From Formosa sp. (GTDB lineage: Bacteria > Bacteroidota > Bacteroidia > Flavobacteriales > Flavobacteriaceae): a DNA stretch of 64,000 nucleotides. The stretch is taken from the NCBI GenBank assembly GCA_018673215.1, contig JABHDE010000007.1:1-64000 (forward strand), read 5' to 3'. The translations under genes and the position numbers were made by a program. Positions 1 to 64,000 of the stretch are shown here, one piece after another; the stretch's first letter is position 1; each line of letters begins with the position of its first letter. The notes under the pieces were generated by a model that made no database searches, had not been told where the DNA came from, and saw only the letters and a program-made list of their open reading frames with translations.

Positions 1-26
1 AATTAACTGAAAATAATATACTTGAG

Positions 27-944
27 ATGTCATATAGAGAAGAATCCTATTACAAGCCCAAAAATGACTACAGTCAAATTACCACAAATGGTATAGACGC
101 CTCTAAAGATTCGTTAGAGGATTTAAAAAACTTATGGCGCAAAACCATTCAAGATGGTATGCACGGTATTTGTTTTAGTATGTACGAAGATGGTCAAAAA
201 CCAGGTGTAGATATTAGTATGGCTCAGGTAGAACGTCGTGTTAAAATTTTAAAACCATATGTAGGTGCTATCCGTTCGTTCTCGTGTACAGAAGGAAATG
301 AGTTTGTTCCAATTGCAGCTAAAAAACATGGTTTAAAAACATTAGTTGGTGCTTGGCTTGGGGATGATAAAGAAGAAAACGAAAAAGAAATAGAAGGTTT
401 AATTGCTTTAGCAAAAGCAGGGCATGTAGATGTTGCTGCAGTAGGTAACGAGGTGTTATACCGTAACGACTTATCCTTAGAGGAGCTAATCGGTTATATG
501 AAACGGGTTAAAAAGGCCTTAGTGGGATTAAACATTCCTATTGGATATGTAGATGCATATTATGAGTTTTCACGTCATCCAATAATTGTTGAGCACTCCG
601 ATATTATTTTAGCTAATCTATATCCTTACTGGGAAGGTTGCCCAATTGATTATTCATTAGGGCACATGCAAGCTATGTATGGTCAAGTCGTAGATTCCGC
701 CCAAGGAAAGCCAATTATTATTACAGAAACTGGCTGGCCAAGTCAAGGTGGTGGATTAAGGGGAGCCATTGCGAGTGAAAAAGCTGCAATGAAATATTTT
801 ATCGACACCATGCGATGGACCAAAGAAAATGATATCCCTAGTTTCTATTTCTCATCTTTTGACGAGTCATGGAAAGTAGGACCCGAGGGAAAAGTAGGTG
901 CTTATTGGGGATTGTGGGATAAACATGAGAAATTGAAGTTTTAA
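27..944 (+). CDS. Glycoside hydrolase family 17-like beta-1,3-glucanase (frame is open to the window edge, so the start may lie upstream)
   Basis: 305 aa ORF with GH17-like motifs: GNEVL (acid/base Glu) and ITETGWPS (nucleophile Glu). Frame has no stop from nt 3 to 27. Confidence 0.85.
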   Translation: MSYREESYYKPKNDYSQITTNGIDASKDSLEDLKNLWRKTIQDGMHGICFSMYEDGQKPGVDISMAQVERRVKILKPYVGAIRSFSCTEGNEFVPIAAKKHGLKTLVGAWLGDDKEENEKEIEGLIALAKAGHVDVAAVGNEVLYRNDLSLEELIGYMKRVKKALVGLNIPIGYVDAYYEFSRHPIIVEHSDIILANLYPYWEGCPIDYSLGHMQAMYGQVVDSAQGKPIIITETGWPSQGGGLRGAIASEKAAMKYFIDTMRWTKENDIPSFYFSSFDESWKVGPEGKVGAYWGLWDKHEKLKF

Positions 945-965
945 CTTCGAATTTGTTTTCAAAAT

Positions 966-1022
966 GAAAGGTTTTTTGTGTGTTGGAGTTTCTATTTCAA
1001 CATAACTTAAAACCTTTTTTTG
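966..1022 (+). terminator. Probable rho-independent terminator after the GH17 gene
   Basis: AAAGGTTTT ... AAAACCTTTTTTT inverted repeat with inner TTG/CAA pairing and a T-run. Confidence 0.5.
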
Positions 1023-1104
1023 TGGTTATTGTCAAAACAAATCCATTCTTAAAGTTAAATAACTCCATAATATTCAGTAGATTTAAGTCCTCAAATTTAC
1101 TAAA

Positions 1105-2673
1105 ATGCTTAAAAAAGTCTATGGAAGCGCCGTCTTTGGCGTGGAAGCTCACACCATCACAATAGAAGTAAATATAGATAAGGGTATTGGATACCATCTT
1201 GTTGGATTGCCAGATAATGCCATTAAAGAAAGTAATTTCCGAATAGCTGCGGCCCTTCAAAACAACGGCTATAAAATTCCCGGCAAAAAACTGATCATCA
1301 ATATGTCGCCTGCCGATATGCGTAAAGAAGGATCAGCCTATGACTTGCCTTTGGCTATGGGGATTTTAACTGCTTCTAATCAAATTAAAGAAGTCAACAT
1401 TGATCGGTATGTTATTATGGGAGAACTGTCTTTAGATGGAATGGTGCAGCCTATTAAGGGAGCGCTACCTATTGCTATTAAAGCTTTAGAAGAAGGTTTT
1501 GAAGGATTTATCCTGCCAAAAGAAAACGCCAAGGAAGCTGCCATTGTGAGCGGTCTGAAGGTGTATGGTGTCGAATACATCTCTGAAGTGATTGATTATT
1601 TTGATAAGCATAAAGCACTAGAACAAACCATTGTAGATACCCGTGCAGAGTTTCAAAAAAACCTAGAACATCCCGAATTTGATTTCTCTGATGTAAAAGG
1701 GCAGGAGAGTATCAAACGCTGTATGGAAATTGCCGCAGCTGGAGGTCATAACATCATATTGATTGGACCACCAGGCGCAGGAAAAACAATGTTGGCAAAA
1801 CGCTTACCTTCCATATTACCTCCAATGACTTTGCAAGAAGCGTTGGAAACTACTAAAATTCACTCTGTAGTTGGGCGTATTGGAGCGCAAAAAGGATTGA
1901 TAGCTCAACGTCCATTTCGATCGCCCCATCACACCATTTCAAATGTCGCCCTTGTAGGCGGCAGGAGTTATCCACAACCCGGAGAAATTTCTCTTTCTCA
2001 TAATGGGGTATTGTTTTTAGATGAATTGCCCGAATTTAAACGCGAAGTTCTAGAAGTCATGCGACAACCCTTAGAAGACAGAGAAGTGACGATTTCACGT
2101 GCCAAGTTTACAGTAACCTATCCCAGTAGTTTTATGTTGGTAGCCAGTATGAATCCCAGTCCAAGCGGGTGTTTCAATGACCCAAATGCACCAATGATGT
2201 CTTCAGCCTCAGAAATGCAGCGTTATTTGGGGAAAATTTCAGGACCTTTATTGGACCGAATAGACATTCATATTGAAGTGACCCCTGTACCTTTTGAAAA
2301 ACTATCTGATGAGCGCAAAGGGGAATCATCTGTGGAAATTAGAAAACGAGTTACCAAAGCCCGTGCATTGCAAACCACACGTTTTTTAGATTCTGAAAAC
2401 GTACATTATAATTCGCAAATGAACACCAAACAAATCCGTAAATACTGTAAGCTAGACGATACGTCTATACAGCTTTTAAAAACGGCGATGGAGCGTTTAA
2501 ATTTATCCGCTCGTGCCTACGATCGCATTTTAAAAGTAGCCAGAACTATTGCCGATTTAGAAGGAGAATTATCAATAGAAAGCGCTCATATAAGTGAAGT
2601 CATTCAATATCAGAGCTTAATTGAGAGGGATGGCTTGGGTGATTCAAAGATATTAAACTATTGGTTTATATAA
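1105..2673 (+). CDS. YifB/ComM family Mg-chelatase-like AAA ATPase
   Basis: 522 aa; Walker A GPPGAGKTMLAKRLPSILPP, RPFRSPHHTISNVALVGG, LFLDELPEF. Confidence 0.93.
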   Translation: MLKKVYGSAVFGVEAHTITIEVNIDKGIGYHLVGLPDNAIKESNFRIAAALQNNGYKIPGKKLIINMSPADMRKEGSAYDLPLAMGILTASNQIKEVNIDRYVIMGELSLDGMVQPIKGALPIAIKALEEGFEGFILPKENAKEAAIVSGLKVYGVEYISEVIDYFDKHKALEQTIVDTRAEFQKNLEHPEFDFSDVKGQESIKRCMEIAAAGGHNIILIGPPGAGKTMLAKRLPSILPPMTLQEALETTKIHSVVGRIGAQKGLIAQRPFRSPHHTISNVALVGGRSYPQPGEISLSHNGVLFLDELPEFKREVLEVMRQPLEDREVTISRAKFTVTYPSSFMLVASMNPSPSGCFNDPNAPMMSSASEMQRYLGKISGPLLDRIDIHIEVTPVPFEKLSDERKGESSVEIRKRVTKARALQTTRFLDSENVHYNSQMNTKQIRKYCKLDDTSIQLLKTAMERLNLSARAYDRILKVARTIADLEGELSIESAHISEVIQYQSLIERDGLGDSKILNYWFI

Positions 2674-2756
2674 TATTCATAATAACTTGAAAAACATACA
2701 ATTAAATACTTACTATAAGAAAAAACTATGATGGTAAATAAGCTGTTTTGAAGCCT

Positions 2757-4133
2757 TTATCCTAAAAATTTAAAAAGTCTTTTAAGCTTTTTAAGCTTGT
2801 TAGTATAGGGTGCATATCGCAGTGGAATGTCCAACCAATTTCCTTTAATTACGATGCCTTTTTTGTGTGAAAAAGTATCAAATCCAAGCCGCCCATGGTA
2901 GGCTCCAATTCCACTTTCTCCAACCCCTCCAAAGGGCAATTTAGAGTTTCCAAAATGAATCATTGTATCGTTGATGGTACCACCTCCAAAACTATAAGTT
3001 TCAATCATCTTTTTGTAAAAAGATTTGTTGTTTGAAAACACATAAAACCCAAGAGGTTTGTCGTACTGACTCAAGACAGATTGGATGTCACTTTCAGTTT
3101 CATAGCTTAAAATGGGCAATATGGGTCCGAAAATTTCATCTTTCATAACTTCAGAATCCATAGAAGGTTCATCAATGATTGTAGGAGCAAGGTAGCAATC
3201 AGTTGTATCGAAAGCACCTCCAAACACAACTTTAGAGTCCGAAAGCATTTTTGTGAGTCTTGATAAGTTGGCCGAATTAACAATGCGGGGGTAATCCGCA
3301 GATTTTTGTGGATCTTCTCCGTAAGCCTTCGTGATTTCAGTTTTTAAATCAGAAATCAATTGTGCTTTTACGGAGGTATGTACCAATAGATAATCGGGTG
3401 CAATACAAGTTTGCCCTGCATTGACAAATTTACCCCAAACCAATCGTTTTGCGGTCAGTTGTGTTGACATGCTGCCATCTATAATACAAGGGTTTTTACC
3501 ACCTAATTCCAGCGTTAAAGGAGTTAAAAAAGGCGCTGCAGCTTTGGCGACAATTTTCCCAACGGGCACACTTCCTGTAAAGAAAATATAGTCCCAGCGT
3601 TCTTTTAGAAGTAAGGTCGTTTCTGGAATGCCTCCTTGAATAACTTTGAGATGTTCAGGTGTGAACACAGTACTAAGAATATCTTCTAAGACCTGGGAGG
3701 TATGCGTTGTATGCTCGCTAGGTTTTAAAACCACCGTATTGCCTGCTGCAATGGCCGCAATGACAGGAGCAACCGCTAATTGAAAGGGGTAATTCCAAGG
3801 CGCAATAACCATTACAGTTCCGTAAGGCTCACTGAAGATATAATCTTTTGAAGGAAAATTAAGTCCCGCAGCTCTAATTCTTTTGGGTTTTGACCAAGAA
3901 TCAATATGTTTTAAAGTGGCATCAATTTCAGAAATGATGATCCCGACTTCACTAAAAAAAGATTCAAACTTCGATTTTTTGAAATCCTTATAAAGTGCCT
4001 CGTAAATAGCTTCTTCTTTGCTGAGAATCTCTAAACGAAGCTTGCTGAGCAATGTTTTAAGCGCTCCGACATCTCGAGTGGCGCCGGTTTGGAAATACTG
4101 TTTTTGAGTCTCTATAATTATTTTTGCATCCAT
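2757..4133 (-). CDS. Aldehyde dehydrogenase (class 3-like)
   Basis: 458 aa; APWNYPFQL, ELGGKNPCI, NAGQTCIAPDY catalytic Cys. Confidence 0.93.
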   Translation of the reverse strand: MDAKIIIETQKQYFQTGATRDVGALKTLLSKLRLEILSKEEAIYEALYKDFKKSKFESFFSEVGIIISEIDATLKHIDSWSKPKRIRAAGLNFPSKDYIFSEPYGTVMVIAPWNYPFQLAVAPVIAAIAAGNTVVLKPSEHTTHTSQVLEDILSTVFTPEHLKVIQGGIPETTLLLKERWDYIFFTGSVPVGKIVAKAAAPFLTPLTLELGGKNPCIIDGSMSTQLTAKRLVWGKFVNAGQTCIAPDYLLVHTSVKAQLISDLKTEITKAYGEDPQKSADYPRIVNSANLSRLTKMLSDSKVVFGGAFDTTDCYLAPTIIDEPSMDSEVMKDEIFGPILPILSYETESDIQSVLSQYDKPLGFYVFSNNKSFYKKMIETYSFGGGTINDTMIHFGNSKLPFGGVGESGIGAYHGRLGFDTFSHKKGIVIKGNWLDIPLRYAPYTNKLKKLKRLFKFLG

Positions 4134-4136
4134 AGT

Positions 4137-4871
4137 TTATACGTCGATGTGATTGATACATTCCTTCCATATCACCTCATTTGGAGGGGGAGAGGTAACA
4201 TTTATTAATTGGTCATTTACAGGGTGTATAAATGAGATATTTCGTGCGTGTAGGTGAATACTTCCATCGGGGTTACTTCGGTCAAATCCATACTTTAAAT
4301 CGCCTTTGATGGGGCTTCCTATGGTAGATAGTTGACTCCTAATTTGATGATGCCTCCCTGTTTCAAGCTTGACTTCTAGAAGATGGTAACGGTCTAAGCT
4401 ATGAATTAATTCATAATGTAGGACTGCCTTTTTACTTTGATCAACTTCTTTGATATAAGCTTTTGACTTGTTGTTTTTTGGATTTTTCTTAAGCCAATGA
4501 ACGAGCGTATCTTTTAATTTTGAAGGTTTATTTTTTACAACAGCCCAATAGGTTTTAGTAATTTTTTTGTTTAAAAATAACGCATTCATTCTAGTGAGCG
4601 CTTTAGAGGTTTTAGCAAACACAACAATTCCGGTAGTGGGTCGGTCCAGACGATGCGTGACTCCTAGATACACAGCTCCTGGCTTGTCGTACTTTTTTTT
4701 TATATAGCCCTTTACAACATCACTAAGAGGCATATCTCCAGTTTTATCGCCCTGAACGAGGTCTCCAGAACGTTTATTGATGATAATTAAATGATTGTCC
4801 TCATGAAGAATTTGAAGATTATTAATATTTGAAACAATCTTATCCATTAATTTAATACTGTTCGTTATCAT
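4137..4871 (-). CDS. RluA family RNA pseudouridine synthase
   Basis: [20 protein letters not shown] signature and [12 protein letters not shown]. 20 bp overlap with panB, so the true start may be internal. Confidence 0.92.
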
Positions 4872-5670
4872 TCGGAAAGTCAGAAGACTTTACATCGTCA
4901 ATGTATTGATTGATTGCAGTGGTCATTTCTTCATGTAAACTCAAATAACGACGTAAAAATCGTGGATGAAATTCTTGTGTCATTCCAAGCATGTCATGCA
5001 ATACCAATACCTGTCCATCAACGCCACCTCCAGCACCAATTCCAATGACAGGAATGCTAATACTTTCTGCGACTTGCTGTGCTAATGCAGCAGGAATTTT
5101 TTCAAGAACCAATGCGAAACATCCCAAACGCTCTAGAAGTTTTGCATCTTCAATTAATCGCAAAGCTTCTTCTTCTTCTTTGGCTCTTACAGTGTAGGTT
5201 CCAAATTTATAGATCGACTGTGGGGTGAGCCCTAAGTGTCCCATTACAGGAATTCCGGCATTTAATATCTTTTTGATTGAATCTTTGATTTCTTTACCGC
5301 CTTCGAGCTTTACCGCGTGTCCGCCACTTTCTTTCATAATACGAATAGAAGAACGCAAGGCTTCTTTTGGGTCACTTTGATAAGTTCCGAAAGGTAAATC
5401 CACTACTACAAGCGCACGGTCAATCGCACGCACTACAGAAGACGCGTGGTAAATCATTTGATCCAAGGTGATAGGTAGTGTCGTTTCATGACCAGCCATC
5501 ACGTTACTGGCTGAATCACCCACCAAAATCACATCAACACCAGCGCCATCTACAATTTTGGCCATGGTATAATCGTAAGCTGTAAGCATAGATATTTTTT
5601 CTCCTAAAGATTTCATCTCTACTAGAGATTTTACAGTCACTCTCTTATATTCTTTTTTTGATGCAGACAT
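4852..5670 (-). CDS. panB: 3-methyl-2-oxobutanoate hydroxymethyltransferase
   Basis: 272 aa; [50 protein letters not shown]. Confidence 0.96.
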
Positions 5671-5758
5671 AATTGGTTATAATTTATGATAGAGTGTAAA
5701 TGTAATAAATAAGTGTATAAATTCAATTTTTTATATAATAACTCGAACTTGAATGAAA

Positions 5759-5795
5759 AAAGCATATTAAAAACGTAGTGTTTTTTATATGCTTT
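5759..5795 (-). terminator. Hairpin terminator downstream of the 5821-6294 gene
   Basis: AAAGCATATTAAAAAC/GTTTTTTATATGCTTT: 16 bp arms with one mismatch and a 5 nt loop. Confidence 0.6.
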
Positions 5796-5820
5796 AGAAT
5801 TAATTTATAGGCTTCTAGCG

Positions 5821-6294
5821 TTAATGTCTCTGTTGTAAATTAGAAAGATTGAAATCTGTTATTTCAGGATTATAAAGGTTACTTACGTTATCTGCAGGGA
5901 CAACAACAATTCTAAAAACAACATCCTGTGTCCAAACAGTATTTAGATTGTCAAAATCTGCCGTGCCTTCCAAAAACAATTTAACATCTGTTTGTGTAAA
6001 ATCAAAGTTGTAGTTGAGCGTCGCGCCCCCAATAAAAACAGTATTTTGTGGTAATAATCTCCAGACATCTTGACCGTTATCGGTTTCCCACAGAATATAG
6101 ACTAAGGTGACATCGTAGTCGTAAACGTTAAATCCATAAGGTTCAATAATTTCATAGTTATTTTGAGCATTAAAATCTACTACAATTTCAAAAGCACTGG
6201 ATACAATTAAACCTCCATCTCTACCATCTATGCCTTCTTCAACAACGCAAGACATAAATAACACTATTGATAGTAATGACACTAATTTTTTCAT
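5821..6294 (-). CDS. Putative lipoprotein of unknown function
   Basis: N-terminal MKKLVSLLSIVLFMSCVVEEG lipobox. Confidence 0.75.
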   Translation of the reverse strand: MKKLVSLLSIVLFMSCVVEEGIDGRDGGLIVSSAFEIVVDFNAQNNYEIIEPYGFNVYDYDVTLVYILWETDNGQDVWRLLPQNTVFIGGATLNYNFDFTQTDVKLFLEGTADFDNLNTVWTQDVVFRIVVVPADNVSNLYNPEITDFNLSNLQQRH

Positions 6295-6368
6295 AATATT
6301 TATTTTAATCCAATTAAAGGTACTAATCTATGGTTTGTTTTTTAATAAACAAAGGTTTATTTTTTTTA

Positions 6369-6408
6369 TGACATCGTGTCAGTAAAATTGTATTGGCACA
6401 ATGATTGA
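6369..6408 (+). promoter_or_regulatory. Candidate sigma-54-type promoter (TGGCACA-N4-TTGA) with upstream inverted repeat TGACA-TCG-TGTCA
   Basis: IR at 6369-6381. TGGCACAATGATTGA at 6394-6408 keeps -24/-12 spacing, with A instead of C at -12. About 50 bp upstream of dnaK. Confidence 0.5.
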
Positions 6409-6456
6409 CTTATGGAAAGCGAAATATTTAAATAAAAAAATTAAACTATATAAATT

Positions 6457-8352
6457 ATGAGTAAGATTATTGGAATCGATTTAGGAACTACAAATTCTTG
6501 TGTTTCTGTTATGGAAGGAAATGAGCCCGTTGTTATTACAAACGCTGAAGGACAACGTACAACTCCATCTGTTATCGCCTTTGTAGATGGAGGTGAAATC
6601 AAAGTAGGAGACCCTGCAAAACGTCAAGCGGTCACAAATCCTACCAAAACGGTTTATTCAATTAAACGTTTTATGGGTAACAAATTCTCAGAATCTAAAC
6701 AAGAAGTAGGTCGTGTCCCTTACAAAGTGGTAAAGGGTGACAACGATACTCCACGTGTGGACATTGATGGTCGTTTATACACGCCACAAGAATTATCGGC
6801 AATGGTACTTCAAAAAATGAAAAAAACAGCTGAAGAGTTTTTGGATCAAGAAGTTTCAGAAGCGGTCATAACAGTTCCAGCTTATTTTAACGATGCACAA
6901 CGTCAAGCCACAAAAGAAGCAGGTGAGATTGCAGGTCTAAAAGTGAGACGTATTATCAATGAGCCTACAGCGGCTGCATTGGCATACGGAATGGATAAAA
7001 AAGGAAAAGACCAAACGATTGTTGTTTTTGATTTTGGTGGAGGAACTCATGATGTTTCTGTATTGGAATTAGGAGACGGCGTTTTTGAGGTATTAGCAAC
7101 CGATGGTGACACGCACTTGGGTGGAGATGATGTTGATGAGAAAATCATCAACTGGTTAGCTGATGAATTTAAAGCAGATGAAAATTTAGATTTACGTGAA
7201 GATCCTATGGCGCTTCAACGTCTAAAAGAAGCTGCTGAAAAAGCTAAGATTGAATTGTCATCTTCTGCACAAACAGAAATCAATTTACCTTATGTAACAG
7301 CCACTGCAAGCGGTCCAAAACACTTGGTGCGTTCTTTGTCCAAAGCAAAGTTTGAACAACTGATTGACGACTTAGTAAAAAGAACTATTGCTCCTTGTCA
7401 AACTGCTTTAAAAGCGGCAGGATTGTCAACAAGTGATATCGATGAAATTATTTTAGTAGGAGGCTCAACTCGAATCCCTGCAGTACAAGAAGCAGTCGAA
7501 AAATTCTTTGGAAAGAAACCTAACAAAGGAGTAAATCCTGATGAGGTTGTAGCTGTAGGAGCTGCGATCCAAGGAGGTGTACTAACAGGAGATGTTAAGG
7601 ATGTATTGCTTTTGGATGTCACTCCGTTATCATTAGGAATTGAAACGATGGGGAATGTGATGACCAAATTAATTGAGTCTAACACAACTATTCCAACAAA
7701 AAAATCTCAAGTATTCTCCACGGCAGCAGATAATCAGCCGTCAGTTGAAATTCACGTGCTTCAAGGGGAGCGTGCAATGGCCGCAGATAATAAAACGATT
7801 GGACGTTTTCATTTAGATGGACTTCCACCAGCACAACGAGGAACACCACAAATTGAAGTGACCTTTGATATTGACGCCAATGGAATCATTAAAGTGTCTG
7901 CAACCGATAAAGCGACCAACAAATCACAAGATATTCGTATTGAAGCATCTTCTGGTTTAACGGAGGAAGAAATCGAAAAAATGAAACAAGATGCAGAAGC
8001 AAATGCAGATTCAGATGCGAAAGCTAAAGAAACAGCAGATAAGCTAAATGCTGCAGATGGTATGATTTTTCAAACCGAAAATCAGTTAAAAGAATTTGGT
8101 GATAAATTATCGGATGATAAGAAGCAACCAATTGAAGCTGCATTGGAAGAATTGAAAGCCGCCTACGAATCTAAAGACATCGCGGTTATCGACCCAGCTT
8201 TAGAGAAAATCAACGAAGCATGGAAAGTTGCTAGTGAAGAGATGTACAAGGCACAACAAGATGCTCAAGCTGCACCATCTGATGCTGCTCAAGATGCCGA
8301 GGCATCTCAAGAAGACAATGTTGAAGATGTTGACTTCGAAGAAGTTAAATAA
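6457..8352 (+). CDS. dnaK: Molecular chaperone DnaK (Hsp70)
   Basis: 631 aa; [40 protein letters not shown]. Confidence 0.98.
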
Positions 8353-8374
8353 AGTTAACTCTATTTGTTAATAT

Positions 8375-8409
8375 AAAGCACAATCAGTTTATGGTTGTGC
8401 TTTTTTTTT
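8375..8409. terminator. Rho-independent terminator for dnaK, overlapping the 3' end of blh
   Basis: AAAGCACAA(TC)...(GG)TTGTGCTTT hairpin followed by a T-run. Confidence 0.75.
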
Positions 8410-9285
8410 GGAGAACATTCTCAGCATTACAACAGCATGAGGGAACGTCACAGCTGCAATGAACGCAAAAAACAAGGCGTAGAATTGTTTTTCATTACTG
8501 AAAATCAAATACAAAACCCCCATTCCTATCAATGAAATTACCCAATAGGGAAGTGCTGATTTGCAATACTTTAGAGTGGAATCGGTTTTTACATCTCCGT
8601 ATATAAATGTAATTTGTTCTATTAATGAGGGAATGCTATGCCAAAGAATAAAATAAATAGAAAAGCCCCATATTAATGAGGAAGATGAAAAAATTATTGC
8701 CAAAACAACTAAAGTGAATAGTTCTTTTAAAATCACTTCTTTAGCAAGGCGATTTTTTATAAACTCATTAATAAGTACAAGCCCTATAAAGCTGCCTAAA
8801 ACTATGAGTATGGTGTTACTGTACAAATTAGGGATTTCATATCCAGTAATCTCTGATACAATCAATTTTACGCCTGCGTCGTTAAAAGCAAATAATAGAT
8901 ACAGAATTAACATCCCAAATGAAAAGTAGAAAGTAGATTTAATCAAAGTATTTGATTTAGATAAACGGTGATCCCAGTGTTGTTCTCCAAAATGGTAGGC
9001 GCTAAATATTATGAACAAGATCATAGCAAGGGAAGGCGCCAAATAAAAAATTAAAATTGCAATGGATACTATAAATAAGTAAGCGATCAGAAGGGCAAAT
9101 TTGGAATAATTTAGGTTGTTTTTCAAAATTTTATTAACAATTAGCAAATCATTAGAGCCATGGATCATTCCAAAGGTAAAAATTAAAAAAAAACCCAAAA
9201 TAAGTTCAAAACTCTCTGGAACATGGGTGGTAATCCACAGTCCTAAGAAGCTAGAGACGATTGAGAAATTGAAAATATTATTCAT
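8389..9285 (-). CDS. blh: Brp/Blh family beta-carotene 15,15'-dioxygenase (retinal synthesis)
   Basis: 298 aa polytopic protein with conserved His motifs (GMIHGSNDLL, SAYHFGEQHWDH, LWHSIPSL, FPHAVVM), next to proteorhodopsin. Confidence 0.92.
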   Translation of the reverse strand: MNNIFNFSIVSSFLGLWITTHVPESFELILGFFLIFTFGMIHGSNDLLIVNKILKNNLNYSKFALLIAYLFIVSIAILIFYLAPSLAMILFIIFSAYHFGEQHWDHRLSKSNTLIKSTFYFSFGMLILYLLFAFNDAGVKLIVSEITGYEIPNLYSNTILIVLGSFIGLVLINEFIKNRLAKEVILKELFTLVVLAIIFSSSSLIWGFSIYFILWHSIPSLIEQITFIYGDVKTDSTLKYCKSALPYWVISLIGMGVLYLIFSNEKQFYALFFAFIAAVTFPHAVVMLRMFSKKKAQP

Positions 9286-9355
9286 AAAATAGTGTTAAAT
9301 AAATGGTTTGAGACTACAAATTTACGAAATACTCAACGATTAGTTTAAATTTTTA

Positions 9356-9373
9356 TATATTTGTTTAAACAAA
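9356..9373 (+). promoter_or_regulatory. Candidate proteorhodopsin promoter -7 box (TATATTTG) overlapping a 14 bp palindrome TTTGTTTAAACAAA
   Basis: TAnnTTTG match at 9356-9363; palindrome at 9360-9373; ATG at 9396. Confidence 0.5.
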
Positions 9374-9395
9374 AAACTAACTAAACATTTAAAAA

Positions 9396-10130
9396 ATGAC
9401 AAACTTAATTTTACCTTTTGCAAACAAAGTTGCCCTTATGGCTAACGATGATTACGTAGGCTTTACTTTCTTTATTGGATGTATGGCAATGATGGCAGCT
9501 TCTGCCTTTTTCTTTTTATCATTAAATCAATTTGACAAAAAATGGAGAACTTCTGTTTTAGTTTCTGGTTTAATTACATTTATTGCAGCAGTACATTATA
9601 TGTACATGAGAGACTATTGGGGAGAGCATCAAGTATCACCAACTTTCTTTCGTTATGTAGATTGGATTTTAACTGTGCCATTAATGTGTGTTGAGTTTTA
9701 CTTAATCCTTAAATTAGCTGGTGCTAAGAAATCATTATTATCTAAAATGATTGGACTTTCTGTAATCATGTTAGTAACAGGTTACCTAGGAGAAACTGTA
9801 TTTTCTGGGCAAGCAGCTATGTGGGGCTTTTTCTCTGCTGTAGCATACTTTGCTATTGTTTACGAAATATGGCTTGGTGGAGCAGCAAAATTAGCTAAAG
9901 AAGCTGGTGGAGATGTATTAGCAGCTCACAAAATTTTGTGCTGGTTTGTATTAGTAGGATGGATTATCTATCCATTAGGTTACTTAGTAGGTACAGCTGA
10001 CGGACAATGGTATTCTTCTTTTGCAAATCTAGGATTAGACATGGATATCTTATATAACATTGCGGATGCAATCAACAAAATCGGTTTCGGTTTAGTAATT
10101 TATAGTTTAGCAGTTAAGAAAACAGCTTAA
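9396..10130 (+). CDS. Proteorhodopsin, proton-pump type (DTE motif), Met at the spectral-tuning position
   Basis: RYVDWILTVPLMCVEFYLIL gives D89/T93/M97/E100 (GPR D97/T101/L105/E108 equivalents); retinal Lys228 in NIADAINKIGFG; H67 in TFIAAVHYMY. Confidence 0.97.
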   Translation: MTNLILPFANKVALMANDDYVGFTFFIGCMAMMAASAFFFLSLNQFDKKWRTSVLVSGLITFIAAVHYMYMRDYWGEHQVSPTFFRYVDWILTVPLMCVEFYLILKLAGAKKSLLSKMIGLSVIMLVTGYLGETVFSGQAAMWGFFSAVAYFAIVYEIWLGGAAKLAKEAGGDVLAAHKILCWFVLVGWIIYPLGYLVGTADGQWYSSFANLGLDMDILYNIADAINKIGFGLVIYSLAVKKTA

Positions 10131-10159
10131 TAATTCGATTACAATAAGTAGATATTTAA

Positions 10160-10192
10160 AATGACTGTCTGAAAAGACAGTCATTTTTTTTT
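10160..10192 (+). terminator. Rho-independent terminator after proteorhodopsin
   Basis: AATGACTGTCT-GAAA-AGACAGTCATT perfect 11 bp stem plus T-run. Confidence 0.92.
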
Positions 10193-10265
10193 GCTCTTTT
10201 TTAACGTATTTGAATCATTGTCTTCATACTTGATTTTTGTAACTTTACACTCAAATAAAATATAA

Positions 10266-10691
10266 ATGAGTCCAACTAAAGACCAAATTATAAAGGCTGC
10301 AACTGCGGCTTGCAAAGACACCTTAATGGAAACCCTTAACATTGAGTTCGTTGATGCAGGAGAAGACTTTGTCATTGCTAAAATGCCTGTCGATAAACGC
10401 GTATATCAACCAGACGGGGTACTACACGGAGGCGCCACAGCTGCTCTCGCTGAAACCGTTGGAAGTTTTGCTGCGCATATTTTTTTGGATACTAAAAACT
10501 ATTTTGTAAGAGGTATTGATATTTCTGCCAACCATATCAAGAGTGTGAAAAAAGGTTTTGTATATGCCAAAGCAACCTTTATACATAGAGGAAGAACCAT
10601 GCAAATTTTTAATATTGAGGTGACCGATGATCAAAACCAATTGGTGTCTTCTTGTAAACTCACTACTGTTTCACTTCCTAAAGAACGCTAA
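10266..10691 (+). CDS. PaaI/hotdog-fold thioesterase; candidate DHNA-CoA thioesterase
   Basis: 141 aa; QPDGVLHGGATAALAETVGSFAA; 3 bp upstream of menF. Confidence 0.85.
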   Translation: MSPTKDQIIKAATAACKDTLMETLNIEFVDAGEDFVIAKMPVDKRVYQPDGVLHGGATAALAETVGSFAAHIFLDTKNYFVRGIDISANHIKSVKKGFVYAKATFIHRGRTMQIFNIEVTDDQNQLVSSCKLTTVSLPKER

Positions 10692-10694
10692 AAG

Positions 10695-11807
10695 ATGAAT
10701 TCGACTGATTTTTTTGATCACATCAATACAGCGATTCAATCAAAAAAACCCTTTATAATTTTTTCTAAACCAGAGAGTCATTCTGTAAAAGCTTATATTC
10801 AAAGAAGTACAGAGACTCACATTATTAAGGATTATTCTGAAAGCGGGTTTGTGTTTGCACCTTTTGATTCTACAAAAGACAGTTACTACATTCCTTTAGA
10901 AAATTCGATAGTGATTGACGTTAAACAACCAGACTTTAAAGTTTCTTCTCAACAAAGTTCGTTACGTTCAACTGATGCTACTAACAATCATTTGCAACTT
11001 GTTTCAAAAGCGATTGATGAAATCAATGCAACAGATTTGGAAAAGGTCGTTCTTTCAAGAGAATTTAAATTCAATTTAGAATTTTCGAATCCGCTTGATA
11101 TTTTTAAAAAGTTAGCCCAAAACTACATTTCAGCGTTTACCTATTGTTGGTTTCACCCTGAAACAGGATTTTGGTTAGGAGCTTCACCTGAGAGCCTTTT
11201 AAAAGTAGAGGGAAAAATAGTATCCACAATGGCACTAGCGGGAACTCAAGTTTTCAAATCTTCTGATAAAGTTGAATGGGATTCAAAAAATATTGAAGAA
11301 CATACCTTTGTTACAGATTATCTAATCGAAGTCTTAACAGATTATCTAGATTTTATTAAAATCTCAGGACCTAACACATTCAAAGCGGGTGATTTATTAC
11401 ATCTTCAAACGCTTATTACTGGACGCTTAAAATCGACTCATCATAGCCTAAGTCAGCTCTTAAAGGCAATGCACCCTACACCAGCCGTTGGGGGGTCACC
11501 TAGAACTAAAGCATTGGAATTTATTAAATCACAGGAGTCTTATGATAGAAAGTTTTATGCTGGTTTTTTTGGTGAATTGAATATCCCTTCAGATCCTACT
11601 TTTAGAAATTCTAAACGAAATATTGAAAACAGAGCCTATCAAACTGTTCGTAAATCGACTCAACTTGCTGTAAATTTACGTTGTATGCAACTAAAAGATA
11701 ATCTTGCAATTCTTTACAGTGGAGGAGGGATTACTAAAGATTCTGACCCTCACAAAGAATGTAAAGAAACAGAAAACAAAATTCAAACCATAAAAAAGGT
11801 ACTCTAA
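10695..11807 (+). CDS. menF: Isochorismate synthase
   Basis: Chorismate-binding enzyme motifs: KVVLSREF, ASPESLLKVEG, LHPTPAVGG-like MHPTPAVGGSPR, YAGFFGELN. Confidence 0.92.
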   Translation: MNSTDFFDHINTAIQSKKPFIIFSKPESHSVKAYIQRSTETHIIKDYSESGFVFAPFDSTKDSYYIPLENSIVIDVKQPDFKVSSQQSSLRSTDATNNHLQLVSKAIDEINATDLEKVVLSREFKFNLEFSNPLDIFKKLAQNYISAFTYCWFHPETGFWLGASPESLLKVEGKIVSTMALAGTQVFKSSDKVEWDSKNIEEHTFVTDYLIEVLTDYLDFIKISGPNTFKAGDLLHLQTLITGRLKSTHHSLSQLLKAMHPTPAVGGSPRTKALEFIKSQESYDRKFYAGFFGELNIPSDPTFRNSKRNIENRAYQTVRKSTQLAVNLRCMQLKDNLAILYSGGGITKDSDPHKECKETENKIQTIKKVL

Positions 11808-11874
11808 ACCTTTAGGAAATATTTATTATTTCATTTCAATTTAAACCCTAAAAATTAAATAACTTTGTGGGTGA

Positions 11875-13554
11875 ATGATACAGTCAAAACAGCCCTTAGC
11901 GCAATCGATAATCCAACTTTGTAAAAGCTACCATGTTCAGCATATTGTAATCTCTCCAGGGAGTCGAAATGCTCCCTTGACTATCGGCTTTACCAACCAT
12001 GATTTTTTTGATTGTTATAGTATAGTCGATGAACGTTCTGCTGGATTTTTTGCATTAGGTATGGCACAGCAACTCCAACAACCGGTGGCCTTGGTATGTA
12101 CCTCAGGAAGCGCCTTGGTTAATTATTATCCTGCGGTGACCGAAGCTTTTTATAGCCGTATCCCATTGGTTGTAATTTCTGCAGACCGTCCAGAACACCT
12201 TATCAATATTGGGGACGGACAGACCATTACTCAACCCCATGTTTTTGGTTCGCATATTTTGTACGAAGCCAACCTAAAAGAACATTTTAAAAAGTCTTTT
12301 TTAAAAGCGATTAAAAATAATGATTCCCTTATTGAAAAGGCACTTCAGGTTTCAAAATCAGAGCGAGGCCCTGTTCACATAAATGTTCCTTTCTCGGAAC
12401 CCTTATACGAAACCATAGAAGAATTTACATCCAAAACAAATCCGATCAAATCTAAAACAAATAAATCTTCTTTTTTACTTTCAAAAACAGATTTTAAAAA
12501 GTGGCAGTCTTCCAAGAGAAAAATGATATTGGTAGGAGTGAACCCACCGGATAGTGTAAAGGAAATTTATTTGAAATTCATTGCAGAAGACCCCTCAATA
12601 ATTGTGCTTACAGAAACAACATCAAACCTACACCATCCGAATTTTTTTGCCAGTATCGATCAATTAATTACCCCTTTGGATGCAACGGATTTTGAGGCAC
12701 TTCAGCCAGATTTATTACTCACATTTGGAGGAATGATTGTGTCTAAAAAAATCAAAACATTTTTACGAACCAATCCTCCAAAAACACATTGGCATATAGA
12801 TGAGGTTATTGCAAATGACACCTTTTTTTGTTTGACAAAACACTTTAAATGCACCGTCAATACGTTTTTTGAACAACTCCATAGCTCCACTAATTCATAC
12901 CTAGTAAGCACTTATTTTGAAACATGTAACCATGTCAAAACTCGCCGACTCCAAAAACATTCGAAATATCTAAAATCGATACCCTTCAGTGATTTTAAAG
13001 CCTTTGACTGTATTCTGAAACAGATGCCAAACAACTATATGTTACAGTCAAGTAATAGCTCTACAATCCGATATTTGCAGTTGTTTGATCTCAACCCAAC
13101 CTTGACCGTTTTTTGCAATCGGGGTACGAGTGGTATTGATGGTTCTACTAGTACCGCTGTTGGGGCTGCGCTTATTTCAGAAAAACCTACGGTTTTTATC
13201 ACGGGAGATTTAAGTTTTTTCTACGATAGTAATGCATTATGGAATAATTACATCCCTTCAAATTTTCGCATTATTATTATCAATAATAGGGGTGGAGGCA
13301 TTTTTAGAATTTTACCAGGAAATAAAGATTCTGAGAATTTCAGCACGTTTGTAGAAACCAATCATTTACTCACTGCCGAACCAATTGCTAATCTATTTGA
13401 TTTGGAGTATGTTTTTGCGAATTCAGAAAAAGAATTAGAATTGAAATTAAAAAGCTTTTATAAACAAAGTTTGCGTCCAAAAATATTAGAAGTATTTACA
13501 CCCTCTTCAGAAAACGATCGAATTTTACTTTCTTACTTCGATTTCATCAAATAA
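11875..13554 (+). CDS. menD: SEPHCHC synthase
   Basis: SPGSRNAPLTIGF, DERSAGFFALGMAQ, NRGTSGIDGSTSTAVGAA, NNRGGGIFRILPG. Confidence 0.96.
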   Translation: MIQSKQPLAQSIIQLCKSYHVQHIVISPGSRNAPLTIGFTNHDFFDCYSIVDERSAGFFALGMAQQLQQPVALVCTSGSALVNYYPAVTEAFYSRIPLVVISADRPEHLINIGDGQTITQPHVFGSHILYEANLKEHFKKSFLKAIKNNDSLIEKALQVSKSERGPVHINVPFSEPLYETIEEFTSKTNPIKSKTNKSSFLLSKTDFKKWQSSKRKMILVGVNPPDSVKEIYLKFIAEDPSIIVLTETTSNLHHPNFFASIDQLITPLDATDFEALQPDLLLTFGGMIVSKKIKTFLRTNPPKTHWHIDEVIANDTFFCLTKHFKCTVNTFFEQLHSSTNSYLVSTYFETCNHVKTRRLQKHSKYLKSIPFSDFKAFDCILKQMPNNYMLQSSNSSTIRYLQLFDLNPTLTVFCNRGTSGIDGSTSTAVGAALISEKPTVFITGDLSFFYDSNALWNNYIPSNFRIIIINNRGGGIFRILPGNKDSENFSTFVETNHLLTAEPIANLFDLEYVFANSEKELELKLKSFYKQSLRPKILEVFTPSSENDRILLSYFDFIK

Positions 13555-13656
13555 CATTTGTTTACTTTCTTCTGTGACTTTTTTATAATTAAGGTGTCTT
13601 AATAAATGAAAGGTGTTTATTGCATCTTACCGAATCTATTTAAAATAAACCTCATT

Positions 13657-13998
13657 ATGAATGCAAGAGAAAAACTTATTGTAAAGTACATTAGTGATTT
13701 AAGAGAGAAGTGCAACATAAATCCAGATATGGATTTGCTAAAAAAAGTGACCATAGGGTGTGGTCCAGCAATTTATAATTCAGACTCTAGCACGATTTCA
13801 GGTACAAATGAATCAGAACTAATTACGGTGCGAAATAAATTTCTAATCAAAAAACTAGGACTGTCAACTGATGACAAACTAAACGAAGGTATTGATGCTG
13901 TTATTGAACAGTACGGACGCTCAAACCGTCATAAATACCGCGCAGTGTTTTATTACTTATTAGTAAAGCGTTTTGGAAAAGAATCGGTGTATGAATAG
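13657..13998 (+). CDS. DUF2853-like small protein
   Basis: Ca. 113 aa from internal ATG (MNAREKLIVKYISDL); RSNRHKYRAVFYYLLVKRFGKESVY. The ORF track start at 13606 probably over-extends. Confidence 0.75.
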   Translation: MNAREKLIVKYISDLREKCNINPDMDLLKKVTIGCGPAIYNSDSSTISGTNESELITVRNKFLIKKLGLSTDDKLNEGIDAVIEQYGRSNRHKYRAVFYYLLVKRFGKESVYE

Positions 13999-14019
13999 TC
14001 GATTTTAAACATTAATTCA

Positions 14020-14049
14020 GTGGCACAATTTGTTGTGTCGCTTTTTTTA
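14020..14049 (+). terminator. Probable terminator after the DUF2853-like gene
   Basis: GTGGCACAA-TTTG-TTGTGTCGC stem with G-T pairs plus T-run. Confidence 0.6.
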
Positions 14050-14081
14050 TTTTCTCCCTCTATTATCCGTACCTTTGTGGC

Positions 14082-14918
14082 ATGATACACATAGGAGACT
14101 ACAATAAGCTTACAATTCTGCGAGATACAGAACCAGGATTGTTTTTGGGAGATGACGAAGATCAAGAAGTCTTACTGCCCAACCGTTATGTTCCCAAAGA
14201 ATTTGAAATCGATGATAAAATCGAGGTCTTTGTCTATTTAGACAATGAAGAACGCCTCGTTGCGGTGACAGATCATCCGTATATCAAAAAAGGTGAATTT
14301 GCCCTGTTGCGTTGTAATAACGTTACCGATATCGGTGCCTTTCTCGATTGGGGACTTGTAAAAGAATTATTCTGTCCTTTTAGAGAACAAGCATTTCCTA
14401 TGAAAGCAGGAGGTTGGTATTTGGTTTATTGTTATTTAGACGAAGCTTCGGAACGTTTAGTGGCATCGAGTAAAACAAATCGTTTTCTTGACAACAAAGA
14501 ATTGACAGTTCAGGCCTTCGACGAAGTCGACTTGATCGTATCCCACCCGTCCGATTTAGGAATGAATGTGATAGTTAATAAAACCCATTTAGGGTTAATT
14601 TTCAATCAAGATTTATTTAAAGATATTAGTGTAGGAGATAAACTCAAGGGAATCGTTAAGAAAATTCGACCAGGAAATAAATTAGACATTACTCTAGAGA
14701 AAATTGGCTATAGAAATATAGAGCCAAATTCACAATCAATATTAGAGTTTTTAGAGAACAACGAGGACGGATGTTTAAAGCTCACAGATAAATCCTCACC
14801 AGAAGATATTAAATCCACCGTTCAAATGAGCAAGAAAAGTTTTAAAAAAGCGGTTGGAACACTTTACAAACAACGTCGCATCCGTATCGAAAAGGATGGG
14901 ATTTATTTAACAACCTAA
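14082..14918 (+). CDS. S1-like RNA-binding protein (CvfB family)
   Basis: GDYNKLTILRDTEPGLFLGD, VTDIGAFLDWGLVKELFCPFREQ, winged-helix C-terminus. Confidence 0.88.
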   Translation: MIHIGDYNKLTILRDTEPGLFLGDDEDQEVLLPNRYVPKEFEIDDKIEVFVYLDNEERLVAVTDHPYIKKGEFALLRCNNVTDIGAFLDWGLVKELFCPFREQAFPMKAGGWYLVYCYLDEASERLVASSKTNRFLDNKELTVQAFDEVDLIVSHPSDLGMNVIVNKTHLGLIFNQDLFKDISVGDKLKGIVKKIRPGNKLDITLEKIGYRNIEPNSQSILEFLENNEDGCLKLTDKSSPEDIKSTVQMSKKSFKKAVGTLYKQRRIRIEKDGIYLTT

Positions 14919-14930
14919 AACCGACACCTT

Positions 14931-15770
14931 ATGCAGAGTATCGAATGGAAAACTGTTAAAGAATACGAAGATATTACCTATAAAAAATGCAATGGCGTCG
15001 CTCGTATTGCATTTAACCGTCCAGATGTAAGGAATGCATTCAGACCTAAAACAACACTTGAGTTATATCAAGCGTTTTATGATGCTAATGAAGATACAAG
15101 TATCGGCGTAGTATTGTTAAGTGCGGAAGGTCCCTCTTCCAAAGATGGTGTCTATTCATTTTGTAGTGGCGGCGATCAAAAAGCTCGAGGGCATGAAGGC
15201 TATGTTGGCGATGATGGCTATCACCGATTAAATATATTAGAAGTACAACGCCTTATTCGGTTTATGCCAAAAGCAGTTATTGCTGTTGTTCCAGGTTGGG
15301 CAGTGGGTGGAGGTCATAGCTTACACGTTATTTGCGATTTAACCTTGGCAAGTAAAGAACACGCGATTTTCAAACAAACCGATGCCGATGTTACCAGTTT
15401 CGATGGCGGCTATGGTTCGGCATATTTAGCAAAAATGGTCGGTCAGAAAAAAGCTCGTGAAATTTTCTTCTTAGGCAGAAATTACAATGCACAAGAAGCC
15501 TACGATATGGGAATGGTTAATGCGGTAATTCCCCACAAGGATTTAGAATCAACAGCTTATGAGTGGGCACAAGAAATTTTAGAAAAGTCGCCTATATCCA
15601 TTAAAATGCTCAAGTTTGCAATGAATCTTACCGATGATGGTATGGTTGGACAACAAGTTTTTGCAGGAGAAGCCACACGACTTGCCTATATGACTGATGA
15701 AGCTAAAGAAGGTCGTGATGCCTTTTTGGAAAAGCGAAAGCCTAACTTCGAAAAAAAATGGATTCCATAA
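14931..15770 (+). CDS. menB: 1,4-dihydroxy-2-naphthoyl-CoA synthase
   Basis: CSGGDQKARG, VAVVPGWAVGGGHSLHVICDLTLAS, TDADVTSFDGGYGSAYLA. Confidence 0.97.
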   Translation: MQSIEWKTVKEYEDITYKKCNGVARIAFNRPDVRNAFRPKTTLELYQAFYDANEDTSIGVVLLSAEGPSSKDGVYSFCSGGDQKARGHEGYVGDDGYHRLNILEVQRLIRFMPKAVIAVVPGWAVGGGHSLHVICDLTLASKEHAIFKQTDADVTSFDGGYGSAYLAKMVGQKKAREIFFLGRNYNAQEAYDMGMVNAVIPHKDLESTAYEWAQEILEKSPISIKMLKFAMNLTDDGMVGQQVFAGEATRLAYMTDEAKEGRDAFLEKRKPNFEKKWIP

Positions 15771-15771
15771 T

Positions 15772-16668
15772 ATGAAACAATTTGGATCATGGATTTCCGC
15801 CTGTAGATTAAGAACACTCCCTTTATCAATTTCTGGAGCAATTGTAGGTTCTGGAATTGCATATTCAAGAGAGCTTTTCGACGGTCCGATATTTGCTTTG
15901 ACAATTCTTACAACTCTAAGTTTACAAATTTTATCAAACCTCGCCAACGATTACGGAGATGGAGTTAAAGGTACTGATAACGAACACCGTATTGGGCCAG
16001 AACGCGCCTTGCAAAGTGGGGTCATCAGCCCTATTCAAATGCGTAATGCCATTATTTTCAATATTATACTGTGCCTTGTTTTGGTAGTTAGTTTGATTTA
16101 TACCGCCTTCGGAGCGGAGCAGTTTTTAACGTCTTTTGTATTTATAGTTCTTGGAATTTTAGCGATAATTGCTGCAATAAAATACACTGTTGGATCTTCT
16201 GCTTATGGTTACAAAGCACTGGGCGATATCATGGTGTTTTTGTTTTTTGGATGGTTGAGTGTGTTAGGCACCTATTTTTTGTATTCAAAACAAATCGATT
16301 TTTCGATGCTCTTGCCCGCAAGTAGCATTGGACTCTTGAGCGCTGGAGTCCTTAACTTAAATAATATGCGTGATATAGAATCTGACAAGCTTTCTAAAAA
16401 ACATACTTTAGCTAGCTATTTTGGGCTTAAACGTGCTAAATTATACCACCAACTTCTAATCGTGGCTAGTATGTTTTTAATAGCGATTTATTCGGCTTTA
16501 ACAATAAATAGCTCCATCTATATAGTATTTATTGCTTTCGTACCATTTTTAGTACATCTGAACGTTGTTCGTAAAGTTAAATCGCCCGTAGAGTACGACC
16601 CACAGCTAAAAGTTTTGGCTTTGTCAACTGTAGTCTTAGCGATTCTTTTTTGCGTTTCACTTTTATAG
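15772..16668 (+). CDS. menA: 1,4-dihydroxy-2-naphthoate polyprenyltransferase
   Basis: ATG at 15772 (MKQFGSWISACRLRTLPLS); NDYGDGVKGTDNEHRIGPERALQSG, NNMRDIESD. Confidence 0.95.
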   Translation: MKQFGSWISACRLRTLPLSISGAIVGSGIAYSRELFDGPIFALTILTTLSLQILSNLANDYGDGVKGTDNEHRIGPERALQSGVISPIQMRNAIIFNIILCLVLVVSLIYTAFGAEQFLTSFVFIVLGILAIIAAIKYTVGSSAYGYKALGDIMVFLFFGWLSVLGTYFLYSKQIDFSMLLPASSIGLLSAGVLNLNNMRDIESDKLSKKHTLASYFGLKRAKLYHQLLIVASMFLIAIYSALTINSSIYIVFIAFVPFLVHLNVVRKVKSPVEYDPQLKVLALSTVVLAILFCVSLL

Positions 16669-16709
16669 AGGTTATGCAATAATTTTGTAATTTTAAATAA
16701 AAAATTAAA

Positions 16710-17387
16710 ATGACGATTCAATTTTTAGGTCACGCCAGTCTACTTCTTACGATTGATGAAATCAATATTCTTGTAGATCCTTTTATTTCAGCAAACCCCA
16801 AAGCGTCTCATATTGTTTTTGAGGATATAAAAGCCGATTATATTTTATTAACCCATGCCCATCAGGATCATATTTTAGATGCGGAGGTGATTGCAAAACG
16901 TTGTGGTGCCACCATTGTGTCTAACTTTGAGATTGTCTCTTACTACCAGAAAAAGGGACTCAATGGACACCCGATGAATCATGGGGGCAGTTGGGAATTT
17001 GATTTTGGAACAGTCAAATACGTTAATGCTATTCATACCTCTTCATTTCCAGATGGAACTTATGGGGGGCAACCAGGTGGATTTATTATTAAGGCAGCAC
17101 AAAAAACTATATATATTGCAGGAGATACTGCCTTGACTTATGATATGAAATTGATTCCGCTTCAATTTAAATTAGATTTAGCAATTCTTCCTATTGGAGA
17201 TAATTTTACAATGGGAGTAGAGGATGCTTTACTTGCGAGTGAATTTCTTGAATGTGATAAAATTTTAGGTTACCACTTTGATACTTTTGGATATATCGAG
17301 ATTGACCACCAAAAATCTGTACAAACATTTTTTGAAAAAGATAAAGACCTTATGCTACTTGCAATTGGTGAATCCTTAACTCTGTAG
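16710..17387 (+). CDS. UPF0173-type metal-dependent hydrolase (metallo-beta-lactamase fold)
   Basis: LLTHAHQDHILDAEVIAKR, GQPGGFII, IAGDTALTYDM. Confidence 0.92.
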   Translation: MTIQFLGHASLLLTIDEINILVDPFISANPKASHIVFEDIKADYILLTHAHQDHILDAEVIAKRCGATIVSNFEIVSYYQKKGLNGHPMNHGGSWEFDFGTVKYVNAIHTSSFPDGTYGGQPGGFIIKAAQKTIYIAGDTALTYDMKLIPLQFKLDLAILPIGDNFTMGVEDALLASEFLECDKILGYHFDTFGYIEIDHQKSVQTFFEKDKDLMLLAIGESLTL

Positions 17388-18422
17388 ATGCAAGCAAAAT
17401 ATTTCAAATACCAGTTAGAATTTAAACAAGCTAGTGGTACCTCTAGAGGGGTATTAACTTATAAGGACACCTGGTTTATTCAACTTGAACACGATTCAGT
17501 TGAAGGCATTGGTGAGTGTGGTATGTTTAGAGGGTTGAGCATTGATGATCGCATTGATTTTGAAACCAAATTAGCGTGGACTTGTCAAAATATTAACTTA
17601 GGACTTAATGCATTGTTGGATAATTTGATTGAATTCCCATCTATTCAGTTTGGATTGGAAATGGCGTTTAAGTCGTTTTACCAAAAAGATTCGTTTGAAT
17701 TATTTCCATCTAAATTCACAAAAGGTAAAGATTCAATCCCCATAAACGGATTGATTTGGATGGGAGACAAGTCTTTTATGAAACAACAAATCAAAGACAA
17801 ACTTTCGACCGGCTTCACTTGTATAAAACTTAAAATTGGGTCGATCGATTTTGAGAAAGAATTAGAGCTTCTCAAATCCATACGACAAGAATTCGGTTCA
17901 GAAACCATAGAAATTCGAGTAGATGCCAATGGTGCTTTTATGCCAAATGAAGCTTTAGAAAAACTAAAACTCCTTTCAGATTATAATTTACATTCTATAG
18001 AACAACCAATTCAACAGGGGCAGCTTCACGAAATGGCGCACTTGTGTGCAGAGACGCCACTGCCAATAGCTTTGGATGAAGAATTAATAGGTGTATTTTC
18101 TGTAACAAAAAAGGATTTATTGCTACAAACTATCAAGCCTCAGTATATTATCCTAAAACCGACTTTAGTTGGAGGATTTAAAGGCAGTCAAGAATGGATT
18201 GACCTCGCCGAATCCATTAATATTGGTTGGTGGGTGACCAGTGCCTTGGAAAGTAATATTGGACTGAATGCGATTGCACAGTGGACTTATACGTTAAAGA
18301 GTCCACTCCCTCAAGGCTTGGGAACAGGAAGGCTGTTTTCCAATAACATTCAAGCTCCTTTAGCAGTCGATTCGGGGAAATTATTTTATGATTCAAAAAC
18401 AAAGTGGAATTTAAAATTTTAA
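17388..18422 (+). CDS. menC: o-succinylbenzoate synthase (enolase superfamily)
   Basis: IKLKIGSIDF, IRVDANGAF, SIEQPIQQGQ, IALDEELIG; in the men cluster. Confidence 0.92.
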   Translation: MQAKYFKYQLEFKQASGTSRGVLTYKDTWFIQLEHDSVEGIGECGMFRGLSIDDRIDFETKLAWTCQNINLGLNALLDNLIEFPSIQFGLEMAFKSFYQKDSFELFPSKFTKGKDSIPINGLIWMGDKSFMKQQIKDKLSTGFTCIKLKIGSIDFEKELELLKSIRQEFGSETIEIRVDANGAFMPNEALEKLKLLSDYNLHSIEQPIQQGQLHEMAHLCAETPLPIALDEELIGVFSVTKKDLLLQTIKPQYIILKPTLVGGFKGSQEWIDLAESINIGWWVTSALESNIGLNAIAQWTYTLKSPLPQGLGTGRLFSNNIQAPLAVDSGKLFYDSKTKWNLKF

Positions 18423-18425
18423 TTT

Positions 18426-19370
18426 ATGTATATCAAACAAGCATTTAACTTTAATCACGACTGGTGGCTCTATATTGCTGGTTTAGCAATCATTGTTATA
18501 GCAGTTGTTCTTGGACAAATACCATATACAATAATTTTAATCGCAAAAGCTACTGAAGCCGGTTTGGATCTTCAAAATCTCAATTTAAGCCAAACCATGG
18601 GATTAATTGATTCTAATTTGAATCTATTTCTCATGTTACTGTCTTTTGCAGCAGGTTTTTTAGGGGTCTTTTTTGTAGCCAAAACACTCCATCGCCAATC
18701 GATTCGAAGTCTAACGACCTCTCGATTAAAAATAGATTGGAGACGTTTTTGGTTTGCTTTTTTATTTTGGGGAATTATTTCAAGTGGATTGGTGTTGGTG
18801 GACCATTATTTATCCCCTGAAAATTATGTATTTAATTTTAAACTAGTGCCATTTCTGATTTTGGCAGCCATTGCCATTTTGTTGGTGCCGCTTCAAACAA
18901 GTTTTGAAGAATATCTATTTAGAGGGTATTTGATGCAAGGTATAGGTGTGTTATGTAGAAATAGATGGGTGCCTTTAATTTTCACTTCTGTTTTGTTTGG
19001 ACTCCTTCATATTGCCAATCCAGAAATCGAGAAAATTGGTTACGTATTGTTGGTACATTACATTGGAACAGGGTTCTTTTTAGGAATTATAACGCTAATG
19101 GATGAGGGCTTAGAATTGGCCTTAGGGTTTCATGCTGCTAACAACTTGTTTACGGCGCTCTTGGTTACTGCAGATTGGACGGCGTTTCAAACCAATTCGG
19201 TTCTTAGAGATGTATCAGATCCAGATATTGGGTCGACAGAAATATTTGCATCGGTTCTTATTATATATCCTATTCTGATTTTTGTTTTTGCTAAAGTCTA
19301 TAAATGGAACAACTGGAAAGATAAGTTAACAGGACCAGTAACTAATAATGAGTTTTTAAAAACAAACTAA
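18426..19370 (+). CDS. CPBP family intramembrane metalloprotease
   Basis: FEEYLFRGYLMQG, FGLLHIANPE, GFHAANNLF. Confidence 0.9.
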   Translation: MYIKQAFNFNHDWWLYIAGLAIIVIAVVLGQIPYTIILIAKATEAGLDLQNLNLSQTMGLIDSNLNLFLMLLSFAAGFLGVFFVAKTLHRQSIRSLTTSRLKIDWRRFWFAFLFWGIISSGLVLVDHYLSPENYVFNFKLVPFLILAAIAILLVPLQTSFEEYLFRGYLMQGIGVLCRNRWVPLIFTSVLFGLLHIANPEIEKIGYVLLVHYIGTGFFLGIITLMDEGLELALGFHAANNLFTALLVTADWTAFQTNSVLRDVSDPDIGSTEIFASVLIIYPILIFVFAKVYKWNNWKDKLTGPVTNNEFLKTN

Positions 19371-19377
19371 AAAGTAA

Positions 19378-20439
19378 TTGAATCAAAACAATTCATATAA
19401 ACACCCACATAGTGCCTTTAAGTTGGAAGGTGTGTTTTATGATAGGATAGGGCTTTCAAGTCTTGCCAAACGATTGATATCTAAGGGAGAAGACTATCAA
19501 GTTTCTTTAGGTGTTTTTATAGCGCAATGGATAGATTCAAGTCCTGAAATTTCATTACAAACTTCTGGCTCAACTGGGTCGCCTAAAACGGTTTTAATGT
19601 CCAAGCAAGCGATGGTGAATTCAGCCATAGCCACTGGTAAATATTTTAAATTAAACCCAGGTAATTCAGCCTTGTCTTGCCTGCCGTTTGAATACATCGC
19701 AGCTAAAATGATGTTTGTTAGAGCCTATGTTTTAGGGTTGGAATTGGATTGCATACTTCCCAGCTCAAACCCCTTTGAAACCGTTTCAAAAAACTATGAT
19801 TTTTGTGCGATGGTTCCCCTGCAATTAGAAAATTCTATCGATTATTTACATCACATTAAAACACTGATTGTAGGAGGTACAAAGCTTTCGAAAGCTTTGA
19901 AATATAAACTCACAAAATCACCATCTACTATTTATGAAACTTTTGGGATGACAGAAACGGTCTCACATATTGCAGTTAAAAACATAAGTAAATCTTCTTC
20001 TTTTTTTGAGGGATTACCTTCTGTTTCAATTGAGATAGATAATCGAAACTGCCTAAAGATCTACGCACCTCATTTAGTTTCAAACCCAATTCAAACAAAC
20101 GATATTGTAAAACTTAATTCCAGCACTTCATTTGAATGGATTGGTCGATATGACACAATTATAAATTCGGGAGGAATAAAAATAGCTCCTGAACAATTGG
20201 AACAAAAACTGGAAGGTTTTATTAAAGAACGGTTTTTTATTAGCTCTCAAAAAGACAATACTTTAGGAGAAATTGTTGTTATAATAATAGAACGATCAGT
20301 TCCCTATGAGACTTTAAATTTTGAAATCTTAGAGCCGAGGAGACGTCCTAAACGAATTTATTATGTGGACATGTTTAAGGAAACTGTTTCTGGGAAAATC
20401 AAACGTCAAGAAACATTTGATTTAATTAAACCTGAATAA
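19378..20439 (+). CDS. menE: AMP-binding o-succinylbenzoate-CoA ligase (short form)
   Basis: TSGSTGSPKTVLMSKQAM, ETFGMTETVSHIA, ETVSGKIKRQETF; TTG start; in the men cluster. Confidence 0.88.
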   Translation: MNQNNSYKHPHSAFKLEGVFYDRIGLSSLAKRLISKGEDYQVSLGVFIAQWIDSSPEISLQTSGSTGSPKTVLMSKQAMVNSAIATGKYFKLNPGNSALSCLPFEYIAAKMMFVRAYVLGLELDCILPSSNPFETVSKNYDFCAMVPLQLENSIDYLHHIKTLIVGGTKLSKALKYKLTKSPSTIYETFGMTETVSHIAVKNISKSSSFFEGLPSVSIEIDNRNCLKIYAPHLVSNPIQTNDIVKLNSSTSFEWIGRYDTIINSGGIKIAPEQLEQKLEGFIKERFFISSQKDNTLGEIVVIIIERSVPYETLNFEILEPRRRPKRIYYVDMFKETVSGKIKRQETFDLIKPE

Positions 20440-22054
20440 CTCCCATATTAAACGCTTTTTCAATAGGTGCATGATTGGCAGCTTCGATTCCCATACTAAT
20501 CCAGTCTCTTGTGTCTGTTGGATCAATGACAGCATCTGTCCAGATTCGAGAAGCCGCATAATAAGGAGATACTTGTGCGTCGTAACGCGATTTAATTTTG
20601 TCCAGCAATTCAGCTTCTTTTTCTTCTGTTATTGTTTCCCCTTTCTTTTTTAAGGAAGCGGTTTCGATTTGCAACAATACTTTCGCAGCACTATTTCCAC
20701 TCATAACAGCCAATTCAGCACTAGGCCAAGCAACTATAAGGCGCGGATCGTACGCTTTGCCACACATGGCATAATTTCCAGCACCATAACTGTTGCCAAT
20801 TATAACAGTGAACTTTGGAACTACACTGTTACTCACAGCATTTACCATCTTAGCTCCGTCTTTTATAATTCCACTATGTTCGCTTTTACTGCCCACCATA
20901 AATCCAGTGACATCTTGTAAAAATACCAATGGTATTTTTTTCTGGTTACAATTTGCAATAAATCGAGTCGCCTTATCTGCACTATCGTTATAGATCACTC
21001 CTCCAAACTGCATTTCTCCTTTGGCGTTTTTTACAAGTTTACGCTGATTTGCTACAATTCCAACGGCCCAACCTTCAATACGCGCATAGGCAGTAATAAT
21101 AGATTTGCCATAATCAGCTTTGTATTCTTCAAACTCAGAATTATCTACCAAACGTTTGATTATTTCATACATATCATATTGATCGGCTCTTGATTTTGGA
21201 AGAAGTCCGTACAAGTCTTCAGGATTTTCTTTTGGTTTTTTAGAAACAATTTTACTAAAACCAGCTTTTTCAAAATCCCCGATTTTATCCATAATGGATT
21301 TGATTTTTTCGAGAGCATCTGCATCATCTTTGGCTTTGTAGTCGGTAACTCCACTGAGTTCACAATGGGTTGTCGCACCTCCTAAAGTTTCATTATCAAT
21401 AGTTTCTCCAATAGCTGCTTTTACCAAATAGCTCCCTGCCAAAAAAATACTCGCAGTTTTATCTACAATGATTGCCTCGTCACTCATAATAGGCAAGTAT
21501 GCGCCCCCGGCAACACAGCTTCCCATAATTGCCGAAATTTGAGTAATTCCTAGACTGCTCATTTGAGCATTATTTCTAAAAATACGTCCAAAGTGTTCTT
21601 TGTCAGGAAAAATTTCATCTTGCATTGGCAAATAGACCCCAGCAGAATCGACTAAATAAATAATTGGTAATTTATTTTCAATAGCAATTTCTTGTGCTCT
21701 GAGGTTTTTTTTAGCAGTAATTGGGAACCAAGCTCCTGCTTTTACAGTCGCATCATTAGCAACAACAACACATTGTTTTCCTTTGATATATCCAATTTTC
21801 ACCACAACACCACCTGATGGACAACCACCATGAGCAGCATACATTCCATCACCGGCAAATGCACCGATTTCAATGGATTTTGATTTAGTGTCCAATAAGT
21901 AATCAATACGTTCGCGAGCGGTCAATTTGCCTTTGGCATGTTCTTTTTCAATTTTGGATTTTCCACCCCCTAATTTAAGTTGCGATAAACGTTTATTTAA
22001 ATCTGTTACGAGTAGTTTATTATAATCCTCGTTTTTGTTGAAGTTTAAATCCAT
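20426..22054 (-). CDS. Acyl-CoA carboxylase beta subunit (carboxyltransferase)
   Basis: 542 aa; GGAYLPIMSDEAIIV, IFLAGSYLVKAAIGE, NSYGAGNYAMCGKAYDPRLIVAWPSAELAVM. Confidence 0.93.
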   Translation of the reverse strand: MDLNFNKNEDYNKLLVTDLNKRLSQLKLGGGKSKIEKEHAKGKLTARERIDYLLDTKSKSIEIGAFAGDGMYAAHGGCPSGGVVVKIGYIKGKQCVVVANDATVKAGAWFPITAKKNLRAQEIAIENKLPIIYLVDSAGVYLPMQDEIFPDKEHFGRIFRNNAQMSSLGITQISAIMGSCVAGGAYLPIMSDEAIIVDKTASIFLAGSYLVKAAIGETIDNETLGGATTHCELSGVTDYKAKDDADALEKIKSIMDKIGDFEKAGFSKIVSKKPKENPEDLYGLLPKSRADQYDMYEIIKRLVDNSEFEEYKADYGKSIITAYARIEGWAVGIVANQRKLVKNAKGEMQFGGVIYNDSADKATRFIANCNQKKIPLVFLQDVTGFMVGSKSEHSGIIKDGAKMVNAVSNSVVPKFTVIIGNSYGAGNYAMCGKAYDPRLIVAWPSAELAVMSGNSAAKVLLQIETASLKKKGETITEEKEAELLDKIKSRYDAQVSPYYAASRIWTDAVIDPTDTRDWISMGIEAANHAPIEKAFNMGVIQV

Positions 22055-22137
22055 GGTGCTTATCTTTGTTAAAACAAAAATAACATTATTCTTTGATTTT
22101 TATGTTTTTGTTTAATGAACAATTTTAAATACAAGAA

Positions 22138-22869
22138 ATGACACTCGTTTTTCATACAGCCTCTTCAAGAGGATTTGCCAATCATGGATGGTTGCAAGCC
22201 AATCATTCTTTTAGTTTTGCAAACTTCTATGACCCTAAAAAAATGAATTTTGGAGCATTGAGAGTTCTAAACGATGATTTAATCGCACCAAGTATGGGAT
22301 TTGGAACCCATCCTCACGACAACATGGAAATCATCACTATTCCACTTTCGGGTCTTTTGAAGCATAAAGATTCTATGGGAAATTCATGGGAAGAAGTTAA
22401 AGCAGGCGAAGTACAAGTCATGTCAGCTGGTACAGGGATTCAACATTCTGAAATTAATGGATCTACTTCAGAATCTTTAAGCTTATTTCAGATTTGGATT
22501 GTTCCAAACAAAAAAAATGTCACTCCACGCTACGATCAACGTTATTTTGAGCAATCTCAAGACGGTGAGTTGCAAGTTTTGGTAACGTCAATAGCGGATG
22601 TATCCACAAGTTCTAGCTTAAAAATTCACCAAGATGCTCAAATTTCTAGAATCAATTTATCAGCAAATAAATCGTTTGAATACACTCTAAAATCGCCAAA
22701 TCACGGAGTTTATATGATGCAAGTCTTTGGAATTTCAAAAATTGATTCTCAAGAAATCAATACAAGAGATGCTGTTGGAATTTCTGAAGTTGATAAATTT
22801 AAAGTTGATGTTTTAGAAGATTCACAACTATTATTTATTGAAGTTCCCGTAACTTTTGGTGAAAGTTAA
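22138..22869 (+). CDS. Pirin family protein
   Basis: GWLQANHSFSFANFYDPKKMNFGALRVLNDD, GFGTHPHDNMEIITIPLSG. Confidence 0.94.
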   Translation: MTLVFHTASSRGFANHGWLQANHSFSFANFYDPKKMNFGALRVLNDDLIAPSMGFGTHPHDNMEIITIPLSGLLKHKDSMGNSWEEVKAGEVQVMSAGTGIQHSEINGSTSESLSLFQIWIVPNKKNVTPRYDQRYFEQSQDGELQVLVTSIADVSTSSSLKIHQDAQISRINLSANKSFEYTLKSPNHGVYMMQVFGISKIDSQEINTRDAVGISEVDKFKVDVLEDSQLLFIEVPVTFGES

Positions 22870-22918
22870 ACAAATTACATTCTAATTTTACGATATTTGT
22901 TGTTCTAAAATTTTAACT

Positions 22919-23101
22919 ATGGCAATGAATAAAAATACCGTATTGGCTTGGGCCACTTATATAATGATATTTACTGGAGTATCTCTAATCGCCTTGGGTG
23001 CTTTTAGATACAATGAGGTTGCTGGATGGGGATTTGCAGCAGTAGGTATTGGTTTTTTTGCAAATGCTTGGGTGTTTAATGCTTTAAAAGGACGTGTATA
23101 A
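22919..23101 (+). CDS. Small membrane protein (resembles CAL67264 family)
   Basis: 60 aa with two hydrophobic segments; stop/start TAATG overlap with the next gene. Confidence 0.7.
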   Translation: MAMNKNTVLAWATYIMIFTGVSLIALGAFRYNEVAGWGFAAVGIGFFANAWVFNALKGRV

Positions 23102-24792
23102 TGAGTGATGATAAAAAAATTATCTTTTCAATGTCAGGGGTAACTAAGTCCTACCAAAGTGCAAATACACCTGTCTTAAAAAATATATATCTAAGCTTCT
23201 TTTATGGAGCTAAAATTGGTATTCTAGGACTCAATGGTTCTGGAAAATCTACCTTACTAAAAATTATTGCTGGTGTTGATAAAAATTATCAAGGGGATGT
23301 TGTGTTTTCACAAGATTATTCAGTCGGTTATTTAGAACAAGAACCAAAGCTTGATGAATCTAAAACAGTGATGGAAATTGTTCGAGAAGGAGCGGCGGAA
23401 ACAGTTGCTATTTTAGATGAATACAACAAGATAAATGATATGTTTGGGTTGGAAGAAGTGTATTCTGATGCGGACAAAATGGAAAAGCTTATGAACCGTC
23501 AGGCAGAGCTTCAAGATCAAATTGATGCGGCAAATGCTTGGGAATTAGATACCAAATTAGAAATAGCGATGGACGCTTTGAGAACCCCTGAGGGTTCTAA
23601 AAAAATATCTGTTTTATCAGGTGGTGAACGCCGTCGTGTAGCGCTCTGCCGTTTGTTACTACAAGAACCAGATGTGTTATTATTAGATGAGCCTACCAAC
23701 CACTTGGATGCTGAATCAGTCCACTGGTTAGAGCATCATTTAGCACAATATAAAGGCACTGTGATTGCGGTCACGCATGATCGATATTTCTTGGACAATG
23801 TTGCGGGTTGGATTTTAGAATTAGATAGGGGTGAAGGGATTCCTTGGAAAGGGAATTATTCGTCTTGGTTAGATCAAAAATCGAAGCGTTTGGCACAAGA
23901 AAGTAAGTCCGCTTCCAAACGTCAAAAGACCTTAGAGCGTGAATTGGATTGGGTACGTCAAGGGGCTAAAGGCCGTCAAACAAAGCAAAAAGCACGTTTG
24001 AAAAATTATGATAAATTAATGAATCAAGATCAAAAACAACTTGATGAAAAATTAGAAATATACATTCCTAATGGGCCTCGTTTGGGAACAAATGTGATTG
24101 AAGCAGAGGGTGTCAGTAAGGCATACGATGATAAATTGTTATATGACAACCTAAACTTTAATCTTCCCCAAGCAGGAATCGTTGGAATTATTGGCCCTAA
24201 CGGAGCAGGAAAAACCACCATTTTTAAAATGATTATGGGTGAGGAGACTTCTGATAAAGGAAGTTTTAAACTTGGTGAAACGGCTAAAATCGCATATGTC
24301 GATCAAAGTCATTCAAATATTGATCCTGAAAAATCGATTTGGCAAAACTTTAGTGATGAGCAAGAGCTCATCATGATGGGAGGTCGACAAGTAAATTCGC
24401 GAGCTTACTTAAGTCGTTTTAACTTTTCAGGAAGTGAACAGAATAAAAAAGTAAATATGCTTTCTGGAGGTGAACGGAACCGTTTGCATTTGGCAATGAC
24501 TCTTAAAGAAGAAGGAAATGTATTGCTTTTGGATGAGCCAACAAATGATTTGGATGTGAATACTTTACGTGCTTTAGAAGAAGGACTTGAAAATTTTGCA
24601 GGTTGTGCCGTAGTGATCAGTCACGACCGTTGGTTTTTAGATCGAGTTTGTACACACATTCTTGCGTTTGAAGGCAATTCTGAAGTCTATTTTTATGAAG
24701 GGAGTTTTAGTGAATACGAAGAAAACAAAAAACAACGTTTGGGAGGTGACTTGATGCCTAAGCGAATCAAATATAAGAAGCTAATACGATAA
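23101..24792 (+). CDS. ettA: Energy-dependent translational throttle protein EttA (ABC-F)
   Basis: Two ABC domains (GLNGSGKSTLL, GPNGAGKTTIF), LSGGERRRVALC, 563 aa. Confidence 0.95.
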   Translation: MSDDKKIIFSMSGVTKSYQSANTPVLKNIYLSFFYGAKIGILGLNGSGKSTLLKIIAGVDKNYQGDVVFSQDYSVGYLEQEPKLDESKTVMEIVREGAAETVAILDEYNKINDMFGLEEVYSDADKMEKLMNRQAELQDQIDAANAWELDTKLEIAMDALRTPEGSKKISVLSGGERRRVALCRLLLQEPDVLLLDEPTNHLDAESVHWLEHHLAQYKGTVIAVTHDRYFLDNVAGWILELDRGEGIPWKGNYSSWLDQKSKRLAQESKSASKRQKTLERELDWVRQGAKGRQTKQKARLKNYDKLMNQDQKQLDEKLEIYIPNGPRLGTNVIEAEGVSKAYDDKLLYDNLNFNLPQAGIVGIIGPNGAGKTTIFKMIMGEETSDKGSFKLGETAKIAYVDQSHSNIDPEKSIWQNFSDEQELIMMGGRQVNSRAYLSRFNFSGSEQNKKVNMLSGGERNRLHLAMTLKEEGNVLLLDEPTNDLDVNTLRALEEGLENFAGCAVVISHDRWFLDRVCTHILAFEGNSEVYFYEGSFSEYEENKKQRLGGDLMPKRIKYKKLIR

Positions 24793-24794
24793 GT

Positions 24795-24980
24795 ATGTTA
24801 GAAATGCGTTCTGTTTGTGAGCACTGTAACAGAGCACTTCCACACAACAGTGAAGAAGCAATGATTTGTGCTTACGAATGTACTTTTTGTAAGAGCTGCG
24901 TTGAAACCATTTTAAACAATAAGTGCCCAAATTGTGGCGGAACTTTTGAGAAACGTCCTATTAAAAAAATTACTTCTTAG
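24795..24980 (+). CDS. DUF1272-like Cys-rich zinc-ribbon protein
   Basis: CEHCNRALP, CTFCKSCVE, CPNCGG. Confidence 0.85.
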   Translation: MLEMRSVCEHCNRALPHNSEEAMICAYECTFCKSCVETILNNKCPNCGGTFEKRPIKKITS

Positions 24981-25698
24981 CTTTTTTTAGTAAAGGAATT
25001 AAATAGCTGATGTTGTAGCCAAAACCAACACCAAAATTCCCACTGTCAAAAGTGCGTCCGAACCCTGGAATGTATATATTTTCAAAATTATCGGGCTGTG
25101 TTTCTGATAAACGTCCTTTGATTTGAATATTAAGCCCCACAAAAAGATTGTTAAATACTTCCGCTTTAAACCCAAAAACAAGTTCCAGCCATGCAGCGCT
25201 TAACCCTGTAAATTCCTTACCTTCTAACACTTCAGTTTGTCCCCAAGTTGGATTGTTGGTATCATAAATTGTATAGCTGTTTAAAGTTTGATTGAAGTTC
25301 GAAAGCCCAAAACGAAGTCCTGAATACACCATGTTTTCCATTCCAGCCCAATTGGTGTACATATTATAATCAACTCCTACTTTTAGATATGATCCGTTTG
25401 CAGTGCTATTTAAATAGTCTGTGGACGACGTGCGTTCTTCAATACCGAGATCTGCAGCAACATAGAGTTTATATGCAATGCGGTAATCTGCATTGAGTTC
25501 AAATCCACTGTAGTCAGTTTCTAAAAAGGTGCGTGCAAGTTTACTCGCGTCAACGCCAACCCTCAAGCCGTATTTTTGTTTGACAACTAAACTGTCAGGA
25601 GTTTGAGTGTCTTCTTCTTGCGCATGAAGATTCATACACAGACTTAAATAGCAAATAAGGCTATAAATGAAGTATCTTAACATGGATGTCATTTTCAT
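24970..25698 (-). CDS. DUF6048-like outer-membrane protein
   Basis: Signal peptide plus beta-barrel-like alternation; paired with a DUF6452-like gene. Confidence 0.7.
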   Translation of the reverse strand: MKMTSMLRYFIYSLICYLSLCMNLHAQEEDTQTPDSLVVKQKYGLRVGVDASKLARTFLETDYSGFELNADYRIAYKLYVAADLGIEERTSSTDYLNSTANGSYLKVGVDYNMYTNWAGMENMVYSGLRFGLSNFNQTLNSYTIYDTNNPTWGQTEVLEGKEFTGLSAAWLELVFGFKAEVFNNLFVGLNIQIKGRLSETQPDNFENIYIPGFGRTFDSGNFGVGFGYNISYLIPLLKKAKK

Positions 25699-26164
25699 TT
25701 GTTATTTCTCTTATTAATATGTCAGAACCAATCATCCACTGATCGGAATCGGATGTGATAGCAAACGTTTGAATATCAAAAATTGTTTTATACCCGCAGG
25801 CTCTCGAAACATATACATCTTCAGCTTCGTAAGTAATTTTTATTGTATCTGGATTTCCACTGACTACACCATCTACAACATCATAGCTTTTGTATAGTTT
25901 AAATTCTGTTATAATATCGTTTGTTTTTAAGGGGAGTGTAATGGAAGAGCGGGTTGTAACGATTTCATTATAGATTGGAACTTCCAGAACATCAGCATCA
26001 AGACCGATGGCAAAAAGTCCGGGGACTGCCAAAATTTCATCAGGTGAGCTCAGGTTATAAAACTCGATGACAAGTCGGGGAGTGGTCTGAGTGGTTTCAG
26101 GACAAATGTCGTCTTTTTCACAGCTAAAAATGACAATTAAAAATAAACAAATAAACTTTTTCAT
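25661..26164 (-). CDS. DUF6452-like putative lipoprotein
   Basis: MKKFICLFLIVIFSCEKDDICPETTQTTPRLVIEFYN; lipobox FSC. Confidence 0.7.
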   Translation of the reverse strand: MKKFICLFLIVIFSCEKDDICPETTQTTPRLVIEFYNLSSPDEILAVPGLFAIGLDADVLEVPIYNEIVTTRSSITLPLKTNDIITEFKLYKSYDVVDGVVSGNPDTIKITYEAEDVYVSRACGYKTIFDIQTFAITSDSDQWMIGSDILIREITNENDIHVKILHL

Positions 26165-26167
26165 GGC

Positions 26168-27589
26168 TTATTTTTTAGGGTTACGTTTTTCCAAAAGTAC
26201 AACATTTTCGACGTGATGCGTTTGTGGAAACATATCTACGGCTTGTGTTTTACTAATTTTATAGACTTCATCTAACAAGGCTAAATCTCTTGCTTGTGTT
26301 GCACTGTTACAGCTCACATATACAATTTTTTCAGGGGTAATATTCAAAATTTGAGCCACTACATCTTTATGCATTCCATCTCTAGGGGGATCGGTAATAA
26401 TTACATCAGGTTGTCCATGTGTTTCTATAAATTGGGTATTAAATACAGTTTTCATATCGCCCACAAAAAATTCTACATTACCAATATTGTTTAAGATCGC
26501 ATTTTCTTTCGCGGCACTTATCGCATCGGGTACAGATTCGACTCCAATAACTTTCAGAGCGCTTTTAGCAACAAATTGGGCAATGGTTCCGGTGCCTGTA
26601 TACAGGTCATATACCAATTCTTCCCCTGTAAGACCCGCAAAGTCACGGGTTATTTTATATAAATTAAAAGCTTGATCTGAATTGGTTTGATAAAAAGATT
26701 TTGCATTAATTTTAAAACGCAAACCTTCCATTTCTTCAAAAATATGATCTCTACCATGGTAGCATATAACATCTTGATCGTAGATGGTGTCATTGGCTTT
26801 ACTATTAATAATGTATTGAAGAGAGGTGATTTCTGGAAAGGTTGTTTTTAAATGCTCTAAAAGTGCAATTCTATTTTCGGTATCTTCTTTAAAAAATTGA
26901 ATGACAATCATCAATTCGCCAATACTTGTATTTCGAATCATGAGGGTTCTGAGCACCCCAGTTTGTTGTCGTGTATTAAAGAACGGAATTTTATGTTCAA
27001 TCGCAAAATTCTTCACCGCATTTCGGACTGCATTGGAAGGATCGCCTTGAAGCCAACATTTTTTAACGTCAAGTATTTTGTCCCACATTCCTGGAATATG
27101 AAAACCTAAAGCGTTCCGATCTCCTAGATCTTCTGTTGAGGCAATTTCTTCGACGGTCAACCAACGGCTATCACTAAAGGAAAATTCCATTTTATTGCGA
27201 TAGAAGTATTGTTCTTTAGAACCTAAGATAGGGGTGATTTCTGGCAATTCAAGGTGTCCAATTCTGGTAAGATTATTGACCACTTCTTTTTCTTTGTAAA
27301 AAAGTTGGTGTGAGTAGTCCATATGTTGCCACTTGCAGCCGCCACAAGTTCCAAAATGCTCGCAAGCTGGTTCGCTACGTTTGTCTGATAATTTATGAAA
27401 AACCGTTGCTTTTCCTTCGTAATAGCCTGTACGTTGTTTGAACGTTTGCACATCTACGATATCTCCTGGAACGGCATTTGGCAAAAAGACGACTTTACCG
27501 TCTGGAGCCTTTGCAATGGTTTTGCCTTTAGCGCCTGCATCAATCACTTCTAAATTTGAAAACACTTTGTTTTTATTTCTTCTACCCAT
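26168..27589 (-). CDS. rlmD: 23S rRNA (uracil-C5)-methyltransferase, RlmD type
   Basis: CEHFGTCGGCKWQH Fe-S motif, YDLYTGTGTIAQFVA, DPPRDGMH, VYVSCNSATQARDL. Confidence 0.94.
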   Translation of the reverse strand: MGRRNKNKVFSNLEVIDAGAKGKTIAKAPDGKVVFLPNAVPGDIVDVQTFKQRTGYYEGKATVFHKLSDKRSEPACEHFGTCGGCKWQHMDYSHQLFYKEKEVVNNLTRIGHLELPEITPILGSKEQYFYRNKMEFSFSDSRWLTVEEIASTEDLGDRNALGFHIPGMWDKILDVKKCWLQGDPSNAVRNAVKNFAIEHKIPFFNTRQQTGVLRTLMIRNTSIGELMIVIQFFKEDTENRIALLEHLKTTFPEITSLQYIINSKANDTIYDQDVICYHGRDHIFEEMEGLRFKINAKSFYQTNSDQAFNLYKITRDFAGLTGEELVYDLYTGTGTIAQFVAKSALKVIGVESVPDAISAAKENAILNNIGNVEFFVGDMKTVFNTQFIETHGQPDVIITDPPRDGMHKDVVAQILNITPEKIVYVSCNSATQARDLALLDEVYKISKTQAVDMFPQTHHVENVVLLEKRNPKK

Positions 27590-27622
27590 AGGGCAAAAAT
27601 AGAATAAATGAGAGCATAATTC

Positions 27623-27646
27623 TAAGAATTCTATTTAGAATTCTTA
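27623..27646. promoter_or_regulatory. Perfect 24 bp inverted repeat TAAGAATTCTA-TT-TAGAATTCTTA in the divergent rlmD/rocD intergenic region
   Basis: 11 bp arms, 2 nt spacer, no mismatches. A minus-strand TAnnTTTG box (TATTTTTG, plus coordinates 27594-27601) lies beside it. Confidence 0.55.
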
Positions 27647-27722
27647 AATTGCATGATATTATGGATGATTTCTCTCCAATAAGAAGGAATAGTTATTTTA
27701 TAATTTTAAAATTCTCATTAAA

Positions 27723-29006
27723 ATGGCTATTTTAAATCAGATTACCCCCAAAGAAGCTATTAACTTAGAGAACCAATATGGAGCTCACAATTACCATCCA
27801 CTTCCTGTCGTATTAGCCAGAGGCGAAGGTGTATATGTTTGGGATGTTGAAGGAAAACGTTATTACGATTTTTTATCGGCCTACTCCTCAGTCAACCAAG
27901 GGCACTGCCACCCACGAATTGTGAACGCGATGATAGAGCAGGCGCAAACGTTGACTCTGACATCTCGTGCGTTTCATAACGACAAATTAGGACCTTACGA
28001 AGAATATGTCACCAAATATTTTGGATTTGACAAAGTGTTACCCATGAATACTGGAGCAGAAGCTGTTGAAACGGCTGTTAAGATTTCTCGTAAATGGGCC
28101 TATGAAGTGAAAGGCGTTCCTCAAGGTCAAGCGCAAATTATTGTATGTGAAAATAATTTTCACGGAAGAACTACGACGATTATTTCATTCTCAAATGATC
28201 CTGTAGCTCGGGAAAACTTTGGACCTTTTACCGACGGATTTATTAAAATCCCATATGATGATACAGAGGCTTTAGAAAATACACTCAAAAACAACTCGAA
28301 TATCGCAGGGTTTCTCGTAGAGCCAATTCAAGGAGAAGCCGGGGTATATGTCCCAACTGAAGGCTATCTAGCAAAAGCAAAAGCCTTGTGTGAAGCTTAC
28401 AATGTGTTGTTTATTGCTGATGAAGTGCAAACAGGTATTGCTCGTACAGGACGCTTATTAGCCACTTGTGGCAATTGTGATTGTGAAAATAAAGATTGTT
28501 CTGGAACACCAGACGTAAAACCAGATATTTTAATTTTAGGGAAAGCCTTAAGTGGTGGAGTATATCCAGTATCTGCTGTATTAGCTAATGATGACATTAT
28601 GAACGTGATTACACCAGGATCTCATGGAAGTACGTTTGGAGGGAATCCTATTGCAGCTGCCGTTGCGATGGCAGCTTTAGAAGTTGTTAAAGACGAACAA
28701 CTGACCGATATTGCAGATCGACTCGGTAACTTATTCAGATCTCTTTTAAATGAATATATTGAAACGAGTCAAGTTGTAAAATTAGTTCGCGGAAAAGGAT
28801 TGCTAAATGCGATCGTTATTGATGATCATGAAGACAGTGATACCGCTTGGAATATTTGTTTGAAGCTTAGAGATAACGGTTTGTTAGCCAAACCCACTCA
28901 TGGAAATATTATTCGTTTTGCTCCGCCATTGGTGATGAGTGAAGACCAATTGATCGATTGTGTGAATATCATCATCAAAACCTTAAAGGATTTTGAGATA
29001 AAATAA
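27723..29006 (+). CDS. rocD: Ornithine aminotransferase
   Basis: 427 aa; [73 protein letters not shown]. Confidence 0.96.
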
Positions 29007-29028
29007 TTTAATGTACCGAACTCAATAA

Positions 29029-29060
29029 AAAACCACTCTAATTTTGGAGTGGTTTTTTTG
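29029..29060 (+). terminator. Rho-independent terminator after rocD
   Basis: AAAACCACTC...GAGTGGTTTT plus T-run. Confidence 0.9.
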
Positions 29061-29091
29061 TTATAAATTCAAAGGATTGAAGTTTTATGGA

Positions 29092-29403
29092 TTACCTTAA
29101 AAACAACATTCCTAACCAATAATCTTTAAAATCCTGAAATCCATGATTATAAACCCAGACAGCTGTAAAAATAAAATATATTAAGTTTACTGCAGAAGAT
29201 ACCACAGCAGCTGTTTTGCCAAGTTTCATAGTGTTTAAAGATCCCGTGAAACCTAATGGGTTTTTCTGTGCTTCTTTAATTTTTTTACTAGCGATATAAA
29301 ATGCTGTGATAGAAAAAACAATTCCAATGCCTCCAAAACAGGCACTGATTAAACTGATAAGCGAAAGAGTGAAAATTGGTTTACTAAATAAGCGAGTTTT
29401 CAT
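29092..29403 (-). CDS. Small membrane protein, CCC-motif-like paralogue with a degenerate motif (SACFGG)
   Basis: Same layout as 31314-31637 (FGG ... K.I..A...P....G..N....GKTAAV). Confidence 0.65.
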   Translation of the reverse strand: MKTRLFSKPIFTLSLISLISACFGGIGIVFSITAFYIASKKIKEAQKNPLGFTGSLNTMKLGKTAAVVSSAVNLIYFIFTAVWVYNHGFQDFKDYWLGMLFLR

Positions 29404-29506
29404 TGATTTGGGTTTTTAGTCCCCGCTGCTAACCCCATTCAGTAAAATTGAATGGTAGAGTAGGTTATTACTTTGGGGTATTTCAGTATAAATGTAATAA
29501 AAAAAA

Positions 29507-29536
29507 CAATCCCTACTAAGATTTAGTAAGGATTGA
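29507..29536 (-). terminator. Terminator of gapN
   Basis: CAATCCCTACTAA-GAT-TTAGTAAGGATTG; minus-strand T-run follows. Confidence 0.75.
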
Positions 29537-29562
29537 TCGTTGTTTTAATCCTGAAGACTTAT

Positions 29563-31149
29563 TTATAAGAGATATTCAGTACTGATAAAGTTGGACTTAC
29601 TAGATTCCAATAGGTCCTTTAATATTGCTTTATTGCCTTCATTTTCTTTAGTGGCTACAAAAGTTCGAATCGAGAAAGAGCGCAATGCGTCGCGTACACT
29701 TAAGGTGCTAAACGCAGAATCCTTTCTTCCTGTAAACGGAAATACGTCTGGACCTCTTTGACATGAACTATTCAAATTGACACGACATACAAGGTTGACT
29801 AACACATCAAATAACGGAGCTAATGTGTCTGCATTTTCTCCGAAGACACTGACTTGTTGTCCATAATTGGATTCTGCCATATCATCCAACACTTGTTGAA
29901 CATCTGTAAATGTAATGATTGGAATGACTGGGCCAAACTGTTCTTCTTTGTACACTTCCATGTCTTTGGTTACAGGGTAAAGTACAGCTGGATAACTGTA
30001 ATTCTCTGAAAGCTGCCCTCCTTTTGAATTCAAAATTTTTGCTCCTTTTGATTGAGCGTCTTTGATTAATTCTTGGATATACGCAGGCTTATTAGGTTCC
30101 GGAAGAGGAGTCAGTTGTACGCCGTTTTCCCAAGGATTTCCGAATTGAAGTGAGTCTACTTTCTCACAAAAACGCTTGTTAAATTCTTCTGAAATACTCT
30201 CGTGAACATAGAGAATTTTAAGAGCTGTACAACGCTGTCCGTTAAAGGAGAGTGTTCCAGCAATGCACTCGTTAATAGCGAGGTCTAAATCGGCATCGGG
30301 TAAAATAATTCCAGGATTTTTAGCTTCCAATCCTAAAACCGATCGAAGACGGTTTCCTTTAGGGTGACTATTTTGCAAGGCATTGGCAGAACTACTATGT
30401 CCTATCAACGCAAGAACATCTATTTTCCCTGTCTCCATGATGGGTGTTGCTAAGACGCGGCCACGTCCGTATAATACATTAACAACCCCTTTAGGAAAAC
30501 TATTTTGAAATGCTTCTAATAATGGAGAGAGTAACAACACTCCAAGTTTTGCCGGTTTAAATACCGTAGTATTTCCCATAATAAGCGCAGGAATTAACAA
30601 CGCAAAAGTTTCGTTCAATGGGTAATTATATGGACCTAAACACAATACAACTCCGATGGGTCCTCGTCTTATATGTGCATAGACTCCAGAATGTTTTTGA
30701 AACTTAGCTGAGTTGCGATCTATCTGTTTATAGTCATCAATGGTATCGTATATGTAGTCTACAGTACGGTCAAACTCCTTTTCAGAGTCCGATAGATTTT
30801 TTCCAATTTCCCACATTAAATATTTTACTACAGTATCACGTTTGGTTTTCATTTGCTCAGCAAATTTCTCCATACAAGCAATGCGATCTCCAACTTTCAT
30901 AGTTGGCCATTTCCCTTGTCCATTGTTGTAGGCACTTGAAGCAGCATCTAAGGCTTCTAATGCCTCATTTTTAGTGAGTTCAGGAACACTTCCTAAAAGT
31001 GTGGGTTGGTAATTTTCTGTAGATGAAATGGTTGAATAGACCTCGGTCATTTTACCAGTCCATTCTTTTATTTCGCCATTAACCAGATATGTTTTTTGTT
31101 CAACAAGTGTGTTGATTTCAAAGGCTTTAGGAATGTTTTTAAACGTCAT
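29563..31149 (-). CDS. gapN: NADP-dependent (non-phosphorylating) glyceraldehyde-3-phosphate dehydrogenase, GapN-like
   Basis: 528 aa [58 protein letters not shown]. Confidence 0.9.
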
Positions 31150-31313
31150 AAAATTAAAAGTTAGATTGTTTGATAAAACTAATGAAATATTACACTTAAC
31201 TCTCCTAACGAAACGTTAATCTTGTTAAAAACCATTAACTGGGAAGGGGGAATGAATAATAAATTTTATAGTATTATTTAAAACACCCCTTAAATACTGG
31301 GGGTGATATTTCT

Positions 31314-31637
31314 TTATTGGTTGTTTTGAATTTCTTGAATTAGTTCGTTCCATGTTTCAAATCCATCGTCATATCCACCAGAAAAGAACAAATAGATTGC
31401 ATATGTAAGATACAACAGGTTGATAATTAATACTATTAAAGCTATAGTTTTTGCAGTATTTAAGGCATTGATATTCCCTTCATAATTATCAGGATGTTCG
31501 GTTGCGTTCTTAATTTTGTTATGTGCAATAAGATAGGCAGGTCCTGAAAGTAAAAATCCAAAGCCACCAAAACAACAGCAGAGTAAGCCAAAAATACTGA
31601 GTACATAAATAAGGGTAGTGTTTAATTGTTTTTTCAT
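31314..31637 (-). CDS. CCC-motif membrane protein
   Basis: IFGLLCCCFGGFGFLLSGPAYLIAHNKIKNA. Confidence 0.8.
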   Translation of the reverse strand: MKKQLNTTLIYVLSIFGLLCCCFGGFGFLLSGPAYLIAHNKIKNATEHPDNYEGNINALNTAKTIALIVLIINLLYLTYAIYLFFSGGYDDGFETWNELIQEIQNNQ

Positions 31638-31648
31638 TAAATTTAATT

Positions 31649-31933
31649 TTAGAGTTGTTTAATTGTATAACTTATAATAATTGTTGCGATAGATATAATA
31701 GATAACCAGTTGATTAATTTTGAATAGTTTTTGAATTTATAAAACCGGGTGAAAATTATAAACCCTAAAAGGATGAGTAAAGGATATATGGCGGCATAGA
31801 TATAAAAAGCTTCAATAAATTGACATCTCCATATTAAAACAAGAGAACGTTGAAATCCACACCCCATACATTCAAACCCAAAAAGAGTTTTACTTAAACA
31901 CGGAATCATATAGTTTTCTAAAGCCATTATCAT
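31649..31933 (-). CDS. DUF2752-like small membrane protein
   Basis: CLSKTLFGFECMGCGFQRSLVLI (C..GCG.QR motif). Confidence 0.85.
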   Translation of the reverse strand: MIMALENYMIPCLSKTLFGFECMGCGFQRSLVLIWRCQFIEAFYIYAAIYPLLILLGFIIFTRFYKFKNYSKLINWLSIISIATIIISYTIKQL

Positions 31934-32045
31934 TTTTAATAAATAGGATATTCAAATTAATAGAAATATTTTCGAAATAAAAAATTGAAATTGTTATTTA
32001 TCATAGATTCAAAAGCTGTAATTTTGATTTTTAAACAAAGACTGG

Positions 32046-32246
32046 ATGTCAAAACGAAGCCTTTATTATGTATGCTTAATACTGGGAATTTTCCTTGTGA
32101 TCTTTACAGAATTTCAAGATAACCCAGATTTGATTCTTCAAATTGGAGGGTTTAGTTTGTTAATGCTCGCATTGTATCAGCTGTCAAAAGGGGTGAATGA
32201 GCTTCCAGCAAAGGATTCTTATATTGAAAATGAAGAAGAAGAATGA
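32046..32246 (+). CDS. Small two-TM protein of unknown function
   Basis: 66 aa; 4 bp stop/start overlap with the next gene. Confidence 0.6.
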   Translation: MSKRSLYYVCLILGIFLVIFTEFQDNPDLILQIGGFSLLMLALYQLSKGVNELPAKDSYIENEEEE

Positions 32247-32803
32247 AGTTTGAAGTCAATGATTCGGTTGCAATTTTGGATGATAACCTGTCAGGTGTTA
32301 TTACTAAAATAGAAGGTTCTGAAATTACGGTAGCGACTGCCAACGGATTTGAGTTAGCATTTCAAGCGAATGAGTTGGTAAAAATCAACGACAGTCAACT
32401 GATGACCCGCTCGTTATTTTCAAGTAAATCATTAGAAAGTGTTTTATCTGAGAAGGAAACTAAAAAACGTCAAAATCCTCCTAAAGTTTCTTCTAAGGAA
32501 CGCACACAGCCTGCAATGGAAGTGGATTTGCATATTCATCAATTAGTCCAAAATTTTCGAGGGATGCAAAACCATGAAATGCTTAATTTACAGATTGAAA
32601 CTGCCAAGCGACGATTAGAATTTGCAATTAAAAATCGCATTCAACGCATTGTATTTATACATGGAGTAGGAGAAGGAGTCCTAAAGTTAGAACTAGAATA
32701 TCTTTTTAAGCGTTATGAAGGTATTAAATTCTACGATGCCAATTACCAGAAATACGGACAAGGGGCGACTGAGATATATATCTTTCAGTCAAAAACATCT
32801 TAG
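32243..32803 (+). CDS. Smr-domain protein (DUF2027-like)
   Basis: MEVDLHIHQLV ... RIVFIHGVGEGVLKLELEYLF ... YGQGATEIYI. Confidence 0.88.
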   Translation: MKFEVNDSVAILDDNLSGVITKIEGSEITVATANGFELAFQANELVKINDSQLMTRSLFSSKSLESVLSEKETKKRQNPPKVSSKERTQPAMEVDLHIHQLVQNFRGMQNHEMLNLQIETAKRRLEFAIKNRIQRIVFIHGVGEGVLKLELEYLFKRYEGIKFYDANYQKYGQGATEIYIFQSKTS

Positions 32804-33666
32804 TACTCAACGGTTTTCTCGTAAGTTCCTAGTTCCAGTCGATCTGTTGCTAAGATCGTCAGATCTATATTTTCTAATGTTATATTAATACTAATTGTAC
32901 GGGTGTATGTATTGGCTTTCACAACAGTAACAACGAAACTTTCCGAAACGGTGTCATCTAGGAATCTTGCAACGGCTGCTCCTGTAGCTAAGTCATCGAA
33001 TAAGTTACCGTTATTGTTTTCGTCTTCATAATACGTAAGTGTTCCATCGTTGTCATCATCAGTATCTAAATAGTCTGGAATTCCATCACCATCTGTGTCT
33101 TGGGCATCTGAAAGATCACCGTCGCTGTTAGGGTCTGGCCTTTCATTTAGTGTCGGAACATTATCTCCGTCATCATCATAATCTTTGTAATTTAGAACGC
33201 CATCGCCGTCTGTATCTCCATCAAATTCAAGGTTGTTTGGGACACCATCATTATCGTCATCTACAAAAGTTGATATAAAATTAGCAGTTCCGCTTTGCGA
33301 TTCATAATTCTCGTTTACAGATACAGATGCATCTGGGATGTCTTGACAAATATAGTCAGTAGGATTGCCTGTGTATGTTCTGTAAATAAATTTTATATTA
33401 TTGCTGAGAGCCATGGTTTCCGTACTCCCAGAAATATCTGGGTTAAAAATTCTTTCCGCCTGCGTGTTGTTTGGAAATAGAAGCATAAGAGATTCAGCAG
33501 GATTCTCTTTAGTATCGTATAAGATATAATTACTTGATGCGGGAGATTCACAAAGTTTGAGGTTTTTATCAAAGTCTAATTCAACATTCAAAACGTCTCC
33601 ATCATCACAAGATAAAAGAAGATTAGAACAAAAAAGTAATATTAATAAAGATCGCATACCTAACAT
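32800..33666 (-). CDS. Lipoprotein with Asp-rich thrombospondin type-3-like (Ca-binding) repeats
   Basis: Lipobox LLLSCDDGD; repeats DDDNDGVPNN, DTDGDGVLNYKDYDDDGDN, DTDGDGIPDYLDTDDDNDG. Confidence 0.85.
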   Translation of the reverse strand: MLGMRSLLILLFCSNLLLSCDDGDVLNVELDFDKNLKLCESPASSNYILYDTKENPAESLMLLFPNNTQAERIFNPDISGSTETMALSNNIKFIYRTYTGNPTDYICQDIPDASVSVNENYESQSGTANFISTFVDDDNDGVPNNLEFDGDTDGDGVLNYKDYDDDGDNVPTLNERPDPNSDGDLSDAQDTDGDGIPDYLDTDDDNDGTLTYYEDENNNGNLFDDLATGAAVARFLDDTVSESFVVTVVKANTYTRTISINITLENIDLTILATDRLELGTYEKTVEY

Positions 33667-33711
33667 ATTTTACACAAAAGTACAGGATTTGTTAATTAGT
33701 TTGAATATAAT

Positions 33712-33740
33712 TTGCTAATAATTTTATTTGGTTATTTTTG
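33712..33740 (+). promoter_or_regulatory. Bacteroidota-type promoter TTG-N18-TATTTTTG for the cysteine desulfurase gene
   Basis: TTG 33712-33714, TAnnTTTG 33733-33740, ATG 33758. Confidence 0.6.
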
Positions 33741-33757
33741 TATCAAACTAAAGCTAC

Positions 33758-34912
33758 ATGGATTCAATTTATTTAGATAATGCAGCAACTACCCAAGTCA
33801 GAGATGAGGTAATAGATACGATGGCCTCAGTGCTAAAATCTAATTATGGTAATGCCTCATCAACGCATGGTTTTGGCCGTTCTTCTAAATCAATTATTGA
33901 AAGTTGTCGCAAACGCATTGCATCTCATTTTAATGCGTTGGCTTCCGAAATTGTTTTTACATCTGGCGGTACAGAGGCAGATAATTTGGTCCTGAAATCT
34001 GCGGTTAAAGATTTAAAAGTAACACACGTTATTACTTCCAAAATAGAACACCATGCGGTGCTTCATACGGTGGAAGAGTTGGAGAAGAATTATAAAATAA
34101 AAGTAAGTTATGTCTCTATTTTAGCCGATGGGTCAATTGACTATAAAGACCTTGAAACACTTTTAGAGTCCAGAGAAAAAACCTTAGTTTCGTTGATGCA
34201 CATCAACAACGAAATAGGAACTATTTTAGACCTTCAAAGAGTCGCGGAATTATGCAAATCTAAGGGTGCTCTTTTCCATAGTGATTCGGTGCAATCTGTT
34301 GGACACTATCGTTTAGATTTACAAACAACTCCGATTGATTTTTTAGCGGCAAGTGCCCATAAATTTCATGGACCAAAAGGAATTGGTTTTGTGTTTATTC
34401 GAAAAAACTCAGGACTGAAACCATTAATTCATGGAGGAATGCAAGAACGTGGAGTGAGAGCAGGAACCGAAAGTATTCATGATATCGTAGGTTTAGATGC
34501 TTCTTTAGCTTTGTCATACCAAAACTTAGAGGATGAAATGGCTCAGGTTAAAACTCTGAAAACCTATTTTATTGACCAATTAAAATCCAAAATAGACGGA
34601 GTTAAGTTTAATGGATGCTGCAGCGACTCTGAGCATAGCACCTACACACTTGTAAATGTCTGCTTACCAGTATCTGAAGCTAATGCTCCGATGTTTCTCT
34701 TTCAATTGGATTTAAAAGGCATAGCATGCTCAAAAGGAAGTGCCTGTCAAAGCGGTAGTGATAAAGGCTCTCATGTATTGACTCAGATTCTATCTGAAGA
34801 GGATCTCAAAAAACCATCCATAAGATTTTCATTTAGTATTTATAATACCAAAGAAGAAATTGATAGAGTTGTTGAAACACTTTGTAGTCTCATTCATCCA
34901 ATTGCTTCTTAA
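33758..34912 (+). CDS. Cysteine desulfurase (NifS/IscS family)
   Basis: MDSIYLDNAATTQVRDEV, SAHKFHGPKGIGFVFIRK, ACSKGSACQSGSD. Confidence 0.95.
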   Translation: MDSIYLDNAATTQVRDEVIDTMASVLKSNYGNASSTHGFGRSSKSIIESCRKRIASHFNALASEIVFTSGGTEADNLVLKSAVKDLKVTHVITSKIEHHAVLHTVEELEKNYKIKVSYVSILADGSIDYKDLETLLESREKTLVSLMHINNEIGTILDLQRVAELCKSKGALFHSDSVQSVGHYRLDLQTTPIDFLAASAHKFHGPKGIGFVFIRKNSGLKPLIHGGMQERGVRAGTESIHDIVGLDASLALSYQNLEDEMAQVKTLKTYFIDQLKSKIDGVKFNGCCSDSEHSTYTLVNVCLPVSEANAPMFLFQLDLKGIACSKGSACQSGSDKGSHVLTQILSEEDLKKPSIRFSFSIYNTKEEIDRVVETLCSLIHPIAS

Positions 34913-37374
34913 AATCGAATCCCTAATCTTATATTAAATACTCTTGGAGTCAAATAGTTAGGAATTGAGTATTGACGTTTTGAATAAACATCGCGAACCC
35001 AAGTGTTTGTGATGGAGTTTTGAACATCAAACATGTTAAAAATTTCCAGTCCGATGGACAATTCTTCGAATGCTTTTCGCCACCCTTTTTTATTTGAATC
35101 TTTAGTATCCACAATCACATAAGACATTCCAACATCGGCACGTTTATAATCAGGCAAACGACTTTGGTAATTGTAAGGGCTGGCATAGCTAGGGGATCCC
35201 CCAGGGACCCCAGTGTTATACACCAGGTTTAGATACATTTTCATCTTTGGTAACTTGGGTACATAGTCTTGAAAAAGAATTCCAAACTTGAGGCGTTGAT
35301 CTGTAGGTCGCGCAATAAAACCTTGTCCGTTGATGTTTTCTTCTGTTTTTAAATATCCAAAAGAAAACCATGATTCTGTTCCTGGAACAAACTCACCATT
35401 TAAGCGCAAATCAAGTCCATACGCGTAAGCTTCTGCAATGTTTGAAGCATCGTAACGAATACGGACATTTTCGACTGTGTAAGGATTTACATCAGATAGA
35501 TTTTTATAATAGACTTCTGAGATGAGTTTAAAAGGACGTTCCCACATTTCAAAGCTATATTCGTTTGCAAGCACCACATGAACTGATTGTTGTGCTTTGA
35601 CATCGCTATTGACTATACCATCACTATCTCTTAGTTCTCTGTAAAACGGCGGTTGGTAGTACAATCCCCCACTTAAACGAAACAACATATCTTTATTCCA
35701 ATCGGGTTTAATTGCCATCTGTACACGTGGACTAAAAACCGATTGTGTTGCGTTTTTAATGCCATCGCCTTGTACCGTCCATGCATGGTAACGAACTCCA
35801 GCATTGGCATAGACTTCATGATTTCCGATCATACTTCGTCGGTTCCATTGTCCATAGGCTTGAATACGGTTTATTTGTGTATTGTTAGTGGCTCGAATGT
35901 TTTTATAAGGAGCTAGAGGGCCTTCGTAAGCCGTGTAAGGTTGGTCATTAAAACTGTCTAAATTTGGAGGGTTGATAGAAAACCCAGCGGAATCAATCAC
36001 TTCCCATTCAACTATACGATCTCGGATGTCTTCATGTGTGTATTTTACAGACCATTCAAAATTATTTTCTCCGGAATTTAAATATCCTTTGTGTTCAACA
36101 TTAGTGATTAAAGCATCTAAATCGTTTCGAGCATGGTTGATTTGTGATCCAATGCCTTCAGAAAACTCAACTTCCCCTAAACTTTCGTCTCCAATATTAC
36201 TGTTCACTTCTCCTAAACGGTATTGGGCTAAAATATCAAAATACTCTTGTTCGGTAGTGTGAAAAGTGGAAGCTATCAGCTTTAGGGTTAGGTTCTCATT
36301 TGCAAAATAACTCCCTTTGAATGCACCGAAATAAGTATTGTATTTATCATTTTCTTGGCCTTCATAAAAAACCAATAAAGCTAAGGGATCTTGTATGGTT
36401 CCAAAATTTGTTTGGCGGGTTTTTGGTTGGTAGTTGTAATCGTTGATGGCCAAATTTCCTAAAAAACTCAAATGAAATTTATTAGAAAATTTATAAGTAA
36501 GATACGTTTGTATATCTGCAAATTTAGGAGTGAAACTAGTTTCAGTTTCTTTTGAATCCACTAAAAGGCTGTTATCTCGGTAGCGAAGACCAAGCAAGGC
36601 TGAAAACTTTGAATCGTTACTTATGCTTTCAACAGAAAGACTACCTCCTAATAAGCTTAAATCTGTTTGAACCCCAAACTTAATAGGAGTTCGATAAGTA
36701 ATATCTAAAACAGAAGAAAGCTTATCTCCGTATTTTGCTTGGAACCCCCCGGCTGTAAAATCTAAATTTTGTACCATATTTGTATTTACAAAACTGAGAC
36801 CTTCTTGTTGGCCAGAACGTACTAAAAAAGGACGGTAAACTTCGATTTCATTGACATAAACCAGGTTTTCATCAAAATTCCCTCCTCTTACTGAGTATTG
36901 AGTGCTTAATTCATTTGAAATATTTACACCTGGTAGTGTTTTTAATAAATTTTCTACTCCGGGTTGTGCCCCTTTAATGGTGCGTATAATTTGAGGTGAA
37001 ATAGTGGTAATTCCTTCTAATTCCTTTCGTTTAGAACCTGTAATGATGACGGTTTCAATTTGTTCGTAACTACTTTTTAAAACAGGATTAAATTCGAGTT
37101 CCTCTCCATTTTTTAAATCAAAAGGAGCTTCTAAGTACTTGTAATTTATATGTGAGAATCTAATCTTTACAGCTGTATTGGCTGGTATTTTTAGAGTATA
37201 GAATCCATTTATATTAGTAGTCGTTCCATTATTTTCTGCAACTACATTCACACCCTGAATTGGCTCGTTTAGTTCGTTGAGAACTATGCCGTGCAGGGTA
37301 GCAGATTGCCCCATAACCATTAAAGGTAAAATTAAAATAAAGAAAAATATCGAGGATGCAGTGGTTGATTTCAA
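34909..37374 (-). CDS. TonB-dependent receptor with carboxypeptidase-like N-terminal domain
   Basis: 821 aa; signal peptide, LHGIVLNELNEPIQGVNVVAENNGTTTNINGFYTLKI, plug VRGGNFDENLVYVNEIEVYRP, C-terminal F (RLGIRF). Confidence 0.93.
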   Translation of the reverse strand: MKSTTASSIFFFILILPLMVMGQSATLHGIVLNELNEPIQGVNVVAENNGTTTNINGFYTLKIPANTAVKIRFSHINYKYLEAPFDLKNGEELEFNPVLKSSYEQIETVIITGSKRKELEGITTISPQIIRTIKGAQPGVENLLKTLPGVNISNELSTQYSVRGGNFDENLVYVNEIEVYRPFLVRSGQQEGLSFVNTNMVQNLDFTAGGFQAKYGDKLSSVLDITYRTPIKFGVQTDLSLLGGSLSVESISNDSKFSALLGLRYRDNSLLVDSKETETSFTPKFADIQTYLTYKFSNKFHLSFLGNLAINDYNYQPKTRQTNFGTIQDPLALLVFYEGQENDKYNTYFGAFKGSYFANENLTLKLIASTFHTTEQEYFDILAQYRLGEVNSNIGDESLGEVEFSEGIGSQINHARNDLDALITNVEHKGYLNSGENNFEWSVKYTHEDIRDRIVEWEVIDSAGFSINPPNLDSFNDQPYTAYEGPLAPYKNIRATNNTQINRIQAYGQWNRRSMIGNHEVYANAGVRYHAWTVQGDGIKNATQSVFSPRVQMAIKPDWNKDMLFRLSGGLYYQPPFYRELRDSDGIVNSDVKAQQSVHVVLANEYSFEMWERPFKLISEVYYKNLSDVNPYTVENVRIRYDASNIAEAYAYGLDLRLNGEFVPGTESWFSFGYLKTEENINGQGFIARPTDQRLKFGILFQDYVPKLPKMKMYLNLVYNTGVPGGSPSYASPYNYQSRLPDYKRADVGMSYVIVDTKDSNKKGWRKAFEELSIGLEIFNMFDVQNSITNTWVRDVYSKRQYSIPNYLTPRVFNIRLGIRF

Positions 37375-37386
37375 ATTGATATGGTA

Positions 37387-39075
37387 TTATTTTCTGTAAA
37401 ACGTAGTTTCAAATGTAGAACTATTTCCAACATTATCGGTTACAATGATTTTTAAATTGTTTTTTATATCTGTAATAACTTCATCATTAAAATCGTGAGT
37501 GAGCGTTTGTGATTTAGCATCGTATTCCATTAGAACCCATTGATCGTTGATAGTTGCTCTGTAATTTTTGATTCCAGAAATTTCATCTGAAATTTTTACT
37601 TTCAAGTAGCGATAGTTACTTATCCAACTGTCGTCCTTAAAATTTATTGCTTTAATTTTCGGTTTTTCATCATCAATTCCTAGGGTGTAATTGCCTAAGT
37701 ACTTTGTGCGAGCTGTCAATATATTCCCTCTTTTATTAGTAGGGGTATAGTAAAGTATATTGCCGTAGCGAGAGACGCTTCCAATATATAATTTGTCTTT
37801 ATCACTTTCTTCATATTGACTGATGTCAAAACTTATGTTCATTGATTTTTTTAAGGGAATGATTGGTTTGTGTAGTTTTAAGGTGTCGTTAGTCACTTCA
37901 AAACTGATTGCAATATCTTCATAGAAAGAGTCTTTATAAATTTGAACACTGACACGGTCTTTTTCTAATAAAGTTTCTTCGTTTGCAGTAATTTGTCTTA
38001 GGTTAAATGGGGGTGACTTAAGTTGAGGAAGATCTTTTTTTAGTCCTATGATTGGGATGGTTAAATTTGATTGATTGCCTTTAAAATCACTTATGGATAT
38101 TTTATAAATGGAATTTGTGTCTTCTTTTATAAAAACCCTTCCTTGTCTTGCATGGTTTTTGAGTAGTTGTAAGGGATTGTTACTTTCGATGAATAATTTT
38201 TGAATGCGCTTCTTTGTTTCAAAAAAGTAGGCATAATCAATATAACGGTTTAGGTGTTTGGTTTCTGAGAACGAAAAACGTTTGAAATCTACTTCTAAAC
38301 TTTTAGTTCCATTAAATTGTGTACTAATTAGACTCACACCATTTTTGTTTGAAGCAAAGTCTTGTCTGTCTGTGCTAATAATACCAAATCCAACATCCCC
38401 AAAAGCTGTAACTTGTTCTGTTTTGTAATCCCCGTTAGGGAGTTTTATAACTCTAATTTTGACTCTTGACGTTTGACCATTGATATGACTTCCTTCAGAC
38501 AATGAGTAACCAAATAATTCGTACACCATAGGTTTGGTTGTGTCTTTAATATCAAAACCAAATAACATGGGGTTCATTGGGCGCTCTTGCTTATCTCTAA
38601 TTTCAAAATGAAGATGCGGGCCACCTGAGCCTCCTGTGTTCCCTGTGTAAGCGATGATTTCCTTGGCAGAAATTTTCAGATCTTCAGCTTTAGGAAAAAG
38701 TTCAATTTCAAAAGTTTCTTGCTTGTATTGTTGTTTTTTGACATAAGCCTCGATTGTGGATGAGAATTTTTGAAGGTGAGCATACACTGTAGTGTAGCCA
38801 TTTGGATGTGTGATATATAATGCTTTTCCATAACCATATCGTGATATTTTGATTCGACTCACATAACCAGACGCAGCGGCATATGTTTTTAACCCTTGTT
38901 TACCGCCTGTTTTTATATCCAGTCCAGAATGAAAATGATTCGATCTTAGTTCGGCAAACGTTCCAGATAAGACCAATGTAATGTCTAGAGGGCTAGAGAA
39001 ATAGTCTTGAGGATAAGGCGTTTGAGCGTTACAAAAAGAAAAACATGATACAATTAAAAATAATACTACTTTCAT
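37387..39075 (-). CDS. M23 family metallopeptidase
   Basis: LRSNHFHSGLDIKTGGKQG and GGSGGPHLHFEIRD LytM motifs. Confidence 0.93.
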   Translation of the reverse strand: MKVVLFLIVSCFSFCNAQTPYPQDYFSSPLDITLVLSGTFAELRSNHFHSGLDIKTGGKQGLKTYAAASGYVSRIKISRYGYGKALYITHPNGYTTVYAHLQKFSSTIEAYVKKQQYKQETFEIELFPKAEDLKISAKEIIAYTGNTGGSGGPHLHFEIRDKQERPMNPMLFGFDIKDTTKPMVYELFGYSLSEGSHINGQTSRVKIRVIKLPNGDYKTEQVTAFGDVGFGIISTDRQDFASNKNGVSLISTQFNGTKSLEVDFKRFSFSETKHLNRYIDYAYFFETKKRIQKLFIESNNPLQLLKNHARQGRVFIKEDTNSIYKISISDFKGNQSNLTIPIIGLKKDLPQLKSPPFNLRQITANEETLLEKDRVSVQIYKDSFYEDIAISFEVTNDTLKLHKPIIPLKKSMNISFDISQYEESDKDKLYIGSVSRYGNILYYTPTNKRGNILTARTKYLGNYTLGIDDEKPKIKAINFKDDSWISNYRYLKVKISDEISGIKNYRATINDQWVLMEYDAKSQTLTHDFNDEVITDIKNNLKIIVTDNVGNSSTFETTFYRK

Positions 39076-39178
39076 AAAACAGGATAGAACGCTAATTTAT
39101 ACAATTGAAGGTAAATAGAAAAATAAATAAAAACATGAACAGCTTTTAGCAAATAAATAAAAAATTAAGCAAAAACAA

Positions 39179-39209
39179 TTGCGATATTTAATATGGAATG
39201 TTAAATTTG
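39179..39209 (+). promoter_or_regulatory. Bacteroidota-type promoter TTG-N20-TAAATTTG upstream of the coiled-coil/zapA operon
   Basis: TTG 39179-39181, TAAATTTG 39202-39209; ATG at 39233. Confidence 0.6.
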
Positions 39210-39232
39210 TGAAATAGGTATTGAAACTGTAA

Positions 39233-39523
39233 ATGAGCAAAATCGAGCTAATTGTCAATTCTTTGGAGCAAAAAGTGCAACACGTTTTGCGTGAACTCAC
39301 TGAATTAAAAAAAGACAATTTGTTTTTAAAAGACGAGCTAATCAGAGCAAATGATTTAAATTCTAAACAATTGCTTGCGCTTCAGCAAAAAGAAGACGAT
39401 TTTAAAACGCTCAAATTTGCAAATTCAATCCTAGGCAGTGACGAAAGTAAAAGAGAAACTAAGCTTAAAATTAATACTTTAATCAAAGAAATTGATGATT
39501 GTATTTCTAAGCTATCAGATTAA
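39233..39523 (+). CDS. Small coiled-coil protein (ZapB-like position and size)
   Basis: 96 aa heptad-like MSKIELIVNSLEQKVQHVLRELTELKKDNLFLKDEL; directly upstream of zapA. Confidence 0.7.
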   Translation: MSKIELIVNSLEQKVQHVLRELTELKKDNLFLKDELIRANDLNSKQLLALQQKEDDFKTLKFANSILGSDESKRETKLKINTLIKEIDDCISKLSD

Positions 39524-39535
39524 AGTTTACAGTCC

Positions 39536-39838
39536 ATGAGTGAACGGTTAAAAATAAAATTATCCATAGCCAATAGAGTATATCCATTGACTATTACTCC
39601 CGATCAAGAAGAAGGGCTTCGATTAGCCGCTCAAAAAATTGATTCGACCATAAGACAATTTGAAAAAAGTTACTCTGTTCAAGATAAGCAAGATGTGTTG
39701 GCCATGTGTGCCCTTCAATTTGCCACTCAAAATGAACAAAAAAATATAGATAAAACAAGTTTAAATGAAGACTTAGAATCCCGTCTGATTGCTGTAGACG
39801 AATTATTAGAATCCCATTTAAACAACAACGTTCTTTAA
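39536..39838 (+). CDS. zapA: Cell division protein ZapA
   Basis: LKIKLSIANRVYPLTITPDQEEGLRLAAQKIDSTIRQFEKSY. Confidence 0.9.
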   Translation: MSERLKIKLSIANRVYPLTITPDQEEGLRLAAQKIDSTIRQFEKSYSVQDKQDVLAMCALQFATQNEQKNIDKTSLNEDLESRLIAVDELLESHLNNNVL

Positions 39839-39854
39839 ATAACATTAGGTTACT

Positions 39855-40023
39855 GCCTATATTGATCATTTTTTTGATAAACTCAACGGAAATTCTTTAA
39901 AAAGGAGTGCGTTTAAGTTGTAAAAGCATGCTGTCCAGTCACAGATCCTTGATCAGCTTTTCAACTCTAAATCTTGTATTTATGGAGTTTATACAAAGAC
40001 CAGATTGATATAGGCTTTTTTTA
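39855..40023 (+). ncRNA. ssrS: Probable 6S RNA (flavobacterial type)
   Basis: Ends pair (GCCTATAT 39855-39862 with ATATAGGC 40008-40015), T-run follows, inner AACTCTAAAT...ATTTATGGAGTT hairpin; 205 nt intergenic region between zapA and rny. Confidence 0.7.
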
Positions 40024-40041
40024 TAAATTAAACTATCAACT

Positions 40042-41619
40042 ATGGAATCCAACACTATACTCATTGTTTTAGGTGCCACTGTTTTAGGATTTGTCCTAGG
40101 ATTAGTGATTTCTAAAGTCCGTGAAAAAAGCAATGCCTCTCAAATTACTAAAAATGCAAAACGTGAAGCAAACTCAATTATTTCAAAAGCTAAACTCGAA
40201 GGAGATTCAATCAAAAAAGATAAAATATTTCAAGCGAAAGAACGTTTTTTAGAGTTAAAAACAGAACATGAACAAGTTATTTTGTCTAGAGAGAAAAAAA
40301 TGAGTGAAGCTGAAAAACGCACTCGTGATAAAGAATCGCAAATATCTTCTGAACTTTCTAAAAACAAAAAACTATCCATTGACTTTGAATCTAAAATCAA
40401 AGACTATGATCACCGTCTACAAATTTTAAACAAACGTAAAGAAGAAGTCGACAAAGCCCATAAAAGTCAAATTATGCAACTGGAAGTGATTTCTGGATTG
40501 TCTGCCGAAGATGCTAAACATCAACTAGTAGAATCTTTAAAATCAGAAGCAAAAAACGATGCCATGGTCTTTATTCAAGATACCATGGAAGAAGCAAAGC
40601 TTACAGCGGAGCAGGATGCTAAGAAAATTATCATTAATACCATTCAACGCATCGGTACAGAAGAAGCGGTTGACAATTGTGTGTCTGTATTTAACATAGA
40701 GTCTGACGATGTAAAAGGGCGTATTATTGGTCGCGAGGGCCGTAATATTAGAGCGATTGAAGCTGCAACGGGAGTTGAAATTATTGTGGACGATACACCA
40801 GAAGCAATTATTTTATCTTGTTTTGATTCCGTTAGAAGAGAAGTTGCTCGTTTATCCTTACATAAATTAGTAACTGATGGTCGTATACATCCAGCACGTA
40901 TTGAAGAGATTGTAAAGAAAACGCAAAAGCAAATTGAACAAGAAATTATTGAAGTTGGAAAAAGAACTGTTATCGATTTGGGTATTCATGGCTTACACCC
41001 TGAATTAATTAAGACTGTTGGACGAATGAAATACCGTTCGTCATATGGTCAGAATCTATTACAACACTCAAGAGAAGTTGCCAAATTATGTGGAGTGATG
41101 GCCGCCGAATTAGGGATTAACACTAAGCTAGCTAAACGAGCGGGACTCCTTCATGATATTGGAAAAGTACCAGATGCAGAAGCTGATATGGAAACTCCTC
41201 ACGCTATTTTAGGAATGCAGTGGGCTGAGAAATATGGAGAAAATGCAGAGGTTTGTAATGCTATTGGGGCGCACCACGACGAAATTGAAATGAAATCGTT
41301 ATTATCTCCAATTGTACAAGTTTGTGATGCTATTTCAGGAGCACGCCCAGGCGCACGCCGTCAAGTTTTAGATTCATACATTCAACGTTTAAAAGATTTA
41401 GAAGAAATCGCTTTCGGATTTAGTGGAGTTCAAAAAGCTTATGCAATTCAAGCAGGTCGTGAACTTCGAGTGATTGTAGAAAGTGAAAAAGTAAGCGATG
41501 AAAAAGCTGGAAACTTATCTTTTGAAATTTCTCAAAAAATTCAAACAGATATGACCTACCCTGGACAAGTAAAAGTCACAGTCATCCGTGAAACACGTGC
41601 GGTGAATATTGCTAAATAA
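40042..41619 (+). CDS. rny: Ribonuclease Y
   Basis: N-terminal TM, long coiled coil, KH domain [23 protein letters not shown] domain [12 protein letters not shown]. Confidence 0.96.
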
Positions 41620-41642
41620 AATAATAGGTATTTTAGGAGTTA

Positions 41643-41671
41643 AAAAAAGCAGCTTTCGGGTTGCTTTTTTA
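41643..41671. terminator. Terminator of rny, overlapping the xerD stop codon
   Basis: AAAAAGCAGC-TTTCGG-GTTGCTTTTT. Confidence 0.8.
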
Positions 41672-42565
41672 GGCTCTAGGGTGAAATTTTAACATGGCGT
41701 CTTTAAGATGGCTCTTATCAACGTGCATGTAGATTTCGGTTGTAGTAATACTTTCGTGCCCTAACATCATCTGAATGGCTCTCAAATCAGCCCCATTTTC
41801 TAGAAGATGGGTTGCAAAGGAATGCCTGAAGGTGTGCGGAGAAATATTTTTTTTAATTTCTGCTTTAGCTCCCAAGGTTTTTACAATAGTACAAATCATT
41901 GCCCTGCTGAGTTGCTTGCCACGACGGTTTAAAAATAAGGTATCGTTAAATGGAGTAGCAATCTTCATTTGTACTCGGACATGGTTTTTGTATAAATTGA
42001 TGTATTTTTGGGTCAATGGTCCAATTGGAACAAAGCGTTGTTTGTTGCCTTTTCCAGTGACCTTTATGAAGCCTTCATCAAAAAATAAATCTGAAATCTT
42101 AAGCTCTGTAAGTTCGCTCACACGAAGTCCACAGCTGTACAGAGTTTCGATAATGGCGCGGTTGCGTTCGCCTTGAGGGCTGCTTAAGTCAATTGCTTCT
42201 ACAATACGATCTATATCTTTAACCGATAGGGTATCGGGTAATTTACGACCTATTTTAGGGGCTTCAATACGTTCCAAAGGATTGGACTCAGTATAATTTT
42301 CAAAGATCAGATAATCATAAAAACTACGCAAACCAGAAATGAGTCTCGATTGAGTTCTTGGATTCAGTTCTTTTGCCATTTCATAGATAAATCCTTGTAG
42401 GTGTTCTGTTGTAATTTGAAGGGGACTAAGCTGCATATCGTTTGTTTCAAGATATTGTATCAGCTTATGAACATCATGAGTATAGTTGTTTACAGTGTGT
42501 ATGGACATGCCGCGCTCAATTTTTAGATATAAAGCAAAATCTTTTAAGGCATTATTCCACTTCAT
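41669..42565 (-). CDS. xerD: Site-specific tyrosine recombinase XerD
   Basis: 298 aa; YSCGLRVSELTEL, HTFRHSFATHLLENGADLRAIQMMLGHESITTTEIYMHV. Confidence 0.93.
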   Translation of the reverse strand: MKWNNALKDFALYLKIERGMSIHTVNNYTHDVHKLIQYLETNDMQLSPLQITTEHLQGFIYEMAKELNPRTQSRLISGLRSFYDYLIFENYTESNPLERIEAPKIGRKLPDTLSVKDIDRIVEAIDLSSPQGERNRAIIETLYSCGLRVSELTELKISDLFFDEGFIKVTGKGNKQRFVPIGPLTQKYINLYKNHVRVQMKIATPFNDTLFLNRRGKQLSRAMICTIVKTLGAKAEIKKNISPHTFRHSFATHLLENGADLRAIQMMLGHESITTTEIYMHVDKSHLKDAMLKFHPRA

Positions 42566-42946
42566 TAGACTGTTTTTTAAATATTTTTAATTTGATTGTA
42601 ATTGCCCACGTCCTGTAAACAAATATAACAAAGGTATTTTATAAATACAGCCTTGGTCTAAAAAAACCAATTCTGTTGTTAATCATTCATAAATAATAAA
42701 TCGTCATTACTTTTTTGTTTGACAATTATAAAAACATTTTAAATCAAGTTGTGATTCATTAATTTTAAGCTATTAACCATAGATATTATAAAATGGAGTA
42801 AAAGAATTTGCTGCGAATATTGGGTGTGTTTTTTAACGCTCTTGATGGTTAAATTTTAGGGAAAGAAATCAAGAAACTGTGTGGGATTAAATAATTAATT
42901 TTATCTATCCATACCATAGAAAGTAATGTTTCAACACTCATAAAAT

Positions 42947-42979
42947 AAAAAATCCGAAACATAAGTTTCGGATTTTTTT
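42947..42979 (-). terminator. Terminator downstream of tRNA-Ser
   Basis: AAATCCGAAAC-ATAA-GTTTCGGATTT with A/T tracts on both sides. Confidence 0.85.
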
Positions 42980-42981
42980 TG

Positions 42982-43066
42982 CGGAGAATGAGGGATTCGA
43001 ACCCCCGGAGGTGTGACCCTCAACAGTTTTCAAGACTGCCGCATTCGACCACTCTGCCAATTCTCC
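42982..43066 (-). tRNA. tRNA-Ser (anticodon UGA)
   Basis: Minus strand GGAGAATTGGCAGAGTGGTCGAATGCGGCAGTC-TTGAAAACTGTTGAGGGTCACACCTCCGGGGGTTCGAATCCCTCATTCTCCG: 7 bp acceptor, long variable arm, T-loop GTTCGAATC. Confidence 0.96.
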
Positions 43067-43075
43067 AACGGGCTG

Positions 43076-43105
43076 CAAATATAAAAGGGTTTTTAGTTCT
43101 ATCAA
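43076..43105 (-). promoter_or_regulatory. tRNA-Ser promoter TTG-N19-TATATTTG
   Basis: On the minus strand TATATTTG (43083-43076) is about 10 nt upstream of the tRNA 5' end; TTG at 43105-43103. Confidence 0.7.
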
Positions 43106-43215
43106 ATACTTTTAGTAATTATTTTTAAAAAAAATTCATCTATTTTAAGCAATTATTAAGATTATTTTTTACCGAACCGTTTTAAAATTATTTACTTTTG
43201 GAAAAAACCTTACCT

Positions 43216-43848
43216 ATGAATATTTTAAAAGCCCTTGAATGGCGTTATGCAACAAAAAAATTTGATTCTGAAGCTATTATTCCAGAAGAAACGATTGCTT
43301 TACTAAAAAATGCCTTCAACCTAACGGCAAGTTCTTACGGACTTCAACCGGTTAAATTACTACTGGTTAGTAATAAATCAATTTTAAATGATTTAGTTCC
43401 TTTGTCTATGAATCAAAAGCAAGTAGGTCAGGCGTCGCATCTGTGTGTATTTTGTGTTGAAACCAATATTGATGAAGCCTATATCAGAGCCTTTTTTGAT
43501 CGCATCATTTCTATTAACAATACTCCAGATGAAGTTTTAGATCCATTTCGAAGCAGTGTTATAAGTAGTTTTGAACAAAAATCAGAAGATGAAATTTTTA
43601 AATGGGGTGCTAAACAAGCCTATTTAGCGATGGGGAACATGCTCACTGTATGTGCTACTCAAGAAATTGATGCTTGTCCGATGGAAGGTTTTAATCCTGC
43701 TGAATACGACCGCTATTTAAAGCTTAATGAGCAAGGCCTACGTTCAGTACTTGTGATGCCCATTGGATACCGTGCATCAGATGATATGTTTGGCACAATG
43801 AAAAAAGTACGTAAACCCCTAAATGAATCAATAATAGAACTTAAATAA
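43216..43848 (+). CDS. NAD(P)H-dependent oxidoreductase (nitroreductase family)
   Basis: LKALEWRYATKKFDSE, ASSYGLQPVKLLLV, MEGFNPAEYDRYL. ATG at 43216 preferred over the TTG at 43198. Confidence 0.9.
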   Translation: MNILKALEWRYATKKFDSEAIIPEETIALLKNAFNLTASSYGLQPVKLLLVSNKSILNDLVPLSMNQKQVGQASHLCVFCVETNIDEAYIRAFFDRIISINNTPDEVLDPFRSSVISSFEQKSEDEIFKWGAKQAYLAMGNMLTVCATQEIDACPMEGFNPAEYDRYLKLNEQGLRSVLVMPIGYRASDDMFGTMKKVRKPLNESIIELK

Positions 43849-43855
43849 ACCTACT

Positions 43856-45052
43856 ATGCCCGGATTTGAACTTTTTGGCGTTGCCGAACGAAACGAAGTA
43901 AATGATGTATTAGACAGTGGCGTTTTAATGCGCTATGGATTTGACGGTATGCGACAAGGCCACTGGAAAGCAAAAGAATTAGAACAAGCCATTCAATCTC
44001 GTTTTGAAGTAAACCATGCCCAATTACTTTCGAGCGGAACCGCTGCGGTAAGTCTTGCACTCGCATCTGCAGGCATCGGAGCTGGTGATGAAGTTATTAT
44101 GCCATGCTTTACATTTGTGGCAAGTTTCGAAGCCATTCTTATGTTGGGAGCGACCCCTATTCTTGTTGATATTGACGATACTTTGACTTTAGATATTGAG
44201 GCTGTCAAAGCGGCTGTCACACCTAAAACCAAAGCTGTTATGTGTGTGCACATGTGTGGAAGTATGGGAGATTTAGACGCTTTAAAAAAGATATGTAATG
44301 AACACAATCTATTTCTTATCGAAGATGCCTGTCAAGCAATAGGAGGGACCTACAAAGGAAAAGCTCTTGGTACCGTTGGGGACTTGGGTTGTTTTTCGTT
44401 TGATTTTGTTAAAACCGTTACTTGTGGAGAAGGAGGGGTAGTTATTACTAACAATAAAGAATTTTACACTCATTCCGATCAATATAGCGATCATGGACAC
44501 GATCATGAAGGAAATGATAGAGGTGCAGAAACCCATCCAATTTTAGGTTATAATTTTCGTATTTCAGAGTTAAATGCTGCCGTGGGTGTTGCACAATTTG
44601 GTCGTTTAGATGAATTTTTAGCAATTCAAAAAAAGCATTATACAATAATAAGAAATGAGTTGTCTAACATCGCAGGTGTCAGTTTCAGAACCGTTCCAGA
44701 AGGAGGTGAAGAAAGTTATGCGTTTTTGAATTTCTTTTTAAAGGATTTAGAAACGGCTCGAAATGTAAATAAGGCATTTAAAACTAATGGGATAGATGTA
44801 TGTTTTCACTATTTTGATAACAACTGGCATTACATCCGGAAATGGGAACATCTAAAAACACAAAAATCTTTATTCCCTTTAAGTCAAGAAGTCAAAAATG
44901 GATTAGCGTATTTAAAAGATAAAAATTTTGATAAATCTGACCATTTTATAGGACGAAATTTATCATGTTTAATTAAACTGTCTTGGACAGAATCAGAGGT
45001 GAAACAAAGAGCTCAAACCATGGCTAAACTCATTTCAGAAGCAATTGCTTAA
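43856..45052 (+). CDS. kdnA: DegT/DnrJ aminotransferase resembling 8-amino-3,8-dideoxy-manno-octulosonate transaminase (KdnA)
   Basis: MPGFELFGVAERNEVNDV, HAQLLSSGTAAVSLALASAGIGAGDEVIMPCFTFVAS, HMCGSMGDLDALKKICNEHNLFLIEDACQAIGGTYKGKALGTVGDLGCFSFDFVKTVTCGEGG, SDHGHDHEGNDRGAETHPILGYNFRISELNAA closely resemble remembered Shewanella KdnA. Confidence 0.85.
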   Translation: MPGFELFGVAERNEVNDVLDSGVLMRYGFDGMRQGHWKAKELEQAIQSRFEVNHAQLLSSGTAAVSLALASAGIGAGDEVIMPCFTFVASFEAILMLGATPILVDIDDTLTLDIEAVKAAVTPKTKAVMCVHMCGSMGDLDALKKICNEHNLFLIEDACQAIGGTYKGKALGTVGDLGCFSFDFVKTVTCGEGGVVITNNKEFYTHSDQYSDHGHDHEGNDRGAETHPILGYNFRISELNAAVGVAQFGRLDEFLAIQKKHYTIIRNELSNIAGVSFRTVPEGGEESYAFLNFFLKDLETARNVNKAFKTNGIDVCFHYFDNNWHYIRKWEHLKTQKSLFPLSQEVKNGLAYLKDKNFDKSDHFIGRNLSCLIKLSWTESEVKQRAQTMAKLISEAIA

Positions 45053-46203
45053 TAATTAATGTAGTCAACAATTTCTAATCCATACCCTATAATACCCACA
45101 CGTTTAGTCCGCTCACTGTTAGAAATAAGACCTAGCTTGTGAATATTCAAATCGTGAAGGATTTGTGCACCAATTCCAAAATCTTTTGAGTCCATTACAA
45201 TGCTAGGAGATTTGGTGACCTTTCCTTTTTGTTGCATGTTTTTCACAATTTCCAATCGCTTTAAAAGGTTGGCGGGCTGACTCACTTGATTGATGAATAG
45301 AATGGCTCCTTTTCTGTGCTTATTAATCAACTGAAACATACTGTCTAGTTGTTGGTCAGCATCGTTTGTTAGCGTCCCTAATACATCGTTGTTGACAAGT
45401 GAAGAATTAATTCGTGTTGGAACCGTTTCGTTTGTACTCCAAGTGCCTTTAGTTAATGCAATATGAACTGAATCGTTTGTAGTCTGTTGATAAGCTCTCA
45501 ATCTAAAATCACCAAAACGTGTTTCAATTTGAAAATCTTGTTTTTTCTTGATCAAAGAATCATGCTCCATTCGGTAGGCTACTAAATCTTCAATAGAAAT
45601 TATTTTTAAATCGAATTTTTCAGCGACTATTCTTAACTCTGGAAGTCGTGCCATTGATCCGTCATCATTCAAAATTTCTACTAAAATTCCTGCAGGCTCC
45701 AATCCAGCTAAGCGTGCTAAATCTACTGCAGCTTCTGTATGACCTGTACGACGTAGAACTCCACCATTTTTTGCTTTTAAAGGAAAAATATGACCTGGAC
45801 GTCCTAAATCGTGCGGTTTAGTATTTGGATCAACTAATGATTTAATTGTTTTAGAACGGTCTGATGTAGAAATTCCGGTCGTACATCCATTTCCAATCAA
45901 ATCTACAGAAACTGTAAATTGCGTGTTATGCAATACCGTATTGTTTTGTACCATCATGTTAAGACCTAATTCATCACATCTGGTTTCAGTTAGAGGAGCA
46001 CATATCAAACCACGCCCGTGTAATGCCATGAAATTAATCATCTCAGGAGTAACTTTTTCAGCAGCGGCAATAAAATCACCTTCATTTTCTCTATTTTCAT
46101 CATCAACAACGACTACTACTTTGCCTAATCGAATGTCATTAATAGCATCTTCAATACTATTTAAGTTGGTATTTGATTTTGTTTTTTGCTCTGAAATTGA
46201 CAT
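45049..46203 (-). CDS. ribB: 3,4-dihydroxy-2-butanone-4-phosphate synthase fused to a degenerate GTP cyclohydrolase II-like domain
   Basis: Intact RibB motifs (DDENRENEGDF, GCTTGISTSDR, RPGHIFPL, RRTGHTEAAVDLARLAGL). The RibA half lacks the zinc Cys (SSLVNNDVLGTLTNDADQQL) and GRGIGL (QPANL). Confidence 0.93.
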   Translation of the reverse strand: MSISEQKTKSNTNLNSIEDAINDIRLGKVVVVVDDENRENEGDFIAAAEKVTPEMINFMALHGRGLICAPLTETRCDELGLNMMVQNNTVLHNTQFTVSVDLIGNGCTTGISTSDRSKTIKSLVDPNTKPHDLGRPGHIFPLKAKNGGVLRRTGHTEAAVDLARLAGLEPAGILVEILNDDGSMARLPELRIVAEKFDLKIISIEDLVAYRMEHDSLIKKKQDFQIETRFGDFRLRAYQQTTNDSVHIALTKGTWSTNETVPTRINSSLVNNDVLGTLTNDADQQLDSMFQLINKHRKGAILFINQVSQPANLLKRLEIVKNMQQKGKVTKSPSIVMDSKDFGIGAQILHDLNIHKLGLISNSERTKRVGIIGYGLEIVDYINY

Positions 46204-46246
46204 TGTGTTTTTATTTTTGGTAAAGATATTACAACTAATTCAATCG

Positions 46247-48229
46247 TTAGGATATTTTCAATAAATCTTCTTTCATTTTCTTTATGAAAAAGGGTCTGTA
46301 AAGAAAAAATAAAGGAATTCCTAAAATAATGAAGACGAAAGAGTTTGTTAAAAATTTAATAGATAATAATTTGTAAAAATCAGATTGATTTGAAGTTGAT
46401 TTTTGGAACACCACAACAAAAAATATCAGACCTAAAATGGCAAATCCGCTAGTTATTTTTCCAATTATTGGAATCCCATTTTCAGCTAAAATTGAACCTC
46501 CTAAGCCTAGAATAATTGTAAGTATATTTAAAACAAGGGCTAGTTTAGAGTTTTCTTTGAAATCGATAAAAAGGCGTAAGGCATTTTCATATTTCTGGTT
46601 AGACAAATTACCTCCCAATTTTAGTTCTAATTCACTAATACCTCTAGAATTTAAGATTTTTATAGCAGTTTGTCTGTAATTTAAGGAAAGTCCAAACTGT
46701 CTAAAATTTTTAATAATATCAATCAATTTTTTATTATCAAATCCATCTAATTCGGAAGTATTTTCTGAAGAAAGTTGTAGGGTATCTACAATTTCTGTAT
46801 CTGATTTTGAAGTGACTAAACGCTTCAAAGGGATCAAAACACTATCAAAATCAATCAATGCGCGGTCTTTTGTCGCGCGGTTGGTTAAATAAATGCTAAA
46901 AGGTAGTAGTATTAAAGAGGATAGCCAGGCAGCTAATACAGGATCTACACTGCTATCTTCCGAACTATTTTTGGCAAATAGTCCAATAAAGTGATAGGTC
47001 AAAAATATAAGTATAGCTATGACTAATGGCAATCCAATACCGCCCTTGCGGATTAATGCTCCCAAAGGTGCTCCCACAAAGAATAAAATTATACATGACA
47101 GGCCTAAAGCAAACTTATCGTGTAAGGCTACGACATGTTTGTTGACTGTCACAAGAGAGTCTAACATTGTTTTTGATTTGGAGGTCAACTCCTTTTTAGC
47201 TGTTTTAGTCGTGTTTAACGCTAAATCTATCAATTGAATACTTTTGCGTTCATCATACAACTTTAAAATATCCACATTTTCAGTAATAGAATCCAGTTCG
47301 CTTACTTTGTAATTCTGATTTAAAGTGTGGTGGTTGGTACGCTTTAACATCGTTTCTGAAAACGTTGTTAAAACGTCACTTCTCTTCACGTTTAGGGAGT
47401 CAATTGCAGTTTTTAAATCTACTACATTTAACATCGTATGCTTGGTAATACTTTCTTTACTTTCAAAATCTATATTGTTGAATTGAGATACATCAATATT
47501 AATAATATATTTTTCAAACGTACTTTTTACCAGCGGTCTGTTCTTTGTTCGCTTTGTATAGTCTTTATGCTGAATCTCATCGTAATAATTTCCGTCAAAT
47601 AAGACGAGTTGTAATACGTCAGATGTTTCATTACTAATAAACTCTCCAGTATTTGCTTTGATCACAGTAAAGTTTCCTGAAAACGAACCTTTTTTCTGGT
47701 GAATGATCACGTCTCTTAAGAATTCTCCATTTTCACCACTCTTTTCGGCTACCTTTATATTAATTTCGTTCAGTTGATTAAACTGACCTTCAGCGATGGC
47801 CATTGCGGGTTTTACTTTAGCAATATTTCTTCTCAGACTGTAAAAATTAAATTCAGCGAATGGAATTACACTGTTTGCAAAGAAAAAACTAATGACTGCT
47901 AAAAACACTATAAAAACACTCAGGCTTTTCATGGCACGTTGAAGAGAAATCCCTGTAGATTTCATTGCTGCAAATTCATAGTTTTCTGAAAACCCTCCAA
48001 ATACCATTATAGATGCTAGAAGAATTGTTAGGGGTAAAACCAAGACTACAATACGAGGTGAAACATAGAGTAAGAACTTAAGGACAACTTCTATTTCTAA
48101 ATCTTTCCCTGCAAGTTCCGAAATATATACCCATACTGATTGTAATATAAAAATCATCATCAGTATCGTGAATACACTGAAAAATGTTTTTAAATAAGTT
48201 GTCAGGATGTATCGGTCTAAAATTTTCAA
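46247..48229 (-). CDS. LptF/LptG family permease (LPS export)
   Basis: 660 aa; MKILDRYILTTYLKTFFSVFTILMMIFILQSVWVYISELAGK, GFSENYEFAAMKSTGISLQRAM. Confidence 0.9.
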   Translation of the reverse strand: MKILDRYILTTYLKTFFSVFTILMMIFILQSVWVYISELAGKDLEIEVVLKFLLYVSPRIVVLVLPLTILLASIMVFGGFSENYEFAAMKSTGISLQRAMKSLSVFIVFLAVISFFFANSVIPFAEFNFYSLRRNIAKVKPAMAIAEGQFNQLNEINIKVAEKSGENGEFLRDVIIHQKKGSFSGNFTVIKANTGEFISNETSDVLQLVLFDGNYYDEIQHKDYTKRTKNRPLVKSTFEKYIINIDVSQFNNIDFESKESITKHTMLNVVDLKTAIDSLNVKRSDVLTTFSETMLKRTNHHTLNQNYKVSELDSITENVDILKLYDERKSIQLIDLALNTTKTAKKELTSKSKTMLDSLVTVNKHVVALHDKFALGLSCIILFFVGAPLGALIRKGGIGLPLVIAILIFLTYHFIGLFAKNSSEDSSVDPVLAAWLSSLILLPFSIYLTNRATKDRALIDFDSVLIPLKRLVTSKSDTEIVDTLQLSSENTSELDGFDNKKLIDIIKNFRQFGLSLNYRQTAIKILNSRGISELELKLGGNLSNQKYENALRLFIDFKENSKLALVLNILTIILGLGGSILAENGIPIIGKITSGFAILGLIFFVVVFQKSTSNQSDFYKLLSIKFLTNSFVFIILGIPLFFLYRPFFIKKMKEDLLKIS

Positions 48230-48237
48230 AATAATAC

Positions 48238-48894
48238 TTAGTCTAAATTATTTATAAAGTAGTCCGTATATTTTGAAGCATCGAATCTGAATAAATTTTC
48301 AGGTAATAGTTGATTGGTTTTAAAAGAAAGGATTGTTAATGTTGTTTTTGTATTATTATCACCAATTTCAATTAAATTATAAACATGCTTTGTGTTTGTG
48401 TCAATTCCCAACAATACATAATTTATTTCTGTATTTGAGTCGATGGGAATTAATTTAATGTATTGAATTTTTCGTCCTCTTACATTTTGAACAATATCCA
48501 TTTTATAATTATAGCCATCTTCGTAAAATGAGAGCAGTTGACTAGGAGTGATGGTGTTTTCATCAGCCGTATTTTGTGTAGAGATCGTCACTTCTTCATC
48601 TTCGGGGCTTATAGAAATCAGTTTTTTTCCATCAAATATTCTAGTCATTCCTAGGATATTCAATACGTAATTGTCACCCACGAGTATAACGTCTCCACGT
48701 GTTTCTTGATGTATATTTTCTTCGCTATTGTCCATAACATATTTAAACTCCAATACCATATTATCGTAACCATTGACATTGTTACTTACTTCGTCAAGAA
48801 GGGCTTGAGCTTCAGGATCGCGGTTTTGTGCAAAACCAAATCCAACGATCAAAGTCAATATTAAAGTTATAAAATTCTTCATCTTTTTATTCAA
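48238..48894 (-). CDS. LolA-like outer membrane lipoprotein carrier protein
   Basis: Signal peptide; ALLDEVSNNVNGYDNMVLEFKYVMDN, GDNYVLNILGMTRIFDGKKLISISPEDEEVTI. Confidence 0.82.
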   Translation of the reverse strand: MNKKMKNFITLILTLIVGFGFAQNRDPEAQALLDEVSNNVNGYDNMVLEFKYVMDNSEENIHQETRGDVILVGDNYVLNILGMTRIFDGKKLISISPEDEEVTISTQNTADENTITPSQLLSFYEDGYNYKMDIVQNVRGRKIQYIKLIPIDSNTEINYVLLGIDTNTKHVYNLIEIGDNNTKTTLTILSFKTNQLLPENLFRFDASKYTDYFINNLD

Positions 48895-51268
48895 TTTCTA
48901 AATCTAATAATTGATTTAATGCTATAAAATCAGGGATAAGGACTTGCCGTGCTTTACTGCCTTCAAATGGGCCAACGATTCCTGCAGCTTCCAGCTGGTC
49001 AATTAAACGTCCAGCTCTGTTGTATCCAAGCTTTAGTTTACGTTGCAATAAAGAAGCGGATCCTTGTTGAGCAGTCACAATTACCTCTGCAGCTTCCCTA
49101 AACAGTTGATCTCTTTCGTCGATATTGTTATCAAGACTTGTGCCAGACTCTTCACTAATGTATTCAGGAAGTAGATACGCATTCGGATAGGCTTTTTGAG
49201 ATCCAATATAATCTGTTAGTTTTTCGACTTCAGGAGTATCTACAAAGGCACATTGAATACGAATCATGTCGTTTCCTTGTGTATATAATAAATCTCCACG
49301 TCCAATCAACTGATCCGCACCAGAACTATCTAAAATAGTTCTAGAATCAATTTTAGAGGTCACTCTAAATGCTATACGCGCAGGGAAATTAGCTTTTATA
49401 ATTCCTGTAATTACATTTACTGATGGGCGTTGAGTCGCTACAATTAAGTGAATTCCAATTGCCCTTGCCAACTGTGCCAAACGTGCAATAGGGGTTTCAA
49501 CTTCCTTACCAGCAGTCATAATTAAATCGGCAAACTCATCAACTACTAAGATAATATAAGGTAAGAATTTATGACCATCATTAGGATTGAGTTTTCGTGC
49601 CTTAAATTTTTCGTTGTACTCTTTAATATTTCTACAAAACGCATTTTTAAGCATCTCATAACGGTTGTCCATCTCAATACACAAGGAATTTAAGGTATTA
49701 ATAACCTTAGTATTGTCGGTTATAATGGCATCCTCACTATCTGGAAGTTTTGCCAAATAATGACGTTCAATTTTATTAAAAAGCGTTAGTTCAACTTTCT
49801 TTGGGTCCACCAATACAAACTTTACTTCTGCAGGATGTTTTTTGTATAGTAAGGATGTAAGGACTGCATTCAATCCAACGGATTTTCCTTGTCCTGTAGC
49901 ACCTGCCATAAGAAGGTGAGGCATTTTGGCTAAATCTACGACAAAGGTTTCGTTGCTTATTGTTTTTCCCAAAGCAATTGGAAGTTCCATTTCTGATTTC
50001 TGAAACTTTTGAGAGGCAATAACAGAATGCATGGAAACAATTGTTGCATTTTTGTTTGGCACTTCAATACCAATCGTACCGCGTCCAGGGATTGGTGCAA
50101 TGATTCGAATGCCCAAGGCAGAGAGTGAAAGTGCTATATCGTCTTCTAAATTTTTAATTTTTGAAATCCGGACACCAGCTTCAGGTATGATTTCATAAAG
50201 AGTGACTGTCGGACCAATTGTTGCTTTTATATTTGCAATTCCAATTTTATAATTATTGAGAGTCTCAACAATTTTATTTTTATTTTCTTCTAACTCTTCT
50301 TGGTTGATAGTGATGCCTTCTGTATCGTATTTTTTAAGTAAATCTAAAGAAGGAAATTTAAACTTTGATAGCTCTAAAGTAGGATCTACCTCTCCAAAGT
50401 CATCTACTAATTTAGCAGCAAGATTATCGGTCTCAGACAGTTCTTCTACATTGGCCTCAATTTTCATTTCTATGGGCTCTTCTTCAACACTCTGCTCTTT
50501 AGCAGGCACATTCACTTCTAAAGTACTCGGTGCATCAATACTTGAGTGGTTTGATATTGTGGGTTCTAGGTTTTCTAAAGGGACTTCAAATGTTGATCTT
50601 AAAGGAGCATCATCTTGAGATAACACTTCAGTATTTGAAGTTGATGAATGGTTTTCATCTGACATTTCTGATTTAAGTTCGTGTTTAGTCCGTACAAACA
50701 AGCGTGCAATATGTTGTGGGCCAACTTTGAAACGCAAGGCGATATACACTATAAAACAAAACACTAATAATAGAGCAGTTCCTATTTTACCTATATAATC
50801 TTGTAGTAATATATTTAATTCATAACCAATAACCCCGCCTAATTTTGGAGCCGTTTCAAATGCAAATCCAAATAACATAGATCCCCAAATAATTATAAGC
50901 GTTCCCCAAAACCAATTTCTATGTAAACGTTTTTTGGAAGAATTTGCTAGAACCGAAATTCCAGATAAAAACAATAAACCAGAAAATATAAATGAGGAGA
51001 TTCCAAACCCTTTGTAAATCAGTAAATGACTTGTCCAAGCTCCAACTTTACTGAGCCAGTTTTTGGTTTCTACAGTTCTATTTGTAAATTCTTTAAGAAT
51101 ACTTTGATCATTTTCACCTGTAAATAAATAGGAGAGTAGGGATACAAATAATAAGATTCCAAGAATTACTAAAAAACTTCCCAACACCAATCTCTGAGAA
51201 TTGGTAAGGGTAAGATTAAATTTTGAGAACCGTTTATGGGTAGTTTTAGTTGTTGATTTTCTCGCCAT
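48887..51268 (-). CDS. ftsK: FtsK/SpoIIIE DNA translocase
   Basis: 793 aa; 4 TM segments, Walker A MAGATGQGKSVGLNAVLTSLLYKKHP, C-terminal gamma domain LLQRKLKLGYNRAGRLIDQLEAAGIVGP. Confidence 0.95.
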   Translation of the reverse strand: MARKSTTKTTHKRFSKFNLTLTNSQRLVLGSFLVILGILLFVSLLSYLFTGENDQSILKEFTNRTVETKNWLSKVGAWTSHLLIYKGFGISSFIFSGLLFLSGISVLANSSKKRLHRNWFWGTLIIIWGSMLFGFAFETAPKLGGVIGYELNILLQDYIGKIGTALLLVFCFIVYIALRFKVGPQHIARLFVRTKHELKSEMSDENHSSTSNTEVLSQDDAPLRSTFEVPLENLEPTISNHSSIDAPSTLEVNVPAKEQSVEEEPIEMKIEANVEELSETDNLAAKLVDDFGEVDPTLELSKFKFPSLDLLKKYDTEGITINQEELEENKNKIVETLNNYKIGIANIKATIGPTVTLYEIIPEAGVRISKIKNLEDDIALSLSALGIRIIAPIPGRGTIGIEVPNKNATIVSMHSVIASQKFQKSEMELPIALGKTISNETFVVDLAKMPHLLMAGATGQGKSVGLNAVLTSLLYKKHPAEVKFVLVDPKKVELTLFNKIERHYLAKLPDSEDAIITDNTKVINTLNSLCIEMDNRYEMLKNAFCRNIKEYNEKFKARKLNPNDGHKFLPYIILVVDEFADLIMTAGKEVETPIARLAQLARAIGIHLIVATQRPSVNVITGIIKANFPARIAFRVTSKIDSRTILDSSGADQLIGRGDLLYTQGNDMIRIQCAFVDTPEVEKLTDYIGSQKAYPNAYLLPEYISEESGTSLDNNIDERDQLFREAAEVIVTAQQGSASLLQRKLKLGYNRAGRLIDQLEAAGIVGPFEGSKARQVLIPDFIALNQLLDLEIE

Positions 51269-51384
51269 TGCTCTTTCGGAGGTTTCAACAAAAATACAAA
51301 TTACTAACGTTTATCCTAGTATATAGATACTGTTTTGTTTTTAACAATAGTTTACACCTAGTATATTTAAGTTCTGTGTATTTT

Positions 51385-51696
51385 TTAGTTCTTTGGTTCT
51401 AAGCGATTGGACTCAATGATCAAAGCTGTAACTCCTAATAAAACGATCCCACAAACTACATATAAATGTATTTTTTCAGGAACGTTTACAAACGATAATC
51501 CCACTCCAATGATAAGAACGCTCAACCCTGTTAATACTAAATATTTTCGTGCGATATGCGTTAATTTATCCGTATCAATTTTCTCTTTTTCTTCATTTGA
51601 TAGGGTGTTATATCCAGCCAATAAATCGGGGTTATTTTTAACAAGAAGCCCTGCTAGAATTAAAATCACCCCAGTAATTAGACTACTATAAATCAT
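51385..51696 (-). CDS. DUF3784-like small membrane protein
   Basis: Three hydrophobic segments, 103 aa, LAGYNTLSNEEKEKID. Confidence 0.7.
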   Translation of the reverse strand: MIYSSLITGVILILAGLLVKNNPDLLAGYNTLSNEEKEKIDTDKLTHIARKYLVLTGLSVLIIGVGLSFVNVPEKIHLYVVCGIVLLGVTALIIESNRLEPKN

Positions 51697-51786
51697 AACA
51701 CAATAAATATTATATCTCCAAATTTAATATTTCAACTTCGTAAAAACTATTTATATTTATCTAAATTTGAACTTGATTATTATATT

Positions 51787-52434
51787 ATGGAAAAAGACTT
51801 AGGGAACTACCGTAAATCCTATGATAAAGGAGCACTTTTAGAAACAGCTATTTCAGACAATCCAATGGAGTTGTTTCAAAAATGGTTTCACGAAGTAGAC
51901 ACGCATTTCCAACAAGATGAAACCAATGCCATGACCATTTCAACGATTGGTTTAGATGGTTATCCCAAAAACAGAGTGGTTCTATTAAAAAAATATACTT
52001 TTGAAGGCTTTATTTTTTATACAAATTACGAAAGCGAAAAAGGAAAAGCAATCACTGCCAATCCAAATGTCTGTCTCTCGTTTCATTGGGCAGCTGCCGA
52101 ACGTCAAGTCATTATTAAAGGAACTGCCGAAAAAATTGCGGAGAATCTGAGTGATGGTTATTTTGAATCGCGTCCTAAAGGAAGTCAATTGGGAGCGATT
52201 GCCTCAAATCAAAGTTCTGTAATAGAGAACAGAGAAGTATTGGAAACAAAATTAAAATCTTTAGAGGCGGAATACGAAAATAAAGAAATTACTCGTCCCG
52301 AATTTTGGGGTGGATTTATGGTGAAACCCATTGAAATTGAATTTTGGCAGGGGAGGGCAAACCGACTACACGACCGCATTCGCTATCAATTACAAGCAGA
52401 TTGTTCTTGGAAAATAGAGCGTTTATCGCCTTAA
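51787..52434 (+). CDS. pdxH: Pyridoxamine 5'-phosphate oxidase
   Basis: NRVVLLKKYTFEGFIFYTNYESEKGKAI, RPEFWGGFMVKPIEIEFWQGRANRLHDRIRY. TAAATTTG promoter box at 51762-51769. Confidence 0.96.
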   Translation: MEKDLGNYRKSYDKGALLETAISDNPMELFQKWFHEVDTHFQQDETNAMTISTIGLDGYPKNRVVLLKKYTFEGFIFYTNYESEKGKAITANPNVCLSFHWAAAERQVIIKGTAEKIAENLSDGYFESRPKGSQLGAIASNQSSVIENREVLETKLKSLEAEYENKEITRPEFWGGFMVKPIEIEFWQGRANRLHDRIRYQLQADCSWKIERLSP

Positions 52435-52441
52435 TTTAATT

Positions 52442-52930
52442 ATGAAGTCTATCGTTTTTATTCGTCACGCAAAATCCTCATGGGAATACCAACTCCCAGA
52501 TGAAAAACGTCCGCTTAACAAACGAGGTCTGTTTGATGCTGAATTTATGTCTTCTTTAGATATTGTAAAATCATTTCAACCTCAAGCTGTATTTTGTAGT
52601 ACTGCGAAACGCACTCGACAAACCTGTGAGTTGTTCTTAAAAAATGCCATTTCTACAGAAACAGAAGTACATTATTCTGATCAGTTATATGATTTTAGTG
52701 GGGCAGGTTTAGAAGCTTTTATTAATGCGATAGATCCTCGTCTTTCAAACGTATTTATTTTTGGACATAACAACGCACTAACGAGCATTGTAAATCACAA
52801 AGGAGATCAGTACATAGTAAACATTCCTACTTGCGGGGTTGTGAAAATTAATTTCGATACGATCGACTGGAAGGACTGTACAGATGGGATTGTTGAATAT
52901 AAGTTATTTCCTAAAAATCTAAATCCTTAG
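52442..52930 (+). CDS. SixA-like histidine phosphatase
   Basis: FIRHAKSSWEYQLPDEKRPLNKRG, FGHNNALTSIVN. Confidence 0.9.
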   Translation: MKSIVFIRHAKSSWEYQLPDEKRPLNKRGLFDAEFMSSLDIVKSFQPQAVFCSTAKRTRQTCELFLKNAISTETEVHYSDQLYDFSGAGLEAFINAIDPRLSNVFIFGHNNALTSIVNHKGDQYIVNIPTCGVVKINFDTIDWKDCTDGIVEYKLFPKNLNP

Positions 52931-52938
52931 CAGACTAA

Positions 52939-53520
52939 CTATCCATGAATGGATTTGGTGACGCTCAATGTTTTCATGATTTCGGCTTCAAATTCCAAGA
53001 GAGCCTCCCATTTTTGGTCTACTTCTTTTCGTTCGCCATATTGTCTTGCAAAGCCTAAAAAAGAGCTGTAATGATTTGCCTCGCTAATCATTAATTTTCT
53101 ATAGAATTTAGCGAGTTTTTTATCTTCTAAATGTTCAGACAAGAGTCTGAAGCGTTCACAACTTCGAGCTTCAATCAATGCGGCAAGTAATAAGCGATGC
53201 ACCAATTGAGTGCTGCGACTGCCTCCTTTTGGAAAAAACTGCAATAGTTTAGACACATAAGCATCTTTACGATCGCGACCTAAAGTGAATCCACGTTCTA
53301 AAATCAGGTCATGAACCATCTTAAAATGGCTCATTTCTTCTTCAACAAGCCCAATCATCTCTTGAACTAGTTCCGTATATTCAGGAAAACTTACGATCAA
53401 TGAAATGGCAGTACTGGCTGCTTTTTGTTCGCAAAAGGCATGGTCTGATAAAATTTCTTCAATGTTTTTTTCAGCGATGTTTACCCATCTAGGGTCCGAA
53501 GGTAACTTTAATCCAAGCAT
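52939..53520 (-). CDS. miaE: tRNA-(ms2io6A37)-hydroxylase
   Basis: Di-iron ligands: DHAFCEQKAASTAISLI, EEEMSHFKMVHDLILERG, LLAALIEARSCERFRLLSEHL, SEANHYSSFL. Confidence 0.9.
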   Translation of the reverse strand: MLGLKLPSDPRWVNIAEKNIEEILSDHAFCEQKAASTAISLIVSFPEYTELVQEMIGLVEEEMSHFKMVHDLILERGFTLGRDRKDAYVSKLLQFFPKGGSRSTQLVHRLLLAALIEARSCERFRLLSEHLEDKKLAKFYRKLMISEANHYSSFLGFARQYGERKEVDQKWEALLEFEAEIMKTLSVTKSIHG

Positions 53521-53523
53521 ACT

Positions 53524-55272
53524 TTATAAATCTAAATCAAAGGTTTTACGTAAAAGTTCAACGTGTTTATTTTTTTCCACTAATTTTTGATACTTATCTT
53601 CTGGGGTATAGGCGTATTGTTTTTCAAGAGTTTCATTGACAATAATGTCTAGGGTTATTGAAAAATTATTAACGGCTTTTCGTAAGTATTGTAACAATTC
53701 AAACTGCTGGCGTTCTACTTCGATTTTATTAGTCGTATTTGGAAACTCCAATCGAATGGTATTTTCGTTGATGAGCTTTGGTGTATCTATCTGAAGAATT
53801 GCTGCTAGGTTGTATTTTCCGTCTGCTTCTAATTTGGTTACAAAAATATTCCAAAATTTAATAAGTGTTTCAAAGTTAAATGGATCGTTTGGCAGGTCTT
53901 CTTCATCAACCTTGACTTCCATCAATTTAATTTGGTGTTCTTTTTTCTTTCGAATGCTGCTGAGCGACAGTCCCGAAGTTGGACGTTGTGCACTTTTAAT
54001 AACGGGAACAGCTAGTTCCTTTTTAGGATAAGGTGCTTTTGGTTCTTCTACTTTTTGAGTAACTGAAGGGATTTCTTTTGATGGTTCTTCAGACGGTGTT
54101 TCTGAAGTCTCAACCGGTCGAGTGACTTTAACATCAGAAATATTTTTAGATCTAAAATAAGAGGCAGGAATTATGAATCCGCTAGGCTTTTTTTTTTCTC
54201 CATCAAAAGTGATAGAGGCAAGCTGCATGAGACAAAGTTCGACTAATAGTCGCTGGTTTTTACTCGTTTTATATTTGAGATCACAATCATTTGCAATTTC
54301 AATGGCTTGAATTAAAAAAGCTTGAGAAGTCGTCTCTGATTGAGTTTTGTATGTTATTTTTGTATCGTCACCAACTTCGAGTAATTCAATTGTTTGAGGG
54401 GTCTTACATACTAATAGGTCTCTAAAATGAGAGGCCAGTCCTGTAATAAAATGATGGCCATCAAATCCTTTGGAAAGAATGTGGTTAAAATGCAGTAGCA
54501 AATCTGGTATTTTGTTGGCTAAAATTAAATTAGTCGCTTCAAAAAAAGTGTCGTAATCTAAAACGTTCAGATTTTCTGTTACTGCTTTACGAGTTAGATT
54601 TTTTCCTGAAAAACTAACTATTCTGTCAAATATTGAGAGTGCATCTCTCATTGCGCCATCTGCTTTCTGAGCGATGATATGCAAGGCATCATTTTCGGCT
54701 GTAATTCCTTGTTCTTGAGCAATGACCTTAAGATAATCTTTAGCATCCGTAACGGTGATTCTTTTAAAATCAAAAATCTGACAACGGGATAAAATTGTTG
54801 GAATGATTTTGTGCTTTTCAGTAGTTGCTAAAATAAAAATACAATGTTTTGGGGGCTCTTCTAAGGTTTTTAGAAAGGCATTAAAAGCCGAAGGAGATAA
54901 CATGTGTACTTCATCAATGATATATACTTTGTAGTTTCCAACTTGTGGTGGAATTCGAACTTGTTCTGTCAGGCTTCTAATATCATCTACAGAATTATTG
55001 GAAGCAGCATCTAGTTCAAATATATTAAAGGCGAAATCTTCATTCTCATGATCAGTACCTTTACTGTTGATCATTTTAGCGAGAATTCGAGCGCAGGTCG
55101 TTTTACCAACCCCTCTTGGACCTGTAAATAATAAAGCTTGGGCCAAGTGATTTTGATCGATGGCATTTTTTAATGTATTGGTAATAGCCGACTGACCAAC
55201 CACATCCTTAAATGTTTGAGGTCTGTATTTTAATGCCGATACAATAAATGGTTCCATAAAAATCTTATTCAA
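53524..55272 (-). CDS. dnaX: DNA polymerase III subunit tau/gamma (possible internal frameshift site)
   Basis: LKYRPQTFKDVVGQSAI, GPRGVGKTTCARILAKMIN, ELDAASNNSVDDIR, IIDEVHMLSPSAFNAFLKTLEEPP. Confidence 0.95.
   Translation of the reverse strand: MNKIFMEPFIVSALKYRPQTFKDVVGQSAITNTLKNAIDQNHLAQALLFTGPRGVGKTTCARILAKMINSKGTDHENEDFAFNIFELDAASNNSVDDIRSLTEQVRIPPQVGNYKVYIIDEVHMLSPSAFNAFLKTLEEPPKHCIFILATTEKHKIIPTILSRCQIFDFKRITVTDAKDYLKVIAQEQGITAENDALHIIAQKADGAMRDALSIFDRIVSFSGKNLTRKAVTENLNVLDYDTFFEATNLILANKIPDLLLHFNHILSKGFDGHHFITGLASHFRDLLVCKTPQTIELLEVGDDTKITYKTQSETTSQAFLIQAIEIANDCDLKYKTSKNQRLLVELCLMQLASITFDGEKKKPSGFIIPASYFRSKNISDVKVTRPVETSETPSEEPSKEIPSVTQKVEEPKAPYPKKELAVPVIKSAQRPTSGLSLSSIRKKKEHQIKLMEVKVDEEDLPNDPFNFETLIKFWNIFVTKLEADGKYNLAAILQIDTPKLINENTIRLEFPNTTNKIEVERQQFELLQYLRKAVNNFSITLDIIVNETLEKQYAYTPEDKYQKLVEKNKHVELLRKTFDLDL
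54182..54198 (-). other. Candidate dnaX slippery site: GAA AAA AAA AAG followed by GCC TAG in the -1 frame
   Basis: A10 run (plus coordinates 54188-54197), A-AAA-AAG in the correct phase, -1 frame stop TAG at 54184-54182. Confidence 0.6.
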
Positions 55273-55346
55273 ACAAATTTAAAAATTCACAGCCGACTGT
55301 GTAAATTAAACCCTTGAAAATTAAAAGGAGTTATTAACAATTTATG

Positions 55347-55354
55347 TATTTTTG
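55347..55354 (+). promoter_or_regulatory. rnpB promoter -7 box TATTTTTG
   Basis: TAnnTTTG ending 7 nt before the predicted RNA 5' end at 55361. Confidence 0.6.
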
Positions 55355-55360
55355 CCGCAA

Positions 55361-55669
55361 AGCAGATCGCCTTATCGCTGTTCGTTTTAAACGAAGGGAG
55401 GAAAGTCCGGACACCATAGTGTATTATAGTGGCTAACGGCCACCAGTCGTGAGGCTAGGAAAAGTGCAACAGAAAGAATGTACAGGTTAAGCTGTAGTGA
55501 AACCAGGTAAACTCTATAAGGTGCAATGTCATGTATATCAGTGCTTGAGCGCGACACGTGCGATGCTGAAGGGTAGGCAGCTAAAGTTTGCTGGTAACAG
55601 TAAACATAGATAAATGATAAGGGTCACATTTATGTGATACAGGATCCGGCTTATAGATCTGCTTTTTTT
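55361..55669 (+). ncRNA. rnpB: RNase P RNA (bacterial class A)
   Basis: GAAGGGAGGAAAGTCCGGACACC, GGCTAACGGCCACC, AACAGAAAG, GAAACCAGGTAAACTC, GCTGAAGGGTAGGC; closing AGCAGATC/GATCTGCT pair and T-run. Confidence 0.96.
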
Positions 55670-56204
55670 AATTTTCAAAAAAACTAAATCGATTCCCACC
55701 GTAGCCTTTCACTTCTGTAAATTGAGATGCAGAAGATAAGTCCGTGTGTTTTGAATGCTCTATAATAAGAACACCATTGGCTTCTAGGAGCTCATTTTCA
55801 AATACAAGTTCCACAATTCTTAAAAACTGTTCTAGATCAATTTCATATGGAGGATCGGCAAAAATTATTGTTGAAGGTTGTTTTGTTTTTTCTAAAAACG
55901 AAAAGACGTCTGCTTTCACTACTTGAATAGGCATTTCAAATTCTTCAGAGGTTTGCGAAATAAACTTCGTGCAATGAAAATTTTGATCTACAGCCACAAT
56001 AGATTCCGTTCCTCGTGAAGCAAATTCATAGCTAATATTTCCAGTGCCAGAAAACAAATCTAGTACAGAGATGTCATGAAAATGATAGCGGTGGTTAAGG
56101 ATATTAAATAGCGCTTCTTTAGCCATATCAGTGGTAGGCCGAACAGGTAATTTTTTTGGAGCCATTATCCGTCTGGCTTTAAACATTCCTGATATGATTC
56201 GCAT
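55668..56204 (-). CDS. rsmD: 16S rRNA (guanine(966)-N2)-methyltransferase
   Basis: MRIISGMFKARRI, RPTTDMAKEALFNIL, VLDLFSGTGNISYEFASRG, IIFADPPYE. Confidence 0.94.
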   Translation of the reverse strand: MRIISGMFKARRIMAPKKLPVRPTTDMAKEALFNILNHRYHFHDISVLDLFSGTGNISYEFASRGTESIVAVDQNFHCTKFISQTSEEFEMPIQVVKADVFSFLEKTKQPSTIIFADPPYEIDLEQFLRIVELVFENELLEANGVLIIEHSKHTDLSSASQFTEVKGYGGNRFSFFEN

Positions 56205-57031
56205 TATAAACTATTTAGAAGAGTGAAATGTTTTGAACTCGCATTGTTGCTGTAAAGCATTGACTCATTTGGCAATAAACTAACGTGTCTTACATATTTG
56301 TATGCAATTTGATAAAGCGCATCATTTTCGTCTACAGAGCCCATGAGGACTAACGGGAATTCTTCGGGATTGAGTTGTAGTTGTTCCGCAGTAAATAATA
56401 GATAATAGATAAAATCTTCTTTTGTGTTGTATTCAAAACGATTGAAAAACTTTAATTTATTATTTTCAACCACAACGATTTCAAAATGTGAATCCTCAAT
56501 GTTGATATACATTTTTAATAAATTTGAATTTTTTTCAAGCGTTAACAAACGGTTTAAGAGGATGGTAGCACTGTGTTTGTATTCAAAACTTCCAAAACGC
56601 TCAAAAATAAAGTTATTGATGTTCACTAATGGGACATAGACAACCATTATATCTTCGATTGTTAGAGCATCATAGGTAATAAAATCTGTTTTTAATATTC
56701 TAGTATTAAACTTTAGATAATCCACTAAATTACTTTCATCAAATAAAGGCTTAGGTACTAAAGTCGCTAATTCATTATCGTGGATGACTGTAACTCTACC
56801 AAATTGTTTTTGAAGTCCTTCTAAGCGATTAAAATTATGAATAAGGCGGTCTAAAAGTTCTTGAGGGGTTTGTTTTTTATCAAAACGAACGGACTCTAAA
56901 AATTCAATTTTTGAATCCATCGAGTTTAAAACAAAAAAAGAAAGTCCACTCAAGTTTACCTGAATGGACAATTCATATATAGAATCTGATATGTTATTGC
57001 TCGTTAGAATAATTTTTTGGCCAGTTTCCAT
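56204..57031 (-). CDS. DUF3822-like protein
   Basis: 275 aa, conserved neighbour of rsmD in flavobacteria; YDALTIEDIMVVYVPLVNINNFIFERFGSFEYKHSATILL. Confidence 0.75.
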   Translation of the reverse strand: METGQKIILTSNNISDSIYELSIQVNLSGLSFFVLNSMDSKIEFLESVRFDKKQTPQELLDRLIHNFNRLEGLQKQFGRVTVIHDNELATLVPKPLFDESNLVDYLKFNTRILKTDFITYDALTIEDIMVVYVPLVNINNFIFERFGSFEYKHSATILLNRLLTLEKNSNLLKMYINIEDSHFEIVVVENNKLKFFNRFEYNTKEDFIYYLLFTAEQLQLNPEEFPLVLMGSVDENDALYQIAYKYVRHVSLLPNESMLYSNNASSKHFTLLNSL

Positions 57032-57728
57032 TTGTGTTTATTTCATCCATAGACCCTACTTTAAGACTTGGTCCATTGACGCCTTCTACAGATTTAACTT
57101 CACATTCAAGATCTACAAAGTTTTTATCTTGATCAAATAAAAGTACTTTTTTAGAAACTGATGCTTCAAATACGGGGATATTAACACCGTTTTGCTCTAA
57201 AAGACCTGCTTTTAATTCAAACTTCTGACCATCTTCTAAGGTCGGAATATTCATCATTGTCTTATAACGTGGATCAGCTCCAAACAAAGAATCTTTTACT
57301 GAAACAAAATCAAGTGTGTCAATAATTACAATTTCTTTAGTTGTGTCAACACCATAAAGACGTGTTAGATTTTCATCTATGATAGTAGAATCTCTTCGTT
57401 GGGTGATGGTGAATTTTTCTGTTTCAATAAATTTAACCAGACTGTCCCAATTTGCTTGAAATTGACCTGTTACAGTTCTGTGTGCTAGTTCAGAATCCCT
57501 AATGTCTTTAAGGTTTTCGATCACTACTTTGTAACGCTTTTCTTTTAGCTTGTTAAAATTAATTTTCCCATAAATTGAAAAAATGAGAATGTAAGCCAAG
57601 TAAAAGCTAAGTCCATAAAGTCCTACGAGGATTAATGGTTTATATTTTTTTGGGTTGTATTTATCAATTAGATAAATTATTACAATTGCCAAAATAATGG
57701 CGAGAATGATTATTACAAAAGATTTCAT
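56994..57728 (-). CDS. Conserved membrane-anchored protein of unknown function
   Basis: Two N-terminal TM segments then a soluble domain; 38 bp overlap with the DUF3822-like gene. Confidence 0.7.
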   Translation of the reverse strand: MKSFVIIILAIILAIVIIYLIDKYNPKKYKPLILVGLYGLSFYLAYILIFSIYGKINFNKLKEKRYKVVIENLKDIRDSELAHRTVTGQFQANWDSLVKFIETEKFTITQRRDSTIIDENLTRLYGVDTTKEIVIIDTLDFVSVKDSLFGADPRYKTMMNIPTLEDGQKFELKAGLLEQNGVNIPVFEASVSKKVLLFDQDKNFVDLECEVKSVEGVNGPSLKVGSMDEINTNGNWPKNYSNEQ

Positions 57729-57845
57729 ATTTTTTATAAATTGTAATGAGACTTGACAAATCTACAATTTTTTTTTGTTCAATAAAGTGAATGTTACTAA
57801 AAATCATTTCTATATTTGAATAATTATATATCTTCACATAATCCA

Positions 57846-59270
57846 ATGGATACAAATGATTTTTTTAGGTTACTAAAAACTAGTTTTCCTTTTACTCCAA
57901 CTGCTAAGCAAGACATTGGTTTGCAGCAACTTTCTAACTTTATTTTTAGTAAGGTTGCTAATGAGCTCTTTGTTTTAAAAGGGTATGCTGGCACAGGAAA
58001 AACAACCATTATAGGGGTTCTTGTGAAAAACTTATGGAAAGCTGAGAAAAATGCAGTTTTGTTAGCGCCAACAGGAAGGGCGGCAAAAGTCATTAGCAAC
58101 TATTCACAGAAAGAAGCGTTTACTATCCACAAGAAAATTTATGTTCCACGCTCTGAAAAAAACGGTAAAATTTCATTTGTACTCGCTCCAAATAAACATA
58201 AGAAAACGCTTTTTATCGTGGATGAAGCGTCCATGATTTCAGATATTTCCAATCAAGCAAAATTGTTTGGAACAGGTTCATTATTAGATGATTTGATCCA
58301 ATATGTATATTCTGGATTTCAGTGCAAATTGTTATTAATTGGAGATACGGCCCAGTTGCCGCCAGTAAAGTTAGATTTGAGTCCCGCATTAAACGAATCA
58401 AATTTAGAACTGAATTATAATAAAGAAGTCCTTCGATTAGAGTTGGATGAAGTGGTGAGGCAAGGAGAAGACTCTGGGATATTGTTTAACGCAACTCATT
58501 TAAGAGAAGCCATTTCAAATTCATTTTTTGATTCTTTTGAATTCAATTTGAATGGATTCAAGGATATTGTTCGTTTAAACGATGGCTACGAAATTATGGA
58601 CGCCATAAATGATGCTTATAGTAATTTAGGAAATGAAGAAACCGCTTTGATAGTGCGATCTAATAAACGTGCCAACCTCTATAACGAGCAAATTCGTTCC
58701 CGTATTTTATTTAATGAAAATGAATTAACTGCGGGTGATTTTTTGATGATTGTAAAAAATAACTACTTCTGGTTAAACCCCACCAGTGAGGCAGGGTTTA
58801 TTGCCAATGGAGATATTATTGAGGTGTTAGAAGTTTTTAGTGTTAAAGAATTGTATGGATTTCGTTTTGCAGAAGTTAAAATACGCATGGTAGATTATCC
58901 TAAAATGCGTCCCTTTGAAACGGTTTTAATGTTAGATACTATAACTTTAGAAACACCCTCTTTGCCCTACGAAGAATCCAATAAATTATATCAAGAAATA
59001 TTAAAAGATTTTGAAGACGAACCATCTTCTTACAAAAGATTCCTTGGGGTGAAAAAAAGCAAATACCTCAATTCGTTACAAGTAAAATTTTCTTATGCTA
59101 TCACCTGTCATAAATCACAAGGGGGGCAATGGAATACTGTATTTGTAGAGCAGCCCTATTTGCCAAATGGCATCGATCGTGACTATTTGCGATGGCTCTA
59201 TACAGCCATTACACGTGCTAAAGAAAAATTGTATCTTATAGGATTTCAAGACAATTATTTTGAAAGCTAA
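57846..59270 (+). CDS. RecD-like/UvrD-C ATP-dependent helicase (AAA family)
   Basis: LKGYAGTGKTTIIGVLVKNL, LAPTGRAAKVIS, IVDEASMISD, LLLIGDTAQLPPV, VKFSYAITCHKSQGGQWNTVFVE, RDYLRWLYTAITRAKEKLYLIGF. ATG at 57846 preferred. Confidence 0.92.
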   Translation: MDTNDFFRLLKTSFPFTPTAKQDIGLQQLSNFIFSKVANELFVLKGYAGTGKTTIIGVLVKNLWKAEKNAVLLAPTGRAAKVISNYSQKEAFTIHKKIYVPRSEKNGKISFVLAPNKHKKTLFIVDEASMISDISNQAKLFGTGSLLDDLIQYVYSGFQCKLLLIGDTAQLPPVKLDLSPALNESNLELNYNKEVLRLELDEVVRQGEDSGILFNATHLREAISNSFFDSFEFNLNGFKDIVRLNDGYEIMDAINDAYSNLGNEETALIVRSNKRANLYNEQIRSRILFNENELTAGDFLMIVKNNYFWLNPTSEAGFIANGDIIEVLEVFSVKELYGFRFAEVKIRMVDYPKMRPFETVLMLDTITLETPSLPYEESNKLYQEILKDFEDEPSSYKRFLGVKKSKYLNSLQVKFSYAITCHKSQGGQWNTVFVEQPYLPNGIDRDYLRWLYTAITRAKEKLYLIGFQDNYFES

Positions 59271-59356
59271 TCTTCAGAAGATTCGCCATTATTCAAATTG
59301 CAAAAAAAAATGTATTTTTGTTCATCGATTAATCAATATAAATAACCTGAATCTAA

Positions 59357-60091
59357 ATGAAAATAATAGCCATGATTCCTGCTCGTTACGATTCATCCCG
59401 TTTTCCAGGAAAACTAATGCAGGATTTAGGCGGTAAAAGTGTTATTCTTAGAACCTACCAAGCCACCATTAGCACCAACTTGTTTAGTGAAGTGTATGTA
59501 GTAACAGATAGTGAAATTATATCTGAAGAAATCAAAGCTCACGGAGGTAAAGTATTTATGAGTCAGAAAACTCATGAATCTGGAAGTGACCGTATTGCAG
59601 AAGCTGCTGAAGCTATGGATTGTGATATTGTAGTTAATGTTCAAGGGGACGAGCCTTTTACAGATAAAGAGAGCTTACAAAAAGTTTTGAACGAATTTAA
59701 AAACGATCCTGAAAAAGAAATTGATTTAGCTTCTTTAATGATCCACATTACAGACCCTGAAGAAATCCAAAATAAAAACGCTGTAAAGGTAATTGTAGAT
59801 CAACGTCATTTTGCGCTTTATTTTTCAAGAAGTCCAATCCCTTTTTCTAGGGATAAAACAGTTGACACTAAATATTTTAAACACAAAGGCGTTTATGCTT
59901 TTAGAAAACAGGCGCTGCTGGATTTCACCAAACTTCCAATGCAAATGTTGGAAGCCTCTGAAAAAATTGAATGCATTCGTTATTTAGAATTTGGAAAAAA
60001 AATCAAAATGGTTGAAACTGATGTTCACGGGATAGAGATAGATACACCCGAAGATTTGATAAACGCCAACAACTATTGGAAGACAAATTAA
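59357..60091 (+). CDS. kdsB: 3-deoxy-manno-octulosonate cytidylyltransferase (CMP-Kdo/Kdo8N synthetase)
   Basis: [77 protein letters not shown]. Confidence 0.96.
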
Positions 60092-60106
60092 TTAATAAAA
60101 TTAATA

Positions 60107-60727
60107 TTGAAAAAGATAGACTTAACCACTTGGAATCGCAAAAACCATTTTAATCATTTTAATGCATTATTAAACCCTTATTTTGCTGTGACTATTCCTT
60201 TTGATGTGTCCTTAGCTTATAAGAAATCAAAGGCGACTGACTCAAGTTTCTTTGCCATTTATTTGCATGAATGTATGAAAGCAATTAATGCCGTTGAAAA
60301 TTTCAAGTATAGGATTATAGACAACGAAGTCTTCGAATGCGATACAATCCATGCTTCTGCAACTCTATTAAGAGCCGATAACACTTTTGGCTTTAGCTTT
60401 ATTAATTTCTCAGAAAACTTTAACGAATTTAATGCCAATATTCAAAAAGAAAAACAACGTATTAATGAGACTACAGATCTTTATCCCCCAGTTAATGGAT
60501 TGAATTGTATTCATTGTTCTACACTGCCTTGGTTTTCTTTTACGTCCCAAAATGAACCCTTTTCTGGAGTTAAAGACTCTATACCCAAATTAGCATTTAG
60601 TAAAACCTACAAAGACAATAATTCATTATTGATGAATGTAGGGATCAGTGTCAACCATGCCTTAATGGATGGCTATCACGTTGGTCAATTTGCTGAACTA
60701 TTTCAAAAAAACCTTAACCTCCCATAG
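60107..60727 (+). CDS. CatA-like (chloramphenicol acetyltransferase fold) acyltransferase
   Basis: TTG start; VGISVNHALMDGYHVGQFAELFQ (HxxxDGxH active site). Confidence 0.88.
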   Translation: MKKIDLTTWNRKNHFNHFNALLNPYFAVTIPFDVSLAYKKSKATDSSFFAIYLHECMKAINAVENFKYRIIDNEVFECDTIHASATLLRADNTFGFSFINFSENFNEFNANIQKEKQRINETTDLYPPVNGLNCIHCSTLPWFSFTSQNEPFSGVKDSIPKLAFSKTYKDNNSLLMNVGISVNHALMDGYHVGQFAELFQKNLNLP

Positions 60728-60763
60728 TAAGTTACTGTGGATAAATACTACCATGTTATGAAT

Positions 60764-61843
60764 ATGAATTTTAAAAATTTCCCAATGGTTTCCAAAGTTG
60801 TCTTTGGTCGTGGAAGTTTCACCCAATTAGGTGAGATAATAACCCCTAAGCGGCAAAATGAAAGTGCTCCTTTTATTTTTCTTGTAGATGATGTATTTGA
60901 ACACAATACGTTTATGATTGCAAAGATCCCTTTGCTATATAAAGATCAAATTATTTTTATTTCATCCAAAGAAGAACCCAAAACAACACAAGTAGATCAG
61001 TTAGTTGAAGATATTATTTTAAGTTCGAGTATATTACCTTCGGGTATTATAGGAATAGGAGGAGGAACCCTTTTAGATTTAACCAAAGCAGTCTCGTTGA
61101 TGCTTACTAATAACGGTTCTAGTCAAGAATATCAAGGCTGGGATTTGATTAAAAATAAAGGAATTTATCATGTTGGAGTTCCCACAATATCTGGAACGGG
61201 TTCTGAAGTATCAAGAACAGCGATATTGACAGGGCCTACGATGAAATTGGGAATTAATAGTGATTTCACCCCTTTTGATCAAGTAATTTTAGATCCAGAA
61301 CTTACATATGGAGTTCCAAAAAATCAATGGTTTTACACTGGGATGGATTGTTTTATTCATTGTATAGAATCGCTCACAGGCAAGTACATCAATTCATTTA
61401 GCAAAACCTATGGAGAAACCGCTTTGAATCTTTGTAAAGAAGTCTTTTTGGATACTTTGAGTCTAGAAGAAAGTCAAGACAAGCTAATGATGGCTTCTTG
61501 GCATGGAGGAATGAGTATAGCATATTCTCAGGTTGGTGTTGCCCATGCACTAAGTTACGGATTGTCTTTTTTGTTAGGTATCAAACATGGGATTGGAAAT
61601 TGTATTGTTTTTGATCATCTTTCTGAATTTTATCCTGAAGGGGTCAAATTATTTAAGATGATGAAGGCTAAACATAATATTTCATTACCACAAGGAGTTT
61701 GTGCAAACCTGACAGACAAACAATTTAACATCATGATTGATGTTTCTTTAAGTCTAGAGCCACTATGGGAAAATGCTATAGGAAATGATTGGAAAACTAA
61801 AATAACAAGATCTCGTTTGAGGGAACTATATTCAAAAATGTAA
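60764..61843 (+). CDS. kdnB: Iron-containing alcohol dehydrogenase resembling Kdo 8-oxidase (KdnB)
   Basis: MNFKNFPMVSKVVFGRGSFTQL, KAVSLMLTNNGSSQEYQGWDLIKNKGIYHVGVPTISGTGSEVSRTAILTGP, QWFYTGMDCFIHCIESL, HGGMSIAYSQVGVAHALSYGL, KHGIGNCIVFD closely resemble remembered Shewanella KdnB. Confidence 0.85.
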   Translation: MNFKNFPMVSKVVFGRGSFTQLGEIITPKRQNESAPFIFLVDDVFEHNTFMIAKIPLLYKDQIIFISSKEEPKTTQVDQLVEDIILSSSILPSGIIGIGGGTLLDLTKAVSLMLTNNGSSQEYQGWDLIKNKGIYHVGVPTISGTGSEVSRTAILTGPTMKLGINSDFTPFDQVILDPELTYGVPKNQWFYTGMDCFIHCIESLTGKYINSFSKTYGETALNLCKEVFLDTLSLEESQDKLMMASWHGGMSIAYSQVGVAHALSYGLSFLLGIKHGIGNCIVFDHLSEFYPEGVKLFKMMKAKHNISLPQGVCANLTDKQFNIMIDVSLSLEPLWENAIGNDWKTKITRSRLRELYSKM

Positions 61844-61845
61844 CA

Positions 61846-62388
61846 ATGCAGAGACTATCAAAATTTATATACCACCGCTTATTAGGGTGGAAATTAACAG
61901 GCTTTAAAAATTTTGATTCTGTAAAAAAAGCGGTCATTATTGCGGCTCCACACACCAGTTGGCATGATTTTTATATTGGGATACTTTTAAGAGCCTCATT
62001 AAAGTTGAAATCTCATTTTGTTGGAAAGGAAGCATTATTTAACCCGTTTACGGGCTGGTTTTTCAGGGCACTTGGTGGTGCTCCTGTAAGGCGTAATGCA
62101 AATGAAAAACAGGTAGATACTATTGCACGATTGTTTGAAAATAGAGAGGTATTTCGTATGCTTTTAGCACCAGATGGCACCCGTAAAAAAGTAGAAACTT
62201 GGCGAACAGGTTTTTATTTTATTGCCAAAAAAGCTAATGTTCCTGTTGTAATGTTATCTTTTGATTTTGAAAACAAAGAAAATAGGTTTTCAGAACCCTT
62301 TTATCCTACAGATGATGTGGAGGCAGATTTTAAATTTATGCGGGCATTTTTTGAAGGGATTAAAGGAAAAATACCAGAATTCTCTTAG
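61846..62388 (+). CDS. 1-acyl-sn-glycerol-3-phosphate acyltransferase-like protein
   Basis: AAPHTSWHDFYIGILLRASLKLKSHFVGKEALFNPFTGWFFRALGGAPVRR, APDGTRKKVETWRTGFYFIAKKANVPVV. Confidence 0.9.
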   Translation: MQRLSKFIYHRLLGWKLTGFKNFDSVKKAVIIAAPHTSWHDFYIGILLRASLKLKSHFVGKEALFNPFTGWFFRALGGAPVRRNANEKQVDTIARLFENREVFRMLLAPDGTRKKVETWRTGFYFIAKKANVPVVMLSFDFENKENRFSEPFYPTDDVEADFKFMRAFFEGIKGKIPEFS

Positions 62389-63099
62389 TTACTCTTGCAT
62401 GGTGTGATACACAAACTGTACGTCATCGTCTTCTTCTAATTTCTCTAAAAGTTTTTCAACATCAGCGATTTGATCTTCATTGAGGGGTTTGGTAACTTGA
62501 GGAATTCGTTCAAATCCAGAAGATAGGATTTCAATATCACGTGCTTCTAACTCAGATTGTATGGCTCCAAAACTCTCAAAAGGAGCATAGATCAAAATAC
62601 CATCATCATCGATGAAAACTTCTTCAGCACCAAAGTCGATAAATTCAAGTTCTATTTCGTCAACATCTAACCCTTCAGAATTGATTCGGAAATTACAAGT
62701 ACGATCAAACATAAAAACTACTGAGCCTGATGTCCCTAAGCTTCCATTACATTTGTTAAAATAACTTCTAACATTGGCTACTGTACGCGTATTATTGTCT
62801 GTGGCTGTTTCAACTAGTACCGCTATTCCATGAGGCGCATAGCCTTCAAACAACACTTCTTTATAATCCCCTTGACTTTTGTCACTAGCACGCTTTATAG
62901 CGCGTTCAATGTTGTCTTTGGGCATATTAACAGCCTTACCATTTTGAATGACTGCTCTTAATCGAGAATTGCTATCTGGATCCGCCCCCCCTTCTTTGAC
63001 AGCCATAACGATGTCTTTTCCAATTCGTGTGAACGCCTTGCTCATTGCAGACCAGCGTTTCATTTTTCTTGCTTTGCGAAATTCAAATGCTCTTCCCAT
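62389..63099 (-). CDS. YebC/PmpR family protein
   Basis: MGRAFEFRKARKMKRWSAMSKAFTRIGKDIVMAVKEGGADPDSNSRLRAVIQNGKAVNMPKDNIERAIKRA. Confidence 0.95.
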   Translation of the reverse strand: MGRAFEFRKARKMKRWSAMSKAFTRIGKDIVMAVKEGGADPDSNSRLRAVIQNGKAVNMPKDNIERAIKRASDKSQGDYKEVLFEGYAPHGIAVLVETATDNNTRTVANVRSYFNKCNGSLGTSGSVVFMFDRTCNFRINSEGLDVDEIELEFIDFGAEEVFIDDDGILIYAPFESFGAIQSELEARDIEILSSGFERIPQVTKPLNEDQIADVEKLLEKLEEDDDVQFVYHTMQE

Positions 63100-63179
63100 A
63101 GGTTTTAGTATATTCTAAATATTGTGTAACAAAAATAAAAATGATAGAACGAAAAACAAGTATAAACACACTTAAAACA

Positions 63180-63998
63180 TTAAAACATATTTTCAAAGAG
63201 TTCCAAACTATACATTTGAAGGTGTTTTGGAAGAGGGTTTTCTTTTGGTAAAACAGCCAAGTATCGCTCGTCATTGGTTGTGTAAACCAATTTAAAGCGT
63301 GGATTTTTAGCGCCAATTTTTGAAACTAAATCTTTGATAAATTCGTCGTGATGTACCAAATCCTTACTTCCTAAATGAAAAACACCATATTTCTTTCGAT
63401 TGATAATATAATGTACTTGTTGGGTTACCTTCTTGTCTGAAATGACATTCATTATCAGATTTGGAAAAAGTTCTATAGGGCTGTCTAGCTCGAGATGTAA
63501 TTTAAGTTCATCAATCCTTGGAGACGGTACTCCAAAAACCATCGGCAAGCGTAAAATCGCCACTTTTTTTGGAGGAAGTTTTAAGAACAATTGCTCAAGT
63601 CTAATTTTAAAATGTCCGTAAATACTGTTACTAAGAGTGGTGTCATTCTCATAACTTGGAAATTTACTGTAGGCATCAAATACATTTGCAGATGATAAAA
63701 ACAGTATTTTGCATTTTTTTTGAGAAGACACATACTCAAAAACATGTTTATGTGCAGTTAATTGCGCCGAAAAATCCCCTCTTAGAGCAGAAATGATAAT
63801 GGTTGGTTTTACCAGATTCAGGATTTCGAAAACATCATCTTCCTCAAAATCATAATTAAAAAATTGTTGATTATTTTCTAGTGCTAAAAGCGGTGTCCGA
63901 TAGGTTCCAAATGTTTGATAATAGGAGTGGAGTTCTTTATAAATGGCACTTCCTAAATAGCCACTGACACCTAATATTAAAATGCGGTGTTTTTTTGA
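63180..63998 (-). CDS. NAD-dependent epimerase / dTDP-4-dehydrorhamnose reductase-like SDR, truncated by the window edge
   Basis: Manual translation of the minus strand extends the 183 aa ORF with no stop: SKKHRILILGVSGYLGSAIYKELHSYYQTFGTYRTPLL... then VSSQKKC. Rossmann GxSGYLG present; the listed 'start' at 63731 is an internal GTG. Confidence 0.85.
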   Translation of the reverse strand, partial: SKKHRILILGVSGYLGSAIYKELHSYYQTFGTYRTPLLALENNQQFFNYDFEEDDVFEILNLVKPTIIISALRGDFSAQLTAHKHVFEYVSSQKKCKILFLSSANVFDAYSKFPSYENDTTLSNSIYGHFKIRLEQLFLKLPPKKVAILRLPMVFGVPSPRIDELKLHLELDSPIELFPNLIMNVISDKKVTQQVHYIINRKKYGVFHLGSKDLVHHDEFIKDLVSKIGAKNPRFKLVYTTNDERYLAVLPKENPLPKHLQMYSLELFENMF

Positions 63999-64000
63999 TG

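Follow-up and report, generated by a model that had tools for sequence, protein, structure and literature searches.

A conserved adenine run behind domain III of dnaX in Formosa and other Bacteroidota, a probable site of programmed transcriptional slippage

The window analysed here, 64,000 nucleotides of a Formosa sp. contig (JABHDE010000007.1), carries a dnaX gene with a run of ten adenines (A10; 54188..54197, minus strand, as are all features given below) directly behind the end of domain III. This run very likely lets the single gene supply two clamp-loader proteins, tau and a shorter gamma-like form, and is probably a programmed slippage site of the transcriptional type. The comparative evidence presented below indicates that the site is real and functional. 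The kind of system is already known, since a tau-frame dnaX with A9 in Thermus and two-ORF dnaX genes with A10 have been published.

The run lies in a 582-codon open reading frame (55272-53524) whose codons 359-364 are GAA AAA AAA AAG CCT AGC, with the A10 in codons 359-362 as originally predicted. Pfam matches to the ATPase, lid and domain III of DnaX span residues 27-353, with domain III (DNA_pol3_gamma3, PF12169, residues 227-353) at 54214..54594, and the best PDB matches were E. coli gamma/tau. Five residues separate the end of PF12169 from the Glu codon of GAA AAA AAA AAG, and a short product would therefore end just behind the part that a clamp loader requires, while the tau-specific C-terminal part occupies codons 363-582 (53527..54186). 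The reading frame opens with a TTG (55272) located 15 nt upstream of an ATG (55257) that we consider the better start, because the TTG is not kept in congeners, being out of frame for instance in L095 and L096 where the ATG is kept in frame, and because it stands directly behind TAAATTTG. This element (55274-55281), also kept in congeners and located 16 nt before the ATG, resembles the -7 promoter element of Bacteroidota. On the basis of the domain matches and of the congener starts, the coding sequence probably spans 53524..55257, with a tau of 577 aa and a gamma of 358 aa (40.2 kDa); the original prediction of a 363-aa product against a 582-aa tau was thus right in placing the shorter end past domain III, and probably five residues too long in both lengths.

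Both alternative readings proposed for the run were recovered by frame translation. Addition of one A, or a ribosomal -1 shift, leads to ...DGEKKKA and a TAG (54182..54184), corresponding to 363 aa and 40.8 kDa when counted from the TTG, and loss of one A leads to ...DGEKKSLADS and a TAA (54171..54173), or 366 aa from the TTG, the same TAA being reached through ...DGEKKKSLADS when two A's are gained. In the mechanism that we propose, RNA polymerase would stutter on the A10 and release messages with 9, 10, 11 or more A's. Messages with ten (or thirteen) A's would be translated into tau of 577 aa, and those with eleven or nine would meet a stop few codons past the run and yield gamma-like proteins of approximately 358-362 aa, ending directly behind domain III and devoid of the tau-specific C-terminus. 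The sequences themselves establish the anatomy of the site, its stops and the conservation of the run with its flanks, and we infer from them the occurrence of slippage, its transcriptional nature, its efficiency and the use of the short protein by the clamp loader.

A sample of dnaX genes was assembled from 80 named contigs, relatives of the window genome, a phylum sample, one flavobacterial family studied in depth and a class sample, yielding 337 usable loci of Bacteroidota (sensu GTDB) in 151 clusters at 80% identity. A run of 9 to 13 A's closely followed the end of domain III in 284 of the 337 loci and in 116 of the 151 clusters, with A9 in 47, A10 in 208 (the mode), A11 in 26 and longer runs in three. 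When the longest A run was taken from the 140 nt around the boundary, its length fell into two groups, 0-6 nt and at least 9 nt, with only four of 261 loci at 7-8 and 150 at exactly 10. Among the control stretches, those 700 nt upstream contained no run above 7 and those 250 nt downstream had one of at least 9 in three loci; the same coding strands, 363 kb in total, held only four further runs of this length. The run was also retained by dnaX genes of 60-70% G+C, in which Lys is mostly encoded by AAG and in which the mean probability of such a run under synonymous shuffling was 0.026, Hymenobacter (64% G+C) being one example. The 15 congeners compared had an identical codon in only 74 of 587 columns, and the only stretch of more than two consecutive identical codons comprised the six codons TTT GAT GGA GAA AAA AAA, the context upstream of the run (TTTGATGGAG, 54198..54207) being likewise devoid of synonymous changes. 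The following codon was AAG in 14 congeners and AAC in one, a change of residue that left the A10 intact. In the comparison across loci, one of the checks named in the original prediction, the outcome was the reverse of its refuting pattern (interrupted runs or no stop), and the presence of the run at the dnaX boundary is not due to chance.

Stops also followed early in both shifted frames. In tau-frame genes a stop was observed within 10 codons in the +A frame in 146 of 147 cases and within 15 codons in the -A frame in 141 of 147. Both stops were close (+A within 6 and -A within 8 codons) in 125 of 146 tau-frame genes, against 28.8 expected from other positions of the same genes. With one gene per cluster (79 tau-frame clusters) the mean stop-distance rank was 0.21 for the +A and 0.28 for the -A frame, against an expected 0.5. 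The early stops of the -A frame would be superfluous for a ribosomal -1 shift but are to be expected with a polymerase that can add A's as well as drop them.

The 284 run-bearing loci exhibited two ARRANGEMENTS, the template frame being that of tau in 201 (as in the window) and that of gamma in 83 (approximately 30%). In the latter the template frame closes within a few codons after the run and the rest of tau is encoded in another frame, reached in the direction of added A's in 76 loci and in the opposite direction in seven. Among cultured strains, of which only those with strain or collection numbers are cited here, gamma is in the template frame in Flavobacterium denitrificans DSM 15936, F. 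psychrotolerans RB1R5, F. quisquiliarum EA-12, Chryseobacterium lathyri KCTC 22544 and Halpernia humi DSM 21580, and tau in Flagellimonas olearia CL-SS4, Aquimarina mytili KCTC 23302 and Pedobacter and Hymenobacter strains. A tree of cluster representatives required at least 24 changes of arrangement and at least 20 in the presence of the run (27 and 18, respectively, on a larger quick tree), and the congeners L277 and L278 differ by A11 versus A10 between similar flanks. Some of the frame changes seen in draft genomes may be assembly errors, but this does not hold for changes shared by whole clades, which keep one arrangement, and found in cultured strains. One congener of the window genome (L114/L176) has an A9 and hence a gamma template frame, either a true change or an assembly error in a draft genome. 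An essential gene can tolerate a change of one base in its middle only if either template yields both products.

The published system closest to that of the window gene is dnaX of Thermus thermophilus, in which programmed transcriptional slippage occurs on A9 (Larsen et al. 2000, as described in PMC1088944 and PMC5009743). As in that gene, tau is encoded in one ORF, an A homopolymer is located at the end of the shared part, both other frames have stops and no downstream structure is needed; the window gene has a run of at least nine A's at the gamma end, early stops in both non-template frames and conservation at the nucleotide level. The Thermus-type class is further marked by messages of mixed run length and roughly equal amounts of gamma and tau. 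The window gene differs in having A10 rather than A9, in belonging to another phylum and in the position of the site directly behind domain III, and its slippage is a prediction from sequence. Two-ORF dnaX genes, 17 from 12 genera and nine of them with A10, were found by GeneTack, with shorter runs in Chloroherpeton and two Chlorobium species (PMC3711429). Those genes resemble the 83 loci in which gamma is the template product and tau would arise by slippage, with A10 at the tau/gamma boundary, whereas the tau template of the window gene is a form that a search for broken ORFs misses. A limited literature search found no description of a tau-frame form in Flavobacteriia or of the pattern across the phylum.

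In E. coli, gamma is made by ribosomal -1 frameshifting in dnaX at A_AAA_AAG, aided by an upstream Shine-Dalgarno (SD) sequence and a downstream stem-loop. The same process acting on A_AAA_AAG or A_AAA_AAA, with polymerase slippage as a minor contributor, is the strongest alternative for the loci described here, albeit an unlikely one. In the window gene the heptamer (54187..54193) is in the 0-frame and in the E. coli phase, as originally noted, with the TAG directly behind it, and the two products would be the same as those of E. coli. The only tRNA-Lys found in the window genome (assembly 90.9% complete) has the anticodon UUU, and tRNA-Lys(UUU) alone is also the E. coli situation. A GGAG stands close upstream of the window run. 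SD-like tetramers were present in the 20 nt preceding the run in 50% of loci (35% when the GGAG context is set aside), whereas control positions had them in 10-19%. This enrichment may be caused by the linker's own residues, and the Gly codon before the run had no GGA bias across clusters (2/9). The GGAG of the window adjoins the run, unlike the E. coli SD, which lies about 10 nt before the heptamer. The direction in which most gamma-template genes reach tau is that of a -1 shift, and added A's would have the same effect. Codon phase cannot separate the two agents, because any run of nine or more A's always contains an in-phase A_AAA_AAA on which the ribosome could slip too.

Other observations point to the polymerase. 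The ribosome needs seven A's, but the runs have at least nine and almost never 7-8, and nine or more is the length published for slippage by bacterial polymerases (PMC1088944, PMC5009743). The window has ten A's where E. coli has six plus G, and the last base of the heptamer varies among relatives (G, C or T, so that the run ends in AAG, AAC or AAT). Unlike in E. coli, no stem-loop was found downstream in the window, where 74 nt folded at -7.5 kcal/mol (z = +0.67), in agreement with the original prediction, nor was there one on average over 109 loci (mean z -0.44 versus -0.21 in controls). We therefore favor polymerase slippage, because the runs are of nine or more A's, occur in all three codon phases, have variable endings and lack downstream structure, and because stops are also found in the -A frame and single-A frame changes are frequent and tolerated. 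The original preference for transcriptional over ribosomal slippage is accordingly the better supported of the two, if still unproven, and both may act together.

The signal looks different in the only clade that has a bare heptamer, where the ribosome is the likely agent. In one flavobacterial family (f7), A10 or A11 was present in nearly all of about 50 genes read, but L172 (genus g36) and L324 and L325 (genus g110) have CCA AAA AAG followed by TAG or TAA behind domain III in place of the A10. A hairpin lies 5-6 nt past the heptamer in all three, with arms GGTCTG.../...CAGACC, different loops and folding energies between -20 and -26.5 kcal/mol; visual comparison of L172 with L325 showed two inner pairs in which both partners had changed. 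Compared with dinucleotide shuffles the hairpin was clearly exceptional in L172 (z -4.2), and only -1.1 and -1.8 were obtained for L324 and L325. Gamma results from the stop in the template frame, and in L172 a -1 shift gives access to about 210 codons of tau. These three sequences probably use ribosomal -1 frameshifting to produce tau, with a signal of the same type as that of E. coli dnaX in the reverse arrangement (template gamma), and only where the run is gone. Three sequences are a small sample; genus searches found no further case of heptamer plus hairpin, and a pattern scan of 396 genomes for copies of the hairpin element returned seven one-mismatch matches and no exact one. Taken together, it seems likely that slippage is ancestral or near-ancestral in Bacteroidota, that dnaX drifts freely between tau-frame and gamma-frame states, since slippage makes both proteins from either template, and that at least one flavobacterial lineage, represented by these three genes, exchanged it for ribosomal frameshifting of the E. 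coli kind, complete with a heptamer, a stop and a hairpin.

The 53 loci without a run include Bacteroidaceae-like genes and several deep lineages. In the Bacteroidaceae-like genes L045, L070, L083, L344 and L353, GGG-CGT/CAT-AGC/GGC is shared at the same place. G_GGG_CGT_AGC was considered as a -1 site in L045, L070 and L083 and rejected, as the stop is lost in L344, L345 and L353 while the protein motif G-(R/H)-(S/G)-P is kept; the element is thus a protein motif rather than a shift site. The endosymbiont-like genome L175 (0.34 Mb, same order as the window genome) has a dnaX that lacks the A run and stops soon behind domain III, and only a gamma-length DnaX seems to be left.

Two other explanations fare worse. 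A contingency repeat mutating in the DNA and switching tau on and off between cells is very improbable: the A9/A10/A11 differences and template-frame changes between congeners would suit it, but such a tract would not stay so tightly at ten and whole clades keep one arrangement, and for DnaX a tau-off state is expected to be lethal. Taken alone, the single-gene case for the window run is weak. Only 12 A10 matches were found in the 1.94 Mb assembly, and among the eight runs inspected at least two others were inside long ORFs, so that an A10 inside a gene is rare and not unique in this genome. Those ORFs, of 221 aa (HAD-like) and 366 aa (acyltransferase-looking), carry the runs recorded as L003 (~1501) and L002 (~1501). 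The case for the run is strong because it is kept across relatives. Even less probable is an accident of A-rich coding in a Lys-rich linker with no programmed product, since, even if EKKK in the window is encoded with at least nine A's in about 63% of synonymous shuffles and linkers tolerate Lys, it would not account for the retention of the run across the phylum and in high-G+C genes, its bimodal length, the lack of synonymous change in congeners, the stops in both frames or the genes that cannot make tau without slippage.

The more interesting side of this result lies in the frame changes across the phylum and in the replacement of the run by a hairpin signal. To an annotator, dnaX would look broken in about a quarter of these genomes, although it is intact. 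A9, A10 and A11, both template frames and the hairpin replacement provide a natural series for measuring slippage. The truncating type of slippage has been called hard to assess by sequence comparison (PMC1088944), and a comparative argument is now offered for it. Whether cells require the short gamma protein is an old point of dispute (PMC5009743). The retention of the run in most of Bacteroidota argues that the short protein matters, and the persistence of the slippery run and its two early stops across the phylum, in spite of frame changes and high G+C, supports strongly, if indirectly, a need for both products.
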